Assembly: GCA_902795045.1 (NCBI GenBank)
Contig: CADBJU010000013.1
Location: forward strand, 1-64,000
Direction: 5' to 3'
Length of the DNA stretch: 64,000 bases
From: Oscillospiraceae bacterium
GTDB lineage: Bacteria > Bacillota > Clostridia > Oscillospirales > Oscillospiraceae
Under the pieces are notes generated by a model that searched no databases, was not told where the DNA came from, and saw only the letters and a list, made by a program, of their open reading frames with translations. Within the stretch, counting starts at the first letter, position 1; each line of letters starts with the position of its first letter. Of this stretch, positions 1 to 64,000 are shown in pieces. A program made the position numbers and the translations under genes.

Positions 1-219
1 GGCATATTGATCCTTGATGCTGCGATCAAGATGATCAAAAAGATGCAGAAAAAGCCGATACCGCTCACCATTATGATCTGTGCTTTTGCTGCTATGCTTC
101 TGATCGACATCTTCGCATTGCGAGTATCCTCCATTACCTTGATGTTGATTGCGGCGGTCATTAGCCTTGCCAGATTCCTGATCAAGGAGAATACCGGAAA
201 GGCAGGAGCGGCAAAATGA
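1..219 (+). CDS. Chromate transporter subunit, C-terminal part (runs off the window)
   Basis: The reading frame is open to the left edge, so the start lies outside the window. The visible 70 or so residues form a basic loop (KMIKKMQKK) followed by two hydrophobic segments, which fits the end of a half-size ChrA-type membrane protein. Its stop overlaps the start of the next gene (ATGA), the arrangement seen for paired short-chain chromate transporter subunits in Firmicutes, which insert in the membrane as an antiparallel pair. The assignment rests mostly on the neighbour; this fragment alone is too short to identify. The transported ion cannot be read from the sequence. Confidence 0.6.
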   Translation, partial: GILILDAAIKMIKKMQKKPIPLTIMICAFAAMLLIDIFALRVSSITLMLIAAVISLARFLIKENTGKAGAAK

Positions 220-779
220 TCTACTTCGATTTGCTTATCGGTTTTCTGAAGGTGGGACTGTTTGCCTTCGGCGGCGCATACGGCGCAATTCCTCTGATCA
301 GAGACGTGGTACTCTCATACGGCTGGATCGAGGATGAAATGCTTACATACATGATTGCGGTCAGCGAAAGTACACCGGGTCCCATCATGGTTAATCTGGC
401 AACGTATGTGGGCAGTTCACAGGCAGGCTTCTGGGGAGCCCTTATTGCCACGACAGCAGTTGTGCTTCCTTCGTTTATTATTATTCTGCTGATTACGGCC
501 TTTCTGAAAAAACTGCTGGAGAATCCATATGTTCAGGCTGTTCTGCGAGGACTCAAACCTTGCATCATCGGTATTATTCTTGCAACCGGATTCTTCATGA
601 TCCTGCAGCACATCGTGGGAAGATTTGGTGTATTATCGGTCGATACGACTGCAATTATGATGACGACGGTTCTGGGAACTGTATACTTCGGTTCAAGAAA
701 AGTCCTGAAGAATGGTATTTCACCGATTGGACTGATTGGAATATCGGCTTTAGCAGGAGTAATTGTGTATGGACTATAA
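216..779 (+). CDS. Chromate transporter family protein (half-size ChrA)
   Basis: A 187-residue membrane protein beginning MIYFDLLIGFLKVGLFAFGG, typical of the short ChrA family (about 180 to 200 residues). The family signature FGGAYGAIPLIRD near residue 18, the SESTPGPIMVN motif near residue 50 and a chain of hydrophobic helices are visible. It starts at an ATG overlapping the stop of the upstream subunit, so the two are translationally coupled and probably work as a heterodimer. The family is named for chromate efflux, but in gut anaerobes the natural substrate is unknown. Confidence 0.8.
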   Translation: MIYFDLLIGFLKVGLFAFGGAYGAIPLIRDVVLSYGWIEDEMLTYMIAVSESTPGPIMVNLATYVGSSQAGFWGALIATTAVVLPSFIIILLITAFLKKLLENPYVQAVLRGLKPCIIGIILATGFFMILQHIVGRFGVLSVDTTAIMMTTVLGTVYFGSRKVLKNGISPIGLIGISALAGVIVYGL

Positions 780-788
780 GAGGTGGCT

Positions 789-1343
789 ATGACAGAAGTA
801 ACACTTATTCCGCTGACTCCTGATGACCGGGAGCAGTTCATTCGGGATAATCAGGAAGCATTTAACTACGGAGCGCTGGAGGAGTTCGGGCTCCGGGATG
901 ATCACTTTGAAGAAGACGGGGAAATCATCTCACGCGAAACCATTGATCAGTCAATCGACGGCGGTGAGGCATACCGGATCATGCAGGACGGCCAGCCGGT
1001 CGGCGGTGTTGTCATAAAGGTGGACGGAGAACGTGGCGATCTTGACCTGCTGTTTGTGTCTCCTCGTGTTCAAAGCAAAGGGATTGGCTATGCCGCATGG
1101 TGCGCAGTGGAGCGCTTGCATCCAGAGGTGACGGTTTGGGATACTGTCACGCCGTATTTCGAGAAACGGAATATTCATTTCTACGTCAATCGGTGTGGCT
1201 TTCATATTGTGGAGTTCTTCAATAGTCATCATCCTGATCCGAATGATCCGGATGCGGCAGAGCAGATAGATGAGCAGTTTCCGGATGGCATGTTCCGGTT
1301 TGAGAAGAGGATGGAAGGTCGCCATGAAGCAGATATCGAATAA
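789..1343 (+). CDS. GNAT family N-acetyltransferase
   Basis: A protein of about 184 residues with a GNAT-like core: a beta strand pair (GVVIKVDGERGDLDLLFVSP) followed by RVQSKGIGYAAWCAVE, which fits the acetyl-CoA pyrophosphate-binding motif A (Q/RxxGxG/A), then a C-terminal F-Y-x-N-x-C-G-F strand. The ATG at 789 is preferred because AGAGGTGG lies just upstream; the in-frame GTG at 783 lies inside that ribosome site. It follows the transporter by 9 bases and overlaps the next small gene. The substrate is unknown; such loners often modify small amines or antibiotics, but nothing here shows this. Confidence 0.75.
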   Translation: MTEVTLIPLTPDDREQFIRDNQEAFNYGALEEFGLRDDHFEEDGEIISRETIDQSIDGGEAYRIMQDGQPVGGVVIKVDGERGDLDLLFVSPRVQSKGIGYAAWCAVERLHPEVTVWDTVTPYFEKRNIHFYVNRCGFHIVEFFNSHHPDPNDPDAAEQIDEQFPDGMFRFEKRMEGRHEADIE

Positions 1344-1512
1344 GGAATATGAGAAGTACCAGCAGTACCAGACCGATAAGCTGCATGGCCGGATACTGAC
1401 ACCGAGCGGCCTCCGCGTCGTCTGCGCCAGTCTGGATAATGATCCGGAGAAGATCGGAAAGCACATGCTGGAGAGGCTGGCCAAGTTCAGGAATGAAGGA
1501 ATCGTGGAATGA
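1324..1512 (+). CDS. Small hypothetical protein
   Basis: A 62-residue, basic, lysine- and glutamate-rich protein beginning MKQISNKEYEKYQQYQTDK. The start overlaps the last 20 bases of the acetyltransferase gene and follows AGGTCGCC, a weak ribosome site, so it is probably translated by coupling. The sequence has a short helix-rich look and no membrane segment. I do not recognise the family. It ends just before a strong stem-loop that separates it from the convergent TetR gene. Confidence 0.55.
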   Translation: MKQISNKEYEKYQQYQTDKLHGRILTPSGLRVVCASLDNDPEKIGKHMLERLAKFRNEGIVE

Positions 1513-1515
1513 AAA

Positions 1516-1551
1516 ACCCGATCATCAGATTAAGATAATCTGGTGGTCGGG
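1516..1551. terminator. Bidirectional intrinsic terminator
   Basis: The arms ACCCGATCATCAGATTA and TAATCTGGTGGTCGGGT pair over 17 positions with G-U wobbles, separated by three bases. It sits between the convergent small ORF and the TetR gene, with A-rich sequence before and a T-containing tail after, so it can serve both strands. Confidence 0.8.
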
Positions 1552-1556
1552 TATCT

Positions 1557-2069
1557 TTAATTCTGACGAGCAAGTGCAAAGAGAGCACTCAGCTCTTTTC
1601 CGCTTTCCTGCATACCACGTTTGATCCATTCGAGCATCCAGCCATAAATGCCATAGGCCCAAAAGGATTTCATATAGGCTTCAAGGTTCTGCATTTCAGG
1701 CGTGATCTGAATTGTGCCGATGATCGTTTCCATCATGATGGAAGTCATGCCAGCATTGTAGAGAGTTGTGTAGAAATCCCTGTGATCCCGGTAGAAATCA
1801 AACAACGACGGAAACAATGTTTCCGGTGCTGACTCTGGGTTTGATTCATAAAGCCTGCCCCATTCCTTGATGAGCCGATCCGATTCTTCTTTCAGGATAT
1901 CTTCTTTGTTCTGATAATTCCGGTAGAAAGAAACACGACCTATTTCAGCCTTGCTTGTAAGCTCACTGACGGAGATACCTGAGAGAGGCTTTTCTTTAAG
2001 AAGCGCAAGAAGTGCAGCGGTGATCTGCTTTTTTACATAGGTGTTTTTCTGCTCGTTGTTCATATTCAT
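1557..2069 (-). CDS. TetR/AcrR family transcriptional regulator
   Basis: About 170 residues. The N-terminal helix-turn-helix is clear (VSELTSKAEIGRVSFYRNY, then NKEDIL, the usual TetR recognition helix and following helix), and the rest is a variable helical ligand domain (TetR_C-type with FWAYGIYGWMLEWI). The ATG at 2069 follows GGAGGGAGG by about a dozen bases; a second ATG two codons later is also possible. It is divergent from two hydrolase genes, and the intergenic region carries two copies of a palindrome, so it most likely represses itself and the hydrolases. The inducer is unknown. Confidence 0.85.
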   Translation of the reverse strand: MNMNNEQKNTYVKKQITAALLALLKEKPLSGISVSELTSKAEIGRVSFYRNYQNKEDILKEESDRLIKEWGRLYESNPESAPETLFPSLFDFYRDHRDFYTTLYNAGMTSIMMETIIGTIQITPEMQNLEAYMKSFWAYGIYGWMLEWIKRGMQESGKELSALFALARQN

Positions 2070-2107
2070 GGCAATGAAACAAACCTCCCTCCGGTGTATC
2101 ATTTTGC

Positions 2108-2151
2108 TGAAACACTTGTATCCTCGACCCTTTCATGATACACTTGTTTCA
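2108..2151. promoter_or_regulatory. Duplicated palindromic operator, probable TetR sites
   Basis: Two 16-base palindromes of the form TGAWACANNTGTWTCA lie between the divergent genes: TGAAACACTTGTATCC at 2108-2123 and TGATACACTTGTTTCA at 2136-2151, 28 bases apart start to start. An additional inverted pair GTGTATCAT/ATGATACAC (2095-2103, 2135-2143) overlaps them. The length and symmetry fit TetR dimers. Assignment to the adjacent regulator is inferred from position. Confidence 0.65.
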
Positions 2152-2173
2152 ACGGCTTGTCAAGGAGGTCATC

Positions 2174-3127
2174 ATGAAAAAGGTCATGAAAATCATCGGA
2201 GTGATCACTTTAGTCATAGCATCTATAGTGGCTGCACTTGTAATCAAAGGCTTGATAGAGGCAAAGAGGACTTCCGTCAAAGAAGACTATTATACAGAGT
2301 TCTCTTCTTCCGCGCCCCTTGAGCAGAAGTATTCACAGCCTGGTGAATATGAGGTTTTCACTCTCGATGATCCATCTGAGAATGAGACGATAAAAAAGGT
2401 GCGTTTCTGGTATCCTTCAGAACTGGCGAGCAACGATGAAAAGTATCCCGTGATCGTAGTCGTGAATGCCAGCGGGACACCTGCTTTCAAATATGAACCG
2501 TGGTTTAAGCGGCTTGCGTCGTGGGGATTCATTGTTGTCGGAAACGAAGACCCGCAGGCAGGAACCGGTGTAACAACGTCCATCATGCTCGACTATTTTT
2601 TGGATCTGCCGCAGAATCATAGATTGAACGGCAGGCTTGACACAGAGAACATCGGAATCGTGGGTTTCTCACAGGGTGGAGCCGGAGCCTTGGCAGCAGT
2701 AACGATGTACGACAATGGTACAGCGTATAAAACGATATTTACCGGGAGCGCAGCCTATCCGTTTCTTGCCGGAAATATGGGTTGGAAATATGATGTTTCC
2801 AAGATCTCGATTCCATACTTTATGGCAGCAGGAACCGGAGCAACCGATGATAAAGGTGTGGTTGATATCATCAAGGAATATGCTGGAGTTTCGCCGCTTG
2901 CTTCCCTGATTGAGAATTATGAAATGATCAGCGATGAAGTGCTTAAGGTACGTGCCAGAGCGACCGGCGCAGAGCACGAAGACATGCTTGCTCGGAGTGA
3001 CGGCTACATGACAGCATGGATGCTGTGGCAGCTCTGCGGAGATGAAGATGCTGCTGCGGTATTCGTTGGTGAGAATGCGGAGATCCTTCATAACAGCAAC
3101 TGGCAGGATGTGGAGAAAAACAAATGA
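2174..3127 (+). CDS. Membrane-anchored alpha/beta hydrolase
   Basis: About 317 residues. An N-terminal hydrophobic helix (residues 5 to 24, after MKKVMK) anchors or exports the protein. The nucleophile elbow GFSQGG is near residue 163, in the style of dienelactone-hydrolase/cutinase-like enzymes; an aspartate and a histidine (TGAEHEDML) further on could complete the triad. The ATG at 2174 is chosen for a perfect AAGGAGGT seven bases upstream. Its stop overlaps the start of the next hydrolase. Likely an extracytoplasmic ester hydrolase under TetR control; the substrate is unknown. Confidence 0.75.
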   Translation: MKKVMKIIGVITLVIASIVAALVIKGLIEAKRTSVKEDYYTEFSSSAPLEQKYSQPGEYEVFTLDDPSENETIKKVRFWYPSELASNDEKYPVIVVVNASGTPAFKYEPWFKRLASWGFIVVGNEDPQAGTGVTTSIMLDYFLDLPQNHRLNGRLDTENIGIVGFSQGGAGALAAVTMYDNGTAYKTIFTGSAAYPFLAGNMGWKYDVSKISIPYFMAAGTGATDDKGVVDIIKEYAGVSPLASLIENYEMISDEVLKVRARATGAEHEDMLARSDGYMTAWMLWQLCGDEDAAAVFVGENAEILHNSNWQDVEKNK

Positions 3128-4152
3128 GCAGAAAAGCAGGGAAAAAGAGACATACTCTATTAATCGTTCTTGCAAGCGTACTGGCTGTTCTGGCGATAAC
3201 CGCTATGGTCCTTATTACTCACACACAGATCATCGTAGGTACGATTCAAAAGCTGTCGGCCAATACTGTAAATACCATAAACTCCTTTGAGCCTCTTGGC
3301 GAGCCGATGGAAGGTATAAAGGATAATGGCCAGTACATCATTACAGAGGTTCAGTATTCTGAAAACTATCCAAACAGCTTCCTGGATATCACCTACCCGG
3401 ATGAAAACAGGGAAACAGCACAGCCCACTCTTATCTACTTTCATGGCGGCGGATTCTTCGGCGGCAGTAAGAGCTTCGGGGATCCTCTCGCTGAAAGTGA
3501 TGCAACGGCATTGTTGGACGATATCTGTGCAGAAGGGTTTAATCTTGTCAATAATGATTACGTGCTGGTCCCGGAATACCATTTTCCGGCCCCGCTGATT
3601 CAGGCCAACGAGGCGTTTCAGTTTTTGATCGATCATGCTGATGAATATCATCTGGACATGGATCGTGTGGTTATTATGGGCTCATCTGCAGGAGCGATTA
3701 TCACAAGCCAGCTTGGAAGCATTATTACTGATCCGGATTACGCTGAAACCTTGGGTATTACACCTGTGCTGAAGCCGGAGCAGGTCAAGGCAGTCGTGCT
3801 TGACGATGCACCTCTCGTTTATGATAAGTTTTCTTTGGGGACCAAGGTGCTTGTAGGTAACTATGTGAAAGGCTCCATCTTCCTCAATCGTGAAGAAAAG
3901 CAAAAATATAACAACATCCTGTGGGTCGATTCAAACTATCCGGATGCGTTCTTATTGGGCAGTGAATATTACGCAGATATGCGGGAAATGGACTCCGTAT
4001 TAACCAGTGCAGGCGTGGAACACGTTTTAGTTGATCCTCTGGCCGAACGTAATCTCCAAATGCAGCATTGCTTTGTTGCATCGGAGCGTGAAAACGAGGT
4101 GGCAAAAGACGCCTTTGACAGGATGATTGCTTTTCTGAAAAGCCGAGTCTGA
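3124..4152 (+). CDS. Membrane-anchored esterase/lipase, alpha/beta hydrolase fold
   Basis: A 342-residue protein with a basic start (MSRKAGKKRH) and one N-terminal transmembrane helix (about residues 11 to 33). The oxyanion-hole motif HGGG is at 107-110 and the nucleophile motif GSSAG at 186-190, the signature of hormone-sensitive-lipase/BD-FAE-type esterases. It overlaps the preceding hydrolase by four bases, so the pair is one operon. Two different exported esterases under one TetR repressor suggest breakdown or detoxification of an ester whose acid or alcohol is the inducer; this is inference. Confidence 0.8.
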   Translation: MSRKAGKKRHTLLIVLASVLAVLAITAMVLITHTQIIVGTIQKLSANTVNTINSFEPLGEPMEGIKDNGQYIITEVQYSENYPNSFLDITYPDENRETAQPTLIYFHGGGFFGGSKSFGDPLAESDATALLDDICAEGFNLVNNDYVLVPEYHFPAPLIQANEAFQFLIDHADEYHLDMDRVVIMGSSAGAIITSQLGSIITDPDYAETLGITPVLKPEQVKAVVLDDAPLVYDKFSLGTKVLVGNYVKGSIFLNREEKQKYNNILWVDSNYPDAFLLGSEYYADMREMDSVLTSAGVEHVLVDPLAERNLQMQHCFVASERENEVAKDAFDRMIAFLKSRV

Positions 4153-4331
4153 TCTTTCGCCATACTGATGATATTATTATAGCAACAATCTCATAAGTTG
4201 AAGCCTAAGGAGAATGAAAAGCAGATGTTGAAGGAACTGTAGATGGCACGACAACCTCCAGTTTCACAGACGAAAACAGCTCCCGGTCACCGGCCACAAA
4301 CCGATGATCAGGAGCGTTGCATTTACCCGGC

Positions 4332-4540
4332 TCAGCCCTCGAAGGTGGAGCCGTTTTTAAACGTGAAGGTCAGGCGTCCGTCAGCGTAGGCTGTGGCGTA
4401 GTCCAGCAGGCCGCACCAGAGCATTTCGCTGAAGGCGGTGACCTCGCCGTCCTGCTGTTTGGTCCGTCTGGCCAGTTCTCGCTGGACCATCTCGAAGGTT
4501 TCCGGGTCAATAATGGCCTCATGGTTTTCTGATTGATATT
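4332..4540 (-). pseudogene. Serine recombinase remnant with an internal deletion
   Basis: Read on the minus strand the frame gives ENHEAIIDPETFEMVQRELA followed shortly by AFSEMLWCGLLDYATAYADG and RLTFTFKNGSTFEG, then a stop. The first part matches the recombinase domain boundary of large serine recombinases, the second matches the extreme C-terminus of the same family, and the several hundred residues normally between or before them are missing. No start codon or catalytic serine domain is present. It is therefore the scar of a transposon or ICE of the TnpX/large-resolvase type. It lies directly downstream of the Fic gene terminator, in the AT-richer accessory zone. Confidence 0.65.
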
Positions 4541-4575
4541 GTTCTTTTTCCGTTCGTGCTGTTCAGATAGAACAA

Positions 4576-4607
4576 GAGAGCTTCGCGCTGCGGGATGCGA
4601 AACTCTC
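4576..4607 (-). terminator. Terminator downstream of the Fic gene
   Basis: On the minus strand GAGAGTTTCGC and GCGAAGCTCTC form an 11-pair stem with a 10-base loop, followed by TTGTTCT. It lies 50 bases after the Fic stop codon. Confidence 0.7.
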
Positions 4608-4656
4608 TAATAACTTTGTTATTCTTGCATTTTCAAGCACACTTATCAGATCATGG

Positions 4657-5751
4657 TCAGGAGATTTCAACCAGCACTTCCCAATGGCCGCTGCGCTTGC
4701 CGCCCTCGCGGCGTAGATAGCCTTTTTCCTGCAGATCCGTCATTCTGCGTTTTATTGTCCGTTCCGATTTACCAATAGCGGCAGCAAGCTCCTTTTGCGT
4801 GATGGCGGGATTTGCTATCACGGTTTGCAGCACGGCCAGCTCTTCCAACGTGCAATCCAAAGTGCCATTTTGGCACTTTGATATTTTATCATTGGCACTT
4901 TGAATTACTGCGTCTTCTCTGAAGCCCACATGGAGATAGCGATTCTTTAACTCATGCTGCGCGCCGAGAAGCAGGTTTTCAAAAAACATTTCGAGAAACT
5001 CGCTTGTAGCATGGATACCTTTTTGCAGATTGTTGTAGTTGGCTCTGACAAGCGCATTGCGGAAATACCATGAATTTGCCGCAAAAACGTCATTGTTCAC
5101 GTGAAAACCGAAGGTCTTCAAATACTTCACGACAAACACCGCCGTTGCGCGTGTGTTGCCCTCACGGGAAGGATGGATCTGCCAGATTCCGGATGCAAAC
5201 TTTGCCATATGGCGGATAGACTCAGGCAAAGAAATCTTTTCATAGGAGAACTGCTTTTCCTGCGAAAAGTCATAATCCAGCGTGTCGCGGATGCTCTCCC
5301 AGGAAGCGTATATGACTGTATCGCCGTCGAGTATCCACTCACTTTTGGTGATGTTATAGGTCCGAAACTGCCCAGCGTGATTGAATACCCCGCTGAACAG
5401 ACGGCTGTGAATACTCTGCAGCTCGGCCGGAGAAAACTGAAAGGTTTTCTCTCCCAGTAGTTCAGTAATACGCGCGGAGACGATATCCGCCTCCATCGTG
5501 CCATCTTCCACCGCTTTGCGGTTGGCCTGTTCTTTGTAGTAGCTTTGGATGCGCCGCTGCGCCCCGGCAATGTCAATGTCGCCTTCGATATGCGCCTTTG
5601 CGGTTTCCAACAAATACGGAGAGGTTTTCAGCCCATCCACAGCCTGAAGACCGATGGCCGCCTGCCATGCCGCACTCTTCTCGGCCCGGTCAGGCTCCCC
5701 CTGACGGATGTACTCGTTTAGTGCAAGCTGCCAGCTGTCCTGATTCGGCAT
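4657..5751 (-). CDS. Fic family protein with N-terminal VbhA-like and C-terminal winged-helix parts
   Basis: A 364-residue Fic (AMP-transferase type) protein. The Fic core motif is HPSREGNTR at residues 193-201; the usual HPF has become HPS, while the catalytic histidine and the EGN phosphate-binding loop remain. Residues 13 to 70 resemble the VbhA-type antitoxin segment fused to many Firmicute Fic proteins; the inhibitory S/TxxxEG helix is here LQAVDG, lacking the usual Ser and Glu, so strong self-inhibition is doubtful. Residues about 305 to 360 form a winged helix (TQKELAAAIGKSERTIKRRM), suggesting DNA binding or autoregulation. The ATG follows GGGAG at good distance. A complete promoter is visible upstream. 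Confidence 0.85.
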   Translation of the reverse strand: MPNQDSWQLALNEYIRQGEPDRAEKSAAWQAAIGLQAVDGLKTSPYLLETAKAHIEGDIDIAGAQRRIQSYYKEQANRKAVEDGTMEADIVSARITELLGEKTFQFSPAELQSIHSRLFSGVFNHAGQFRTYNITKSEWILDGDTVIYASWESIRDTLDYDFSQEKQFSYEKISLPESIRHMAKFASGIWQIHPSREGNTRATAVFVVKYLKTFGFHVNNDVFAANSWYFRNALVRANYNNLQKGIHATSEFLEMFFENLLLGAQHELKNRYLHVGFREDAVIQSANDKISKCQNGTLDCTLEELAVLQTVIANPAITQKELAAAIGKSERTIKRRMTDLQEKGYLRREGGKRSGHWEVLVEIS

Positions 5752-5785
5752 TTTCTCAGCTCCCTTCTCCGCTTGCTATACGACT

Positions 5786-5814
5786 ATTTTACCATAAGCA
5801 GGCATGTACATCAA
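5786..5814 (-). promoter_or_regulatory. Sigma-A type promoter of the Fic gene
   Basis: On the minus strand TTGATG (plus positions 5809-5814) and TAAAAT (5786-5791) are separated by 17 bases, about 35 bases before the start codon. Confidence 0.65.
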
Positions 5815-5861
5815 GGATAACACCGTCGAGGAAAAGTGCGAAAGCCAATACCAAGAAATTA

Positions 5862-5917
5862 TATCCGATCGGGTATCGTTTTGAAATCTGAAATAGTTTT
5901 ATCCCCTAACGGGTATA
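5862..5917. promoter_or_regulatory. Two operator-like near-palindromes without an adjacent regulator
   Basis: TATCCGATCGGGTAT (5862-5876) and TATCCCCTAACGGGTATA (5900-5917) share the pattern TATCC-N-CGGGTAT and lie 38 bases apart. Such paired half-symmetric sites are typical of small XRE/HipB-like repressors. No such gene is found next to them, so they may be orphaned or may serve the Fic promoter about 50 bases away. From here to the next gene (5930-6030) I see no coding sequence. Confidence 0.35.
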
Positions 5918-6036
5918 AAAATGTTGTATTACTGTACCGATATAACTGCCTTTATCATATTTGCATATAGTAAACCATCGTTTCCTGTATAGAACACCTG
6001 TAACATTTATAGCAAGTAACAGTGCAACATGAATCA

Positions 6037-6062
6037 GCCGCCCGGAAACAGGCGGCCTTTTC
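6037..6062 (+). terminator. Intrinsic terminator in the gap before the membrane protein gene
   Basis: GCCGCC and GGCGGC form a short GC stem with an 8-base loop, followed by CTTTTCTG. No gene ends just upstream on this strand, so it may end an unrecognised transcript or be a relic of a deleted gene. Confidence 0.55.
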
Positions 6063-6073
6063 TGTTATTACGG

Positions 6074-6102
6074 TGGATTACCGACTATCTTTATGGTATA
6101 CT
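6074..6102 (+). promoter_or_regulatory. Candidate promoter for the membrane protein/amidohydrolase operon
   Basis: TGGATT (6074-6079), a 17-base spacer and TATACT (6097-6102) fit a sigma-A promoter with a weak -35 box, placed about 100 bases before the start codon. This predicts a leader of roughly 100 nucleotides containing the stem-loop at 6113-6159. Confidence 0.45.
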
Positions 6103-6112
6103 TATTGCAAGT

Positions 6113-6159
6113 CAACACGCAGCACGGCAGGGGCGCAACCCTGCCCCCACTCTGTGTTG
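6113..6159 (+). promoter_or_regulatory. Structured 5' leader stem-loop of unknown type
   Basis: CAACAC (6113) pairs with GTGTTG (6154), enclosing an inner hairpin GGCAGGG-GCGCAA-CCCTGCC. It lies at the start of the predicted leader of the membrane protein gene and has no T-run, so it is not a simple terminator. I could not match it to a riboswitch class. Confidence 0.45.
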
Positions 6160-6209
6160 GGAGTTGAACGTGGAAATAAAACGACATTCAAAGATAAGGA
6201 GGGACTGAG

Positions 6210-6878
6210 ATGTTTGTATTCTGGGGAGACGGTTCACAGCAGGCAATGGATCTGGTCAACGCGATTCGCGTGCGCAGTACGGAAAACTTCAACTGGACCT
6301 TTATCTTTATTCTTGCAGTCGTGTTCTATGTGTATTGGAGCGAGATCAACAAGCGTAACTATGAGGTGATTTATGCGGGTCTGGCCCTGTACGGCGTCCA
6401 CTGGCTTTACGAAATCTGCAACGCCATCATCAGCCATGTTTTCGGGTATCCGCTGTGGTCGGTTTCCAATGAATCGACAACATTTATTCTGCTGATCGGC
6501 GTGTGCTGGGAGCTGTCCATGATGTTCTCCCTGGCGGGCATCATTTCCTTCAAAATGCTTCCCCAAGACCGCAGCACGCGCTTCTTCTCCAAAAACGGAA
6601 AGGGCGGCATCAGCTGCAAGCTGGCCGGGGCGCTGGAAATGGCGCTGCTGTTTGCGCTGTTTGAATCCTTCCTCGCCGGAACGAGCAATCACTCCTTCAT
6701 CTGGGTTTACAAATGGTGGGGTGTGCTGCCCGTTTTCGTCACCACGTATATACCGTTTTTCCTGGCCGCAAACTATGTGCCGGACATGAAGCCCAAAAAC
6801 AGAAAGGCTTTTCTGATCGGCATTTGGGCGCTGGATGCGCTGCTGCTGATCACCTTGATCCCGCTGGGCGTTATTTGA
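6210..6878 (+). CDS. Six-helix integral membrane protein of unknown function
   Basis: A 222-residue protein with hydrophobic helices at about residues 30-43, 52-73, 91-114, 136-156, 166-188 and 200-220, no signal peptide and few charged residues inside helices. Start ATG is preceded by AAGGAGG with a 7-base spacer. I do not recognise the family. It is followed 40 bases later by an amidohydrolase gene and is probably in the same transcript, so it could be the transporter or sensor for the amidohydrolase substrate; that is only an inference from neighbourhood. Confidence 0.7.
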   Translation: MFVFWGDGSQQAMDLVNAIRVRSTENFNWTFIFILAVVFYVYWSEINKRNYEVIYAGLALYGVHWLYEICNAIISHVFGYPLWSVSNESTTFILLIGVCWELSMMFSLAGIISFKMLPQDRSTRFFSKNGKGGISCKLAGALEMALLFALFESFLAGTSNHSFIWVYKWWGVLPVFVTTYIPFFLAANYVPDMKPKNRKAFLIGIWALDALLLITLIPLGVI

Positions 6879-6919
6879 GGAAAGCGCAAAACAAAGAATA
6901 TTCGCCGGGAGGTTTTAAC

Positions 6920-8488
6920 ATGACCGTCTATCATGGAGCGATTGTCACCGTCAATGCAAATGACGACGTCTTTCAATATCTGGTTGAGCACAAGGGCCGC
7001 ATCGTGTATGTGGGCGACAGCCTGCCGAAAAAGTACCGCCGGGCGCCCGTCGTGGAGCTGGGCAGCCGGGCGCTCATTCCGCCCTTTGCGGACACGCACC
7101 AGCACTTTGCCTCCTTCTCCGCCTTCAACGCGGGGCTAAACGTGATGGAAGCCCGCTCCAACGCGGAGATCCTCGCCATGGTGGACCGCTTTGCCGCCGA
7201 GTGTCCCTCCAAAACGCTGATCGCTTTCGGCGCGTCCCCCTACTCCGTGGAGGAGCGCCGCCTTGTGAGCCGCGAGGAGCTGGACGCAGTCACCCACGGC
7301 AAGCCGCTTTTCATGGTGAAGTACGACGGCCACGCCTGTGTGGTGAACATCGCGCTGCTCAAAAAGCTGCCGCATAAGACGAAAAAGCTGCGCGGATATC
7401 ATGCGGACAGCGGCGAGATGAATCAGGAGGCGTTCTTCGCCGTTTCGGATTTCATCACCAATTCCATCTCCCCGCTGGAGCTGCTGCGCGACATGCAGAT
7501 GGCGGCGGACTTTGAAGCTGCACGCGGCATCGGCCTCATCCACACCGTCAGCGGCGTGGGCTTTGCCATGAATCTGGACATCTCCATGGAGACCTGGTTT
7601 GCCAGAAGTCTGCAGAACGGTCTGCAGCTTCGTGTCTTTCCCCAGTCCATGGATGTGGGAGTGGCCAAGGCGCGCAGGCTCCCGCGCATCGGCGGCTGCT
7701 TTGCCTGTGCGCTGGACGGCTGCTTCGGCTCTCAGGACGCCGCCATGAAGCGGCCCTATGCCTCCGATCCCAACAACCGCGGCATTCTCTACTATACCGA
7801 CGAGCAGGTCATCGACTTTTGCAAGGCGGCGAACCGGGCGGGTCTGCAGATCGAGATGCACGCCATCGGCGACCGGGCCTTTGACCAGGCTGCCCGTGCA
7901 CTCAAGGCCGCGCTGGACGACTTCCCGCGCGAGGATCACCGTCACGGAATCATCCACGCCTGTCTGCCCACGGAGTACGGCATGCAGATCTGCCGGCAGT
8001 ACCGCATCCAGCTCCCCATGCAGATTGCCTTCGACAACTGGCGGCAGGAGCCGCAGGAGTATACGCTCCGGCTTCTGGGCGAAGAGCGCAATGCGCGGCT
8101 CAACCCGGTCCGCTCCTTTATGGAAAACGGCTGTGTGGTCTCCTTCGGCAGCGACGGGCCCTGCACCTCCCCGGACCCGATCGTCTGGCTCCACAAGGCG
8201 GTGAACCACTCCAACCCCACCGAAGCCGTCAGCATCCGGCAGGCCCTGCGCATGGCAACCTACAACGGCTATTGGACGAGCTTCGATGAGCAGGAGCGCG
8301 GCTCGCTGGAAGCAGGCAAGATCGCGGACATGGTGATCCTCTCTGCCAATCCCTATGAGCTTCCGGGCGACAGGCTGCTTGATCTCAAGGTCGAGAAGCT
8401 GATACTCGACGGCAAAGACTATAAGCCTCAGCACCAAAGCATCCCGCTCGCGGTGATAAAGGGCATGCTCTCCCGGAAAAAGGCGTGA
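6920..8488 (+). CDS. Amidohydrolase (YtcJ-like, amidohydrolase family 3)
   Basis: A 522-residue cytoplasmic metal-dependent hydrolase. The order of motifs is that of YtcJ-type amidohydrolases: an N-terminal beta sandwich (MTVYHGAIVTVNANDDVF), the metal-binding DTHQHF after about residue 58, MHAIGDRA in the middle, FGSDGPCTSPDP late, and the C-terminal LEAGKIADMVIL sandwich strand. The ATG at 6920 follows GGGAGG; a longer open frame upstream overlaps the previous gene and is rejected. The family hydrolyses amide or formyl groups of diverse small molecules; the substrate here is unknown. Confidence 0.85.
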   Translation: MTVYHGAIVTVNANDDVFQYLVEHKGRIVYVGDSLPKKYRRAPVVELGSRALIPPFADTHQHFASFSAFNAGLNVMEARSNAEILAMVDRFAAECPSKTLIAFGASPYSVEERRLVSREELDAVTHGKPLFMVKYDGHACVVNIALLKKLPHKTKKLRGYHADSGEMNQEAFFAVSDFITNSISPLELLRDMQMAADFEAARGIGLIHTVSGVGFAMNLDISMETWFARSLQNGLQLRVFPQSMDVGVAKARRLPRIGGCFACALDGCFGSQDAAMKRPYASDPNNRGILYYTDEQVIDFCKAANRAGLQIEMHAIGDRAFDQAARALKAALDDFPREDHRHGIIHACLPTEYGMQICRQYRIQLPMQIAFDNWRQEPQEYTLRLLGEERNARLNPVRSFMENGCVVSFGSDGPCTSPDPIVWLHKAVNHSNPTEAVSIRQALRMATYNGYWTSFDEQERGSLEAGKIADMVILSANPYELPGDRLLDLKVEKLILDGKDYKPQHQSIPLAVIKGMLSRKKA

Positions 8489-8534
8489 TTCTCCGAATAC
8501 AGGAAACAATTCGGCATTTGAGGTGGTGCAGCGC

Positions 8535-9065
8535 ATGATTGAGATTTCTTTGCTGAGCGGCGAATTGGTTTTCACAGCGCTGTGGCTCCTCTGCCGGGGA
8601 ATCCTTTGGCTGCGGCGGAAGAAGATTGTCTGGAAAAGAGAAGCTGTTCTTCTTTTGATGTTTGTCAATCTTGCCGTTCTGATTCGCTTCGTCTTTTACC
8701 CGTTTTTCACCGTCAACGGACATGTGCGGCCGCTTATCATCAACCTGAGCAGTATTCAGCCGCTTCGGATCAATTTGATTCCGTTTGTCCTTATTCTCGA
8801 TTATGACAATAAACGCGAAGCTGCAATCAATATCATCGGGAATACCTGCATGTTTATCCCGACGGGCATCATCCTGCCGATTTTGTACAAGCGCCTGGAC
8901 TGTTTTTGGAAAGTGCTTCTTGCCGGTGCAGGATTGTCGTTTGTCATTGAGATGATGCAATTGCTCTTCCCCGAAAGTGTAAGCGATATCGATGATCTGA
9001 TTCTCAATACGGCCGGTGTGGCCATTGGTTACGGTATTTATAAGCTTGTCAGGCGGAAAGCCTGA
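8535..9065 (+). CDS. VanZ-like membrane protein
   Basis: About 176 residues with four to five transmembrane helices. The VanZ pattern is visible: INLIPFVLILDY, then NIIGNTCMFIPTGIILPILY, then SFVIEMMQLLFPES and DIDDLILNTAGVAIGY, the conserved Asp-Asp-Asn near the C-terminal helix. The ATG at 8535 follows GAGGTGG by eight bases; the GTG at 8523 lies inside that site. VanZ relatives give low-level teicoplanin resistance in some settings, but most genomic copies have no proven role. It has no vanHAX neighbours. Confidence 0.85.
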   Translation: MIEISLLSGELVFTALWLLCRGILWLRRKKIVWKREAVLLLMFVNLAVLIRFVFYPFFTVNGHVRPLIINLSSIQPLRINLIPFVLILDYDNKREAAINIIGNTCMFIPTGIILPILYKRLDCFWKVLLAGAGLSFVIEMMQLLFPESVSDIDDLILNTAGVAIGYGIYKLVRRKA

Positions 9066-9113
9066 TTTCGCCTCGATCGCCGGGATTCAGATTTCGCATT
9101 TTGGAGGTGCGCC

Positions 9114-9176
9114 ATGCTGGACAAATTGGTCGACGAGCTTGCCAGGGGAAAGGCAGTGGAGAAGGTCCTGAGATGA
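9114..9176 (+). CDS. Possible 20-residue small ORF
   Basis: ATG at 9114 follows GGAGGTG with a 5-base spacer and encodes MLDKLVDELARGKAVEKVLR, an amphipathic helix-like peptide, before TGA. It follows the VanZ-like gene by 48 bases and is followed by two terminators. The good ribosome site argues for translation, but it could equally be the start of a truncated gene. No family recognised. Confidence 0.35.
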   Translation: MLDKLVDELARGKAVEKVLR

Positions 9177-9224
9177 AGGATAGCTGTGCTACGTTTTTGA
9201 AACGGATTAAGATGGCCTGGGACC

Positions 9225-9277
9225 GAGGGCTCTTTCGAGCCCTCTTGTGAAGTCGGGTATGTACCCGGCTGATTTTT
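9225..9277 (+). terminator. Tandem intrinsic terminators
   Basis: Two adjacent stem-loops: GAGGGCT-CTTTCG-AGCCCTC (9225-9244) and AGTCGGGTA-TG-TACCCGGCT (9251-9270) followed by GATTTTTTC. They close the accessory operon that starts at the membrane protein gene. Confidence 0.75.
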
Positions 9278-9342
9278 TCATTCGAAGCAAGAAATGTCTT
9301 TCTGATAAATAGAGCAGTTTCAAACTCGTGCATTTGACAAGC

Positions 9343-9383
9343 CAACGCCTTCTTTGTACAGAAAAAGTACAAAGGAGGCGTTG
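9343..9383. repeat. Long inverted repeat at the left side of the mobile element
   Basis: CAACGCCTTCTTTGTAC (9343-9359) and GTACAAAGGAGGCGTTG (9367-9383) pair at 16 of 17 positions around a 7-base loop. No T-run follows on either side, so it is not a typical terminator; it could be a MITE relic, a recombinase site or the edge of the mobile element. Between 9384 and 9850 I see no gene: the stretch is AT-rich, with only short frames. Confidence 0.6.
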
Positions 9384-9766
9384 TTGATCTATATGAATAC
9401 AGCTATTCTGCTTTTGCCTCCAGCACCTACCCATCCGGCAGAAGCTGGAGTATGTAACAAAAGCCTTCGAGTGAAGAACGAGATTCTATGCTAATTTTGC
9501 CTTTTGTTTCGTAGATTTGCAAATAATCATGTTATTAATCACCTTATTCTGCCTTTTCCTCGTTGATAATTGCAACAGGTTTGCATTTCTTATGGAATGA
9601 ACGTAAGCAAAGAATCGAAAAGAAACCGAAAGTAAGAAAAAGTAACACTTGAAAGAAGCCAAAGAAACCTTATATTTTACGCAGCCTCATCAAAGGCAAA
9701 CAGTGATAATAAGCATGCCAGTAATCAACGAGCGCAGGCAAATTAACAGAAAAAACTGAAAAACAG

Positions 9767-9794
9767 TTGCCTTAAACTGATGAAAGTCTATACT
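9767..9794 (+). promoter_or_regulatory. Candidate promoter upstream of a structured RNA
   Basis: TTGCCT (9767-9772), 16-base spacer, TATACT (9789-9794). It would start a transcript of about 168 nucleotides ending at the terminator of the folded region 9858-9968. Confidence 0.35.
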
Positions 9795-9857
9795 GCACTC
9801 AGATTGAACCCCTGGGCACGAAAAGTCTGTTGCTGAATTGAAAAAACCAATATCTTA

Positions 9858-9968
9858 AGCCGGATGCATACGGCAGCGGATGTTCAAACGCTTCAATCCA
9901 TAGACTCTGTTCGGCAGAGTATGGCAAGCGCTCGTGAACACCCTTCTGTCAGTGCGCCCGGCTTTTTT
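9858..9968 (+). ncRNA. Candidate structured noncoding RNA with its own terminator
   Basis: The stretch can fold into one long rod: AGCCGG pairs with CCGGCT, GGCAG with CTGTC, TGTTCA with TGAACA, CGCTT with AAGCG, CCAT with ATGG and ACTCTG with CAGAGT around a TTCGG-like tip, all properly nested, and the last base pair is followed directly by TTTTTT. No protein frame explains this. A promoter-like sequence lies about 65 bases upstream. I could not match it to a known RNA. Alternatives are a replication or transfer origin structure of the mobile element that follows. Confidence 0.5.
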
Positions 9969-10060
9969 ATTATTGGTGCCGGAACTCTCTTCTAATTACT
10001 TTCAGAAGGAGGGCAGCGCGCAGATTCTGACAATCCGAAAAAAATATTGAGTAGACCGTT

Positions 10061-10422
10061 ACGTTTGGCCGTTCCCGTGGCCTAATTATGGAGGGTTTTT
10101 TTGATAACGTCCAAGGGTCAAATATTTCAAAAGAAACAGCGAAAAAACACAATTTACAAAAAATTCACAAAACATAGCGACATATTTTGCCGTTCCCGTG
10201 ACTTTATTATGGGAGCATTTTTTAAAAACACTCATAGGCGGGTGCCTCAAAAAGCAAGGCGTAAAAAAAGTTCATAAAATAAAACGACCGTTTTGGCCAT
10301 TCCCGTGGCTTTATTATGGGAGCATTTTTTGAAACACTCAGCAACTAAAATATTCACAAAAAATTCACAAAATAAACCGGACGTTTTGGCCGTTCCCGTG
10401 AGCTATCTATGGAGGGATTTTT
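10061..10422 (+). repeat. Four spaced copies of a conserved core of about 40 bases
   Basis: The core TTTGGCCGTTCCCGTG plus a following TTATTATGGGAG/TATGGAGGG and a T-run occurs at 10061-10102, 10181-10223, 10286-10330 and 10381-10422. The GTTCCCGTG (ATTCCCGTG in the third) starts are at 10071, 10192, 10299 and 10392, so the intervals are 121, 107 and 93 bases. In copies 2, 3 and 4 the similarity extends upstream through an A-rich TTCACAAAATAAA block. TTCCCGT can pair with ATGGGAG just before TTTTTT, so copies 2 and 3 look like weak terminators. The array precedes the replication-type genes of the mobile element, where iterons or a leader RNA array would be expected. There is no convincing gene in 9970-10570. 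Confidence 0.7.
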
Positions 10423-10460
10423 ACTATGAAGAGCCTCGAAGCTTAATAATTTGCTTTCAT

Positions 10461-10488
10461 CCGGGAGAAACCGTCTGCGGAATCCCGG
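10461..10488 (+). promoter_or_regulatory. Two-tier hairpin in the leader of the mobile element operon
   Basis: CCGGGA-GAAA-CCG-TCTG-CGG-AA-TCCCGG folds as nested stems. It lies after the fourth repeat copy and before the first genes. There is no T-run. A possible short leader peptide (MKSLEA, ATG at 10426, after GGAGGG) precedes it. Role unknown. Confidence 0.4.
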
Positions 10489-10573
10489 TTTGAATAGAAC
10501 AACTGAATGACCGGCTGGATGGTTATTACTCACCCCGGCGAAGTGTGCCAGGACCTCCCGAAAAGGAGTGAGC

Positions 10574-10669
10574 ATGCCAAGGGGTGTTGGCAACGACCGC
10601 GGTGAAAGAGTCCGGGGCGGAACGCCATCCAGATCAAACGGCACGCAAACCATGACAGGCATTGCCTGA
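10574..10669 (+). CDS. Possible 31-residue basic small protein
   Basis: ATG at 10574 follows AAAAGGAG with a 6-base spacer and encodes MPRGVGNDRGERVRGGTPSR and 11 more residues to TGA. It is rich in Arg, Gly and Asn and would be disordered, as small nucleic-acid-binding peptides of mobile elements often are. It stands about 50 bases before the HTH gene. No homologue is recognised, and it may not be expressed. Confidence 0.35.
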   Translation: MPRGVGNDRGERVRGGTPSRSNGTQTMTGIA

Positions 10670-10718
10670 GCAAACACAGGGCAGGAGTCGTGGCGCTCCT
10701 GCCGCGATCAAAGGAGGA

Positions 10719-10961
10719 TTGATCAAAATCAAGAAAACTGAGCTCAAAGACTTCTATGGCATGATGTACCCGGACTATCCGGACATCGTAACCGTTCCCC
10801 AGTTGCAAAAGATGCTGGGGATCAGCCGGGGGCTGGCCTACAAGCTGGTCCGCGAAAACGAGATCCACGGGATCAAAATCGGCAATGCCCTGCGGGTGCC
10901 GAAGGTGAACGTCATCAACTATGTGCTCTCCGACGGAGAGCACGGGGAGGCGGTGTCATGA
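10719..10961 (+). CDS. Helix-turn-helix (excisionase-type) DNA-binding protein of the mobile element
   Basis: About 80 residues. The MerR/excisionase-like HTH is VTVPQLQKMLGISRGLAYKL followed by RENEIHGIKIGNALRVPKVN, the wing typical of the HTH_17/Xis class. The start is uncertain: TTG at 10719 is the first reasonable codon but lies almost on top of AAAGGAGGA; the family usually begins near the KKTELKDFYGMMYPDYPD segment. Its stop overlaps the start of the AAA ATPase gene by four bases. It probably acts as excision factor or regulator of the element. Confidence 0.75.
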   Translation: MIKIKKTELKDFYGMMYPDYPDIVTVPQLQKMLGISRGLAYKLVRENEIHGIKIGNALRVPKVNVINYVLSDGEHGEAVS

Positions 10962-11974
10962 TCCCCGAAAAGCTGAGCATTGTGGATGCCGACACACTGC
11001 TCTCGACGCCGCTGGAGAAGACCCTGTTCATCGTGGATGGCCTGATCCCGCAGGGAGTGACGCTGCTGGGCGGGTCCAGCAAGATCGGCAAAAGCTGGCT
11101 CATGCTCCGGCTCGGGCTGCAGGTTGCCCAGGGTCTCCCGCTCTGGGGACTGCGGACGCAGCGCTGCGACGTGCTGTACCTGAGTCTGGAGGACACCATG
11201 AGCCGCCTGCAGAACCGGCTCTACCGCCTGACCGACGAGGCGCCGCCCGGTCTCCGCTTTGCCACCGTCTGCGGAAAACTGGGCAGCGGACTGGAGGAAC
11301 AGATCACCCAGGCCCTGTGTGATTACCCGGCGACAAAACTTGTCATCATCGACACACTGCAAAAGGCGCGGGATTCCCGCAGCGCAGCAGGCAAGACTGG
11401 CCTCTACTCCGCCGACTATGACGACATGTCTGCCCTCAAGCAGATTGCAGACCGGCAGAGCATCGCCATCGTGCTGGTGCACCACTTGCGAAAACTGCCG
11501 GACGGCAACGACCCCTTCAACCAGCTTTCGGGCAGTACCGGCATTACCGGTGCGGCCGACACCAGCATGGTGCTGCTGCGGCAGCGCGGCTCCGACACCG
11601 CGACGCTCCTGGCCACCGGGCGCGATATCGACTATCAGCGCCTCACGCTCCGCTTTGAAAACCTGAGCTGGCAACTGGTGGAGCGCACGAAGAGCACAGA
11701 GCTCCAGCGGGAGCAGATCCCGTCGGTTTTATTCCGGCTGGTCGCGTTTTTGAGGCAGTACACGGAGTGGACAGGCACCGCGACGGAGCTGCTGAGCGAG
11801 CTGGGTGAAAATGAGACCCCGAGCAACGTCATCACCAAGTATCTGGGGCGCTACGCAAACGATGTGCTGCGCCCCGCCGGCATCACTTACCGCACCAGGC
11901 GCACAGGTCAAAGCCGCCTGCTGTGCTTCACCCATGACGGTCATGACAGCAATGACGGCAAATTCGGGATATAG
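10958..11974 (+). CDS. RepA-like AAA ATPase (KaiC/RepA hexameric helicase family)
   Basis: A 338-residue protein with Walker A GGSSKIGKSW at 38-47, Walker B-like VIIDTLQKARD, and IVLVHHLRK, which is the RepA/AAA_25 pattern known from RSF1010 RepA-type helicases and from many integrated mobilizable elements. The C-terminal third looks like a winged helix (ATELLSELGENETPSNVITK). It overlaps the HTH gene. Likely role: unwinding DNA for replication of the excised circular element, perhaps at the repeated sequences upstream. Confidence 0.8.
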   Translation: MIPEKLSIVDADTLLSTPLEKTLFIVDGLIPQGVTLLGGSSKIGKSWLMLRLGLQVAQGLPLWGLRTQRCDVLYLSLEDTMSRLQNRLYRLTDEAPPGLRFATVCGKLGSGLEEQITQALCDYPATKLVIIDTLQKARDSRSAAGKTGLYSADYDDMSALKQIADRQSIAIVLVHHLRKLPDGNDPFNQLSGSTGITGAADTSMVLLRQRGSDTATLLATGRDIDYQRLTLRFENLSWQLVERTKSTELQREQIPSVLFRLVAFLRQYTEWTGTATELLSELGENETPSNVITKYLGRYANDVLRPAGITYRTRRTGQSRLLCFTHDGHDSNDGKFGI

Positions 11975-12044
11975 CCGAAAACCCGTCACAGCCGTCATAA
12001 CCGTCACAGACAACAAAACACAAACACAAATAAGGAGAATCAAC

Positions 12045-12278
12045 ATGGCAAAAGAATTTGAACTTGTCCGCAAAATTGCAGTCCTCGGCGGCCGCGAAGG
12101 CGGCACGACCAAGGAAATTAACATCGTTCGCTGGGGTATTTTCAGCCCGCAGATCGACATCCGCCGCTGGAAGGCCGGAGAGCCCGGCAAGGGCATCACG
12201 CTCAATGAGGCGGAGGCCCGAAAGCTGCTGCAGATGTTGTCGCAGGAATTTCCGGCAGGCAGCGCCGTTAGTCAGTAA
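12045..12278 (+). CDS. YdbC/PC4-family single-stranded DNA-binding protein
   Basis: A 77-residue protein. The sequence runs KIAVLGGREGGTTKEINIVR, then WGIFSPQIDIRRWKAGEPGK and GITLNEAEARKLLQML, the four-strand plus helix pattern of the PC4-like YdbC family, with the characteristic DIRRW and GITLNEAEARKL. YdbC-type proteins bind ssDNA without sequence preference. ATG follows AAGGAG with a suitable spacer. In the element it probably protects ssDNA during replication or transfer. Confidence 0.75.
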   Translation: MAKEFELVRKIAVLGGREGGTTKEINIVRWGIFSPQIDIRRWKAGEPGKGITLNEAEARKLLQMLSQEFPAGSAVSQ

Positions 12279-12308
12279 AGAAAGATGATTGACAAGGAGG
12301 AAAAAGAA

Positions 12309-12716
12309 ATGAGTTTTCACGCCTATTCCAAATCCCAATTCAAAGAACTGAACTTTGATACTTCCCTATATCGCATGCTGGAGGGAAATGACTCCGGTGC
12401 TGCATGCGCCCGCCTTGACTGCAAGCGCTGGGGCTCCCGATGTATGTTTCTGTACTTCACGCTGGACAGGGGCGACAAAGTCGTTGTCCCGGTGTTTCGT
12501 CAGAATCCCAACGATAAACCGTATCTGGGCTTTGCCGATATTCCGATCGGCGCCGTCGTTGATCTTGACTTTGAGGGGGAGGTCAACGGAAAGAAGGCAC
12601 GCCTTATCTATGCCGAGCAGCTCCCCGGCGAGACCGATCCAGCCAGGGCCATGCAGAAGATGCTTGGAGATGATCCCTTCGTTGGCACTACGGGTACTGC
12701 CTGTCCTGCGGAATAA
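12309..12716 (+). CDS. Hypothetical protein of the mobile element
   Basis: About 135 residues, soluble, no membrane segment. It starts MSFHAYSKSQFKELNFDTSL and contains an aromatic stretch MFLYFTLDRGDKVVVPVF followed by strands, suggesting a small beta-rich fold (possibly OB- or SH3-like). ATG at 12309 is chosen because AAGGAGG lies eight bases upstream; an ATG 24 bases earlier lacks a site. I do not recognise the family. Position between the ssDNA-binding protein and MobC suggests a role in DNA processing, by context only. Confidence 0.65.
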   Translation: MSFHAYSKSQFKELNFDTSLYRMLEGNDSGAACARLDCKRWGSRCMFLYFTLDRGDKVVVPVFRQNPNDKPYLGFADIPIGAVVDLDFEGEVNGKKARLIYAEQLPGETDPARAMQKMLGDDPFVGTTGTACPAE

Positions 12717-12724
12717 CGAGCATA

Positions 12725-12775
12725 GGCTTTGTGCTGACAAAGCCGGGTCGTTTTCAACGCAAGGGGCGCCGCCCC
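12725..12775 (+). promoter_or_regulatory. Paired hairpins before mobC, candidate oriT region
   Basis: GGCTTTGT-GCTG-ACAAAGCC (12725-12744) is a perfect hairpin, followed by AACGCAAGGGGCGCCGCCCC with a GC-rich hairpin at 12763-12775. In mobilizable elements the transfer origin usually lies just upstream of mobC and contains such inverted repeats. No nic site can be proven from sequence alone. Confidence 0.35.
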
Positions 12776-12805
12776 TGGAACCCCAACATTGAAAGGAGAA
12801 AACAT

Positions 12806-13123
12806 ATGCAGAGGACAAGAGAATATCCCATTCAGATCCGCGTGACCGAGAGTGAGAAGCGGCGGCTGCAGCGCAATGCCCGCGCGTGCCGGATGAGCCT
12901 TTCGGCCTACATGCGGGCCGTTGGCCTGGGAAAAGAAATCCGGCCCTTCCCGACGGACGACGTCCATACACTCTACCGCGGTTTCTGTCAGCTGCGGGAC
13001 GAATATCCGCATCAGGACCCCGGCTGGATCAAGCAGCGCTTTGAGGATCTGACGAAACAGTTTTACCGGGTCTGCGCCGCAGGAGGCAACTACGATGGCG
13101 GTCACGAAGATTTGGCCGATTAA
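12806..13123 (+). CDS. mobC: MobC-like relaxosome accessory protein
   Basis: A 105-residue basic protein. The N-terminal half (REYPIQIRVTESEKRRLQRN followed by ARACRMSLSAYMR) is a ribbon-helix-helix of the MobC/plasmid mobilization relaxosome class, which opens DNA at oriT for the relaxase. ATG follows AAAGGAG. The gene overlaps the relaxase start by 29 bases, the usual mobC-mobA arrangement. Confidence 0.8.
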   Translation: MQRTREYPIQIRVTESEKRRLQRNARACRMSLSAYMRAVGLGKEIRPFPTDDVHTLYRGFCQLRDEYPHQDPGWIKQRFEDLTKQFYRVCAAGGNYDGGHEDLAD

Positions 13124-14480
13124 GGACAGTCTGCGCCGGGTGGTGGACTATGCCCGCAACCCGGCCAAGACCGAGTACACCGACCTGCAGGCCGTGCTCC
13201 ACTACGCAGCCAACGGAGAGAAGACGGAACACGGCGCGGAGAAGACCATGTACGTCACCGGGATCAACTGCAGCCGGGACTGTGCCTTTCGGGAGATGTA
13301 CGCCGTGCAGGAACGTTTCGGCAAGACCGGCGGCAATGTGGCCTACCACGCTTACCAGAGTTTCAAGCCCGGCGAGGTCACGCCGGAGCTCTGCCATCAG
13401 ATGGGAGTGGAGCTGGCGAAACGGATGTGGGGCGAGGATCATCAGGTCCTCGTCGCCACCCACTTCAACACCGGCACCTATCATAATCATCTGGTGATCA
13501 ACTCCGTGAACATGTGGGACGGCAGAAAGTTCGATTGCAGCAAGAGGGCCTATTATGAGCTGCGCCGTCTGTCGGACGAGCTGTGCGAGGAACACGGGCT
13601 CTCCGTGATCCGCGCGCCCGGCGGCAGAACGCCGCGGAGTATCTATTTCGCCGAAAAGAACGGCGAGCCCACCCGCTACAACCTCATGCGGCAGGCCATT
13701 GACGAGGCCGCCGCTATTGCCCGGACGCCACAGGACTTCGACGCGATCATGCGCACGAAGGGTTATACTGTTTCTCTCGACCCGAAGCGGAAGTACTTCA
13801 CCATCTGCTCACTCGGAAGCAAAAAGCCGGTGCGCATGGAGCGGCTGGGTGAGGGCTACGACAACAAATCTATCCTGAACCGCATCTATCTGGACGAAAG
13901 CCCTGCCCGCTTCCGGGGAAACCGGGAGTTCTGGCAGGAACAGCACGAGCGCTTAAAAAGCAAACCGGAGAAGGTTCGCCTCGGCGGCAGCGTGCACCGG
14001 GTCAAGAAGGTCACGGGTCTGAGGGCACTGTATCTCCACTACTGCTATCTGCTGGGCTATCTGCCCCGCGACAAACCACACAAGCCGCTGTCGCCGGAGA
14101 TGCGGGAGGCGGTGCGCCGCATGGATCGCTACTCTGCCCAGGCAAAGCTTGCAGCCGCGCACAAGCTGGACAGCATCCCGGCGGTGGAGGACTTCATCAC
14201 GCAAACCGAAAATGCGATGCAGACGCTCATCGCCCAAAGAAACAGGCTTTATAACCGCATGCGCCGCTGCCGAAGTCCGGAGGAACTGGAAGAACTGAAA
14301 GCGGCGAGAGATCAGTGTACACGGCAGCTTTCCGCTCTGCGGCGGGAGAAGAACACCGCTCAGGGCATCATCGACAGTCAACAGGAGATACAGAAAAACA
14401 TCCGGGCGGAAGCCGCCATGAAGCATGAGCTCTACCGCCCGGAGAGAACAAGAGATCAGAAAAGAGGTTATGTAAGATAA
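13095..14480 (+). CDS. Relaxase/mobilization nuclease (MobA/VirD2-like)
   Basis: A 461-residue relaxase. The histidine triad of motif III is ATHFNTGTYHNHLVINS with His123, His130 and His132, and a candidate nicking tyrosine is Tyr19 in VVDYARNP. The N-terminal 200 residues are the nuclease; the C-terminal part (from about 370) is a coiled-coil, rich in Lys, Glu and Arg. It nicks oriT and pilots the strand into a conjugative pore supplied by another element, since no type IV secretion genes are present here. It overlaps mobC and precedes a parB-like gene by 35 bases. Confidence 0.9.
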   Translation: MAVTKIWPIKDSLRRVVDYARNPAKTEYTDLQAVLHYAANGEKTEHGAEKTMYVTGINCSRDCAFREMYAVQERFGKTGGNVAYHAYQSFKPGEVTPELCHQMGVELAKRMWGEDHQVLVATHFNTGTYHNHLVINSVNMWDGRKFDCSKRAYYELRRLSDELCEEHGLSVIRAPGGRTPRSIYFAEKNGEPTRYNLMRQAIDEAAAIARTPQDFDAIMRTKGYTVSLDPKRKYFTICSLGSKKPVRMERLGEGYDNKSILNRIYLDESPARFRGNREFWQEQHERLKSKPEKVRLGGSVHRVKKVTGLRALYLHYCYLLGYLPRDKPHKPLSPEMREAVRRMDRYSAQAKLAAAHKLDSIPAVEDFITQTENAMQTLIAQRNRLYNRMRRCRSPEELEELKAARDQCTRQLSALRREKNTAQGIIDSQQEIQKNIRAEAAMKHELYRPERTRDQKRGYVR

Positions 14481-14515
14481 AAACACAAAACAGCGTAAGC
14501 AATTTACTCACAAGC

Positions 14516-15397
14516 GTGGATGACCTGTTCACTACGCAGGAGGAACGGGACGAGGCAGGCATGGAGAAGGTCATGCTGATCTCGCTGTCCGAGCTGCGCC
14601 CCTTCAAGGATCATCCTTTCAAGATTCAGAACGACGAGGAAATGGAGAGGATCGTGGAGAGCATCCGGAAAGTCGGAGTGCTCGCGCCGGGGCTTGCCCG
14701 CCCCACGGCGGACGGAGACTATGAACTGGTTTCCGGCCACCGGCGACTGGCGGCCTGTCAGCAGCTGGAGCTGGAGGCCATGCCGGTGGTCGTGCGTGAG
14801 ATGACGGACGACGAAGCCGTGATCGCCATGGTGGACGCCAATTTGCAGCGGGAACACATCCTCCCCAGCGAAAAAGCGTTTGCGTATAAGATGAAACGTG
14901 ATGCGATGGAACACCAAGGCTCAACTTCTCCCCAAGTTGGGGAGAAGTTGTTGACGGTTGAAGTTGTCGGTAAACCTAGCGGCGACAGTAAGAATCAGGT
15001 GCTCCGTTTCATCCGTCTGACCAACCTGATCCCGGAGATTCTCGCCAAGGTGGACGAGGGCAAAATTGCCTTCAATCCTGCTGTGGAGCTGTCCTATCTC
15101 TCCGAGGAACAGCAGCGGGAGCTGCTCGCCGCCATGGAGAAAAACCAGTGCACCCCGTCCCACGCCCAGGCCATCCAGCTCAAACGCGCGGCCCAGGCCG
15201 GGACACTGGACAGCGACGCCATTCAGGCACTCATGCAGCAGGAGAAACCCAACCAGCAAGAACAGATCAAGCTGCGGCGCGAGGATTTTCGCAGTTTCTT
15301 CCCGCCGCACTACACCGGCGAGCAGATCAAACGGGACATCCTCAAGGGGCTGGAACTTTTGAAGCGCCAGCGCGAGCGCAGCCGCGACGCGCGGTAA
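14516..15397 (+). CDS. ParB/RepB/Spo0J-family protein of the mobile element
   Basis: About 293 residues. The ParB N-terminal domain is clear: ISLSELRPFKDHPFKI, VESIRKVGVLAPGLARP, YELVSGHRRLAACQQL, then VAMVDANLQRE-type motif IAMVDANLQREHILPSEKA, followed by an HTH-like middle. This is the nuclease-like/CTPase-type domain of ParB proteins. GTG at 14516 is the first usual start, but the frame is open further and the residues before it (KTQNSVSNLLTS) look family-like, so translation may begin upstream at a rare codon (ATA at 14477, about nine bases after AAGAGG). A perfect 29-base palindrome lies inside the gene. Confidence 0.8.
   Translation: MDDLFTTQEERDEAGMEKVMLISLSELRPFKDHPFKIQNDEEMERIVESIRKVGVLAPGLARPTADGDYELVSGHRRLAACQQLELEAMPVVVREMTDDEAVIAMVDANLQREHILPSEKAFAYKMKRDAMEHQGSTSPQVGEKLLTVEVVGKPSGDSKNQVLRFIRLTNLIPEILAKVDEGKIAFNPAVELSYLSEEQQRELLAAMEKNQCTPSHAQAIQLKRAAQAGTLDSDAIQALMQQEKPNQQEQIKLRREDFRSFFPPHYTGEQIKRDILKGLELLKRQRERSRDAR
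14922..14950. repeat. Perfect 29-base palindrome inside the parB-like gene
   Basis: CAACTTCTCCCCAA (14922-14935), a central G, and TTGGGGAGAAGTTG (14937-14950) are exact inverted complements. It encodes the stretch STSPQVGEKL. It could be a binding site of the protein itself, an RNA hairpin, or chance reinforced by protein constraint. Confidence 0.75.
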
Positions 15398-15505
15398 ATC
15401 GCACATTCAAAAAACAATTCGCAGATTGGACGGATTCGAGCTCTGGCAGTACAATGTCGATGATCCGAAACACCGTCCGTGCTGCCCGGAAGGAGGGATT
15501 TACTC

Positions 15506-16702
15506 TTGGTAGCAGGACACCTGCAAGAGAAAAACGGCATATATTATGCGGTACTCAGTTATAAAGACCCCGCGGGGAAAAGAAAACAGCCCTGGATCTC
15601 CACCGGCGTGCCGGTGCGCAAGGGCAACAAAAAGAAAGCGGAACAGGAATTACAGAAGCTGCGCCGGGAATATGTGGCCCCGGCGCGCGCGGCAGGGTCC
15701 GGGGAAATCTCCCCGGACATGCCCTTCGCCGATTTTATGGAGGCCTGGCTGCTCATCATCAAAAGCTCCGTGGCCCCGACCACCTACTGTTCCTACAGCG
15801 CCAACGTCAAAAAGAAGATCGTGCCCTATTTTCGCGCCCACAGCGTCACCCTTGCGGGCTTACAGGCAAGGCATCTGCAGAGCTTTTATCTCTATGAGCT
15901 GCAGAGCATCAGTGCCAATTCCGTCATCCGCGAGCACGCAAATCTCCACAAGGCTCTCAAATACGCCGTGAAGATGGACCTGATCCCCTTTAACCCGGCG
16001 GACCGGGTGGAACGCCCGCGGCAGGAAAAGCATCTGGGCAGCTACTACAGCTCCGCCGAGCTGGAAATGCTTTTTGAGGCGAGCCGGGACCATAAGCTGG
16101 GGCTTTTCATTCAGATGGCGGCCTTCTACGGTCTGCGGCGCAGCGAGCTTCTGGGCCTCCGCTGGGATGCCTTCGACTTTGAAAAGGACACCATCACCAT
16201 CCGGCATATCTTAACCGAGGTACTGGTGGACGGAAAGCTGCAGCTCTATGAGGCCTACCGCGCCAAGACCAAATCCAGCCTCCGCTCCCTGCCGCTGGTG
16301 GGGCAGTTCAAGGCTCAGCTTCTGGCCCTTAGGGACCAGCAGGAGCGAAACCGGGAGATCTGCGGCAACAGCTACAACCAGAAATACCTGGGCTATGTCT
16401 TCGTCGATGAGATGGGCAACATCTTCAAACCTGGCTATGTCTCCAACAGCTTCTGCAAGCTGCTGCGGGAAAAGGGGCTGCGGCACATCCGCCTGCACGA
16501 TCTGCGGCACAGCTGCGCGTCCCTGCTGCTCAAAAACGGCGTTCCCATGAAGCAGATCCAGGAGTGGCTGGGGCACAGCGACATCAGCACCACGTCCAAC
16601 ATTTATGCACACCTCGACTACAGCTCGAAGGTCCTCTCCGCCAGCACCATGGAGGGCGCCCTCAAGCTGCCGGAGCTCAATCTCACCAAAAGCTGGGATT
16701 GA
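15506..16702 (+). CDS. int: Tyrosine site-specific integrase
   Basis: About 398 residues. An Arm-binding N-terminal domain (GIYYAVLSYKDPAGKRKQPW), a SAM-like core-binding domain (about 70 to 150) and a catalytic domain with Arg in YGLRRSELLGL (near 210), HDLRH (about 331-335), GHSDISTT and the nucleophile Tyr372 in YAHLDY. All catalytic residues are present. TTG at 15506 is preferred because AAGGAGG lies eight bases upstream; the open frame upstream lacks a ribosome site. It ends about 160 bases before a tRNA-Ser gene, and drives insertion and, with the HTH protein, excision of the element. Confidence 0.9.
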   Translation: MVAGHLQEKNGIYYAVLSYKDPAGKRKQPWISTGVPVRKGNKKKAEQELQKLRREYVAPARAAGSGEISPDMPFADFMEAWLLIIKSSVAPTTYCSYSANVKKKIVPYFRAHSVTLAGLQARHLQSFYLYELQSISANSVIREHANLHKALKYAVKMDLIPFNPADRVERPRQEKHLGSYYSSAELEMLFEASRDHKLGLFIQMAAFYGLRRSELLGLRWDAFDFEKDTITIRHILTEVLVDGKLQLYEAYRAKTKSSLRSLPLVGQFKAQLLALRDQQERNREICGNSYNQKYLGYVFVDEMGNIFKPGYVSNSFCKLLREKGLRHIRLHDLRHSCASLLLKNGVPMKQIQEWLGHSDISTTSNIYAHLDYSSKVLSASTMEGALKLPELNLTKSWD

Positions 16703-16714
16703 AGCTCCAAAAAA

Positions 16715-16733
16715 GCAGGGCATTTTGCCCTGC
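16715..16733. terminator. Stem-loop after the integrase gene
   Basis: GCAGGGC-ATTT-TGCCCTGC. The T-run (TTTTTT) follows on the minus strand, so it is a stronger terminator for leftward transcription; on the plus strand only a weak tail is present. Confidence 0.6.
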
Positions 16734-16830
16734 GTTACATAGAATTCTCCCCCGATTTGTCGGTCTTCTCTCCAATCACCAATAATTGGTATTTTCGAAG
16801 CCTTGCAAACATCCTCTAAAAATACAAAAA

Positions 16831-16859
16831 ATCGCCGATTTATAAGCAAAATCGGCGAT
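16831..16859 (-). terminator. Terminator of the tRNA-Ser gene
   Basis: On the minus strand ATCGCCGATTT and AAATCGGCGAT pair around a short loop and are followed by TTTTTTG, starting four bases after the tRNA CCA end. Confidence 0.8.
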
Positions 16860-16862
16860 AAA

Positions 16863-16953
16863 TGGCGGACAGGGTGGGATTCGAACCCACGAGCCTCTTG
16901 CGAGACTACCTGATTTCGAGTCAGGGCCGTTATGACCACTTCGATACCTGTCC
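16863..16953 (-). tRNA. tRNA-Ser (anticodon CGA)
   Basis: The minus strand reads GGACAGGTATCGAAGTGGTC, an anticodon arm CCTGA-CTCGAAA-TCAGG (anticodon CGA), a long variable arm (TAGTCTCGCAAGAGGCT), the T-arm GTGGGTTCGAATCCCAC, and the 3' acceptor strand CCTGTCC, discriminator G and an encoded CCA. The length of 91 and class II variable arm fit serine. It reads UCG codons. It borders the mobile element, but no second copy of its 3' end is seen on the other side of the element. Confidence 0.95.
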
Positions 16954-16977
16954 ATATATAATTGTAAGCGCTTTGCT

Positions 16978-17006
16978 ATTATAGCGGATGCGGCGGGAAA
17001 ATGCAA
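16978..17006 (-). promoter_or_regulatory. Promoter of the tRNA-Ser gene
   Basis: On the minus strand TTGCAT (plus 17001-17006), 17-base spacer, TATAAT (16978-16983), about 25 bases before the tRNA. Confidence 0.65.
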
Positions 17007-17062
17007 GGATTATTGTTTTGCAGGTTTATTATATTTCTTGCAAATAATTTTATATAAAACTC

Positions 17063-17091
17063 TTGACAAAATAAATGCGGCGCGCTATACT
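17063..17091 (+). promoter_or_regulatory. Strong sigma-A promoter of the RHH-clpB operon
   Basis: TTGACA (17063-17068), exactly 17 bases, TATACT (17086-17091), about 70 bases before the start codon. No CIRCE-type inverted repeat is seen, so HrcA control of clpB at this promoter is not supported. Confidence 0.8.
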
Positions 17092-17163
17092 GTGGTCAAG
17101 ATAAACGGAGACCCGGCTGCGGCGCACGGAAACGATGCCTGCAAAAGGCTCCGGAGGAAAGAG

Positions 17164-17820
17164 ATGGTCAGTATGAAAAAGACCCTGTACAGCCTGATGC
17201 TCAACGATGAGGTCGTGCGTGAGATCGACCGCCTCGCTCACCGCACAGGCTCCAACCGCTCGGCACTGATAAACCAGATCCTCGCCGAGTATGTAAACTA
17301 CACCACACCCGAGAGGCGGATCAACGACGTGCTCTCCGCCATCGACGCACTGATGCAGCCGTCACGGGAGCTGGTGCCGTTCTTTGCGCCCAACAGCCTT
17401 TCCATGTCGCTCAAGAGCTCACTGGAATACAAGTACCGCCCGACGGTCAAGTACGAGGTGGAGCTTTACCGCGGGCTGGAGGAATCCATCGGACAGATCT
17501 CCGTGGTGTTCCGTACCCAGTCCATGGCGCTCATTCAGGCGATGACGGAGTTCTTCCGCCTGTGGAAGCGGATCGAGGACACGCACCTCAAGCCCTTGAC
17601 CGGGGCGAAGATCGACTACGCCCTGTACGACGGCAAGTTTGTCCGCTCCATTTCGGCCCCGGACCGGGAATGCAGCACGGACGAGCTGGCGGCGGCGCTG
17701 TCGGAGTACATCAAGCTCTTTGACAAGCTGATGAAGGCTTACCTCGCAGGCAGGCTCGACGACCATGACGTGGAGTCCGCCTATTTCTCGCAGATGAGAA
17801 ACGCACCTGTGCATATTTAA
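17164..17820 (+). CDS. Ribbon-helix-helix protein next to clpB
   Basis: About 218 residues. Residues 4 to 50 form a CopG-type ribbon-helix-helix (KKTLYSLMLNDEVVREIDRL followed by AHRTGSNRSALINQILAEYV). The remainder is a helical domain of unknown fold (SLEYKYRPTVKYEVELYRGL and so on), with no membrane segments. ATG at 17164 follows GGAGG by six bases. The clpB gene begins 24 bases downstream, and the only good promoter lies before this gene, so the two are co-transcribed. It may be an autoregulator of the chaperone operon or an adaptor; neither is shown. Confidence 0.65.
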   Translation: MVSMKKTLYSLMLNDEVVREIDRLAHRTGSNRSALINQILAEYVNYTTPERRINDVLSAIDALMQPSRELVPFFAPNSLSMSLKSSLEYKYRPTVKYEVELYRGLEESIGQISVVFRTQSMALIQAMTEFFRLWKRIEDTHLKPLTGAKIDYALYDGKFVRSISAPDRECSTDELAAALSEYIKLFDKLMKAYLAGRLDDHDVESAYFSQMRNAPVHI

Positions 17821-17844
17821 TTCCCATAGAAAAGAGGGATAACG

Positions 17845-20424
<2,580 letters not shown>

Positions 20425-20439
20425 AACAGCATAAAACAG

Positions 20440-20482
20440 CGCATCCCCGGTGGACAAATGACGTCCACCGGGGATGCGTTTT
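20440..20482 (+). terminator. clpB: Terminator of clpB
   Basis: CGCATCCCCGGTGGAC (20440-20455) and GTCCACCGGGGATGCG (20463-20478) pair perfectly around a 7-base loop, followed by TTTTGG. The next 240 bases (20483-20721) hold no convincing gene. Confidence 0.9.
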
Positions 20483-20721
20483 GGCGCGCCCGGCGGCAAA
20501 GCTCTGGCCCGACGAACAGAAATCATGTGAGGCCGCATACGAGGGTGAGACTGCCGAACGAGTCAAAGCCCAATAGCCGCACGGAATCGTTTGCGCCAGG
20601 CATAAGAGTGAAAGAATGTGTGAGTACCCGGGGAGGTCTCACCGGCGGCATGAAGTAGAAGACATTTACGATGAAAAGTTGGGATGAATGGCTGCGCCGC
20701 CGTTTTCGAATCCAAAACATT

Positions 20722-20900
20722 GACTTATACTATCCCCTGATAGGAATCTGACAGTCCTTCCGGCAGGAATTGTGCCATACTGTGTTGGCTTTCTTGACCA
20801 TATATCTCCATTATGCTCTGCGACTGCGAAAGCCGCCTTGTCTGGCACAATTCCTGCTCGAAATGCCAAGTCAGCTTTCTATCAGGGAATAGTATTATTC
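20722..20900. mobile_element. MITE-like element with long terminal inverted repeats
   Basis: The left arm (20722-20777) and the right arm (20843-20900) are imperfect inverted complements over about 56 bases; both carry TACTAT, CCCTGATAG, CTGAC and GCAGGAATTGTGCCA blocks. The similarity continues inward (GGCTTTC against GAAAGCC), so almost the whole 180 bases is one imperfect palindrome with no coding capacity. The right end abuts a serine-recombinase fragment. This is the form of a non-autonomous transposon; the parent transposase is not visible here. Confidence 0.65.
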
Positions 20901-21089
20901 ATCGAGCACGTGAAACAGGATTCCGATTTGAGTGAGCTGACACCCTACATGGCTAACGAACAGATCAAAGCGATTTATGTGGGTGCGCCTGACAAAAGCA
21001 GCGGCAAGCGCCGCCAGAATATCTATATCCAGTACGATCTGATCGGGTTTATTCCGCTTGATGAACTGATGAAGCAGGAAACGGCATGA
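20895..21089 (+). pseudogene. C-terminal fragment of a serine recombinase
   Basis: The frame reads FIEHVKQDSDLSELTPYMAN, EQIKAIYVGAPDKSSGKRRQ and NIYIQYDLIGFIPLDELM before TGA. The pattern (E-L-T-P, K-I-V-like strand, D-K-S-S-G-K-R-x-Q, I-x-I-x-Y-x-x-I-G) is the C-terminal DUF4368-like tail of large serine recombinases. Everything upstream is missing; the frame runs into the MITE-like palindrome, which may have broken it. Like the fragment at 4332-4540 it marks past insertion of conjugative or transposable elements. Confidence 0.6.
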
Positions 21090-21136
21090 CAAATGCCATA
21101 CCGTTTCAGAAAGTATAATAAAACTATCTTACGGGT

Positions 21137-21208
21137 GGAGGGGCTTGCCCCTCCCCTACGCTCATAAGGCTGTGTTTTGTAAAAACTGGTATTTTGCAAC
21201 GCGCCCTG
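21137..21208. repeat. Truncated copy of the MITE found at 59560-59812
   Basis: GGAGGGGCTTGCCCCTCCC, then CTACGCTCATAA, and ATTTTGCAACGCGCCCT match the right end of the element between mutY and the dehydratase-activase gene nearly base for base. The left part and one terminal repeat are missing. Confidence 0.7.
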
Positions 21209-21226
21209 CTCGATCGCCGTTCGGGA

Positions 21227-22759
21227 TTACTCGTTTACGTACTTGTGCAGGGTCTTGCGCACCGCGCCGGGGCCGGCGGTGAGCTCGACAAAGTAGCCGC
21301 AGACCTTGTCCGCAAGGCCGGCCTCCACGAGGTCGACGCCGAAGATGGAGGCGTTTCTCAGCAGGCCCTCAAGCTTCGTGGTGTCGGGCGTCTCACCAAG
21401 TTTATAGTCCTTGACGTATGCCTGCGCGGTCTCAAGCAGAGGATCGGGGGAGGGCTCGAAGGCGTTGCCCTCGTCGTCCACCGCCATCAGATAGCGGAGC
21501 CACCCCGCGTACACCAGCGGGATGAGCTTGAGGTCGTTGACATCCAGCTTGTCGGAGGCCATGTAGGCCTTGATGGTCTCACCGAAGCGGATGGGCAGCT
21601 TCTGGGAGGTGTCGGTGGCAATGCGCTGGGGCATGTCGGGCATGAAGGGGTTCGGAACGCGGGTGTTCAGCACCGCGTCGATGAAGTCCTGGGGCTTGAT
21701 GATGCCGGGGTCGGTGACAACGGGCAGGCCCTCCTTGTAGCCGATGGTCTCCACCAGCTTGTGGAGGTCCTCGTCCTGCATCTCTTTCCAGATCTTATCA
21801 AAGCCCAGCAGGCAGCCGTACACGGCAAGGCTGGTGTGCAGGGGGTTGAGGCAGGTGCAGACCTTCATGCGCTCCACCTTGTCCACGGTCTCGCGGTCGG
21901 TGAAGTAGATGCCCGCCTTCTCAAGGCAGGGGCGGCCGTTGGGGAAGTTATCCTCAATGACCAGGTATTCGCACTCCTCGGCGTTGACGAAGGGGGTGCC
22001 GTCCTCAAGACCGTCCGCCTTGAGCATAGCGGCGACGGAGGCGTCGGGGCCCGGGGTGATCTTGTCGATCATGGACCAGGGGAAGCTGACCTGCTCAGAA
22101 ATCCATTTATTAAAACCATCACCGCCCCACTTTTCGGCAAAGCAGGTGATGGCGGCCTTGAGCTTGTCGCCGTTGTGGGAGCAGTTGTCCATGCTCACCA
22201 TGGCAAGCGGCGCTTTGTTCTTGAGGTAGCGGGCGCAGAGCAGGGTGGTGAGCTTGCCCATGTAGCTCTTCGCGTTCTCTGGGCCGGCCTCGAGGTCGGC
22301 GGCGATGTCGGGCAGCAGCTCACCCTTCGCGTCATAGAGGGCGTAGCCCTTCTCGGTGATGGTGAAGGACACCATCTGGAGGGAGGGGTTTTCAAAGATT
22401 TCCTTCAGCCTCGCCTCGCTGCCGTAGAGGTAGACCTTCTCGGCGATGGAGGCAACGACGGCCTTCTCCACGTTGCCGTCGGCCTTGAGCGTGACCTTGA
22501 CGGTGAGGTTGTCGTTGACCTCGGGCTTTTTCTCGCGGCGTTCGGCGGCGATGATGCCGGTCTCGGCAAGGCCCGCGTCCAGCAGACGCTGGCAGGCGTC
22601 GGCCTGGAAGGCCTTGAAGATGTTGCCCGCGCCGAAGTGCAGCCAGGTAGGATCGGCGACGGTCTTTGCGATCATGGCGTCCCGGTCAAACTTGGGCAGA
22701 CGGTAGCCCAGCGCTTCCCACGCTTCTCTGTTTTTAATGCTTTCGTTGGTCAGTACCAT
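21227..22759 (-). CDS. uxuB: D-mannonate oxidoreductase (fructuronate reductase), mannitol dehydrogenase family
   Basis: About 510 residues of the long-chain polyol dehydrogenase family. Visible are LHFGAGNIFKAFQ (nucleotide-binding start, GxGxxxR-like), the family signature MDNCSHNGDKL, FPWSMIDKITP and CTCLNPLHTSLAVYG. With uxuA and a GntR regulator next door it interconverts D-fructuronate and D-mannonate with NAD(H) in glucuronate catabolism. ATG at 22759 follows GGAGAG; the frame upstream starts inside the ribosome site. It lies 158 bases after uxuA, the gap being filled by a repeat element. Confidence 0.9.
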   Translation of the reverse strand: MVLTNESIKNREAWEALGYRLPKFDRDAMIAKTVADPTWLHFGAGNIFKAFQADACQRLLDAGLAETGIIAAERREKKPEVNDNLTVKVTLKADGNVEKAVVASIAEKVYLYGSEARLKEIFENPSLQMVSFTITEKGYALYDAKGELLPDIAADLEAGPENAKSYMGKLTTLLCARYLKNKAPLAMVSMDNCSHNGDKLKAAITCFAEKWGGDGFNKWISEQVSFPWSMIDKITPGPDASVAAMLKADGLEDGTPFVNAEECEYLVIEDNFPNGRPCLEKAGIYFTDRETVDKVERMKVCTCLNPLHTSLAVYGCLLGFDKIWKEMQDEDLHKLVETIGYKEGLPVVTDPGIIKPQDFIDAVLNTRVPNPFMPDMPQRIATDTSQKLPIRFGETIKAYMASDKLDVNDLKLIPLVYAGWLRYLMAVDDEGNAFEPSPDPLLETAQAYVKDYKLGETPDTTKLEGLLRNASIFGVDLVEAGLADKVCGYFVELTAGPGAVRKTLHKYVNE

Positions 22760-22783
22760 AATAAACAACTCTCCTTCGCATTC

Positions 22784-22915
22784 TTGGCTCCCCCTCTGGG
22801 GGAGCTGTCACGGCGCGTGTACGCCCGCGCCGTGACTGAGAGGGCTGCCGACAGACGGACGACCCTCTCCGCCCCAGTGTACGCACTGGGGCACCTCCCT
22901 CAAAGGGGGAGGCAA
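22784..22915. repeat. Intergenic repeat with terminal inverted repeats and four hairpins
   Basis: The ends TTGGCTCCCCCTCTGGGGGA and (inverted) CTTGCCTCCCCCTTTGAGGG resemble each other. Inside are hairpins GTCACGGCGCG...CGCGCCGTGAC and GCCCCAGTG...CACTGGGGC. The left half (22786-22844) recurs in inverted orientation at 43174-43225. It lies between uxuA and uxuB in the transcript and could modulate uxuB expression. Confidence 0.7.
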
Positions 22916-22917
22916 GT

Positions 22918-24003
22918 TTATTTCCCAAACTTATCCATGTAGTCCCAGGCGCCCAGCATGTACATGATGCCGAGGGCGCGGTCGTACAGGCCGTAGCCGG
23001 GGCGGACGTTGCCTGGCTGCTCGTCCCAGAGGTGACGGCCGTGGTCGGGGCGGATGTAGCCCTCAAAGCCGCAGTCGTGGTAGGCCCTGAGAATGTCCAG
23101 GATGCCGGTCTCGCCGTCGCAGTCGCGGTGGCTGGCCTCGGAGAAGTCGCCGTTATCAAAGTGCTTGACGTTGCGGATGTGGGCAAAGGCGATGCGGTCG
23201 CAGTGGGCGCGCACGATCTCGGCCACGTTGTTCTTAGGATTTGCGTTGAGCGAGCCGGAGCAGAGGGTCAGGCAGTTGTAGGGATCGTCCACCATTTTAA
23301 GGAAGCGGTCGATGCTCTCGGCGTCGACGAGCAGACGGGGCAGGCCGAAGATGTCCCAGGGGGGATCGTCCATGTGGACGGCCATCTTGATGTCGCACTC
23401 ATGGCAGACGGGCATGAGCTTTTCGAGGAAGTACTTGAAGTTCTCCCAGAGCTTCTCCTTGGTGACGGGCTTGTACTTCTCGAACAGCTCGTCGAGCTTT
23501 GCCATGCGCTCGGGCTCCCAGCCGGGGAAGGTCATGTGGTACTTCTCGGTCAGACCCATGACGTAGTCGGCCATTTCCTTGGGATCGTCCTGGATCATGT
23601 CCTTCTGGTAGAACAGGGCCGTGGAGCCGTCACCCACGGGGTGGAACATGTCGGATCGGGTCCAGTCGAAGATGGGCATGAAGTTGTAGCAGATGACCTT
23701 CACGCCGAAGGGCTTTAAGTTGCGGATGGTCTGGATGTAGTTTTCGATGTACTTGTCGCGGGTGGGAAGACCGATCTTGATGTCGTCGTGGACGTTGACG
23801 GACTCCACCACCTCGGCGTTGAAGCCGGCGGCGGTGATCTGGTCGACGACGGGCTTGATCTCCTCGGGCTGCCAGATCTCGCCGGGCATCTTGCTGTGCA
23901 GGGCCCAGACGATGGTCTTCACGCCGGGGATCTGCCGGATGTCGGAGAGCTTGATTTTGTCGTTGCCTTCGCCGTACCAGCGAAAGCCCATTTGCATAGG
24001 CAT
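22918..24003 (-). CDS. uxuA: Mannonate dehydratase
   Basis: A 361-residue enzyme starting MPMQMGFRWYGEGNDKIKLS, the invariant start of UxuA (MxMxFRWYG). FAHIRNVKHF, HMDDPPWDIFGLPR and RPDHGRHLW provide the conserved His, Asp and Cys-type metal ligands (LCSGSLN also present). It dehydrates D-mannonate to 2-keto-3-deoxygluconate. ATG follows AGGAGG with an 8-base spacer. The GntR regulator gene lies 12 bases upstream in the same direction, so regulator, uxuA and uxuB form one operon. Confidence 0.95.
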   Translation of the reverse strand: MPMQMGFRWYGEGNDKIKLSDIRQIPGVKTIVWALHSKMPGEIWQPEEIKPVVDQITAAGFNAEVVESVNVHDDIKIGLPTRDKYIENYIQTIRNLKPFGVKVICYNFMPIFDWTRSDMFHPVGDGSTALFYQKDMIQDDPKEMADYVMGLTEKYHMTFPGWEPERMAKLDELFEKYKPVTKEKLWENFKYFLEKLMPVCHECDIKMAVHMDDPPWDIFGLPRLLVDAESIDRFLKMVDDPYNCLTLCSGSLNANPKNNVAEIVRAHCDRIAFAHIRNVKHFDNGDFSEASHRDCDGETGILDILRAYHDCGFEGYIRPDHGRHLWDEQPGNVRPGYGLYDRALGIMYMLGAWDYMDKFGK

Positions 24004-24015
24004 GGGAAAGTCCTC

Positions 24016-24690
24016 CTATTTGAAATATTGTGGGTAACTCTTCTGAATGATGGTCGCGTCGACGCGGTAGCGGGCCAGGTGCGCGCTCAGCTGCGCCTTT
24101 GCGTGCGCCGCGTCTCGTTTTTTGATGCTGTCGAAGATGGCCTCATGCTCCGTGATGATGACCTCGTCGGCGATGGTGGTCAGCGAAAGATTGCGCACGC
24201 GGTCGAAGTGCACCTGGAGATTCTGCATGAGCTGCCAGATCTCCGGCTTGCGGGTGATCTCAAAAAAGAAGCGGTGGAACTCGTTGTCCTTTTTCATCAC
24301 CTCTTCCAGCTCGTTTGCGCGAAAGGCAATGTGCTGCATGGCGAGATTCTGTTCAAAGCGCATGAGGTCCTGCTCCGTGCGCATCTCACAGACCTGCCCG
24401 ATCACGGCGGTCTCCAGTGTTGCGCGCAGGAAGCTTGCCTCCTCCACCAGGTCGTAGTCGATGAGGGCGATGGAGGTCTTTTTCTGCGGGATGATCTCCA
24501 CCAGTTTCACCTTTTCCAGCTCCGACAGGGCCTCCCGGATAGGGGTGCGGGAGACGGAGAGGGCGGCGGACAGCTCGTTCTCGCTGATCTGACTGCCGGG
24601 CGGCAGCTCGAGGCCGACGATATTCTCTTTCAGTACGCGCAGGGCGTAGTTCCTAGCCGACTCGCGCGGGAGAGGCGGGGTCACATTCAC
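24016..24690 (-). CDS. GntR-family (FadR subfamily) regulator of the hexuronate operon
   Basis: A 224-residue protein with the GntR winged helix at residues 15 to 75 (ISENELSAALSVSRTPIREA, LSELEKVKLVEIIPQKKTS) and a FadR-type C-terminal helical domain (FCD) with metal-ligand-type residues (D..EFHRFFF, ITEHEAIFDSI). It is first in the uxu operon and has a palindromic operator in its own promoter, so it probably represses the operon until a hexuronate intermediate is present. Confidence 0.88.
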   Translation of the reverse strand: MNVTPPLPRESARNYALRVLKENIVGLELPPGSQISENELSAALSVSRTPIREALSELEKVKLVEIIPQKKTSIALIDYDLVEEASFLRATLETAVIGQVCEMRTEQDLMRFEQNLAMQHIAFRANELEEVMKKDNEFHRFFFEITRKPEIWQLMQNLQVHFDRVRNLSLTTIADEVIITEHEAIFDSIKKRDAAHAKAQLSAHLARYRVDATIIQKSYPQYFK

Positions 24691-24727
24691 AGGTCTACCT
24701 CCAGGGGACGATGTCTATATACTTTGA

Positions 24728-24775
24728 ACTATACACAGTGTATCAGATCTTATCAATCTTGCATACTAGTAAACA
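24728..24775 (-). promoter_or_regulatory. Promoter and operators of the hexuronate operon
   Basis: On the minus strand TTGATA (plus 24751-24756), 17 bases, TATAGT (24728-24733). The perfect palindrome ATACACAGTGTAT (24731-24743) overlaps the -10 box and spacer, and a second near-palindrome CTTGCATACTAGTAAACAAG lies just upstream of the -35 (about 24758-24777). Both are good candidates for the GntR protein. Confidence 0.7.
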
Positions 24776-24832
24776 AGATGAAATATCAAGCAATTTCTTG
24801 TGAATTTTGCATAAAACGATCCGGAAAGACAG

Positions 24833-24861
24833 AGCCACCGGCCCGAAAAGGGCCGATGGCT
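24833..24861 (-). terminator. Terminator downstream of the MBL hydrolase gene
   Basis: AGCCATCGGCCC and GGGCCGGTGGCT (minus strand) pair around TTTTC, followed by CTGTCTTTCC. Confidence 0.75.
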
Positions 24862-24871
24862 TCGTAAAGCT

Positions 24872-25504
24872 TCAGTCGATTTTGAGACAGACCTCGATCT
24901 CGCGGTCGAGGTGCTTGATGAACTCCCGCGCGTCGTCGAGGGAGCCGACGATGCTGGCATAGTGGGTGGGGATGACGGTGTGGGGCCGCAGGGTGTTGAC
25001 GAAGTCCGCCGCCTCCCGGGCGTTCATCGTGTAGGTGCCGCCGATGGGGACCAGGGCAATGTCGCACTGCACGGCTTCCCCCTCGGGGATGCGGTCGGTG
25101 TCGCCGGCGACGTAGATCTGGTGCGGGCCGATCTCCAGCACGTAGCCGAGCCAGCCCTTTTCCTTCGGGTGGTTGGGCTTGTTGGTGTTATAGGCGGGCA
25201 CGCCCTCGATCTCAATGCCCAGGATGCCGAGGTTTTCCTCCGCCTCCAGCGTGCGAAGCTGTGCGGGCGCGATCCCCGCGTCCAGCGCCTCCTTCTTCAT
25301 GGAGAGGGGACAGACGTAGATGGTGTCGGCCTTCGCCGCCTTGCGGAAATCCTCGGGCGAAAAGTGGTCAAAGTGCGGGTGGGTAAAGAGAATGAGGTCG
25401 GCGTCGTGCCGCTCCTCCCTGAGCCGGAAGGGATCAACGTAGGCGATGACCTTGTCGTCGATGCGGATGCTGCTGTGTTCGTTGACGGTGATGTTGTCGA
25501 GCAT
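24872..25504 (-). CDS. Metallo-beta-lactamase-fold hydrolase (UPF0173/YtkL type)
   Basis: A 210-residue protein with the MBL motif THPHFDHF (HxHxDH), a later Asp in YVAGDTDRIPE, and HYASIVGS near the end. Short length and the pattern IRIDDKVIAYVDPF fit the UPF0173 group of small MBL-fold hydrolases (UlaG-like), whose substrates are largely unknown. ATG at 25504 follows GGGAGG by seven bases; an open frame continues upstream into the tdk gene but lacks a ribosome site. Confidence 0.85.
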   Translation of the reverse strand: MLDNITVNEHSSIRIDDKVIAYVDPFRLREERHDADLILFTHPHFDHFSPEDFRKAAKADTIYVCPLSMKKEALDAGIAPAQLRTLEAEENLGILGIEIEGVPAYNTNKPNHPKEKGWLGYVLEIGPHQIYVAGDTDRIPEGEAVQCDIALVPIGGTYTMNAREAADFVNTLRPHTVIPTHYASIVGSLDDAREFIKHLDREIEVCLKID

Positions 25505-25550
25505 GTGATGACCTCCCTGATCGTATGTCCTTACAGCGGCGCGAAATCCG

Positions 25551-26132
25551 TTACGCCTCCGCTTCTCTTTTGATCCGATCTTTCCAGCACTTGTGGCACA
25601 TGGCCACATAACGGTCGTTGCCGCCGAGCAATACCTGGCTGCCCTCGGTGACGATATGGCCCTGCTCGTCGATTCGGGCGTTGACGGTGGCCTTTCTCCC
25701 GCAGGCACAGACGGTCTTGATCTCGGTCAGGGAATCCGCCAGCTCCATGAGCCGCCGGGCGCCGGGGAAGAAGTGGGTCAGAAAGTCGGTGCGCAGGCCG
25801 AAGCAGAGGACCGGCAGGTCCTCCTCGTCCACCAGGGTGCGCAGGCCGTCGATCTGCTCCGGGGTGAAAAACTGTGCCTCGTCGGCGATGATGACATCGT
25901 GCTTCCCTGCCGCGTGATAGGCCTCGATGATGTCCTCCTCCGGCGCGATGACCCGGGCGGTCTCCTTTAAGCCGATGCGGCTGCGGATCACATCCACGCC
26001 GTCACGGGTGTCGGTGCCGGGCTTGATGAGCCAGACCGTCATGCCCAGCTCCTCGTAGTTGAATTTGGTGATCAGGGCCTGGGCAGACTTGGACGAGCCC
26101 ATCGCCCCGTACTTAAAATAGAGTTTAGACAT
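25551..26132 (-). CDS. tdk: Thymidine kinase
   Basis: About 193 residues. It has the P-loop GAMGSSKS at residues 9-16, VIIADEAQFF (Walker B/DEAQF motif of type II thymidine kinases), and a zinc site of four cysteines (CACG and CHKC). It phosphorylates deoxythymidine for salvage. ATG at 26132 overlaps the end of udk by eight bases and uses the GGAGGG inside udk, so the two kinases are co-translated. Confidence 0.95.
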   Translation of the reverse strand: MSKLYFKYGAMGSSKSAQALITKFNYEELGMTVWLIKPGTDTRDGVDVIRSRIGLKETARVIAPEEDIIEAYHAAGKHDVIIADEAQFFTPEQIDGLRTLVDEEDLPVLCFGLRTDFLTHFFPGARRLMELADSLTEIKTVCACGRKATVNARIDEQGHIVTEGSQVLLGGNDRYVAMCHKCWKDRIKREAEA

Positions 26133-26757
26133 TGTCACATTTTCCCTCCAGATGGGCGCGCACACGCTCCATCAGAAGCTCCAGCGCCACCTTGTTGTGG
26201 CCGCCCTCGGGGACGATGATGTCCGCGTTGCGCTTGCTGGGCTCCACGTATTTTTCATGCATGGGCTTGACGGTGCTCAGGTACTGGTTCACCACACTCT
26301 CAAGGCTCCTGCCGCGGTCGCGCACGTCGCGCACGATACGGCGCAGGATGCGCACGTCGGCGTCGGCGTCGACAAAGACCTTGATGTCCATCAGGCTGCA
26401 AAGCTCCTTGTTCTCGAAGATCAGGATGCCCTCGACGATAATAACGCGGGCGGGCTTGACCGTGATAGTCTTCTCCGAGCGGTCGTGGATGGAGTAGTCG
26501 TAGACGGGGCAGACCACGCTGCGGCCCTTCTTGAGCGCGCGGACCGCCTCGATGAGCTGGTCGGTGTCGAAGGCGTCCGGCTGGTCGTAGTTGAGCTTGG
26601 CGCGTTCCTCATAGGGCATGTTGTGGTGCGCCTTGTAGTAGTTGTCGTGATAGATGACGGAGACCTCATGTCCGAAGCGCTGCATGAGCTTGCGGGTGAT
26701 GGTGGTTTTGCCGCTGCCGGTGCCGCCGGCAATGCCGATGACCATGACTTTATCCAT
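26125..26757 (-). CDS. udk: Uridine kinase
   Basis: A 210-residue enzyme with the P-loop GIAGGTGSGKTT near residue 8, YHDNYYKAHHNMPYEER and NYDQPDAFD (substrate-binding region), and RDVRDRGRSLESV. It phosphorylates uridine and cytidine. Together with the overlapping tdk it forms a pyrimidine-nucleoside salvage pair. A consensus-like promoter lies 34 bases upstream. Confidence 0.95.
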   Translation of the reverse strand: MDKVMVIGIAGGTGSGKTTITRKLMQRFGHEVSVIYHDNYYKAHHNMPYEERAKLNYDQPDAFDTDQLIEAVRALKKGRSVVCPVYDYSIHDRSEKTITVKPARVIIVEGILIFENKELCSLMDIKVFVDADADVRILRRIVRDVRDRGRSLESVVNQYLSTVKPMHEKYVEPSKRNADIIVPEGGHNKVALELLMERVRAHLEGKCDNV

Positions 26758-26790
26758 AGGTGACGATCCCCCTGTATCTGTTTTCTCCCC

Positions 26791-26819
26791 ATTTTACCAT
26801 ATCCGGTGTACAGTTTCAA
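26791..26819 (-). promoter_or_regulatory. Promoter of udk-tdk
   Basis: On the minus strand TTGAAA (plus 26814-26819), 17 bases, TAAAAT (26791-26796). Confidence 0.7.
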
Positions 26820-26841
26820 GAATGTTTACAGCATGCGGTGA

Positions 26842-26870
26842 TTGACGAAAACAGCGCACCGTGTTATAAT
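26842..26870 (+). promoter_or_regulatory. Promoter of the tandem CNNM/CBS genes
   Basis: TTGACG (26842-26847), 17 bases, TATAAT (26865-26870). The leader then carries a hairpin CAAATTGCGAAC-ACC-GTTCGCATTTG (26889-26914), similar to one in the trxB leader at 50123-50153. Confidence 0.75.
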
Positions 26871-26939
26871 TCACTTTAATTTTGAAACCAAATTGCGAAC
26901 ACCGTTCGCATTTGACAAAAAAGGAGTGTTTGATCCTTT

Positions 26940-28220
26940 ATGGATGACGGCAGTCGATTGCCGCTGATATTTGCGGTGCTGCTTCTTTTCTTCGCGTTCT
27001 TTTTCGCTGTGGCGGAGACGGCCTTTGCCTCCACGACCCGCGCGCGCATCCGCGTGGCGGAGGAGCGGGGCGACATGCGGGCCAAGGAGGCCCTGTATGT
27101 GCTGGACCACTTTGACCTCGCCATCAGCGCCATTCTGATCGGGACGAATATCGCCCACATTTCCATCGCCTCTCTCGTCACCCTCGCGGTCACGCGCCGC
27201 TGGGGCCTGAACGCGGTGTCGGTCAGTACGCTCATCACCACGGGAGTGGTGTTCTATTTCGGCGAGATGCTCCCCAAGAGCCTCGCCAAAAAGTTCAGCG
27301 ACAAGCTGGCCCTGGCGACCGCCTCGATGCTCGTGTTTTTCATGAAGCTCTTCCGGCCCGCCTCCCGGGTCCTGACTGCCATCGGTCAGGCGGCGGCGCG
27401 CCTTGCCCCCGGCGAGACGGAGAAGTCTGTCACCGAGGATGAGCTCTATGACATCATCGAGGACATGACCGAGGAGGGCAGCCTCGACGAGGAGCAGGGG
27501 GATCTCATCTCCTCCGCCTTGCAGTTCGGGGACGTGACGGTGGAAAACGTGCTGACGCCGCGTGTGGACCTCACGGCGCTGGACATGCACAGCAGCCATG
27601 AGCAGATCCTGGACACCATCAAGTCCTGCACCCACTCGCGACTGCCGGTCTACGAGGGCAGCATCGACAACATCGTGGGTATTCTGCAGATCCGCAAATA
27701 CATCAAGGCCTACCTCCGTGAGGGGGAAAACCTGGACATTCAGCCCCTGCTGGACGACGTGTTTTTTGTCCACCAGTCCACCAAGATCGACGAGCTGCTG
27801 CCCGTCATGTCCAAGCGCAAGCACAACATGGCCGTCGTTACCGACAACTACGGCGGCACGCTCGGCGTTGTGACAGTGGAGGACATTGTCGAGGAGCTGG
27901 TGGGCGAGATCTGGGACGAGGATGACATCGTCGAGGAGCCCATCATCGAGATCTCCAAGGGCGTGTACGAGGTGGACGCGGACGAATCCGTCAGCGACGT
28001 GTTCGAGCGCATAGGCTACGAAGACCCCGAGCAGAACGAGGAGCTCATCAACACCCTCATGGGCGAGTGGGCCTATGAGCAGTTCACCGCCATCCCCCAG
28101 CCGGGGGACTCCTTCACCTATCACCGCGTTAACGTGACGGTGATGGGCATGGAGCACAACCGTATCTTAAAACTGCGCGTGAAGCTTCTCCCCGAGGAAG
28201 AGGGAGGTGAGAAGGCATGA
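26940..28220 (+). CDS. CNNM/CBS-domain membrane protein (hemolysin/CorC family), first paralogue
   Basis: A 426-residue protein: an N-terminal DUF21/CNNM transmembrane domain (residues 10 to 160, AETAFASTTRARIRV and FGEMLPKSLAKKFSDK), two CBS domains (about 200 to 320, TPRVDLTALD and DNYGGTLGVVTVEDIVEELV) and a C-terminal CorC_HlyC domain. Such proteins are Mg2+/divalent cation exporters or regulators (CorC, YhdP/MpfA type); hemolysin is a historical name. ATG at 26940 lies 13 bases after AAGGAG. Its stop overlaps the start of a second paralogue. Confidence 0.88.
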   Translation: MDDGSRLPLIFAVLLLFFAFFFAVAETAFASTTRARIRVAEERGDMRAKEALYVLDHFDLAISAILIGTNIAHISIASLVTLAVTRRWGLNAVSVSTLITTGVVFYFGEMLPKSLAKKFSDKLALATASMLVFFMKLFRPASRVLTAIGQAAARLAPGETEKSVTEDELYDIIEDMTEEGSLDEEQGDLISSALQFGDVTVENVLTPRVDLTALDMHSSHEQILDTIKSCTHSRLPVYEGSIDNIVGILQIRKYIKAYLREGENLDIQPLLDDVFFVHQSTKIDELLPVMSKRKHNMAVVTDNYGGTLGVVTVEDIVEELVGEIWDEDDIVEEPIIEISKGVYEVDADESVSDVFERIGYEDPEQNEELINTLMGEWAYEQFTAIPQPGDSFTYHRVNVTVMGMEHNRILKLRVKLLPEEEGGEKA

Positions 28221-29491
28221 GTGTCAGCATGATCGTTCTGGGCATCCTGGTGCTTGTGTGCCTGTCGGCCTTCTTCTCCGGCGCGGAGATGGCCTATTCC
28301 TCCTGCAACCAGCTGCGCATGGAAAACCTCCGGGACGAGGGCTCGAGACGGGCCGGCGTCGTGGTGGAGATCCTCAGGCATTTTGACACGGCTTTAAGCG
28401 CCATCCTCATCGGCAACAACCTTGTGAACATCGGCGCGTCGTCGCTGGTGTCGGTGCTGGTGATCCTGGTGTCCGGCAGCGACAGACTCACCTGGGTGGG
28501 GACGCTGGTGCTCACCATTGTCATCATCATCTTCGGCGAGACCATCCCGAAGATCTGCGCCAAGCAGAGCGCCAACCGCTTCTCCCTGCGCTTTGCCTAC
28601 GTGATCCGGGCCCTGACCATCGTGCTCATGCCGGTGATCTGGCTCGTGACGGGCCTCAACTGGCTGCTGACCTCCTGGATCAAGGAGAAGAAGGACGACA
28701 GCGGCGAAGAGGCCGTGGAGGAGCTGCACTCCATCATCGAGACGGCCGAGGACGAAGAGGTCCTGGACGAGGACCAGTCGGAGCTTGTGCGCTCCGCCAT
28801 CGACTTTTCCGAGATCTCCGCCATGGAGGTCATGACCGCCCGCGTGGACGTGGTGGCCCTGGACATCGAGGACAGCTGGGAGGAGATCCTGAACCAGGTG
28901 GAAAAGGCATCCTTCTCCCGTCTGCCGGTCTATGAGGGCAGCATCGACAACATCATCGGCGTTCTCTACCTCAACCGCTTCCTCAAGGCGGTGGCGGACG
29001 GGGGCAAGACCGATATCCGCAGCCTGCTCATGCCGACCTGCTATATCTACAAGACCATGAAGCTGCCCGCGGTTTTGAACCAGCTGCGCCGCGCGAGACA
29101 GCATCTCGCGGTGGTGACCGACGAATACGGCGGCACCCTGGGCGTTCTCTCCATGGAGGACGTGCTGGAACAGATCGTGGGTGACATCTGGGACGACAAC
29201 GACGAGGTGGAGCCCGAGGTCGTAAAGCGCACCGAGGGCGAGTACGAGCTGGACGGCGCGATGATGCTCTATGAGATGGAGGAGCTGCTGGGCCTTCCCG
29301 AGGACAGCATCGAGGCCGAGAGCAACACCGTCGGCGGCTGGACCATCGAGTGCTTCGGCGGCTTTCCCCAGGTGGGCGACAGCTTTGAAAAGCAGGGCCT
29401 CAAGGTGACGGTCCTGGAGATGTCCGACGGCCGCCGTGTGGACAAGGTCCTGGTAAAGCGCGTCGAGCCCGAGGAGAAAAAGGAAACGTAA
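28217..29491 (+). CDS. CNNM/CBS-domain membrane protein, second paralogue
   Basis: A 424-residue protein with the same architecture: DUF21 membrane domain (SAFFSGAEMAYSSCNQLRME; GNNLVNIGASSLVS; FGETIPKICAKQSANR), CBS pair (TARVDVVALDIE; DEYGGTLGVLSMEDVLEQIV) and CorC_HlyC end. It overlaps the first copy by ATGA. Two divergent tandem copies suggest a heteromeric or specialised cation transporter, probably for Mg2+ or Co2+; this is inference from the family. Confidence 0.88.
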   Translation: MSVSMIVLGILVLVCLSAFFSGAEMAYSSCNQLRMENLRDEGSRRAGVVVEILRHFDTALSAILIGNNLVNIGASSLVSVLVILVSGSDRLTWVGTLVLTIVIIIFGETIPKICAKQSANRFSLRFAYVIRALTIVLMPVIWLVTGLNWLLTSWIKEKKDDSGEEAVEELHSIIETAEDEEVLDEDQSELVRSAIDFSEISAMEVMTARVDVVALDIEDSWEEILNQVEKASFSRLPVYEGSIDNIIGVLYLNRFLKAVADGGKTDIRSLLMPTCYIYKTMKLPAVLNQLRRARQHLAVVTDEYGGTLGVLSMEDVLEQIVGDIWDDNDEVEPEVVKRTEGEYELDGAMMLYEMEELLGLPEDSIEAESNTVGGWTIECFGGFPQVGDSFEKQGLKVTVLEMSDGRRVDKVLVKRVEPEEKKET

Positions 29492-29510
29492 AAAATCCCA
29501 TAACGTACAG

Positions 29511-29549
29511 AAACGGTGAAACCGCATGACCTGCGATTTCACCGTTTTT
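29511..29549. terminator. Bidirectional terminator
   Basis: AAACGGTGAAA and TTTCACCG pair across a 13-base loop, followed by TTTTTTC on the plus strand. It separates the convergent CNNM and acyl-CoA synthetase genes. Confidence 0.8.
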
Positions 29550-29560
29550 TCATAGTCTTT

Positions 29561-31843
29561 TTATTTCAGCTTGCTGCGGATCACCTTGCCGCTGGTGGTC
29601 TTGGGCAGTTCCTCCCGGAACTCCACAATACGCGGGTACTTATAAGGCGCGGTGCGGTGCTTGACGTAGTTCTGGATCTCCTTCTTGAGCTCCTCCGTGC
29701 CCTCCTTGCCCTTGACAAGCACGATGGCGGCCTTGACCACCTGGCCGCGGATCTCATCCGGCACGGCGCACACACCGCACTCGAGCACATAGGGCAGCTC
29801 CATGATCACGCTCTCGATCTCGAACGGCCCGATGCGGTAGCCGGAGGATTTGATAACATCGTCCGCGCGGCCCACGTACCAGTAATAGCCGTCCTCGTCC
29901 TGCCACGCGAGATCCCCCGTGTGGTAGTAGCCGTCGTGCCAGCAGGCGCTTGTCTCTTCTTCGTTTTCAAAGTATCCGGCAAAGAGGCCGCAGGGCGCGC
30001 CGTCGCCGGTGAAGATGCAGATCTCGCCTACCTCGCCGGCGGGAGCGGGATTGCCCTCGGGGGTGATGAGCTCCACGTCGTACTGGGGGTTGGGCTTTCC
30101 CATGGCCCCGATCTTCGGGACCATACCCACAAAGTTGCCGATGACGACGGTGGTCTCCGTCTGGCCGAAGCCCTCCATGATGGAAAGACCGGTGGCCTCG
30201 CGGAAGCGGTTGAAGACCTCGGGGTTCATGGCCTCGCCTGCGGTGGAGGCATGCTTGATGGAGCTTAAATCGTACTTGCTCAGATCCTGCTTGATGAAGA
30301 AGCGGTACATGGTGGGCGGGGCGCAGAAGGTGGTGATGTTGTACTTCTTGAACATGGGCATGATCTCGTCGGCGTTGAAGCGGTCGAAGTCGTAGACAAA
30401 GACCGCCGCCTCGCACAGCCACTGGCCGAAGATCTTGCCCCACATGGCTTTGGCCCAGCCGGTGTCGGAGATGGTCAGGTGCAGGCCGTCCGGGTCCACA
30501 CAGTGCCAGTAGCGGGCCGTGACGAACTGGCCCAGGGGGTACTTGCAGTTGTGGGCCGCAAGCTTCGGATAGCCCGTGGAGCCGGAGGTGAAGATCATCA
30601 TCATCGGATCATCGCCGCAGATGCAGTCCTCGGTGCGCGTAAAGCGGCTGGAGTACAGCTCGTACTCGGCGTCAAAGCTGCGCCAGCCCTCGACCTCGCC
30701 GTTGGTGACAATTTTGGTTTCGATCTTGCCGTACTTCTCGATGGCCGGAGCCGCCTGCCGGGTGCTGTCGCCGTCGGCGGTACAGATGATGGCGGAGATG
30801 TGCGCGACCTCAAAGCGGTAGAGGTAGTCCTTTTCCAAAAGCTGGTCCACCGCCGGGATGGCCACCGCGCCGAGCTTTTCAAGCCCGACCAGGATAGGCC
30901 AGAACTGCCAGTTGCGCCGCAGCACCAGCATCACCTTGTCGCCCTTCTTGATGCCGAGGGCGCGGAAATAGTTGGCGGCCCGGGCACTCATCTTGCGCAT
31001 CTGCCCGAAGGTGAGGCGCGTCTCCTTGCCGTAGCGGTCCACATGTAAAAGCGCGAGCTTCTCCGGCTGCTGCTCGCCCAGGGCGTCCACCACATCGAAG
31101 GCGAAGTTGAAGCGGTCGGCGTTTTCAAAGCGCACAGAGCGCAGCATGTCGCGCCCGTCCTCGATGGGGGTGATGAAGTTTTCGTAAATGCGGCGGCGCC
31201 CGGCCTCGCGCACGGCGGTGATGGCGGGCTCGGCGGCGGGCTGGGGCTCCAGCTGCTCCTCGGGTGTGAGCACGATGGCGTAGAAGTCGCAGTCCGAGCC
31301 GTTGGTGGCGATCATGCCGTGGGGCGTGGTGGAGTCGAAGTAGATGGTGTCGCCGGGGCCGAGGATCTCGGTGTGCTGGCCGAGCTGAATCTTGAGATAG
31401 CCGCGGATGACGATGTCGAACTCCTGACCCTCGTGGGTGGTGACCTCGATGGGGCGCAGCTGGGAGGCCTCGCTGAACACGCTGTGGACAAACAGCGGCT
31501 CCGCGATGCGGCGGCGGAACTTGTAGGCGAGGTTATAGTAGGTCATGCCGTGGGCCTGCTCCACGCGCCGCCCCTCGCCGCTGCGGGTGAGGATGTAGCT
31601 GGAAAGCCTGGGCGTGACACCCTCGATGAGCTCGGTCACGTCGACGTTCAGGATCTGGGCGCAGGTGTAAAGGAAAGCAAAGTTCAGCTCCTCTTCTCCG
31701 GCCTCGTAGCCCTGGTAGTCCTCCACCGTGATGCCGAGGCGCGACGCCATTTCCTCCTCGGAAATGCCGAGGATGCTGCGCAGCTCGCGGATACGGTCGG
31801 TGATCTCGTGGATCTTGTACTCCAAATCTGCCATTTTCGCCAT
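29561..31843 (-). CDS. XRE-cupin-AMP-binding acyl-CoA synthetase fusion
   Basis: About 760 residues. Residues 16-75 are an XRE-type helix-turn-helix (RSILGISEEEMASRLGITVE), residues 100-192 a cupin (HEGQEFDIVIRG, then GPGDTIYFDSTTPHG), and from about 220 a complete ANL adenylating enzyme: P-loop FTSGSTGYPK, GFGQTETT, YHTGDLAW, VGRADDVIKSSGYRIGPFE and the catalytic lysine in TTSGKVIR. The C-terminal part is of the medium-chain/acetyl-CoA synthetase-like type. ATG at 31843 follows GGGAGG by eight bases. A T-box leader with its own terminator precedes the gene. The N-terminal half is like the separate XRE-cupin regulators; here it may sense the acid or bind DNA. Substrate unknown; a branched-chain acid is a reasonable guess. 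Confidence 0.88.
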   Translation of the reverse strand: MAKMADLEYKIHEITDRIRELRSILGISEEEMASRLGITVEDYQGYEAGEEELNFAFLYTCAQILNVDVTELIEGVTPRLSSYILTRSGEGRRVEQAHGMTYYNLAYKFRRRIAEPLFVHSVFSEASQLRPIEVTTHEGQEFDIVIRGYLKIQLGQHTEILGPGDTIYFDSTTPHGMIATNGSDCDFYAIVLTPEEQLEPQPAAEPAITAVREAGRRRIYENFITPIEDGRDMLRSVRFENADRFNFAFDVVDALGEQQPEKLALLHVDRYGKETRLTFGQMRKMSARAANYFRALGIKKGDKVMLVLRRNWQFWPILVGLEKLGAVAIPAVDQLLEKDYLYRFEVAHISAIICTADGDSTRQAAPAIEKYGKIETKIVTNGEVEGWRSFDAEYELYSSRFTRTEDCICGDDPMMMIFTSGSTGYPKLAAHNCKYPLGQFVTARYWHCVDPDGLHLTISDTGWAKAMWGKIFGQWLCEAAVFVYDFDRFNADEIMPMFKKYNITTFCAPPTMYRFFIKQDLSKYDLSSIKHASTAGEAMNPEVFNRFREATGLSIMEGFGQTETTVVIGNFVGMVPKIGAMGKPNPQYDVELITPEGNPAPAGEVGEICIFTGDGAPCGLFAGYFENEEETSACWHDGYYHTGDLAWQDEDGYYWYVGRADDVIKSSGYRIGPFEIESVIMELPYVLECGVCAVPDEIRGQVVKAAIVLVKGKEGTEELKKEIQNYVKHRTAPYKYPRIVEFREELPKTTSGKVIRSKLK

Positions 31844-31866
31844 GCTTGTGTCCTCCCTTGAATGGA

Positions 31867-32150
31867 TAAAAAAACGCCCCGGAATAAATTCCGGGGACGA
31901 CGTAAACACATCGCGGTACCACCCCTGTTGCGTCCCGATGGGACGCCGCTCAGCGCTCTGTCAAGCGCTTTGGCTCTTACGCGGCTTCACGGGAGGCTCT
32001 ACTGACGCGGGAGTACCCGCGCTTTCTGCGCTCCGGCTCCGGAGTGACAGACCATGGGGCGGCTTCGCTATCTGCTCGCAGCTAACGCAGACTCTCTGAA
32101 AACCGGGCCGCCGGGCCCTCTCCATCAATGCCTTTGGGCTGTATACAATT
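31867..32150 (-). promoter_or_regulatory. T-box riboswitch leader of the acyl-CoA synthetase gene
   Basis: On the minus strand the T-box sequence GGGGTGGTACCGCG (plus 31912-31925) is followed by a terminator CCCCGGAAT-AA-ATTCCGGGG with TTTTTTT. Upstream is a stem I apex CAGAGAGTCTGCG...GCGAGCAGA, of the conserved AGAGAG/GCTGCGAG type, and helix GGCGGC/GCCGCC closing the specifier loop. The base of stem I pairs GGAG with CTCC; by analogy with glyQS the specifier before A-CTCC is GTC (plus 32046-32048), which would mean valine. The specifier is tentative. Uncharged tRNA would prevent termination and switch the gene on. Confidence 0.85.
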
Positions 32151-32160
32151 ATTGACAAGG

Positions 32161-32189
32161 ATTATATAATTATACATGCTGATTGTCAA
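32161..32189 (-). promoter_or_regulatory. Consensus promoter of the T-box transcript
   Basis: On the minus strand TTGACA (plus 32184-32189), 17 bases, TATAAT (32161-32166): both hexamers are perfect consensus. Control therefore lies downstream, in the T-box. Confidence 0.85.
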
Positions 32190-32308
32190 GGATTTTTTGA
32201 AGGCAATCGGTGCTTGTGTTGAATTTGTAAACAATTCCGCACCGCTCTTGACAGCGGCGTCGCGGCTTCCTAAAATGGGCAAAGCAATGAAAAGGAAAGG
32301 TGAGCGAC

Positions 32309-32710
32309 ATGAGAGAAAAACTGCGTCAGATCTTCACAGGGCGGCAGGGGATGGACGAGCTGTCCAAGCTCCTGTTCTGGGCGGGCATCGTGCTGCTCGG
32401 GCTGTCGGCCTTTCTCGGCGGCGGCCTCGGCTCTGTTTTGAGCTCCTTCGGGCTCATGGGCCTGATCCTCGCCTTTGTCCGCGCCTTCTCACGGAACCTG
32501 CCCATGCGGGAGGCGGAAAACATGCTCCTGCTCCGCTGGGCCGAGAAGAAGAAGCACGCCTTCGCCGCTTGGAAGGACCGCGTCCATAACCGCAGGGACT
32601 ATAAATACTTCCGGTGCCCCGGCTGCGGAAAGTGGCTGCGCGTGCCCCGGCACAAGGGCAAGATCCACATCAGCTGCCGCTGCGGCTATACGCTTTACCG
32701 GAAGACATGA
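32309..32710 (+). CDS. Small membrane protein with a C-terminal zinc ribbon
   Basis: About 133 residues. Two hydrophobic segments (about 20-60) are followed by a basic region (AEKKKHAFAAWKDRVHNRRD) and a zinc-ribbon-like end (CPGCGKWLRVPRHKGKIHIS then CRCG), with four cysteines in CxxC...CxC form. ATG at 32309 follows AAAGGTG. The family is common in clostridia but has no known role that I can name. It is isolated between two terminators. Confidence 0.7.
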   Translation: MREKLRQIFTGRQGMDELSKLLFWAGIVLLGLSAFLGGGLGSVLSSFGLMGLILAFVRAFSRNLPMREAENMLLLRWAEKKKHAFAAWKDRVHNRRDYKYFRCPGCGKWLRVPRHKGKIHISCRCGYTLYRKT

Positions 32711-32714
32711 ACAG

Positions 32715-32757
32715 ACAGCGCCCCGTCTTTTACCCATGGTAAACGGCGGGGCGCTGT
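32715..32757. terminator. Bidirectional terminator
   Basis: ACAGCGCCCCG and CGGGGCGCTGT pair around a 21-base loop that itself contains TTTACC/GGTAAA. It serves the zinc-ribbon gene and the convergent yabR-like gene. Confidence 0.8.
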
Positions 32758-32759
32758 GC

Positions 32760-33206
32760 TTATCTTCTGCGGCGCTGCTTGTGCTCGGCATACATGCGGC
32801 TGTCGGCAATGCGGCTGTCCGACTCCTGCATGAATTTCTTGAGCCTGTCTTCAAATTCCTGGTTCCCGCTGGTCTCCGCGGCGGGCGGGACATTGCGGGG
32901 CGCGCGCGGGGAGAGCGCGGCATATACCGGCGGCTCGGGGCGCTTTGGGCGCGCGTCGGTACGCGGCTGCTCGGGCAGGGCGCGCTTGATCGAAAGGTTG
33001 ATCTTCCCCTCGGGCGTGACGCTCAAAAGCTTTACCTTCACCGTCTGCCCGACCTGTACATGCTCACTGACATCGCTGACGAAGGCGTTGGCCACCTCAG
33101 AGATGTGCACAAGACCGCTCTTGCCGCCGGGGAGCGCGACAAAAGCCCCAAACTTGGTGATACCGCTGACCTTACCCTCGAGTATCTCGCCAATTTCCCA
33201 ATCCAT
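32760..33206 (-). CDS. yabR: S1 RNA-binding domain protein (YabR-like)
   Basis: A 148-residue protein whose first 75 residues are an S1 domain (EGKVSGITKFGAFVALPGGK, GLVHISEVA, VKVKLLSV and GKINLSIKRA). The rest is a basic, Pro/Arg-rich tail. It is the last gene of the block yabP-yabQ-divIC-yabR, the same order as in Bacillus subtilis, which supports the name. S1 proteins of this class bind RNA or ribosomes; its exact role is unknown. Confidence 0.85.
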   Translation of the reverse strand: MDWEIGEILEGKVSGITKFGAFVALPGGKSGLVHISEVANAFVSDVSEHVQVGQTVKVKLLSVTPEGKINLSIKRALPEQPRTDARPKRPEPPVYAALSPRAPRNVPPAAETSGNQEFEDRLKKFMQESDSRIADSRMYAEHKQRRRR

Positions 33207-33271
33207 GGATTATCCTCTCTGTCTCTTTTCAAGCTCTGTCCGGAAAGGCCGGACCCCGCTGCTGTGCCGGT

Positions 33272-33562
33272 TCAGCCCAATTGCTCCCGACCGTCCGTTT
33301 TGAAGCGGTAGATCCGGTCGCCCGGCAGGACGAGGCCCAGCCTCTCCCGCGCAAGCGATTCCAGCTCTTCCGCGCTCCAGCCCTCTGTGAGCTTTTCGCC
33401 CACCGCAAGATTTTCCTTCTCGATCGTCTCAAGCCTGAGGCGGAGCGAGGCTTCTACGGCGCCGGCGGTATGCAGCTCGCGCCTTGCCGAGGCGAGACAC
33501 AGCGCCGCATAAACCAACAGTGTCGGCAACACGATTCGGATCAGGGTTTCCTTTGCGTCCAT
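33272..33562 (-). CDS. divIC: Septum formation initiator (FtsB/DivIC family)
   Basis: A 96-residue bitopic membrane protein: a short cytoplasmic start (MDAKETLIR), one transmembrane helix (about 9-27), a coiled coil (ASLRLRLETIEKENLAVGEK) and the ELESLAREREL-type end (ELESLARERLGLVLPGDRIY), the hallmark of DivIC/FtsB. It forms the division complex with FtsL and DivIB. Its place between yabQ and yabR fits divIC. ATG at 33562 follows AAAGGA. Confidence 0.85.
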   Translation of the reverse strand: MDAKETLIRIVLPTLLVYAALCLASARRELHTAGAVEASLRLRLETIEKENLAVGEKLTEGWSAEELESLARERLGLVLPGDRIYRFKTDGREQLG

Positions 33563-33633
33563 GGCTGTCCTTTCACGCGCCGGAGCGCTCACAGAGCGAA
33601 TAACCTACCGCGTGAACACTCCCACATCATATA

Positions 33634-34014
33634 TCATTCCCGCGAATTTTGAAAGAGTTTTTTTGCAAAAAGCAGAACTTTTTTTCGTGCATTTTGAGTA
33701 ATTATCCAGATTGCTCCAATTGCACGGTCAAGTTTGTCAAATATTGGAAGAAACACCGGGCTCAGCAGCTGAAAGTAGAGCAGCAGACCGAAAAGCGACA
33801 GCAGCACCTCGCTGCTGCCGAGCACGCCGTCCGGCGCACGCATGGCGAAAAGAAAGGCGGCGGCCGCCGCGCACAGGCAAAACAGCGCGTCCCAGACCGA
33901 ACCTCCGCCGTGCCGCCGTATGGGGCGCAGCAGATCGTACAGCAGCCCGAGCCCGGCGCCCAGCGCAAGGGCAAGTCCCAGCGACAGGGCCTGCGCGCGG
34001 ATGCTCAGCTCCAT
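33634..34014 (-). CDS. yabQ: Spore cortex biosynthesis protein YabQ
   Basis: A 126-residue membrane protein with about four hydrophobic helices; the start (QALSLGLALALGAGLGLLYD, LLRPIRR) and the pattern of the middle match YabQ. In B. subtilis YabQ is made in the mother cell and needed for cortex formation. It is directly joined to yabP (TGA-ATG), so both are translated together. Confidence 0.85.
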   Translation of the reverse strand: MELSIRAQALSLGLALALGAGLGLLYDLLRPIRRHGGGSVWDALFCLCAAAAAFLFAMRAPDGVLGSSEVLLSLFGLLLYFQLLSPVFLPIFDKLDRAIGAIWIITQNARKKVLLFAKKLFQNSRE

Positions 34015-34299
34015 TCAGCCGAACAGCCGCGACCAGAAGCCGCCCTCGCGCGCCGGCTCCTCGTAGCTCAGATCGCTGACCTTGCCGCGCACATCCAGCT
34101 GTCCGGCGTTGAGATCGATGCGGTCGATGTGCAGCCCCTCGCCCCGCACGGTCAGCGGGCCGAGGCTTGTCACCAGCACGATCAGGCTCTCGTCAAAGCC
34201 GCTCACGTCCTGCACGCCCGTCAGGCTCAGCTTTTCCCGGTTCAGCATATTCAGGCTGTGCTCCTTGGGCGTCTGCCTGGGCGCCTGTTCATAAGCCAT
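34015..34299 (-). CDS. yabP: Sporulation protein YabP
   Basis: About 94 residues, beta-rich and soluble: HSLNMLNREKLSLTGVQDVS, GFDESLIVLVTSLGPLTVRG and EGLHIDRIDLNAGQLDVRGK, the YabP/YqfC pattern. Required for sporulation in Bacillus; associates with the mother-cell side of the forespore membrane. ATG at 34299 follows GGGGGTG. First gene of the block; a terminator lies just before it. Confidence 0.88.
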   Translation of the reverse strand: MAYEQAPRQTPKEHSLNMLNREKLSLTGVQDVSGFDESLIVLVTSLGPLTVRGEGLHIDRIDLNAGQLDVRGKVSDLSYEEPAREGGFWSRLFG

Positions 34300-34349
34300 A
34301 CTCTCACCCCCCGCAATCACTCTATGCCCGTCCGGAGGCGGATATGACA

Positions 34350-34383
34350 AAAGACGGAAAAGATATCAGACCTTTTCCGTCTT
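34350..34383. terminator. Terminator at the end of the ion channel gene
   Basis: AAAGACGGAAAAG and CTTTTCCGTCTTT pair around a short loop; A- and T-runs on both sides make it effective on the minus strand. It overlaps the stop codon of the channel gene. Confidence 0.8.
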
Positions 34384-35157
34384 TTCGGTATTGATTTGCG
34401 GTGTCGGGAGCATTTCCACATGTGTGCCCTGGGGCTCCATGCGCCGGTTGAGCGCCCGGATATAACCGGCGGTAATGATGCTCGAGGGCAGGGCGATGAT
34501 GGCGATGCCCATGAGGGAAGAGACCATCGTGACGACCCGGCCGATGGCGGTGACGGGGTAGATATCACCGTAGCCCACCGTGGTCAGGGACATGGTGGCC
34601 CAGTAGACGGCCTCGAAGAAATTGTCGAAGGACTCGGCCTCCACCGTGAACATCACCAGCGCCGAGAGGATGATATACCCGGCGGCGAGGCTCAGCACCG
34701 CGGCCAGAGGCTGCCTCGACTCGCGCAGCACCTCGGAGAGGATGCGGATCGTGCCGGAGTAGCGCACGACCTTGATCACGCGCAAAACCCGCAGCGCCCG
34801 CAAAAGCCGCATCACGCGCAGCAGGCGGAAGGCGGGGTGGACCATCAGCAGCGACGGCAGGATGCTCAGCAGATCCACGATCGCCATGGGGGAGAAGGGG
34901 TAGCGCAGGAAGGGCGCAAGGCCGCTCTGCCGGAATTTGTAATCGGCGGTCGCCCAGCGCAGCAGATAGTCCAGCGAGAAGATCGCCACCGTCACGCGCT
35001 CAAACAGCGTATAGACCGGCGGGTCCTCCTTCGCGGTCAGCGGCAGCAGGCTCAGCACGATGAGCACGATCATCACAGCGTCATAAATGGTGCTGGCTGT
35101 ATCGTAGCCGTCGGCGGGATCGTCGGCCTCGATGATCTCAAACAGGCGTTTTCTCAT
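34366..35157 (-). CDS. Voltage-gated potassium channel-like ion transporter
   Basis: A 263-residue Kv-type channel subunit: six transmembrane segments with an S4 voltage sensor rich in regularly spaced arginines (FRLLRVMRLLRALRVLR, about residues 110-127) and the selectivity filter TTVGYGD before the last helix. It should form a K+-selective tetramer in the cell membrane. The ATG overlaps the stop of the upstream surface-protein gene (ATGA), which is an unusual partnership. Confidence 0.9.
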   Translation of the reverse strand: MRKRLFEIIEADDPADGYDTASTIYDAVMIVLIVLSLLPLTAKEDPPVYTLFERVTVAIFSLDYLLRWATADYKFRQSGLAPFLRYPFSPMAIVDLLSILPSLLMVHPAFRLLRVMRLLRALRVLRVIKVVRYSGTIRILSEVLRESRQPLAAVLSLAAGYIILSALVMFTVEAESFDNFFEAVYWATMSLTTVGYGDIYPVTAIGRVVTMVSSLMGIAIIALPSSIITAGYIRALNRRMEPQGTHVEMLPTPQINTEKTEKV

Positions 35158-36350
35158 TTCTTGCTTTTGCGGCGGATGGCACTGCGGATGGAATCGATGA
35201 TCAGCACCGCCACGGTCAGACCGACCAGCCCGCCGATGCCGATGGTGCCGAAGCGCACAAGATCACTCGGCCCCGTATACGGAAGCTCCCGTGTGACCTC
35301 ATAGCCGCAGACGGAGCACACGCCGCGCTCCGTACCCGCGTGGTCACGGGCTGCCGGCTCCTGCACCTCCCAGACGAAGGTGTGGGCGCCCTGCTCGATG
35401 CGCTCTCCACAGCTGCACTCGCGCCAGTGGCGCTGTTCGTCGAAGCGGAAGGTCTCGGGAAATTCGTGCACATGGATGGGCGGTGCGGTGGGCTCTGGAG
35501 TGGGCGAAGGCGTCGGCTCCGCGCTCGGCTCGGGGGAGGGAGTCGGCGAAGGCGCGGGGGAGGGCGTCGGTTCCGGGGTCTCCGCGGCCTGCTGGGCGGA
35601 CTGGGCGTAGATGTCGTAGAGCGCCGGGTCCAGCGCCTTGACGTGCATGGTCGCGGGGGTGGACAGAGAGGTGCTGCCGAGCGCGCCCACAAAGGAGCAA
35701 TAGATCTCCCAGCCGTCCATCCAGGCGGGCACCGCGTAGATATTCAGCCTGCTCTGCTCGCCGTCGGAGAAGATCTCGATGGCGTTGGGGATCTCGTAAA
35801 TGGACTGCACCTCGCCGGTCTCGGGGTTGTGGGCATACCACTGGAAGCCCTCGGTATAGGAGGCGGAGGCCACAAAGGAGGCGAGCCCGCCCTCGCTGAC
35901 GTACTCGTCGCCGGGGTTCTTGATGACGGAGGGCTTCCAGATCATGGGGTCGTAGGTGCGCGTGAGGGTCAGATAGTGCCGGTCCGGACTGACCTCGTAG
36001 GAGGCGGGGGAGTTGTTGAGATAGACGGCGACGGTGCTGTCAAATTCATAACCGTCATGGGTGGCAAAGGTCATGAGCACCGACACCGGGCGCACGCCGA
36101 ACTTCCCGTTGACGGGGTTGCCGCTGCTGGCCTCGTACCAGCCGTATTCATAGAGATAGATGCCGTTGGTGCTCGTGGCGGCGGTGATTTCGCCTGCCTC
36201 CATCAGGGCGACCGGGGTATAGCTCGTGGTCGCCAGGACTTTGACAATATAGCTTTCAGCCTCGGCCTCAGGCGGTCGAAGCTGTGACAGTGTCAGGCAC
36301 AGGCACAGACAGAGCAGTGCCGACAGAAAAACCGTTCTCTTTCTCCGCAT
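35154..36350 (-). CDS. Secreted/anchored surface protein with Ig-like domain and Pro-rich linker
   Basis: A 398-residue exported protein. Signal peptide (residues 1 to about 31, RRKR then a hydrophobic core, cleavage near AEA-ES), a beta-rich domain (33-150), an Ig-like segment (PGDEYVSEGGLASFVASASY and FQWYAHN), a TPEPTPSPAPSP-type Pro/Ser/Glu linker (about 265-300), a Cys/His module (HWRECSCGERIEQGAHTF, later CSVCGYE) common in clostridial surface proteins, and a C-terminal helix followed by RRKSKK. No LPxTG; it is anchored by the last helix. It overlaps the channel gene and has no known partner. Confidence 0.75.
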   Translation of the reverse strand: MRRKRTVFLSALLCLCLCLTLSQLRPPEAEAESYIVKVLATTSYTPVALMEAGEITAATSTNGIYLYEYGWYEASSGNPVNGKFGVRPVSVLMTFATHDGYEFDSTVAVYLNNSPASYEVSPDRHYLTLTRTYDPMIWKPSVIKNPGDEYVSEGGLASFVASASYTEGFQWYAHNPETGEVQSIYEIPNAIEIFSDGEQSRLNIYAVPAWMDGWEIYCSFVGALGSTSLSTPATMHVKALDPALYDIYAQSAQQAAETPEPTPSPAPSPTPSPEPSAEPTPSPTPEPTAPPIHVHEFPETFRFDEQRHWRECSCGERIEQGAHTFVWEVQEPAARDHAGTERGVCSVCGYEVTRELPYTGPSDLVRFGTIGIGGLVGLTVAVLIIDSIRSAIRRKSKK

Positions 36351-36479
36351 CCGGACACATCCTCCTTCGAAGATGCAGTATGGACAATAACACAGAATAA
36401 TTATAACTTTTCAGGGACGAATGGTCAAGAATAATCATGAAAAAACTTTTACCGATTTTTTCCTGAACCTCATTAATAT

Positions 36480-36508
36480 TTGACGCGGCGGGAGCGGGAT
36501 GGTAGAAT
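36480..36508 (+). promoter_or_regulatory. Promoter of mnmG-mnmA
   Basis: TTGACG (36480-36485), 17 bases, TAGAAT (36503-36508), 30 bases before the start codon. Confidence 0.7.
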
Positions 36509-36537
36509 AGCACGATAAATTCAAGGAATCGTGGTGT

Positions 36538-38418
36538 TTGCAATTGATTCGATATGACGCGGGCGCATGCGACGTGGCGGTTATAGGGGCGGGACACGCC
36601 GGGATCGAAGCCGCCCTGGCCTCCGCGCGCCTGGGGCTTGACACCGTGTGCTTCACGGTGAATCTCGACAGCGTGGGCAACATGCCCTGCAACCCCGCCA
36701 TCGGCGGCACGGGCAAGGGCCATCTGGTTCGGGAGCTGGACGCTCTCGGCGGAGAGATGGCGAAGGCGGCGGACAAAGCCTGCATCCAGTACCGCATGTT
36801 AAACCTCGGCAAGGGCCCGGCGGTACACTCCCTGCGTGCCCAGGCCGACCGGCGGCGCTACCAGCAGGTGATGAAGCACACGCTTGAACGGCAGGAAAAC
36901 CTGCGCGTCAAGCAGGCCGAGGTCGTGGATATCGGTGTGGACGACACGGGCGCCGTGTGCGCGGTGACCACCCACACGGGAGCGGTGTACCGCTGCCGGG
37001 CGGTCGTGATCGCCTCGGGCACTTACCTCGGCGGGCGCACCATTGTGGGTGAGGTCCTGCGGGATTCCGGCCCGGACGGACTTGCTCCCGCCCTTGCGCT
37101 GACTGATCGCCTGCGTGCGCTGGGCCTCTCCCTGCGCCGCTTCAAGACCGGCACGCCGCCCAGGGTCAACGCCCGCACGGTGGACTTTTCCAAAATGGAA
37201 TTACAGGAAGGAGACCCTGAGCCCGAGCCCTTCTCCTTCTCCACGGAGCATGTGCCGGAAAACCGCGCCGTCTGCTATCTCACCTATACCAACGAGCGCA
37301 CCCACGACATCATCCGCTGTAACCTCGACCGCAGCCCCATCTATGCCGGGGTCATCGAGGGCGTGGGACCGCGCTACTGCCCCAGCATCGAGACCAAGGT
37401 CATGACCTTCTCGGACAAGCCCCGTCACCAGCTCTTTGTGGAGCCGATGGGCCTTGAGACTGAGGAGCTATACATCCAGGGCTTTTCCTCCTCCATGCCG
37501 GAGGAGATCCAGGTGCAGATGCTGCACACGATCCCCGGGCTTGAGCATGCGGAGATGACCCGCTGTGCCTACGCCATCGAGTATGACTGTGTCGACCCCA
37601 CCGAGCTTTATGCCACGCTTGAGAGCAAAAAGGTCCCCGGCCTCTACGGCGCGGGGCAGTTCAACGGCTCCTCCGGCTATGAGGAGGCGGCGGTGCAGGG
37701 CTTTGTCGCGGGCGTCAACGCGGCGCGGAAGATCAGGGGAGAGAGCCCCTTCATCCTCCGCCGCTCGGACGGCTACATCGGCACGCTCATCGACGATCTC
37801 GTCACCAAGGGCACCAACGAGCCCTACCGCATGATGACCTCCCGCAGTGAGTACCGGCTCTTGCACCGCCAGGACAACGCCGACTGGCGCCTTGCCGCTA
37901 TCGGCCGGGAGATCGGCCTTGTGAGCGAGGAGCAATATCAGCGTGTGCTTGACAAGTATGCTGCCGTTGACGCGGAACTGAACCGCCTGGAGAAGACCCA
38001 CGTTCCGCCGACGGACGAACTCAACGCCATGCTCACGGCCAAGGGCACCGCACCTGTCGCCACGGGCTTTTCCCTGGCCGAGCTCATCCGTCGCCCGCAG
38101 ATCGGCTATGCCGACACCGCGCCCTTCGACCCCGCGCGGCCGGAGCTTCCCAAAGCGGTCCGGCAGCAGGCGGAGATCCGCCTCAAGTATGAAGGCTACA
38201 TCAAGCGCCAGCTCAGGCAGATCGAGGAGTTTTCCCGTCTTGAGGAAAAGAAGCTGCCCCGAGATATCGACTACACTTCCATCGCGGGCCTACGGCTTGA
38301 AGCAAGAGAGAAGCTGGAAAAGATCAGGCCCGAGAACTTCGGCCAGGCAAGCCGCATCTCCGGCGTCTCCCCGGCGGACATCTCGGTGCTGATGGTTTAT
38401 ATGGAGGGGCGGAGATGA
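36538..38418 (+). CDS. mnmG: tRNA uridine-5-carboxymethylaminomethyl modification enzyme MnmG
   Basis: A 626-residue FAD protein of normal length with the dinucleotide-binding start [20 protein letters not shown], the family signatures [20 protein letters not shown] and [30 protein letters not shown]-type ([19 protein letters not shown]), and the C-terminal helical tRNA domain ([16 protein letters not shown]). With MnmE it modifies U34 of certain tRNAs. Start is TTG at 36538 after AAGGA. It overlaps mnmA by four bases; mnmE is not in the window. Confidence 0.96.
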
Positions 38419-39425
38419 GCAAGGTCGTACTGGGTTTTTCCGGCGGGGTGGACTCCGCCGTGTCCGCCGTGCTGCTTAAGAAGCAGGGCTTTGAGGTGCA
38501 CGGGGTGTACCTCGACAATACCTCTGAGCAGGCAAGATGGGAGGCTGTTGTTTCAGCGGAGAAGATGGGTGTGGAGCTCACGGTGCTGGACGTACACAGC
38601 GAGCTGGAGGAAAAGGTCTGCCGCCCGTTTACGGACTGCTATCTCCGGGGCGAGACGCCGAATCCCTGCATCCTCTGTAACCCCACCATGAAATTCCCCA
38701 TGCTGCTCCGCGAAGCCGACCGCATCGGGGCGGAGCTTGTCGCCACCGGGCACTATGCCCGCGCGGAAAACGGCGCGCTCTATAAGGGCATGCCGTCAAA
38801 TGATCAGAGCTACATGCTCTGCCGCCTGACACGCGAGCAGGTTTCACGCCTGACTCTGCCGCTGGGCGGGTATGAGAAAAAACAGGTGCGGGCACTGGCG
38901 GAGGAATTCGGCCTGCCCGCCGCACATAAGAAGGACAGCATGGAGATCTGCTTCATCCCCGACAAGGACTACGTGGGCTGGATCGAACGACGCGCTGTGC
39001 TTCCCGGACCGGGTGACTTCGTCTTCCACGGTGAGGTCATCGGACAGCATGAGGGCATCGTCCACTGGACGGTGGGCCAGCGTATCCCGGGCCTGCATGA
39101 CGGGCGCAAGCTCTATGTCTCCGGCATAGACGCGGAGAAGAACACGATCGAGCTTGCGCTCTGGGAAGAGCTTTTCAAGACGCAGTTTACGGCGGATGAC
39201 TTCAACTGGCTCATCGATCCGCCGAAGAATTTCATCCCCGCCTCGGTCCGTGTGCGCCACACCAAGTGGGAGGAGCCGCCCTGCCGCGTCACGACCGAGG
39301 GGGAGAGCGCAGCCTGGATCATCTGCGAAACCCCTGTCCGCGCCCCGGCCCCCGGTCAGAGCGCGGTGCTGTACCAGGGCGAGCGCCTCATCGGCGGCGG
39401 CTTCATCGGACACTGGGCGAAATAA
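38415..39425 (+). CDS. mnmA: tRNA-specific 2-thiouridylase MnmA
   Basis: A 336-residue enzyme with the PP-loop SGGVDS at 9-14, the catalytic cysteine motif [17 protein letters not shown] and the second cysteine in SMEICFIPD. It places sulphur on U34 C2 of Lys, Glu and Gln tRNAs. Being coupled to mnmG it puts two modifications of the same base in one operon. It is slightly shorter than many homologues (about 360) mainly at the N-terminal side, but all motifs are present. Confidence 0.95.
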
Positions 39426-39429
39426 AAAA

Positions 39430-39453
39430 CAGCGCGGCCATTCGGCCGCGCTG
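39430..39453. terminator. Bidirectional terminator
   Basis: CAGCGCGGCC and GGCCGCGCTG pair around ATTC. A TTTTTTATT tail follows on the minus strand; it ends both mnmA and the convergent symporter gene. Confidence 0.88.
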
Positions 39454-39460
39454 AAATTGT

Positions 39461-40708
39461 TTATGTAGCTTGCTGATTCTTCTTTGCCATGGCCTTCTGG
39501 AGCCAATCCTTGCCGTCGTTGTAGCGGGAGACGATGAAGGAGGCCACATAGTCGCCGGCGGCGTTGACCATGGTTGCAGGGGGATCGACGAGATCGCCGA
39601 TGGCCTGCGCGATGGGGAAGGCGACTGCCAGCTGCTCGGGGAAGAACAGGGAGCAGAGCACCAGCTCGCCGGTGCCGCCGCCGCCGGGGATGCCGGACAT
39701 GGCAACGGAGGAAACGGTGGCCACGATGATCGCGAGCAGCGCGTCGGTGGTGGCAAAGTCCTTGCCGAACATGCCGAAGAGGAAGGCGACCTTGATGATG
39801 GCGCTCATGCCGGAGCCGTCCATGTTCATCGTCGCGCCCATGGGCAGAACGATGTCGGTCACGTCCTTGGAGATGCCGGTGTCCTCGGAGACCTCCATGT
39901 TGGTGGGGATGGTGGCGACGGAGGAGCAGGTGCCGAAGGCGACAGCCGCGGGACGGAACAGGTGCTGGAACATGACCTTGACGGCGCCCGGGCCGCCGCC
40001 GAAGCGGGCGTAGAGCGGGAAGATCAGGAACATGTAGGCAAAGGCAACCACGTAGTAGAGGATGATGGCGCGAGCGTAGGAGGACACAAAGTCGGCGCCG
40101 TGGGCCGCGACCAGGGAGGCGAAGAAGCCGAAGAAGCCGATGGGGGCGTAGTAGCTGATGAGCTTGATGACCTTCATGAGGACCTGGGTGATCTCATCGA
40201 GCAGGCCGGCCACCTTGGTCTTGGGTCCGCCGCACATCTGCACGCCGAAGCCGAAGAAGATGCCGGCGATGATGAGCTGGAGGATGGAGCGGCGGCTCCA
40301 GAGCTCGGGGAAGTCGGGCTTGGTGAAGAAGCCGACGATCATCGCGCCCGCGGTCATGGGCTCGGAGGCACCCGGCTCAAAGGCGGGCTCACCGGTGTAA
40401 ACGGGGATGAAGCGTACCAGCACATACATGATAACGGAGGCAATGATGGTGGTGACCATGAAGGTGATGACCGTCGTGCCCATCAGCTTGCCCGCACGCT
40501 TGGCGCTTTTCATGTTGGCGATGGAGGAGGAGATGGAGAAGAACACCATCGGCACCACCACGCAGAACATCATGTTGATGAACAGCGTGCCGAGCGGCTC
40601 GAGCACCCCGGCATTGGGCCAGAGAAAGCCGACGATGATGCCGGCCACGATGCCGATGATCATGGAGAAGAAGAACCAGTTGTTCTTCAAAAAGCTGTTG
40701 GACTTCAT
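39461..40708 (-). CDS. Dicarboxylate/amino acid:cation symporter (DAACS family)
   Basis: A 415-residue membrane protein of the GltP/DctA type with eight helices and re-entrant loops: the serine-rich loop FGTCSSVATIPTN, the MGATMNMDGSG motif (Na+/substrate site) and the IPGGGGTGELVL re-entrant loop. It imports glutamate/aspartate, C4-dicarboxylates or other amino acids with Na+ or H+. ATG at 40708 follows GAAAGGGG. It is divergent from an AraC regulator with shared palindromic DNA between them. Confidence 0.9.
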   Translation of the reverse strand: MKSNSFLKNNWFFFSMIIGIVAGIIVGFLWPNAGVLEPLGTLFINMMFCVVVPMVFFSISSSIANMKSAKRAGKLMGTTVITFMVTTIIASVIMYVLVRFIPVYTGEPAFEPGASEPMTAGAMIVGFFTKPDFPELWSRRSILQLIIAGIFFGFGVQMCGGPKTKVAGLLDEITQVLMKVIKLISYYAPIGFFGFFASLVAAHGADFVSSYARAIILYYVVAFAYMFLIFPLYARFGGGPGAVKVMFQHLFRPAAVAFGTCSSVATIPTNMEVSEDTGISKDVTDIVLPMGATMNMDGSGMSAIIKVAFLFGMFGKDFATTDALLAIIVATVSSVAMSGIPGGGGTGELVLCSLFFPEQLAVAFPIAQAIGDLVDPPATMVNAAGDYVASFIVSRYNDGKDWLQKAMAKKNQQAT

Positions 40709-40747
40709 GGAGAAAACCCCTTTCAAATTGGTTTTTGCTTGTATGCT

Positions 40748-40817
40748 ATTATATTCAAATGTTTTGCAAAGTAAATTGCAAACATTGCTTGATACTTTGC
40801 AAAAAATGCGGTATACT
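40748..40817. promoter_or_regulatory. Overlapping divergent promoters with a 12-base inverted repeat
   Basis: Plus strand (AraC): TTGATA (40789-40794), 17 bases, TATACT (40812-40817). Minus strand (symporter): TTTACT (plus 40770-40775), 16 bases, TATAAT (40748-40753). The perfect inverted repeat TTTTGCAAAGTA (40762-40773)/TACTTTGCAAAA (40793-40804) overlaps both -35 regions, a good candidate for AraC-protein binding and looping. Confidence 0.7.
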
Positions 40818-40854
40818 CAACAATGTAATGCGTTAAAGCGTCCGGAGGACTGTC

Positions 40855-41697
40855 ATGGCAGAGTCAAACATCAACCGCGCGGGCTATCTGCGCGAGAGCT
40901 TTCATTATTTTCATTTGAAGGATACGGCGGGCCAGGAGCTGGATTTTCACTTTCACGAATTTGACAAGCTGGTGATCCTCCTCGAGGGGAGCGTCAACTA
41001 TCTCATTGAGGAGCAGAGCTACGCCCTGCCGCCGTGGTCGGTGCTGCTGGTGCGGCACCACGCCATCCACAAGGCCGTCATCGACCGCAGCCGCCCCTAT
41101 GAGCGCATCATCCTCTATCTCGACCGGCAGTATTTCGAGCGGGCCTTCCCCGGCGCGGGACTGATGGACTGCTTCGACCAGGCGGACAGGCGCCGCCGCT
41201 ATTTGCTCACCGCCACGGAGGAGCAGCTTTCGGAATTGAAGACCGCCATCGAAGCGTATGAGAAAGCCGCCTCGGACACCCGTCTCGGTGCCCAGACCAT
41301 GCGCGAGACGCTCATCATCCAGCTGCTCATCCGGGTAAATCGCCTGCACGAGGCCGCGCCCGAGCGTCTGGAGGCCCGCGGCGACCCCAAGGTGCAGGAG
41401 GCCCTGAGCTACATCAACGAGCATTTCCGGGAAGCGCTCACGGTGGAAGCCCTGGCCGAGCGCGTCTATCTGAGCCCCTACCATTTCATGCGCCTGTTCA
41501 AAGCGCAGACCGGCTCCACCGTCCACGCCTATGTGCGGCAGAAGCGGCTCATGCACGCCGCCCGCCTCATCCGAGAGGGCACCCCCGCCGCCAAGGCTGC
41601 CGCCGACAGCGGCTTCGGGGACTACTCCGCCTTCCACCGGGCCTTCAAGGAGAGCTTCGGCATAAGCCCCGGCAAGATGCTGGGCAAGGGGGAATAA
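40855..41697 (+). CDS. AraC family transcriptional regulator
   Basis: A 280-residue protein with an N-terminal cupin-like sensor (DFHFHEFDKLVILLEGSVNY) and a C-terminal double helix-turn-helix (VEALAERVYLSPYHFMRLFK and AAADSGFGDYSAFHRAFKES, the second HTH). ATG at 40855 follows GGAGG. Divergent from the symporter gene, so it probably controls uptake of its ligand, perhaps an amino acid or dicarboxylate. Confidence 0.9.
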   Translation: MAESNINRAGYLRESFHYFHLKDTAGQELDFHFHEFDKLVILLEGSVNYLIEEQSYALPPWSVLLVRHHAIHKAVIDRSRPYERIILYLDRQYFERAFPGAGLMDCFDQADRRRRYLLTATEEQLSELKTAIEAYEKAASDTRLGAQTMRETLIIQLLIRVNRLHEAAPERLEARGDPKVQEALSYINEHFREALTVEALAERVYLSPYHFMRLFKAQTGSTVHAYVRQKRLMHAARLIREGTPAAKAAADSGFGDYSAFHRAFKESFGISPGKMLGKGE

Positions 41698-41704
41698 AGG
41701 AAAT

Positions 41705-41731
41705 CCGCACGGCATTGTGCGGCTTTTCTTC
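41705..41731 (+). terminator. Terminator of the AraC gene
   Basis: CCGCAC-GGCATT-GTGCGG followed by CTTTTCTT. Confidence 0.75.
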
Positions 41732-41742
41732 ATACAACCTGA

Positions 41743-41845
41743 CTATTCAGTCACCCCCGTCATTCCGAGCCAGTGACATCGGTCATTGGTTCGCAATGAC
41801 ACAGGACGGACCTTTTCACCGTTGAATAAGGCCAGGACTGAATAG
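41743..41845. repeat. Small intergenic element with nested inverted repeats
   Basis: CTATTCAGT (41743-41751) and ACTGAATAG (41837-41845) are perfect terminal inverted repeats; inside, GTCATTCCGAGCCAGTGAC and a near-complement ending CGCAATGAC (41759-41800) form a second hairpin. The GTCATTCCGAG core is a widespread dispersed motif in gut clostridia. No coding sequence. Confidence 0.6.
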
Positions 41846-41848
41846 TTA

Positions 41849-43072
41849 CTATACGACCTGAAAAAGGTAAAACTTCAAATAGTCCGTCTCCGGCACGTTC
41901 CAGAGGATCGGGTGGTCCGGGGCCTGCTGGCGGGCCTCGATCTGCCGCAGCTCCACGCCCGCGTCCAGGGCCGCCGCGCGCAGCATTTTCTCAAACTGCT
42001 CTGCGGGCATAAAGTGGCTGCAGGAGGCGGTGGCAAAATACCCGCCGCGCGGCAGGGCCTTCAAGGCGCGGAGGTTTATCTCCTTATAGCCCTTCTCGGC
42101 GTTTTTGGCGGTCCTGCGGGACTTGGTGAAGGCCGGGGGATCAAGGATGATAAAATCGTAGTCGCCTTTTTTGATGGTCGGCAAAAGCTCGAACACATCC
42201 GCCGCCACAAAATCCATGCGCCCCTCGAGGCCGTTTCGTTTCGCGTTTGCCTCCGCCATGGCGATGGCCGATTCGGATACGTCCACGGCCGTAACGTGCG
42301 CAGCCCCGCCGTGGGCCGCGTTGAGGGCGAAAGAGCCGGTGTGTGTAAAGCAGTCGAGCACCCGGCGGCCCTGAGCCAGCCGCGCCACTGCCCGGCGGTT
42401 GTATTTCTGGTCGAGGAAGAAGCCGGTCTTCTGCCCGTTCTCCACATCGACGGCGTAGTATATGCCGTTTTCGCAGATCTCGGTCACGGCGCTCCCCGGC
42501 GCGCTCTCACCGGGCAGGACGTACCAGCCCTTGCCCTGCTCCAGCCCCTCGAGGGCGCGGATGGCGGCGTCGTTTCGCTCAAAGATGCCGGAGATCGTCT
42601 GCCCGTCCGCACGCAGCACCTCCGCAAGCAGCGGGAAGATCATATCTTTGAGCCGCTCCATCCCGACGGACAGCGTCTGGGTCACAAGAAGATCCGAGAA
42701 CCTGTCCACCGTGAGACCGGGGAAGCCGTCCGCCTCGCCGAAGATCACGCGGCAGCAGGCAAGGTCTTCCGCGTCCAGTACGGTCTTGCGGTAGTCCCAG
42801 GCGTATTGGATGCGCCGCCGCCAGAAGGCCTCGTCGAAGCGGTCGTTTGCGTTATGGGAGAGAAGGCGCAGGCCGATCTTGCTCTCGCGGCTGTATAGCC
42901 CCGTGCCGAGGTATTTGCCGCCCTCGCTCACGGCGTCGGCAAGCGCCCCGTTTTCCGGCTCCGCGCTCTTGGAAAGGATTTCCTCGGCGTAGATCCAGGG
43001 GTGCCCGCCCTCGACCCAGCGCGTCCCCTTTTTGCTCACGGTGAAAAGCGGATACTCCCGCGTCTGCTTCAT
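41849..43072 (-). CDS. Class I SAM-dependent rRNA methyltransferase (RlmI/RlmK family)
   Basis: A 407-residue protein with an N-terminal PUA domain (GHPWIYAEEILSK) and a Rossmann methyltransferase domain: DQKYNRRAV, VLDCFTHTGSFALNAA (motif I), DFIILDPPAFTKS (motif IV, DPPxF), and ASCSHFM. RlmI methylates 23S rRNA C1962. The ATG at 43072 follows GGAGG. The frame upstream is not coding. The gene ends four bases after a repeat element. Confidence 0.9.
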   Translation of the reverse strand: MKQTREYPLFTVSKKGTRWVEGGHPWIYAEEILSKSAEPENGALADAVSEGGKYLGTGLYSRESKIGLRLLSHNANDRFDEAFWRRRIQYAWDYRKTVLDAEDLACCRVIFGEADGFPGLTVDRFSDLLVTQTLSVGMERLKDMIFPLLAEVLRADGQTISGIFERNDAAIRALEGLEQGKGWYVLPGESAPGSAVTEICENGIYYAVDVENGQKTGFFLDQKYNRRAVARLAQGRRVLDCFTHTGSFALNAAHGGAAHVTAVDVSESAIAMAEANAKRNGLEGRMDFVAADVFELLPTIKKGDYDFIILDPPAFTKSRRTAKNAEKGYKEINLRALKALPRGGYFATASCSHFMPAEQFEKMLRAAALDAGVELRQIEARQQAPDHPILWNVPETDYLKFYLFQVV

Positions 43073-43107
43073 AGTCCCTGCCTCCAGTTTCGTTTTTGGA
43101 CATTCTA

Positions 43108-43292
43108 ACATAGAAAGTGGAAAGTTAAAAGTGAAAAGTGAAGTGAAGGAGCGGCTCCGCCGCGTTTGAGAAACCCTCTCAGTCACGGCACACAGTGCCG
43201 CGACAGCTCCCCCAAAGGGGAAGCCGGGTTATACGCATCCTCGAAACGGACACCATATTTTCACTTTCCACTTTTCACTCTTCACTTTTTTA
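43108..43292. repeat. Composite intergenic repeat (MITE-like)
   Basis: Purine-rich GAAAGTGGAAAGTTAAAAGT near 43108 and pyrimidine-rich TTTTCACTTTCCACTTTTCA near 43257 are inverted relatives, enclosing a copy (43174-43225, inverted) of the repeat seen at 22786-22844: CCCTCTCAGTCACGGCAC...CAGCTCCCCC. A similar purine-rich stretch overlaps the start of the SpoIID gene (about 57488-57520). No gene in 43073-43369. Confidence 0.6.
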
Positions 43293-43298
43293 TCAGGT

Positions 43299-43326
43299 TT
43301 GACTTTTGCGATTTCTGCTATATAAT
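43299..43326 (+). promoter_or_regulatory. Promoter of deoD
   Basis: TTGACT (43299-43304), 16 bases, TATAAT (43321-43326). Confidence 0.7.
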
Positions 43327-43369
43327 AATAGAAAACCACAACACAATAAAAATACAAGGAGGAATCACC

Positions 43370-44086
43370 ATGACCCCCCATAACAGTGCCAGACCCGGCG
43401 ATTTCGCCAAGACCGTTTTGATGCCCGGCGACCCGCTGCGCTCCAAATTCATCGCGGAAAACTTCCTGACCGACCCCGTACTCGTCAACAATGTGCGCGG
43501 CGTGCAGGGCTATACCGGCAAGTGGAAGGGCGTGCCGGTGAGCGTGATGGCCTCCGGCATGGGCATGCCCTCCATCGGCATCTACAGCTGGGAACTCTAT
43601 GACTCCTACAATGTGGAGAACATCATCCGCATCGGCTCCGCCGGCGCGCTGCAGGACGACATCAATGTCATGGACATTGTCATCGCCCAGGGCGCCTGCA
43701 CAAACACCAACTATATGGAGCACTTTAATTTCCCCGGCACCTTCGCCCCCATTGCCGACCCCACGCTCCTGCGCCACGCCATGGACACCGCCGAGGAGCA
43801 CGGCGCCACCTGGCATGTGGGCAACATCTACTCCTCGGATAACTTCTACCACCCCCAGGGCTACGAAGGTACGCTGGCCGTGCGCCGGATGGGCGTGCTG
43901 GCCGTCGAGATGGAGGCTGCCGCCCTCTACGCCAACGCCGCATATTTCGGCAAGCGCGCCCTGTGCATCTGCACCATCTCCGACCACCTGTTCAAGCAGG
44001 AGGAGCTGAGCGCCGAGGAGCGCCAGACCGGCTTCAACGAGATGATCAAAATCGCCCTGGATACGGCGGTCAAAATGGAGAAATAA
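43370..44086 (+). CDS. deoD: Purine-nucleoside phosphorylase DeoD
   Basis: A 238-residue enzyme of the hexameric (DeoD/UDP) class: MPGDPLRSKFIAE (phosphate-binding GDPxR), MASGMGMPSIGIYSWEL, RIGSAGAL, LAVEMEAAALY and TISDHL, where Glu-Met-Glu and the Asp bind ribose and base. It phosphorolyses purine (deoxy)nucleosides. ATG follows AAGGAGG. A glycosyltransferase gene begins 20 bases downstream, possibly in the same transcript. Confidence 0.95.
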   Translation: MTPHNSARPGDFAKTVLMPGDPLRSKFIAENFLTDPVLVNNVRGVQGYTGKWKGVPVSVMASGMGMPSIGIYSWELYDSYNVENIIRIGSAGALQDDINVMDIVIAQGACTNTNYMEHFNFPGTFAPIADPTLLRHAMDTAEEHGATWHVGNIYSSDNFYHPQGYEGTLAVRRMGVLAVEMEAAALYANAAYFGKRALCICTISDHLFKQEELSAEERQTGFNEMIKIALDTAVKMEK

Positions 44087-44105
44087 AAAACCAACGGAGT
44101 AAACC

Positions 44106-45521
44106 ATGGAAAAAGCGTCCGTCTTTTTCAAGCGGATCATGCTGGGCATCCTGCTTGCGGTGCTGGGACTTACCCTGTGCCTCGTGGTGCGCGAAGGGCT
44201 CACCGCCCATTCCTACCTCCTGGCCCTGGTGCTGGGGGCCGGATGGGCGGCGGGCCTGTACTGGCTCCTGCGCCGCTATGCGCTCCCTGTACCGCGGCAC
44301 GCGGCTCTATGGGCGATGGGCGTGTGCTTTATCATGAATCTCGCCTGGGTGCTTGCCGTGCGCATCGAGCCCTTCAGCGACTATCAGGAGTACTGGGACG
44401 TGGCCCGGGCGCTGGCAAACGGCACGGAGATCCCCGATGCCTGGTATGTCGCCATGTACCCCCACATCCTCGGCACCGCCACGATCCTCAGCGCGATGCA
44501 GCGCGTGTTCGGGGAGTCGGTTTTTGCGGTGACGGTGCTCAACGTCGTACTCACGACTTTAAGCTGCGGCCTTGTGTGGCTGCTTGCGAAAGAGCTTGCG
44601 GGTGAGCGGGCAGCGTTCCTTGCGGCGCTCTTGTGGGCATGTGCGCCCTGCAAGCTGATGCTCGGCTCGCTTGTGTTTTCCGAGCCGATCTATACCTTTT
44701 TGATCCTGCTGTTTTTCCTGCTGTTTCTGCGTCTGGAAAAGCTCATCGAAAAAGAGCCGCTGCCCGCGCTGCTGCTCGCGCTTGCGCTCGGGCTGCTGCT
44801 CGCGGCGATCAACCTGGTGCGCCCCATTGCGCTGATCCTCGTGATCGCGGCGGCGCTGTGGATCGTTTTCCTGCGGGGTGAGAAGGCAAAGAACGCCCGG
44901 CTCTGGGCGCTTTGGCTTGCGGCTTTTCTTGTGATGACGGCGGTGTTTCGCGTGTCCGGCTCGCTCTGGGACCGGCATGTGGAAAGGCTCCTCGGGCAGG
45001 AGATCGCGTCCGTGCCCTGGTATAACATTTACGTGGGCTTCAACGAGACCACCGGCGGCACCTACGCCGAGGAGGACATGGATCTGCTGACCGCCTACCT
45101 CAAGCAGGGCAAATCCGCGTCCGAGGCCCAGGAGAGCATGATCCCCCATCTGAAGGAGCGACTTGCCTCCGGCATCAACTTCCCGAAGCTGTTTGCGGTG
45201 AAGCTCTTCTCCTTCCTCGGCGCCGACCAGCTGGGCGGCTACACCTACCGCTTCACACGCTCGGAGCGCTTTGTGAAGCTCTGCATGGGCGTGTGCAATG
45301 TGTTTTACTACGGCGTGTTCCTCGCCGCCGTCGCGGGCATCATGCGCCTGTTCCGGTCAAGAGCGCTCGGCGCCGGATTGCTGCTGCCGCTCTACTTTCT
45401 GGGCCTGACGCTTGCCCACATGCTGGTGGAGGTCTCCGACCGCTACCACTATTCCCTGATCCCCATCCTCATCATCTTCGCCGCCCTCGGCTTTGCCGGG
45501 GAGGAAAGGAGAACGCAATGA
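44106..45521 (+). CDS. Multi-helix membrane glycosyltransferase (GT39/ArnT-like)
   Basis: A 471-residue protein with about eleven to twelve hydrophobic segments. A first extracytoplasmic loop with acidic residues (RIEPFSDYQEYWDVAR, about residues 85-100) fits the catalytic loop of GT-C enzymes, which use polyprenyl-phosphate sugars. There is also a later soluble part (YNIYVGFNETTGGTYAEEDM). Its stop overlaps the start of a GT2 gene, which could make the lipid-linked sugar it uses. The acceptor is unknown. Confidence 0.7.
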   Translation: MEKASVFFKRIMLGILLAVLGLTLCLVVREGLTAHSYLLALVLGAGWAAGLYWLLRRYALPVPRHAALWAMGVCFIMNLAWVLAVRIEPFSDYQEYWDVARALANGTEIPDAWYVAMYPHILGTATILSAMQRVFGESVFAVTVLNVVLTTLSCGLVWLLAKELAGERAAFLAALLWACAPCKLMLGSLVFSEPIYTFLILLFFLLFLRLEKLIEKEPLPALLLALALGLLLAAINLVRPIALILVIAAALWIVFLRGEKAKNARLWALWLAAFLVMTAVFRVSGSLWDRHVERLLGQEIASVPWYNIYVGFNETTGGTYAEEDMDLLTAYLKQGKSASEAQESMIPHLKERLASGINFPKLFAVKLFSFLGADQLGGYTYRFTRSERFVKLCMGVCNVFYYGVFLAAVAGIMRLFRSRALGAGLLLPLYFLGLTLAHMLVEVSDRYHYSLIPILIIFAALGFAGEERRTQ

Positions 45522-46483
45522 ATAAGATCCCGCGCCTTTTTATCGTCATCCCGTGCTATAACGAGGAGGCGGTGCTGCCCATCACGGCCCCGCTGTTTCA
45601 CAATAAGATCCTGAGCCTCGCCGAAGCGGGCAAGATCACCCCGGACAGCCGCGTCCTCTTTGTCAACGACGGCAGCCGCGACCGCACCTGGGACATCATC
45701 CGCATGCTCGCAAAGCAGGACGAGCACTATATCGGCATCTGCCAGAGCCGCAACCGCGGCCATCAGAATGCGGTGCTGGCGGGCCTCATGGAGGCCAAGG
45801 ACCAATGCGACATCACCATCTCCATCGACTGCGACGGCCAGGACGACATCAACGCCATGGACAAGATGGTGGACGCCTACCTCGACGGCTGCGATGTGGT
45901 GTACGGCGTACGCTCGAGCCGCGAGACCGACACCTTCTTCAAGCGCTTCACCGCCGAGAGCTTTTACAAGTTCCTCGCCATGATGGGGGCGGAGGTGGTC
46001 TTCAACCACGCCGACTACCGCCTCATCTCGGCCCGTGTGCTCAAGGAGTTTGCCAATTTCAAGGAGGTCAACCTCTATCTTCGCGGCATGGTGCCCCTGG
46101 TGGGCTTCAAGTCCACCTCCGTCAGCTACTCAAGGGCCGAGCGCATGGCGGGCGAGAGCCACTATCCGCTCAAAAAAATGATCGGCCTTGCCGTCGACGG
46201 GGTGACCAGCCTCTCCGTCAAGCCCCTGAGCATGATCTTCGGCCTCGGCTTTGTGATCGCGCTGGTGAGCTTCCTGTTCTGCATCTGGGCGCTCATCACC
46301 GCCCTGTGCGGGAAATCCGTCCCCGGCTGGGCCAGCATGACCTGCATCATCTGCTTTGTCAGCGGCGTGCAGATCCTCTGTCTCGGCGTCATGGCCGAGT
46401 ACATCGGCAAGATCTACATGGAGACCAAGCAGCGCCCGCGCTACATCATCAGCGAGCGTACCTGGGACGAGGAAAAAGAATAA
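45518..46483 (+). CDS. GT2 family glycosyltransferase (GtrB/DPM1-like)
   Basis: A 321-residue protein with an N-terminal GT-A domain (FIVIPCYNEEAVLPIT; VLFVNDGSRDRTWD; SIDCDGQDD with the DxD motif) and two C-terminal transmembrane helices (SMIFGLGFVIALVSFLFCIW and SMTCIICFVSGVQILCLGVM). This is the architecture of undecaprenyl-phosphate glucosyl/mannosyl transferases of the GtrB type. It overlaps the GT-C gene by ATGA. No GtrA-like flippase gene is adjacent. Confidence 0.88.
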   Translation: MNKIPRLFIVIPCYNEEAVLPITAPLFHNKILSLAEAGKITPDSRVLFVNDGSRDRTWDIIRMLAKQDEHYIGICQSRNRGHQNAVLAGLMEAKDQCDITISIDCDGQDDINAMDKMVDAYLDGCDVVYGVRSSRETDTFFKRFTAESFYKFLAMMGAEVVFNHADYRLISARVLKEFANFKEVNLYLRGMVPLVGFKSTSVSYSRAERMAGESHYPLKKMIGLAVDGVTSLSVKPLSMIFGLGFVIALVSFLFCIWALITALCGKSVPGWASMTCIICFVSGVQILCLGVMAEYIGKIYMETKQRPRYIISERTWDEEKE

Positions 46484-46487
46484 GTAA

Positions 46488-46515
46488 ACGGGAGCGGCCA
46501 ACCGGCCGCTCCCGT
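46488..46515. terminator. Bidirectional terminator
   Basis: ACGGGAGCGGCC and GGCCGCTCCCGT pair around AACC; followed by GTTGTCTTT. It separates the convergent GT2 and MATE genes. Confidence 0.85.
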
Positions 46516-46522
46516 GTTGTCT

Positions 46523-47890
46523 TTATTCGTGTGCATGGCCCAGTGCCGCGCGCGTGCAGCGCTCGAGCCAGGGGGCTTTGAGATAATAGATCAGATACAC
46601 CAGCGCCGTGACGCCCCAGGTGAAGGGATAGCTGAAGCTCACGCCCGCGATGGTGTTCCAGTGGGGCACCACCAGGGCGATCCACAGGATGCGCAGCAGG
46701 CACACGCCCACAAGGCTGATGACCATGGGCCAGAAGGAATCCCCCGCGCCGCGCAGGGCATTGGAGAGAATGTCGATGAACACCCACACCACATAGAAGG
46801 GGGCAAAGTACCACATCATCTTCCGCGCAAGCTGGATGACCTCGGGGTCCGAGGAGAACATGCGCAGCATCCAGGGCGCGAGACTTAAAAGCAGCACCGA
46901 CATGCAGGCGGTCACGATAATGTCCGTCAGCAGCCACTGCTTTACGCCCCTGCGCATGCGGTCGTATTTGCCCGCGCCGAAGTTCTGCCCCACAAAGGTG
47001 CAAAGCGCGGTCCCCATGGCGTTGCTCGTGACCCAGTAGAGGGCGTCGAATTTGCTGATGGCGGTCCAGGCAGCCACCGTCACGGTGCCGAAGTTGTTGA
47101 CCGCCGCCTGAATGATGATGTTGGAGAGAGAGTACATGGAGCCCTGCACCGCCGCCGGGACACCCAGGTAGAGGATACGCTTGAGGGAGGCGGGGTAGAT
47201 GCGCAGCTCCTTCAGGCGAAAGCGCCAGGGGCCCTCTGCTCTTGCCAGATGGATGAGCAGCAGCACTGAGCTGAAGGTCAGGGAGATCCCGGTCGCCCAC
47301 GCGGCGCCCGCAACGCCCCAGGGCAGTACTGCCACGAACAGCAGGTCCAGCACGATGTTCAGCAGGCAGCAGACAGCCAGGAAGATGAGCGGCCAGCGGG
47401 AGTCGCCCACCGCGCGCAGGATGCCGGAGCCGATGTTGAAAAGCAGCATCCCCGCCGCGCCGAGATAGTAGATGCGCAGATACACGGCGGAGTCCGCCAG
47501 GATGTCCGCCGGGGTCTTCACCACGCGCAGCGACCAGGGGGCGGACAGCCACCCCAGCCCCGACAGCAGTACCCCCGCAAACATGCAGAAGCAGAGAATG
47601 GTATGTACTGCGTGCGAAAGCTGGTCATCGTCGTGCGCGCCGTAGTACTGGGAGATCACCACAGTCGCCCCGGTGCCGAGACCGGTAAAGAAGCCGATGA
47701 CCAGATTGGTGATGACGGCGGGACTGCCGCCCACCGCCGCCAGGGCCGCCGGGCCGAGACAGCGCCCGACCACGATGGCGTCCACAGTGTTGTATAGCTG
47801 GAAAAAGAGCTGGCCGATGAGGATGGGAAAGAAAAAGCGCGTCAGCTTTCCCAGAATGCTCCCCCTCGTCAGATCCTGACTTTCGTTCAT
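46523..47890 (-). CDS. MATE family efflux transporter
   Basis: A 455-residue protein with twelve predicted helices in two pseudo-symmetric halves: PILIGQLFFQLYNTVDAIVV at the start, VGFFTGLGTGATVVISQYYG, then GQNFGAGKYDRMRRGVKQWL in the second half. It follows the MATE/DinF-type Na+- or H+-coupled drug/metabolite exporter pattern. The promoter is bracketed by an 11-base inverted repeat, suggesting regulation. It has no adjacent regulator. Confidence 0.92.
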   Translation of the reverse strand: MNESQDLTRGSILGKLTRFFFPILIGQLFFQLYNTVDAIVVGRCLGPAALAAVGGSPAVITNLVIGFFTGLGTGATVVISQYYGAHDDDQLSHAVHTILCFCMFAGVLLSGLGWLSAPWSLRVVKTPADILADSAVYLRIYYLGAAGMLLFNIGSGILRAVGDSRWPLIFLAVCCLLNIVLDLLFVAVLPWGVAGAAWATGISLTFSSVLLLIHLARAEGPWRFRLKELRIYPASLKRILYLGVPAAVQGSMYSLSNIIIQAAVNNFGTVTVAAWTAISKFDALYWVTSNAMGTALCTFVGQNFGAGKYDRMRRGVKQWLLTDIIVTACMSVLLLSLAPWMLRMFSSDPEVIQLARKMMWYFAPFYVVWVFIDILSNALRGAGDSFWPMVISLVGVCLLRILWIALVVPHWNTIAGVSFSYPFTWGVTALVYLIYYLKAPWLERCTRAALGHAHE

Positions 47891-47895
47891 CTGCG

Positions 47896-47954
47896 TTGAT
47901 CCCTGCCTTTCACAAAGCGAGGGGCATTATACAGCGCAGGGATCAAAAAAGCAA
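47896..47954 (-). promoter_or_regulatory. Promoter of the MATE gene bracketed by an inverted repeat
   Basis: On the minus strand TTGCTT (plus 47949-47954), 17 bases, TATAAT (47926-47931). A perfect 11-base inverted repeat TTGATCCCTGC (47896-47906)/GCAGGGATCAA (47936-47946) places one arm in the spacer and one after the transcription start. Confidence 0.65.
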
Positions 47955-47957
47955 GGG

Positions 47958-48998
47958 TCAATAGTGGATGACGTTTCCCGCGTTCCGGATGCTATGGAGC
48001 ACCGGGGCGGCCTCCTCGCTTTCAAACCAGGCGGCGGTGGTCTCCGGCACCAGGCGGCGGAAGGTGTCCATGTCGCCCTCCTGCAGGGCCTTGCGCACGG
48101 TGGAGGCGCTGATGGCCTGCCCGCCGTCGGCCTTGCGGGGGATGATGCGGCACTCGATCCCGGCCTTCGGCAGATCCTCGGCCATGATTTTGTTGTAAAG
48201 CCCCGTTACCTGACTTGTCGGTTCCTCGCCCACAAAGCGGGCGGTGACGTTCAGGGCCGCGGCGATCTTTTTGAAGATCTCCAGGTCGAGCCGCGCGTGG
48301 CCCTCGATGACCTTCGCCTCATCCTTGAGAAAATAGCTCGGGAAGGTGGCGGAGCTGATGATGTAGGGCCCGCTGTCGTGCAGGACGACATTGGGCAGAT
48401 GGGCCGTGCCGCGGCGCACAAGCTCTTTTCGCACAGAGAAGGGGACGAGGCTTGCGTCCTCGCTCACCACAAAGAGGTGCAGCGTGTCGCACGCTGCCGC
48501 CGCCGTCTCGGCGAGGTACTGGTGGCCCAGGGTGAAGGGGTTCGCGTTCATGACAAGGGCGGCGGATTTCCCTTCCGTCCTTGTCTTCTCCAGCCGTTTC
48601 AGGTATTTATTAAAACCGTCGCGGCGGTTTTCCATGAAGACCAGGGTGCCGTCCACCCGGGCGATCTCGTAGAAGCCAAGGTCGCCGAAAAACTTGGCCG
48701 AGGCGATCTTGGTGTACAGGAACAGGGACAGGTTGCCGCGCTCGTGCTGCACCTCGATGAGGTGGGTGATGACCTGATTCAAAAGCCCCTCTCCCTGATG
48801 TTCATGGCTCACGGCGAAACAGCGCAGGGTGTTTCCGAAACAGGAGCCGGTGGCGATGACACGGTAGTCCTCGTCGTACATCGCCGCGATGTAGTCGAGA
48901 TTCCCGTCACGCTGAATGCCCTCCTGCTGCAAAAGCGCGTCCACCTGCCTGAGCGCGCGCTGATCGGAAGGGGAGACGCGGGAGATGCTGTAGGCCAT
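47958..48998 (-). CDS. citC: [Citrate (pro-3S)-lyase] ligase CitC
   Basis: A 346-residue protein with an N-terminal GNAT-like domain (HEHQGEGLLNQVITHLIEV) and a C-terminal nucleotidyltransferase domain (NANPFTLGHQYLAE with the TxGH-type site; PRKADGGQAISASTVRKAL). CitC acetylates the prosthetic group of citrate lyase. Here citDEF, citX and citG are absent from the neighbourhood, so either citrate lyase is encoded elsewhere or the enzyme acts on another target. It follows trxB by 15 bases in one operon and has its own GGAGG. Confidence 0.88.
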   Translation of the reverse strand: MAYSISRVSPSDQRALRQVDALLQQEGIQRDGNLDYIAAMYDEDYRVIATGSCFGNTLRCFAVSHEHQGEGLLNQVITHLIEVQHERGNLSLFLYTKIASAKFFGDLGFYEIARVDGTLVFMENRRDGFNKYLKRLEKTRTEGKSAALVMNANPFTLGHQYLAETAAAACDTLHLFVVSEDASLVPFSVRKELVRRGTAHLPNVVLHDSGPYIISSATFPSYFLKDEAKVIEGHARLDLEIFKKIAAALNVTARFVGEEPTSQVTGLYNKIMAEDLPKAGIECRIIPRKADGGQAISASTVRKALQEGDMDTFRRLVPETTAAWFESEEAAPVLHSIRNAGNVIHY

Positions 48999-49013
48999 GG
49001 TGCTGTCCTCCGT

Positions 49014-49958
49014 TTATTTCAGACTTCCCACATACTTGCTGCACTGCATGGCGGCGATCGCGCCGTCCGAGCAGGCGGTGACCACCTGGCGCAGCGGGGT
49101 CACGCGCACGTCGCCCGCGGCATAGACGCCGGGGATGTTGGTCTCCATCTTGGCGTTTGTCTTGATATAGCCGCCCTCCATGTCGAGGATGCCCTCGAAC
49201 ATGCCGGTGGTCTTGCGGCCCGTGAAGCCGAAGAGACCGATCATGCCGTCCTCAGGGTCGGCGGTGATCTTCGTAAGCTCCCCGGACTCCGTGTCCCGCA
49301 GCGTGATCTCACTCAGCACGCCGTCGCCGCCGAGGTCCGCGACCTCCACGCCGCAGCGGATCTCGATCTTCGGGTTCTCCTCCAGTTCCCTGAGCACATC
49401 GGGCGTGACGGAGAGGGCCTTGCCCTTGTGCAGCATGATGAGGCGCTTGGCAAATTTGGAGAGGTAGATGGCCTCCTCCGCCGCAATGCCGTTGCCGCCG
49501 ACGGTGTAGATGTCGAGCCCGGTGAAGAAATTCGCGTCGCACACGGCGCAGTAGCTCACGCCGCGGCCCACGAAGTCCGCCTCGTGTTCGCAGCCGATGA
49601 AGCGCGTCATGGCCCCGGTGCAGAGAATGACGGACTTTGCCAGATACTCGCCGCGATTGCCGACAAGCTTTTTGACAGGCCCGGAGAAGTCGCAGGCGCT
49701 GATGGTGTCGCTGACGCGCTCGCAGCCGAACTTCATGCACTGCTCGCTCATGGGGGCGATGAGCTCCTGGCCGCTCATGCCCTGGATGTTGGGCTGGCCG
49801 GGATAGTTTTCGATCTCATGGGTCAGGATGATCTGGCCGCCGTCCGCGCCCTTTTCGATGATCAGGACAGACAGCTTTGCCCGCCCTGCGTAAATGCCAG
49901 CAGCCAAACCGGCGGGGCCGCCGCCGAGGATCATCACGTCGTAAATTTTGTTTTCCAT
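49014..49958 (-). CDS. trxB: Thioredoxin reductase
   Basis: A 314-residue flavoprotein: FAD-binding DVMILGGGPAGLAAGIYAGR, the redox-active CAVCDANFF (CxxC), NAD(P)H-binding IYTVGGNGIAAEEAIYL, and the C-terminal FAD motif GVYAAGDVRVTPLRQVVTAC. It is slightly unusual in having CDA in place of CDG after the CxxC, and GGNGIA in place of GGGDSA. It could use ferredoxin or NADPH. ATG at 49958 follows GGAGGG. The 5' leader of about 190 bases carries several hairpins. Confidence 0.85.
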   Translation of the reverse strand: MENKIYDVMILGGGPAGLAAGIYAGRAKLSVLIIEKGADGGQIILTHEIENYPGQPNIQGMSGQELIAPMSEQCMKFGCERVSDTISACDFSGPVKKLVGNRGEYLAKSVILCTGAMTRFIGCEHEADFVGRGVSYCAVCDANFFTGLDIYTVGGNGIAAEEAIYLSKFAKRLIMLHKGKALSVTPDVLRELEENPKIEIRCGVEVADLGGDGVLSEITLRDTESGELTKITADPEDGMIGLFGFTGRKTTGMFEGILDMEGGYIKTNAKMETNIPGVYAAGDVRVTPLRQVVTACSDGAIAAMQCSKYVGSLK

Positions 49959-50011
49959 TTTATTCCCTCCAATCATTTAATCCAATACGAATTACGCAAC
50001 AAATCAAATCG

Positions 50012-50153
50012 TTTTTGAGGCGGCTTTGCTGTCTCAAAAACGCCTTAAGCCGAGTCACGCGAGGCCTCGCGCCGACCAAACGCGGCTTGTCTCCCGTAAG
50101 CCGCGTGCGATAAGCGCGAGTACGTCAATTGCGAACCGTGTTCGCAATTGACG
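50012..50153 (-). promoter_or_regulatory. Hairpin cluster in the trxB leader
   Basis: Three inverted repeats: CGTCAATTGCGAAC-CGT-GTTCGCAATTGACG (50123-50153, perfect 14-base arms), ACGCGGCTT-GTCTCCCGT-AAGCCGCGT (50082-50108), and CGTTTTTGAG...CTCAAAAACG (about 50014-50043); the palindrome GCGAGGCCTCGC lies between. They lie inside the predicted trxB leader. No known riboswitch recognised; the first hairpin resembles one at 26889-26914. Confidence 0.55.
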
Positions 50154-50158
50154 CTTTT

Positions 50159-50220
50159 ATTATATATGAAGCGCGTATATTATTCAAGCGCTTGCAAGAC
50201 CTGTTCTTATAGAGTATAAT
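50159..50220. promoter_or_regulatory. Divergent promoters for trxB and the ECF S-component gene
   Basis: Minus strand: TTGAAT (plus 50182-50187), 17 bases, TATAAT (50159-50164). Plus strand: TTGCAA (50192-50197), 17 bases, TATAAT (50215-50220). The two -35 boxes are only five bases apart. Confidence 0.75.
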
Positions 50221-50247
50221 CATGCCAATCTGTGGGGAAGTGATTTT

Positions 50248-50754
50248 ATGCCCGACACAAAAAAACTCATCGTCTCCGCCGAGCTTCTGGCGCTGGACGT
50301 AGTGCTCACGCGCCTGCTTGCCGTCAATACACCGGTCATGAAGATCGGCCTCGGCTTTGCGGCGGTGGCTCTGTGCGCCATATTATACGGTCCCTGGTGG
50401 GCGGCCCTGGTGGCTGCGCTGGGGGACCTGGTGGGCGCGCTTCTGTTTCCGACCGGCGCCTTCTTCCCGGGCTTTACGCTGACGGCGGCCTGCACCGGCC
50501 TCATTTTCGGCCTGTGCCTGTACCGCCGGGACAGGAGCCTTCTTTGGCCCATCCTCGCGGCGGTACTCAACGTGGTGCTGGTGTCGTACCTTGCCAATAC
50601 CGCCATGATCTCCTATATCAGCGGCACCCCGTATACGACGCTTCTCAAGGCGCGGGCGGTGCAGCTTGCGGTGATGCTGCCGGTACAGGGCGCGGTGCTG
50701 AGCTTTCTCCACCGCTCATCCGCCATCAAAAAGCTGCTGGAGAGGGCAAAATAA
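50248..50754 (+). CDS. folT: Folate-type ECF transporter S component
   Basis: A 168-residue membrane protein with about five to six helices. The sequence AILYGPWWAALVAALGDLVG, ALLFPTGAFFPGFTLTAACT matches the FolT-like group of ECF S components, which bind the vitamin and use shared EcfAA'T modules (not in this window). The short 5' leader leaves no room for a THF riboswitch. ATG follows GGGGAAG. Confidence 0.8.
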   Translation: MPDTKKLIVSAELLALDVVLTRLLAVNTPVMKIGLGFAAVALCAILYGPWWAALVAALGDLVGALLFPTGAFFPGFTLTAACTGLIFGLCLYRRDRSLLWPILAAVLNVVLVSYLANTAMISYISGTPYTTLLKARAVQLAVMLPVQGAVLSFLHRSSAIKKLLERAK

Positions 50755-50773
50755 GAAAAAGCGCGTATAAGCG

Positions 50774-50802
50774 TTGACTTTACAGCGCAGGTCGCGTAAA
50801 AT
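50774..50802 (+). promoter_or_regulatory. Promoter of nfnAB
   Basis: TTGACT (50774-50779), 17 bases, TAAAAT (50797-50802), 63 bases before the start. Confidence 0.7.
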
Positions 50803-50865
50803 AGAAGTGTTGCAAAGTCAACAGAAAAACCGCAAATCCATTATTATATGTATAGAGGTGTTTCC

Positions 50866-51732
50866 ATGTACAAGGTAGTAACCAAGCGTTTCCTCAACGA
50901 CGCCAAGACCATCTGCCTGTTCGAGATCGAGGCGCCGCTGGCGGCCAAACACGCGCAGGCCGGTCAGTTCGTCATCTTCCGTCTGGACGAGCAGGGCGAG
51001 CGCGTCCCCGTCTCCGTTGCCGACTGGGACCGTGAGAAGGGCACCGTCTCCGTCATGGTGCAGGCGGCCGGCCGTACCACCAAGATGCTCCACACCGTCG
51101 AGCAGGGCGATTACATCTCCGACTTCGTCGGCCCCCTCGGCCGCGCCACCGAGATGGAAGGCCTCAAGAAGGTCTGCGTGGTCGGCGGCGGCGTGGGCTG
51201 CGCCATTGCCTACCCCATCGCGAAAGAGATGCACAAGCGCGGCATCGAGGTCACCTTCATCGGCGGTTTCCGCTCCGCTGACATCGTCATTCTCAAGGAC
51301 GAGCTGAAGGAGGCCTCCGACAAGCTCATCATGTGCACCGACGACGGCACCTACGGCGAGAAGGGCTTCACCACCGTCTTCCTCAAGCAGGAGATCGAAA
51401 AGAACATCGCTGAGGGCAAGCCCCAGTTTGACCGCGTCATCGCCATCGGCCCCGACATCATGATGAAGTTCCTGGCCGACGTGACCCGCCCCTACGGCAT
51501 CAGCACCATCATCTCCCTCGACCCCATCATGGTCGACGGCACCGGCATGTGCGGTGGCTGCCGCGTCATCGTCGGCGGCGAGACCAAGTTCGCCTGCGTC
51601 GACGGCCCCGACTTTGACGCACACCAGGTCGATTTTGATTCGCTCCTGAAGCGCGCCGCCTTCTACAAAGAGGAGCAGGATTTGGCCGCCCAGCACATCT
51701 GCAACATGACGGGAGGAAAGAGAAATGGCTAA
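50866..51732 (+). CDS. nfnA: NADH-dependent ferredoxin:NADP+ oxidoreductase subunit A (FNR-like)
   Basis: A 288-residue protein of the dihydroorotate dehydrogenase electron-transfer/FNR fold: FAD-binding ERVPVSVADWD (RxPxS/T), NAD(P)-binding VCVVGGGVGCAIAYPIAKEM, and a [2Fe-2S] segment DGTGMCGGCRVIVGG followed by FACVDGPDFD. Coupled by eight overlapping bases to a GltD-like subunit, which is the NfnAB arrangement; this complex bifurcates electrons between NADH, ferredoxin and NADPH. The alternative name (sulfide dehydrogenase or glutamate-synthase-like) is less likely without gltA. Confidence 0.85.
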   Translation: MYKVVTKRFLNDAKTICLFEIEAPLAAKHAQAGQFVIFRLDEQGERVPVSVADWDREKGTVSVMVQAAGRTTKMLHTVEQGDYISDFVGPLGRATEMEGLKKVCVVGGGVGCAIAYPIAKEMHKRGIEVTFIGGFRSADIVILKDELKEASDKLIMCTDDGTYGEKGFTTVFLKQEIEKNIAEGKPQFDRVIAIGPDIMMKFLADVTRPYGISTIISLDPIMVDGTGMCGGCRVIVGGETKFACVDGPDFDAHQVDFDSLLKRAAFYKEEQDLAAQHICNMTGGKRNG

Positions 51733-53125
51733 TATGAGACTGACCAAGAACGAAATGCCCGAGCAGGACCCCATCGTCCGTGCCGGTAATTTCGACGAAG
51801 TGGCCCTGGGCTACACCCCGGAGATGGCCATTGACGAGGCCAAGCGCTGCCTCAACTGCAAGAACCCCGCCTGCCGTACCGGCTGCCCCGTGGCGGTCCG
51901 CATTCCCGAGTTCATCGCCAAGGTTGCCGAGGGCGAGTTTGAAGCCGCCTACGACATCATCACTTCCACAAACTCCCTGCCCGCCATCTGCGGCCGTGTG
52001 TGTCCCCAGGAAAAGCAGTGCGAAAGCAAGTGCGTCCGCGGCCTGAAGGGCGAGTCCGTCGGCATCGGCAGACTCGAGCGCTTTGTGGCAGACTACCACA
52101 TGGCCCAGCAGGAGAAGCTTTCGAAGGTCGAGGTCGAAGTCCCCGCCTCCAATGGCCACCGCATCGCGGTCGTCGGCTCCGGCCCTGCGGGCCTGACCTG
52201 CGCGGGCGACCTTAGAAAGATGGGCTACGACGTGACCATCTTCGAGGCCCTGCACAAGTCCGGCGGCGTGCTGGTGTACGGCATCCCGCAGTTCCGTCTT
52301 CCCAAGGAGATCGTGGCCAAGGAGATCGAAAACCTCAAGGCCATGGGCGTCAAGATCATCAACAACGCCATCATCGGCAAGTCCGAGACCGTGGACGAGC
52401 TGTTTGCCGACGGCTTTGAGGCCGTGTTCATCGGCTCCGGCGCGGGCCTGCCCCAGTTCCTGCACATCCCCGGCGAGAACCTGCTGGGCGTCTACACCGC
52501 CAATGAGCTGCTGACCCGCGTAAACCTCATGAAGGCCTACCGCGACGATTACGATACCCCCATCAAGCACTTCCACCGTGTCGCCGTCGTCGGCGCCGGC
52601 AATGTCGCCATGGACGCCGCGCGTGTCGCCAAGCGTCTCGGCGCGGAGCATGTCTACATCTGCTACCGCCGCGGCCGCGACGAGCTGCCTGCCCGTCTGG
52701 AAGAGGTCGAGCATGCCGAGGCCGAGGGCATCGAGTTTAACCTCCTCAATAACCCGACCCGCATCCTCGCGGGCGAGGACGGCTTTGTCACCGGCATCGA
52801 GCTTCTGCGCCAGGAGCTGGGCGAGCCCGACGAGAAGGGCCGCCGCTCTCCCGTCCCCGTGAAGGGCAGCGAGTGGGTCCTGGACGTGGACACCGTCATC
52901 ATCGCCATCGGCACCAGCCCTAACCCCCTCATCCGCAACACCACCGGCGGCCTGACCTTTACCCGCAAAGGCGGCATTGAGGCCGACGAGGGCGGCGTGA
53001 CGGCCCGCGAGGGCGTCTTCGCCGGCGGCGACGCCGTCACCGGCGCGGCCACCGTTATCCTCGCCATGGGCGCAGGCAAGGCGGGCGCTGTCTCCATCGA
53101 CAACTATATCAAGAGCAAGCAATAA
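51725..53125 (+). CDS. nfnB: NADH-dependent ferredoxin:NADP+ oxidoreductase subunit B (GltD-like)
   Basis: A 466-residue flavoprotein: N-terminal 4Fe-4S region (CLNCKNPACRTGCPV and CGRVCPQEKQCESKCV), FAD-binding IAVVGSGPAGLTCAGDLRKM, NADPH-binding RVAVVGAGNVAMDAARVAKR, and the FAD-interacting end GVFAGGDAVTGAATVILAMG. It is the larger subunit of NfnAB. Start ATG lies inside the end of nfnA. A strong terminator follows. Confidence 0.9.
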   Translation: MANMRLTKNEMPEQDPIVRAGNFDEVALGYTPEMAIDEAKRCLNCKNPACRTGCPVAVRIPEFIAKVAEGEFEAAYDIITSTNSLPAICGRVCPQEKQCESKCVRGLKGESVGIGRLERFVADYHMAQQEKLSKVEVEVPASNGHRIAVVGSGPAGLTCAGDLRKMGYDVTIFEALHKSGGVLVYGIPQFRLPKEIVAKEIENLKAMGVKIINNAIIGKSETVDELFADGFEAVFIGSGAGLPQFLHIPGENLLGVYTANELLTRVNLMKAYRDDYDTPIKHFHRVAVVGAGNVAMDAARVAKRLGAEHVYICYRRGRDELPARLEEVEHAEAEGIEFNLLNNPTRILAGEDGFVTGIELLRQELGEPDEKGRRSPVPVKGSEWVLDVDTVIIAIGTSPNPLIRNTTGGLTFTRKGGIEADEGGVTAREGVFAGGDAVTGAATVILAMGAGKAGAVSIDNYIKSKQ

Positions 53126-53140
53126 TCCTGAAAAACACCG

Positions 53141-53174
53141 AACCCGGCAGAGCACATGCCCTGCCGGGTTTTCT
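53141..53174. terminator. Terminator after nfnB
   Basis: AACCCGGCAG and CTGCCGGGTT pair around AGCACATGCC, followed by TTCTTATCC. It also lies at the 3' side of the convergent Clp gene. Confidence 0.85.
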
Positions 53175-53184
53175 TATCCTTTTC

Positions 53185-55395
53185 TCAGTTCGATCCCGTC
53201 GCCCTCGCATACCGCCGTAACAACACTGCCGGGGCGGAGCGTGCCCTCCAGCAGCAATTGCGCAGCCCGGTCCACGATCTCGCGGCGGTTTCGCTGCGGC
53301 CCATTTCGGCAAGGCGGCGGGCCGCGTCCTCGGGGACGATGAGGCGCAGGCCGAGGTTTTCAAAACGCGTCTCCACCTCCTTCAAGAGCCTGCGGGTGAT
53401 AGCAAGCATATCGCTTTCATCCAGGCGGCGGAAGACGATGATCTCATCCACGCGGTTGAGAAACTCCGGCTTGAAGGTGGTGCGCAGCTCCGCCCTCACC
53501 TGATCGCGCATGACACTCTCACCGCTGCCGCCGCCCGCAAAGCCCAGGGGCAGGCGGCCGTCGGTGATGGCCTTGGCCCCGACGTTCGAGGTCATGACCA
53601 CCACGGTGTTGGAAAAGTCCACCCGCCGTCCTGTGGAGTCGGTCAGGTGCCCGTCATCCATGATCTGCAGCAGGATGCTCCACACGTCCTCGTGGGCCTT
53701 CTCGATCTCGTCGAACAGGACCACCGACCAGGGGCGGCGCCGCACCTTCTCGGTGAGCTGTCCGCCGTCCTCGTAGCCCACATAGCCCGGGGGCGAGCCG
53801 ATGAGGCGGCTGACCGAGTGCTTTTCCATATACTCGGACATGTCGAGGCGGATGACCGCCCCGGCGTCACCGAAGACCGCGTCGGCCAGTGCCCGGCAGA
53901 GCTCGGTCTTGCCCACGCCCGTGGGGCCGCAGAAGAGGAAGGAGCCGATAGGGCGCGCCGGGTCCTTGAGCCCCACGCGCCCCCGGCGGATCGCCCGCGC
54001 CACGGCGGACACCGCCTCATCCTGCCCGACGATGCGCTCCTTCAAGCGGTCCTCCAGGGCGATGAGCCGCTCGCTCTCGCTCTCGGAGAGTCCCGTCACC
54101 GGGATGCCCGTCCAGACGGACAGCACGCGGGCTACATCCGCCTCCGTCACATTTGCCCCACCCTGCACCCGCACGGCGGCCCCGGCCTCGTCGAGAAGGT
54201 CGATGGCCTTGTCGGGCAGAAAGCGGTCGTTGATATAGCGCACGGAGAGGGAGCAGGCGGCCTCCATGGAGGCGTCGGAAAAGCGCACGCGGTGGTGCTT
54301 TTCCAGCGCCGGGCGCAGGGAGCGAAGCATCTCCATCGTGAGCTTCACGTCCGGCTCGCGCACCTGCACGGGCTGGAAGCGCCGCTCAAGGGCCGCGTCC
54401 CTTTCAATGTAGCGGCGGTATTCCTCGGGCGTCGTGGCGCCGATGATCTGCACCTCGCCCCGGCCCAGGGCGGGCTTTAAGATGTTGGCGGCGTCGATGG
54501 CTCCCTCCGCGCTGCCCGCGCCGACGATGGTGTGCAGCTCGTCGACGAAGAGGATCACGTCTCCGGCCCGGCGCACGTCCCGGAGAACGGACTTGACCCG
54601 GTCCTCAAAATCACCCCGATACTTGGTGCCTGCGAGCATCGCCGGGATGTCCAGGGACACGATGCGTTTGCCGCCGAGGTTCGGGGGCGCCTCGCCCCGG
54701 GCCACCGCAAGGGCCAGCCCCTCCGCCACGGCGGTCTTGCCCACGCCCGGCTCCCCGATGAGGACGGGATTGTTTTTGCTGCGCCGGGAGAGGATCTGGA
54801 TGGTGCGGCGGATCTCGGCGGAGCGGCCCACCACGGGGTCGATGAGGCCGCTTGCGGCGCGGTCGGTCAGGTCCAGACTGTACTGGTCGAGGATGCGCGT
54901 CTCCGCGCGCCTCAGCGGCGTGCGCAGGGTCCCGGTCTGGGGGCGGCCCCGGGGGTCGGGGTTGCCGAAGACATCCATGATGGCAGTGCAGACGTTGTTG
55001 AGGTCCACCCCCGCCCCGCGCAGGGCCCGCACCGCGCCGCACTCGTCCAGACGCAGAAGACCCAGCAGCAGGTGCTCTGTGCCGATGCAGCCGTGGCGCA
55101 GGGCCTGGGCCTCTTTTGCTGCCTGCTCGAGGGCTTTGCGGGCGTTGGGCGTCAGCCCCAGCCCCGGCGCGCCGGGGCAGCCCAGGCCGGATTCCCTGGC
55201 GATCACGCGGCGAAGGTGCTCACGCTCCAGCCCCTCGCGCCGGAGGATATGCGCGCCGAGACCGTCCTGCTCCTCCAGAATGCCGAGCAGCAGGTGCTCG
55301 GTGCCGATGTAGGCGTGGCCCAGTTCACCGGCGGCAGCGCGTGCGGCCTCGATGGCGATCTCCGCCCGCTGGGTAAATTTTTCGTTGCTCTTCAC
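53185..55395 (-). CDS. ClpC/ClpA-like AAA+ unfoldase with a damaged C-terminus
   Basis: About 736 residues: two Clp N repeats (FTQRAEIAIEAARAAAGELG..., about 5-145), AAA-1 with GEPGVGKT, no M domain (DLLDEAGAAVRV runs directly to GGANVTEADVARVLSVWTGI), AAA-2 with GPTGVGKT, and an LGF-type loop (LPLGFAGG) for ClpP contact. After EMGRSET the frame goes to AARSWTGLRNC, but one frame over the codons give RREIVDRAAQLLLEGTLRPG, the true family ending. The GARPLRR sensor-2 segment is gone, as if about 19 bases were deleted. Either a pseudogene, or an assembly error at one site. Start GTG at 55395 follows GGGGAGGG. Confidence 0.75.
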   Translation of the reverse strand: MKSNEKFTQRAEIAIEAARAAAGELGHAYIGTEHLLLGILEEQDGLGAHILRREGLEREHLRRVIARESGLGCPGAPGLGLTPNARKALEQAAKEAQALRHGCIGTEHLLLGLLRLDECGAVRALRGAGVDLNNVCTAIMDVFGNPDPRGRPQTGTLRTPLRRAETRILDQYSLDLTDRAASGLIDPVVGRSAEIRRTIQILSRRSKNNPVLIGEPGVGKTAVAEGLALAVARGEAPPNLGGKRIVSLDIPAMLAGTKYRGDFEDRVKSVLRDVRRAGDVILFVDELHTIVGAGSAEGAIDAANILKPALGRGEVQIIGATTPEEYRRYIERDAALERRFQPVQVREPDVKLTMEMLRSLRPALEKHHRVRFSDASMEAACSLSVRYINDRFLPDKAIDLLDEAGAAVRVQGGANVTEADVARVLSVWTGIPVTGLSESESERLIALEDRLKERIVGQDEAVSAVARAIRRGRVGLKDPARPIGSFLFCGPTGVGKTELCRALADAVFGDAGAVIRLDMSEYMEKHSVSRLIGSPPGYVGYEDGGQLTEKVRRRPWSVVLFDEIEKAHEDVWSILLQIMDDGHLTDSTGRRVDFSNTVVVMTSNVGAKAITDGRLPLGFAGGGSGESVMRDQVRAELRTTFKPEFLNRVDEIIVFRRLDESDMLAITRRLLKEVETRFENLGLRLIVPEDAARRLAEMGRSETAARSWTGLRNCCWRARSAPAVLLRRYARATGSN

Positions 55396-55528
55396 AGGGC
55401 ATCCCTCCCCTTGGTATAACAAATCCATTATCCTCCGCGCATGCCGCCGAAAGGGGCGAAACGCGGGGAGCAGAGAAAGTATCGCCAAAACCGAACCAAA
55501 ATATAGGCGCGAAATTCATGATTTGTAA

Positions 55529-55556
55529 TTGATTTTTGGAAGAGTTGTGTTACAAT
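55529..55556 (+). promoter_or_regulatory. Promoter of the ferredoxin gene
   Basis: TTGATT (55529-55534), 16 bases, TACAAT (55551-55556). Confidence 0.65.
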
Positions 55557-55598
55557 GTTCTTAGACCGAAAGGTCAATCTACATACGGAGGTAACATC

Positions 55599-55769
55599 AT
55601 GGCTTTTGTTATCACTGACGAGTGCCTGTCCTGCGGTTCCTGCGCAGCACAGTGTCCTGCCGAAGCGATCGATATGGGCGAACTGCACTACGAGATCAAC
55701 CCCGACAAGTGCCTGGAGTGCGGCGCATGCGCTGCCCAGTGCCCCGCCGAGGCGATCACCCAGGAGTAA
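55599..55769 (+). CDS. 2[4Fe-4S] ferredoxin
   Basis: A 56-residue clostridial-type ferredoxin: two motifs CLSCGSCAAQCP and CLECGACAAQCP (CxxCxxCxxxCP), giving eight cysteines for two 4Fe-4S clusters. It is the low-potential electron carrier of fermentative anaerobes and a likely partner of NfnAB. ATG at 55599 follows GGAGG. It has its own promoter and terminator, as expected for an abundant monocistronic ferredoxin. Confidence 0.96.
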   Translation: MAFVITDECLSCGSCAAQCPAEAIDMGELHYEINPDKCLECGACAAQCPAEAITQE

Positions 55770-55782
55770 TCCTGAGACATGA

Positions 55783-55811
55783 AAAGGGACTGTGAAAACA
55801 GTCCCTTTTTT
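55783..55811 (+). terminator. Terminator of the ferredoxin gene
   Basis: AAAGGGACTGT-GAAA-ACAGTCCCTTT followed by TTTC. Confidence 0.9.
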
Positions 55812-55851
55812 CATTCAATAGCGAACAAGGCGTAAGGAAAGGATTGGCGCT

Positions 55852-56568
55852 ATGTCCACGCCCGAAAACCTCTGGCCCGGCGGGCCGCGCTTTATCCAGG
55901 CGGAGCATTTCCGCCTCGGGACCGACTGCGTGCTGCTGGCGGACTTTGTGAACACAGCCGGGGCAAAGCGCGGCATCGAGCTCGGCTGCGCGTCCGGGGC
56001 GGCGATGCTGTTACTGCTTGAACGCTCCCCAAAACTCTTCATGACCGGACTCGAAATCGTGTCCGGGGCGGCTTCCCTTGCACGGGAGAACATGGCGCTC
56101 AACGACCTGACCGAGCGCAGCGAGATCATTACCGGCGATATACGCGACCACCGTGCCCTCTTTCGCGCGGGCAGCTTTGATCTGCTGGTGTGCAATCCGC
56201 CCTATTTCCCGCAGGGCAGCGGCGCCCTGCCGCAGGATGCCGACCGCGCCGCAGCAAGGAGCGAGCTATTATGTACCCTGTCGGAACTCTGCGCGGCTGC
56301 CGCATTCCTGCTTCAGACCGGCGGGCGCGCTTTCTTCGTCCACCGGCCCGAGCGCTTATCCGGGCTGCTGGTGAGCCTCACGGCGGCGGGGCTCGAGCCC
56401 AAGCGCCTGCGGCTTGTATGCAGGGACGCGCAGGCTGCGCCGAGCCTTGTGCTGGTGGAGGCGCGCCGCGGCGGCAGACCGGGCCTCACGTTGGAGCCGT
56501 CGTTGTACCTCCAAAATCCGGACGGCAGCGAAAGTGACGAATATAAGCATATTTACCATAGAATATAA
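55852..56568 (+). CDS. trmN6: tRNA1(Val) adenine-N6-methyltransferase-like protein
   Basis: A 238-residue class I methyltransferase: RGIELGCASGAAMLLLLERS (motif I), GLEIVSGAASLARENMALND, and VCNPPYF (NPPY/F of N6-adenine methyltransferases), the YfiC/TrmN6 pattern. It would modify A37 of tRNA-Val; other small-RNA targets are possible. ATG at 55852 follows AAGGAAAGG. Its 3' end touches a dispersed GTCATCC...GGATGAC repeat. Confidence 0.85.
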   Translation: MSTPENLWPGGPRFIQAEHFRLGTDCVLLADFVNTAGAKRGIELGCASGAAMLLLLERSPKLFMTGLEIVSGAASLARENMALNDLTERSEIITGDIRDHRALFRAGSFDLLVCNPPYFPQGSGALPQDADRAAARSELLCTLSELCAAAAFLLQTGGRAFFVHRPERLSGLLVSLTAAGLEPKRLRLVCRDAQAAPSLVLVEARRGGRPGLTLEPSLYLQNPDGSESDEYKHIYHRI

Positions 56569-56596
56569 GCTTTCAGACGTCATCCTTCGCTCACGC

Positions 56597-57532
56597 TCAG
56601 GATGACAGGTTGAGCGACGCAAGCTTCGTGCCGGGATAATAGTGGGCGAGGATCTCATGGTAATCCGCGCCGTCCATGGCCATGATGTCGGCCCCGTACT
56701 GGCTCATGCCCACACCGTGGCCGGAGCCCGTAACGGTGAAGGTGAAGATCCCGTCGGCGCAGTCGACGGTGAAGGCCGTGGAGCGGAGTTTTAATAATTC
56801 ACGAAGTTTCACGCCCGTAAAAACCTGACCGCAAATCACGGCCGCTGAAACTCTGCCGCTTTCGTCGCGGGTGATCTCTCCGAACCATTCCTCCGGCGGC
56901 GCGGAAAAATCCGCGTCAGGGCAGGCCGCAAGCAGCGTGTCACGCAGATCGAACACACCGATATCCACCCGGCTTACAAAGCCCGGGACACTGTCGGCGC
57001 TCTCGGGGCTCGACACGCTCACCAGATAGGGCAGCTCACTCCAGATCGCACCGCAGGCCTCGGTGAAGCCCGGCGAGGAGGAGTGAAAGGCGGTGAAGGC
57101 CGCCTGGCCCGCAAACTCCAGATACTCTCCGGCGGTGGAATAAACCGCGTCCCTTATGCGCGCAAGCTTCTCCGCGTCCTCCTCGCCCCGCCAGGCCTGG
57201 CAGCAGCGATAGTCCGTGCACACGTCCGCGTCCGCGTGCTTTCCCGAGCGCATGCAGTAGAGCGTGTAGGTACGCGCGGCGACAGCCTGGGCGCGCAGGG
57301 CCTCCGGCGCAAAATCCGCGGGCATCTCCGCCGCCACCACGCCCACCAGATACTCCTCCAGCGGCCCGGTGACGACCATATCTCCATGCTTCACGCGCAC
57401 CTCAACAGTCACAACGGCAGGGGAGGGGACAGAATGCACGTTCCGCAGCACAGCCAAAGCCAGCGCGAAAACGACAGCCGGCAATAACTTCACTTTCCAC
57501 TTTCCAATTTTCACTTTCCCGAAACTCCACAC
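56597..57532 (-). CDS. SpoIID/LytB-domain protein (stage II sporulation protein D-like)
   Basis: About 311 residues, with an N-terminal transmembrane helix (LLPAVVFALALAVLR) and an extracytoplasmic SpoIID domain: LEEYLVGVVAAEMPADFAPE with the catalytic-type Glu in AAEMP, LRAQAVAARTYTLYCM, FHSSSPGFTEACGAIW and SGHGVGMSQYGADIMA. SpoIID is a lytic transglycosylase that works with SpoIIP in engulfment. The start is uncertain: GTG at 57532, or a GTG six codons later after GGAG; the start region overlaps a purine-rich repeat (GAAAGTG) found elsewhere. Confidence 0.88.
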   Translation of the reverse strand: MWSFGKVKIGKWKVKLLPAVVFALALAVLRNVHSVPSPAVVTVEVRVKHGDMVVTGPLEEYLVGVVAAEMPADFAPEALRAQAVAARTYTLYCMRSGKHADADVCTDYRCCQAWRGEEDAEKLARIRDAVYSTAGEYLEFAGQAAFTAFHSSSPGFTEACGAIWSELPYLVSVSSPESADSVPGFVSRVDIGVFDLRDTLLAACPDADFSAPPEEWFGEITRDESGRVSAAVICGQVFTGVKLRELLKLRSTAFTVDCADGIFTFTVTGSGHGVGMSQYGADIMAMDGADYHEILAHYYPGTKLASLNLSS

Positions 57533-57550
57533 TATTTAAAAACCCTTTAC

Positions 57551-57579
57551 TTGACGGAACGCCATAAAGGGGATATAAT
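57551..57579 (+). promoter_or_regulatory. Promoter of the seven-helix membrane protein gene
   Basis: TTGACG (57551-57556), 17 bases, TATAAT (57574-57579). Confidence 0.75.
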
Positions 57580-57630
57580 TACACAGTTGCAAGTACTGCA
57601 CAATCATTTTATGGAATCGAGATACGGCTT

Positions 57631-58461
57631 ATGTATAAAAAACCTCTGGAAATCTGCTGCTATGTGGCCGGTGCGGGCGCATTCGGCGTGTTCTTCCGCT
57701 GGCTGCAGGATCAGCTCGCCTTTGACGAAAACGGCCTGAACGAGCGCAGTTTCTTCAATCTCCTGGTCCCGGCGATGGTCATCGCCTCCGCGCTGGTGTT
57801 CCGGCACTTCATCCGCTCCATGCAGGACAAGCGCCTCGCCCCGCCGAAGGACTTCTGCAAGGCGCTTTATAACCCGGGCAAGTTTTTCGCGATCCTGCGC
57901 TGGCTTGCGGGCCTTGTGATGATCGCGGGCGCGGTGGTGCTGATGATGACCACGGAGACCGACACGAACGCGGACATGATCCGTGTGCTGTGCCTGCTTG
58001 CGGCCCTGTCCGGGCTTGCCTTCCCACTGGTGCTTGGCCAGGCAAACTACGAGACCTTTGAGCACCAGACCCTGGTGCGTATCGGGTCGATGCTGCCGGT
58101 ACTGATGTACGCGGTGTGGCTGATCCTCAGCTATGTGCGCAACCAGCTCAACAGCGTGGTCTGGAGCTACGCGGTGGAGCTTGTGACGATCATGTTCGCC
58201 ATGATGGGCTTTTTCCGTGTGGGCTGCTTTGCCTTCCATGTGGAAAAGCAGTATAACGCCCTGTTCGGCGCGATGATGGGCACGATGATGTGCATCATGG
58301 CCCTGGCCGACGAGCGCTATATGGGCATGCAGCTGATCCTCCTTGCCTCGGCGGGGATGCTGCTGCTGTATACCTGGATCCTGGTGCGCAATCTCGAGCA
58401 GCTGCCGCCGAAGAAGATCGACGATCCGGCGGTGGACGAGGGCGGCTTTGAAAAGCTGTGA
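57631..58461 (+). CDS. Seven-helix membrane protein of unknown function
   Basis: A 276-residue protein with about seven hydrophobic helices (for example GAGAFGVFFRWLQ near the N-terminus, LRWLAGLVMIAGAVVLMM and LILLASAGMLLLYTWILV near the end) and an acidic C-terminal tail (DDPAVDEGG). No family recognised. The ribosome site is weak, but the promoter is good and a terminator follows, so it is a monocistronic gene. It starts 98 bases from the divergent SpoIID gene. Confidence 0.7.
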   Translation: MYKKPLEICCYVAGAGAFGVFFRWLQDQLAFDENGLNERSFFNLLVPAMVIASALVFRHFIRSMQDKRLAPPKDFCKALYNPGKFFAILRWLAGLVMIAGAVVLMMTTETDTNADMIRVLCLLAALSGLAFPLVLGQANYETFEHQTLVRIGSMLPVLMYAVWLILSYVRNQLNSVVWSYAVELVTIMFAMMGFFRVGCFAFHVEKQYNALFGAMMGTMMCIMALADERYMGMQLILLASAGMLLLYTWILVRNLEQLPPKKIDDPAVDEGGFEKL

Positions 58462-58470
58462 TACGAATTG

Positions 58471-58502
58471 ACGGGGACGGCGAAAGCCGTCCCCGTTTTT
58501 TG
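58471..58502 (+). terminator. Terminator of the seven-helix protein gene
   Basis: ACGGGGACGGC-GAAA-GCCGTCCCCGT followed by TTTTTG. Confidence 0.9.
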
Positions 58503-58515
58503 AGGAGTGAACACA

Positions 58516-59562
58516 ATGACCGACGAAGCGCTGACAAGGGCCTGCACGGAAAAACTCATCAACTGGTGCGCAGCGGTACGCCGCCCGCTGCCCTGGCGGC
58601 TCTCGCCCACGCCTTACCATGTGTGGGTGTCGGAAATCATGCTCCAGCAGACGCGCATCGAGGCCGTGATCCCGTATTATGCGCGCTTCCTGGAGGCGCT
58701 GCCCGACATCCGGGCGCTTGCGGAAGTCGAAGAGGATAAACTATTAAAACTCTGGGAGGGGCTGGGCTATTACAGCCGGGCGCGAAATCTCCAAAAAGCC
58801 GCGCGGCGGGTGACGGCGGATTTCGGCGGCGAGCTGCCCCGGGAGGCGGCGCAGCTCAAGACCCTCCCCGGCATCGGCGACTACACCGCCGGGGCCATCG
58901 CGTCCATTGCGTACGGGGAGCCGGAGCCCGCCGTGGACGGCAATGTCCTGCGGGTGATGACAAGGGTGCTGGCAAGGGCCGACGACATCATGCTGCCCAA
59001 AACCCGCGCGGATATCGCCTCCCTCCTGCGCGCCTGCTACCCGCGCGGGGAGCGGGCGGGCCTGCTGACCGAGGGCATCATGGAATTGGGGGAGACCGTC
59101 TGTCTGCCGAACACCGCCCCACGGTGCGGGGACTGCCCGCTGAACACTCTGTGCCGTGCCTGCCTGAGCGGAGAGACAAACCGCTACCCGTTCAAGAGCC
59201 CGTCGAAGGAGCGACGCGTGGAAGAGCGGACGGTGCTGCTGCTCAAATGCGGCGACCGGTACGCCGTGCGCAAACGGGAAGGGAAGGGCCTGCTCGCGGG
59301 CCTGTGGGAGTTTCCGAACCTCGACGGCGCACTGGACGAGACGCAGGCGCGGGAAGCTGTGCGTGTCCTCGGCGGGGAGGTGTGCGGCATCGAGCCCTGC
59401 GGCGAGGCAAAGCACGTCTTCACCCATGTGGAGTGGCACATGACAGGCTACCGCGCGGAGCTTGCGCGGGAGCTGCCGGGCTTAAACTGGAAGACCCCGG
59501 GGGAGATCAGGCGCGACTGCCCGATCCCGACAGCCTTGAAGTATTATCAGAAGAAGCTGTAA
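58516..59562 (+). CDS. mutY: A/G-specific adenine DNA glycosylase MutY
   Basis: A 348-residue enzyme: WRLSPTPYHVWVSEIMLQQT (catalytic Glu region), helix-hairpin-helix LPGIGDYTAGAIASIA, the Asp in PAVDGNVLRVM, the 4Fe-4S loop C-x7-C-x2-C-x5-C (CLPNTAPRCGDCPLNTLC) and a C-terminal NUDIX-like domain for 8-oxoG recognition (KGLLAGLWEFPNL). It removes A opposite 8-oxoG. ATG at 58516 follows GAGGAG. The stop codon TAA is also the first base triplet of the MITE at 59560. Confidence 0.95.
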   Translation: MTDEALTRACTEKLINWCAAVRRPLPWRLSPTPYHVWVSEIMLQQTRIEAVIPYYARFLEALPDIRALAEVEEDKLLKLWEGLGYYSRARNLQKAARRVTADFGGELPREAAQLKTLPGIGDYTAGAIASIAYGEPEPAVDGNVLRVMTRVLARADDIMLPKTRADIASLLRACYPRGERAGLLTEGIMELGETVCLPNTAPRCGDCPLNTLCRACLSGETNRYPFKSPSKERRVEERTVLLLKCGDRYAVRKREGKGLLAGLWEFPNLDGALDETQAREAVRVLGGEVCGIEPCGEAKHVFTHVEWHMTGYRAELARELPGLNWKTPGEIRRDCPIPTALKYYQKKL

Positions 59563-59812
59563 CAAGGGCGCGCTGCATAATTCACTTCTCGCATAATTGT
59601 CCATGAATACCGTAGGGGAGGGGCTTGCCCCTCCCGGCAGTACAGCATGACTATATAAAGGCAATGTACGGCGATTTCGTAAAATTCTACGAAATCGCCG
59701 TACGTTTTTCACGGTTCAAGCTTGTCGTGCGCGGGAGGGGCTTGCCCCTCCCCTACGCTCATAATGCTTTGTTTTTCACGAAAAATCGTTGTTTTGCAAC
59801 GCGCCCTTGTTA
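59560..59812. mobile_element. MITE with 21-base terminal inverted repeats between convergent genes
   Basis: TAACAAGGGCGCG plus CTGCATAA at 59560-59580 and the inverted TTTTGCAACGCGCCCTTGTTA at 59792-59812 agree at 19 of 21 positions. If the outer TA is the target duplication the element fits the Tc1/mariner-IS630 type. Two internal GGAGGGGCTTGCCCCTCCC motifs (about 59616 and 59736) and a strong hairpin lie inside; no coding frame. A truncated copy is at 21137-21208. Confidence 0.7.
59666..59709 (+). terminator. Long perfect hairpin with T-run inside the MITE
   Basis: GTACGGCGATTTCGTA (59666-59681) and TACGAAATCGCCGTAC (59688-59703) are perfect 16-base arms around AAATTC, followed by GTTTTTC. 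It would terminate mutY transcripts. Confidence 0.7.
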
Positions 59813-62800
59813 TACAGGTACGCTCTGCGCCTCCAGCGCCTTTTTGGCAGCCGAGAGCATGAGCTTGATGCGGTTTAGTTGGTTGACCTCACTTGCGCCG
59901 GGGTCGTAGTCCACGGCGGCGATGTTGGCCCAGGGGTATTCCCGCCGCAGGGCCTTGATGACGCCCTTGCCGACCACGTGGTTCGGCAGGCACGCGAAGG
60001 GCTGGATGCAGACAATGTTCGGCGTGCCGGCGGTCAGAAGCTCCACCATCTCGCCGGTGAGGAACCAGCCTTCGCCGGACTGGTTGCCAATGGAGAGAAA
60101 CGGCTTTGCCATCTGGGCCACCTTGTCGATGGGTACGGGCGGCTCAAAGCGGCGGCTCTGCTGCAGGGCCTTCAGGGCGGGGGAGCGCACCGCGCGGATG
60201 AGATCTACCCCGATGTGCGCCGACGCCGAGGCCGTCCAGCCTTCGCCGAGAAACTCATGCAGGTAGTCGTTGGAGTACACGCAGTAGTTCATGAAGTCCA
60301 TGAGGTCCGGCACCACGACCTCGGCCCCCTCGCTCTCCAGCAGGTCCACGAGGTGGTTGTTGGCAAGGGGCATGTACTTGACCAGGATCTCCCCCACAAT
60401 GCCGACCCGCGGTTTTAATAAACCCTCATCGATGGGCAGGTCATCAAAATCTTTCACGATCCCGCGGCAGACCTCCGCATAGGAGGAATACCCTTCGGTG
60501 AGCTGCCGGATGCAGAGCTTCTCCCACTTTTCATGCAGGGCATTGGCCGAACCGGGCTCCAGCTCATAGGGCCGCACCCGGTACAGGCAGCGCAGGAACA
60601 GGTCTCCGTAGACAATGGCGTGGGCCGCGTCCAGGAGCATGGGCAGTGTGAAGTGAAAGCCCGGATTTTTCTCCATGCCGTTTGGGTTTAAGGAGATGAC
60701 CGGGATGTGGCTGAGATTTGCCTTGTCCAGCGCCCGGCGGATAAAGCCCACATAGTTGCTGGCCCGGCAGCAGCCGCCCGTTTGCGTCATCATGACGGCG
60801 AGGCGACTTGTATCATACCTGCCCGACAGCACCGCGTCCATGACCTGGCCCACCACAGTGATCGAGGGAAAGCAGGCGTCGTTGTTCACAAAGCGCAGGC
60901 CCGTGTCGATGGCGGAGCGGTTGTCGTTTGCGAGGATCTCCAGATGATAGCCGTACTTGCGAAAAACCGGCTGCAGGAGATTGAAGTGGATGGGGCTCAT
61001 CTGGGGGGCGAGGATGGTCCAGCCCTCGCGCTGCATCTGCTTTGTGTAGACCGCGCGGTGATAGGCGGCGTCATGGGTTTCGGGCCGGATGTGCTTATCG
61101 CGGCGCAGATTCATGGCGGCGATCAAACTGCGGATGCGGATGCGGGCGGCACCCAGATTGTTGACCTCGTCGATCTTGAGTACCGTATACAGCTTCCCGC
61201 TCTTTTCCAGAATCTCCGCCACCTGGTCCGTGGTCACGGCGTCCAGGCCGCAGCCAAAGGAGTTGAGCTGCACCAGCTCAAGATCCTCGCGCCGCGCGGC
61301 AAACTCCGCCGCCGTGTAAAGACGCGAGTGGTAGACCCACTGGTCCGTCACGCGAAGGGGCCGCTCCGGCTCAAAGTCCACGGGCAGGCAGTCTTCGGTC
61401 AGCACCGTGAGACCGTAGGAGGCAATGAGCTCCGGGATGCCGTGATTGATCTCCGGGTCCACATGGTAGGGCCGCCCGGCGAGGATGATGCCGCGCCCGC
61501 CCTTTTCTTCCATCTCCCGGAGCATTCTTGCGCCCTCGGCCTTTACGTCGGCCTTTGCCTGGCGCTGGGCAAGCCACGCCGTATGTACCGCCGCGCGCAC
61601 TTCCTTGGCCCCGATGCCCCACTCCTCGGCGCAGGTCTTGACCAGCCTGTCGGCGGTAACTTTCTCGTTGGTGAAGGCGATGAAGGGGCGGATGATATGT
61701 TCTTTGTGCTCGGCGATCTCTTCGACGTTATTTTTGAGGTTTTCGGCGTAGGAGACCACGATGGGGCAGTTGAAGTGGTTCTGGGCCTTGCCGGTCTCCT
61801 GGTGCTCATAGAAGACGCAGGGGTAGAAGATGGTCTTGATGCCCCGGTCGATGAGCCACTGGATATGCCCGTGGGAGAGCTTGGCGGGATAGCACTCGGA
61901 CTCGGAGGGGATGGTCTCCATGCCGCGCTCGTAGAGCCTGCGGCTGGAAAACGGGGAGAGCTCCAACTGAAAGCCCAGCTCCTTAAAGAAGGTGGCCCAG
62001 AAGGGGTAGTTTTCGTACATATTCAGTACCCGCGGGATGCCGATCACGCCGCGCGGCGCGCCTTCAAGCGGGGGATAGTCGAACATGCGCTTTTGCTTGT
62101 ACGCCACCATGTTCGGCGCGCGGTCCTTGTTGCCGTCGCCGCCCAGGCCGCGCTCACAGCGGTTGCCGGTTACGTGCCTGCGCCCGCCGGGGAATTTGTT
62201 GACCGTGAGCAGGCAGTTGTTCTGGCACCTGCCGCAGCGGGCCGTCGCCGTCGTGTAGGTGAGGGCGGCGATCTCATCGAGAGAGAGCATCGAGCTCTCC
62301 TGCCCGTGATAACGCTGACGCGCGATCAGCGCCGCGCCGAAGGCGCCCATGATGCCCGCAATGTCGGGGCAGGTGGCCTCCACGCCCGCGATCTGCTCAA
62401 AGGCGCGCAGCACCGCCTTGTTATAGAACGTTCCGCCCTGGACCACGATATGACGGCCGAGCTCCTTGGGATCGGTGAGCTTGATGACCTTGTACAGGGC
62501 ATTCTTGATGACCGAGTAGGCAAGGCCCGCGGAGATGTCCGCCACCGTCGCGCCTTCCTTCTGGGCCTGCTTGACGTTGGAGTTCATGAACACCGTGCAC
62601 CTTGTCCCGAGGTCCACCGGGTTCGGCGCGTACAGGGCCTGCCCGGCAAAGGTCTCGGCCGTGTAGCCGAGAGAGCCGGCAAAGTTTTCGATGAACGATC
62701 CGCAGCCGGAGGAGCAGGCCTCGTTCAACAGTACCGTGTCCACCGAGCCGCTTTTGAGCTTGATGCACTTCATATCCTGCCCGCCGATGTCCAGCACGCA

Positions 62801-64000
62801 GTCCACCTTGGGGTCGAAGAAGGCCGCCGCCGTGCAGTGGGCGATGGTCTCCACCTCTCCCTCGTCGAGGGCAAAGGCGGATTTTAATAAGCTCTCGCCG
62901 TAGCCCGTGGAAGCCGAGCGCACGATCCTCGCGCCCTCGGGCATAGCTTCCCGCAGACCCTCGATGGCGCTGATGGCGGTTTTGATGGGATTGCCCTGAT
63001 TGGAGGCGTAGAAGGAGAAGAGAAGCTCCCCCTTAGCGCCGATGAGGGCGAGCTTCGTCGTGGTGGAGCCCGCGTCGATGCCGAGGAAGCAGTCGCCCCG
63101 GTAGGACTTCAGATCGGCTTTTTTCACGACGGCTTTTCCGTGGCGCTCACAGAAGGCGCGGTAGGCGTCTTCACTTTCAAACAGCGGCGGCAGGCGCTTG
63201 AGCTCGAAGGCCATGGACACCCCGGCGTCGAGCTTATCGATCAGTGCGTCCATGTCCACGGCATCGCTGTCCGCAGCCTCCAGGGCAGCACCCCGGGCGG
63301 CAAAGAGGTGGGAGCCGTCGGGATCGACGATGTTCTCATCGCATAAACGCAGCGTGCGGATGAAAGCCTTCTTGAGCTCCGGCAGAAAGTGAAGCGGCCC
63401 GCCCAGAAAGGCCACGCAGCCCCGGATGGGCTTGCCGCAGGCAAGGCCCGAGATGGTCTGATTCACCACCGCCTGAAAGATGGAGGCGGCCAGATCGGCG
63501 GTAGTGGCCCCCTCGTTGATGAGGGGCTGGATGTCGGACTTGGCAAACACGCCGCACCTTGCGGCGATAGGGTAGAGCTGTTTGTAATCCCGGGCCGCCT
63601 CGTTGAGGCCCGCGGCGTCGGTCTGCAAAAGGGCCGCCATCTGGTCGATAAAGGAGCCGGTGCCGCCCGCGCACACGCCGTTCATGCGCTCCTCCAGCCC
63701 GCCGGTGAAGTAGATGATCTTCGCGTCTTCGCCGCCAAGCTCGATGGCTACATCCGTCTGCGGCGCGGCCTTCTGCAGAGCGGTCGCCACCGCGACGACC
63801 TCCTGCACGAAGGGGATGCCCAGCGCCTTGCCGAGATTGAGAGAGCCGGAGCCGGTGATGCCCGGCGTGAGCATACAGGGACCGGTGACGGCGCGTGCTT
63901 CCTTCAAAAGCGCGGCCAGGGTCTCCTGCGTGTGGGCCATGTGGCGGCGGTATTCCTGATAGACGGGCCTGTCCTCTTCGTCCAGCACCACAAGCTTGAC
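59810..64000 (-). CDS. 2-hydroxyacyl-CoA dehydratase/activase-type giant protein (start beyond the window)
   Basis: More than 1,395 residues visible; the frame is open to the right edge. It contains two BadF/HgdC-type ASKHA ATPase modules (ELGGEDAKIIYFTGG, FLGGPLHFLPELK; then GDCFLGIDAGSTTTKLALIG, DIGGQDMKCIKLKSG, GCGSFIENFA with the CxxG-type cluster region), followed by a DUF2229-type section (GIPRVLNMYENYPFWATFFK, SECYPAKLSHGH) and an HgdB-like part (MMTQTGGCCRASNY, GNQSGEGWFLTGEM, QPFACLPNHVVGKG). Such fused proteins are near 1,400 residues, so only a short start is missing. They activate or perform radical dehydration or benzoyl-CoA-type reduction; the substrate here is unknown. Its stop overlaps a MITE. 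Confidence 0.85.
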   Translation of the reverse strand, partial: VKLVVLDEEDRPVYQEYRRHMAHTQETLAALLKEARAVTGPCMLTPGITGSGSLNLGKALGIPFVQEVVAVATALQKAAPQTDVAIELGGEDAKIIYFTGGLEERMNGVCAGGTGSFIDQMAALLQTDAAGLNEAARDYKQLYPIAARCGVFAKSDIQPLINEGATTADLAASIFQAVVNQTISGLACGKPIRGCVAFLGGPLHFLPELKKAFIRTLRLCDENIVDPDGSHLFAARGAALEAADSDAVDMDALIDKLDAGVSMAFELKRLPPLFESEDAYRAFCERHGKAVVKKADLKSYRGDCFLGIDAGSTTTKLALIGAKGELLFSFYASNQGNPIKTAISAIEGLREAMPEGARIVRSASTGYGESLLKSAFALDEGEVETIAHCTAAAFFDPKVDCVLDIGGQDMKCIKLKSGSVDTVLLNEACSSGCGSFIENFAGSLGYTAETFAGQALYAPNPVDLGTRCTVFMNSNVKQAQKEGATVADISAGLAYSVIKNALYKVIKLTDPKELGRHIVVQGGTFYNKAVLRAFEQIAGVEATCPDIAGIMGAFGAALIARQRYHGQESSMLSLDEIAALTYTTATARCGRCQNNCLLTVNKFPGGRRHVTGNRCERGLGGDGNKDRAPNMVAYKQKRMFDYPPLEGAPRGVIGIPRVLNMYENYPFWATFFKELGFQLELSPFSSRRLYERGMETIPSESECYPAKLSHGHIQWLIDRGIKTIFYPCVFYEHQETGKAQNHFNCPIVVSYAENLKNNVEEIAEHKEHIIRPFIAFTNEKVTADRLVKTCAEEWGIGAKEVRAAVHTAWLAQRQAKADVKAEGARMLREMEEKGGRGIILAGRPYHVDPEINHGIPELIASYGLTVLTEDCLPVDFEPERPLRVTDQWVYHSRLYTAAEFAARREDLELVQLNSFGCGLDAVTTDQVAEILEKSGKLYTVLKIDEVNNLGAARIRIRSLIAAMNLRRDKHIRPETHDAAYHRAVYTKQMQREGWTILAPQMSPIHFNLLQPVFRKYGYHLEILANDNRSAIDTGLRFVNNDACFPSITVVGQVMDAVLSGRYDTSRLAVMMTQTGGCCRASNYVGFIRRALDKANLSHIPVISLNPNGMEKNPGFHFTLPMLLDAAHAIVYGDLFLRCLYRVRPYELEPGSANALHEKWEKLCIRQLTEGYSSYAEVCRGIVKDFDDLPIDEGLLKPRVGIVGEILVKYMPLANNHLVDLLESEGAEVVVPDLMDFMNYCVYSNDYLHEFLGEGWTASASAHIGVDLIRAVRSPALKALQQSRRFEPPVPIDKVAQMAKPFLSIGNQSGEGWFLTGEMVELLTAGTPNIVCIQPFACLPNHVVGKGVIKALRREYPWANIAAVDYDPGASEVNQLNRIKLMLSAAKKALEAQSVPV

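Follow-up and report, generated by a model that had tools for sequence, protein, structure and literature searches.

T-box riboswitches (Rfam RF00230) activate genes when an amino acid is scarce and its tRNA is uncharged. The leader described here has in common with them a Stem I with its specifier, the AGAGAG motif, the T-box sequence and an antiterminator that competes with a terminator, and a switch-on under starvation would follow by analogy. T-boxes have been described before branched-chain genes, for example leuA of Geobacter (main text of PMC2494555). Term searches of three main texts (PMC2494555, PMC3766115 and PMC7583486) found no acyl-CoA or CoA ligase gene. No earlier report of the T-box/acyl-CoA synthetase system presented below was found in the literature searched, which lay outside the main T-box surveys, and an earlier description may exist. 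As to metabolism, rumen bacteria convert isobutyrate to valine, 2-methylbutyrate to isoleucine and isovalerate to leucine, according to older work cited in PMC7356843. The substrates and products that we propose are the same, whereas the genes, their order and the T-boxes are proposed here, tRNA control being unnamed in the part of that paper that was covered. The closest solved relative of the enzyme in question is MacsMa, the medium-chain acyl-CoA synthetase of Methanosarcina acetivorans (PDB 3ETC), whose preferred substrate is given as 2-methylbutyrate in the part of PMC10455477 that was covered.

The window (the whole stretch of 64,000 nucleotides that was analysed, positions 1 to 64,000 of contig CADBJU010000013.1 of an Oscillospiraceae bacterium) carries on its minus strand a T-box leader before an acyl-CoA synthetase fusion. 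The initial annotation had read a T-box there, and the RF00230 covariance model bears this out with a full-length match (model 1-219) at 32137-31890, with 77.9 bits and E-values of 3.4e-17 for a 601-base stretch and 3.7e-17 for the whole genome, though the score is under the Rfam gathering score of 93, the curator's cut-off, in such a way that the leader does not appear in a default Rfam scan. Six of the eight T-boxes of the host genome are also below 93 bits, including the alaS and pheS leaders with their correct specifiers, and this may be one reason why such leaders have been overlooked.

The elements of the leader were located one by one on the minus strand. A sigma-70-type promoter (32161..32189), described initially as consensus, indeed matches at 12 of 12 positions, with TTGACA at 32189-32184, a 17 bp spacer and TATAAT at 32166-32161; three promoter-like sites were found in 31800-32300, compared with 0.4 in shuffles. 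The leader RNA extends from Stem I to the antiterminator (31890..32137). In the Rfam alignment, the Stem I helix beside the specifier has its 5' arm GGAG at 32120..32123, paired with CUCC at 32044-32041, and the model column that contains the specifier gives the codon GUC (valine) at 32046..32048. The AGAGAG loop motif of Stem I was both read in the sequence and aligned to the model at 32092..32097; it had been called the apex of the stem, and the motif itself is there, but not that position, as we take AGAGAG to be a conserved element of Stem I that lies next to the distal helix and is not the apex itself. The T-box sequence GGGGTGGTACCGCG (31912..31925) and a terminator ending in seven T, both also in the initial annotation, were recovered by Rfam alignment and by terminator search, respectively. 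The intrinsic terminator CCCCGGAA-TTTA-TTCCGGGG (31868..31896) comprises a hairpin at 31896-31877 and the T7 at 31874-31868, and is the only terminator-like site, compared with 0.4 in shuffles. The 3' arm of the antiterminator, CGTCCCC, is aligned at 31893..31899, and both structures use CCCC at 31896-31893, so that they are mutually exclusive. The leader thus combines a specifier for a cognate tRNA, the UGGN bulge that complements the discriminator base and CCA end of the tRNA, and mutually exclusive antiterminator and terminator, by which T-boxes are recognised, and by analogy with T-box riboswitches it would switch in response to tRNA. Its fold is better than that of shuffles (z = -3.87), the minimum-energy fold itself being without T-box structure. 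Elsewhere in the window, positions 20489-20622 of the plus strand matched Group II intron D1-D4 with 56.7 bits.

Downstream of the leader, a start codon at 31843 preceded by GGGAGG opens the gene (29561..31843, minus strand) for a protein of 760 aa with the Pfam domains HTH_19, Cupin_2, AMP-binding and AMP-binding_C. As annotated, it is an AMP-binding acyl-CoA synthetase, with PF00501 at 197.8 bits (cut-off 29.9) and PF13193 at 75.7 bits (cut-off 24.5). The nearest solved structure, 3ETC, is matched by residues 227-758 (E 2.1e-182), that is, by the synthetase part only and not by the HTH-cupin part. The best NCBIfam match is MbcS (NF047394), at residues 257-759 with 418.1 bits, missing the cut-off of 850 and leaving out the N-terminal HTH and cupin. 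In contrast to familiar T-box riboswitches, the leader precedes a proposed branched-acid acyl-CoA synthetase and not a tRNA synthetase, a transporter or a canonical biosynthetic gene. We consider it very probable that a tRNA-Val T-box here controls a synthetase that most likely activates isobutyrate for the synthesis of valine, with parallel circuits for isoleucine and leucine.

The isoleucine circuit was found in the same genome. A T-box at C10:38433-38198, with the specifier AUC (Ile), precedes a fusion (L039 7691-9985) that is 58% identical to that of the window, and opens a gene row on a single strand in the order T-box(AUC)-ACS-NTPase-ferredoxin-like-vorB-vorA-vorC-amidohydrolase-like-ilvE, which would be co-transcribed. 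VorB scored 534.9 bits against the cut-off of 399 of NF005507, and IlvE, a branched-chain aminotransferase, 445.9 bits against 307; the VorA-like and VorC-like subunits match under their cut-offs. The gene that separates vorB from the synthetase (L039 6810-7604, minus strand) encodes a P-loop NTPase for which no NCBIfam match was found at E 1e-10; it is a neighbour in many related loci.

To know how far this arrangement is conserved, named genomes were scanned. The matching stretches numbered at least 593, and the analysis retained the best 80 loci, whose names nearly all fall within Clostridia, many from ruminant guts. Together with the window and seven further loci, including the second copy of the host, these form a first set of 122 fusion genes above 700 bits, 22 weaker matches being left out. 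Among them 111 specifiers were readable, 66 of them AUC and 45 GUN (37 GUA, 6 GUC and 2 GUG). The 11 unread genes comprise six Val-type genes that come second, after an Ile-type gene, and lack their own T-box (L096, L099, L102, L108, L109 and L147), two genes in L118 that have no T-box, the genes of L078 and L124, with too short an upstream sequence, and a fusion with Gly at residue 464 in L152, preceded by a T-box (4624-4895) with a shortened specifier region and an unreadable codon. A covariance scan found no T-box for the fusion genes of L118 and L018. Most relatives have GAGTGG in the T-box sequence and not GGGTGG. Two fusion genes per locus were present in 32 of the best 80 loci, and in a FastTree tree from the same selection the Val/Ile label of the 111 read genes switches only twice: 52 rows, of which 8 are unread, make up a single Val clade, and the Val-type gene of L148 stands separately. 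Among the matches listed, 66 loci extend 2.2 kb or more downstream; 34 of these have vorB there on the same strand, and the other 32 do not.

MbcS has a role in membrane lipid synthesis, and its standing as the best NCBIfam match (418 bits), together with the absence of a vor gene beside the synthetase gene of the window, would fit an enzyme that makes a branched-fatty-acid primer from isobutyrate for membrane lipids, the Val T-box being real and the tRNA reporting a general shortage of branched-chain amino acids. We regard this as improbable: the match stays below the MbcS cut-off of 850, the paralogue sits in a row with vorBAC and ilvE, Ile-type and Val-type genes jointly precede vorBAC in many loci, and three T-boxes, each matched to its amino acid, would be left unexplained.

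In the host draft, which is 92% complete, ilvB, ilvC and ilvD gave no match at E 0.001, so that another route to branched-chain amino acids is needed; a leuA over its cut-off was not found in the host genome either, and two of the three matches below it fall in a LeuA-like gene described below. The initial annotation had suggested a link to reductive carboxylation of branched-chain acyl-CoAs, and this gains support from these non-matches, from the Ile T-box row with vorBAC and ilvE, and from the preference of the solved relative for 2-methylbutyrate. VOR is reversible in principle, and the oxidative direction is also possible, so the same genes could be read as degradative, with VOR oxidising branched 2-oxo acids to acyl-CoAs and the synthetase recovering the acids. 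This direction is very unlikely, as a T-box activates its gene under shortage of the amino acid, whereas a catabolic gene would have to respond the other way round, and as the unmatched ilvB, ilvC and ilvD call for another route to the amino acids. Among 11 relatives that carry the fusion at E 2e-288 or better, ten have no ilvC and ilvD over the cut-off and one (G049) has both. Absence of ilvC and ilvD was dropped as a predictor of the fusion, of which it is a weak correlate, because most genomes of the same genus are without these two genes and also without the fusion.

The assignment to valine was checked on other leaders of the host. In Rfam alignments the specifier is located as the three bases preceding 1 base, 5 bases and GAG, and the same alignment column gave GUC for valS, GCC for alaS, UUC for pheS and UGG for a trpB-like gene, all as expected from gene identities assigned by eye from the translations; a leader upstream of ABC transporter genes has UGG. 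These control specifiers are those of the Rfam alignment, as the specifier script misreads alaS (L004, best candidate below the threshold of 13). The host genome also encodes tRNA-Val(GAC) with discriminator base A73, which is complemented by the variable base U of UGGU in the T-box of the window. The specifier GUC, tentative in the initial annotation, is thus confirmed, with relatives carrying the synonymous GUA, GUC or GUG. The AGUA of the model on the 5' side of the specifier loop is absent from the Val and Ile leaders of the host (window and L006), leaving the register of the window specifier less firmly anchored, and yet a misreading in which the codon would be CUG, UGU or UCU is hardly credible, given that the control leaders yield the right codon in the same column and that relatives keep GU at the first two positions with A, C or G at the third, as a valine codon would.

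One residue of the enzymes, at position 464 (DTGW-A/G-K), tracks the specifier. In the first set, again within the best 80 loci of at least 593, this residue is Gly in all 66 genes with AUC and Ala in all 45 with GUN, and Ala464 is present in the 52 proteins of the Val clade, unread ones included; L148, which became Val-type by a separate switch, also has Ala464. A second set, partially overlapping with the first, consisted of 143 gene rows from a search of 394 genomes of the order. The script read 124 of the 143 specifiers, with 77 genes combining Gly and AUC, 46 Ala and GUN, and one Ala and AUC. Unread genes lay in 15 loci, and a covariance scan that covered 13 of these added two Ala with GUA and one Gly with AUC, read by eye, and found no T-box in 10 of the 13, so T-box control of the fusion genes is not universal. 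Without three duplicate rows, 125 of 126 read genes (140 in total) follow the Gly/Ala rule, and when only proteins under 90% identity to the first set are considered, 105 genes remain, of which 92 are read and 91 do so. The only mismatch seen is an Ala464 Val-type synthetase directly behind an AUC T-box (L207, 1150-1520), where an Ile-type gene may have been lost. The Gly/Ala rule has about three independent switches behind it and should not be counted as hundreds of independent cases.

More distant enzymes were compared at the same position. A non-fused synthetase under a GUA T-box (L169_4, 45% identical) has Ala. MacsMa (3ETC) has Gly, as the Ile-type enzymes do, in contrast to the Ala of the window enzyme, and the 4-hydroxybutyrate-CoA ligase 8biq has Ala. 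An aligned acetyl-CoA synthetase has the Val of GWVT there, which is presumably part of the acetate pocket. An extra methyl group in the protein (Ala versus Gly) for one carbon fewer in the acid would fit isobutyrate versus 2-methylbutyrate. The pattern at this residue and the specifier are what would speak for a preference for isobutyrate over 2-methylbutyrate in the window enzyme, a proposed isobutyryl-CoA synthetase.

Adjoining the Ile row of the host is a T-box reading CUC (Leu), which precedes a LeuA-like gene and then a fusion of an AMP-binding ligase to a xylose-isomerase-like barrel (L039 10656-13175, minus strand). The LeuA-like protein (L039 13172-14722 on host C10, minus strand) has HMGL and LeuA_dimer domains, and its start reads DITMKQLAKG, where active isopropylmalate synthases have DTTLRDGEQ; it is perhaps a leucine sensor without catalysis. 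In relatives, 17 leaders stand directly before a LeuA-like gene, 12 with CUC and 5 with CUG, and the ligase is itself directly preceded by a CUC leader in four cases. AMP-binding ligases under Leu T-boxes, mostly fused to the barrel, were also found in L157, L162, L164 and L165. The ligase of the leucine circuit is a candidate isovalerate ligase.

These data suggest the following scheme. The GAC anticodon of uncharged tRNA-Val would bind the GUC specifier, UGGU would be paired with the free 3' end of the tRNA, the antiterminator would form and the synthetase gene would be read. The synthetase would convert isobutyrate to isobutyryl-CoA, VorBAC, a 2-oxoacid:ferredoxin oxidoreductase, would carboxylate this to 2-oxoisovalerate, and IlvE would transaminate the product to valine. 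In the isoleucine circuit the Ile T-box would act before a synthetase for 2-methylbutyrate that is followed by vorBAC and ilvE; in the leucine circuit the Leu T-box would act before the LeuA-like gene and a ligase of its own, which probably takes isovalerate.

The codon-level evidence gives two acids, and tentatively a third, their own synthetases and links them to VOR and IlvE, in a scheme whose prediction can be tested with purified enzymes and tRNAs. Specifier codons can thus predict substrates of unassigned enzymes. The fusion is present in 147 of the 394 genomes drawn from the order, so the system may play a part in cross-feeding in ruminant and other guts. We lean, by a modest degree, toward a broader reading in which many gut and rumen Clostridia would have swapped de novo branched-chain synthesis for three tRNA-gated salvage circuits, the specifier naming the amino acid and Gly or Ala the acid that feeds it; tRNA charging would pick which cross-fed acid is activated, and the HTH-cupin part and the LeuA-like protein, whose catalytic motif seems to be lost, would supply sensing by protein in addition to sensing by RNA.
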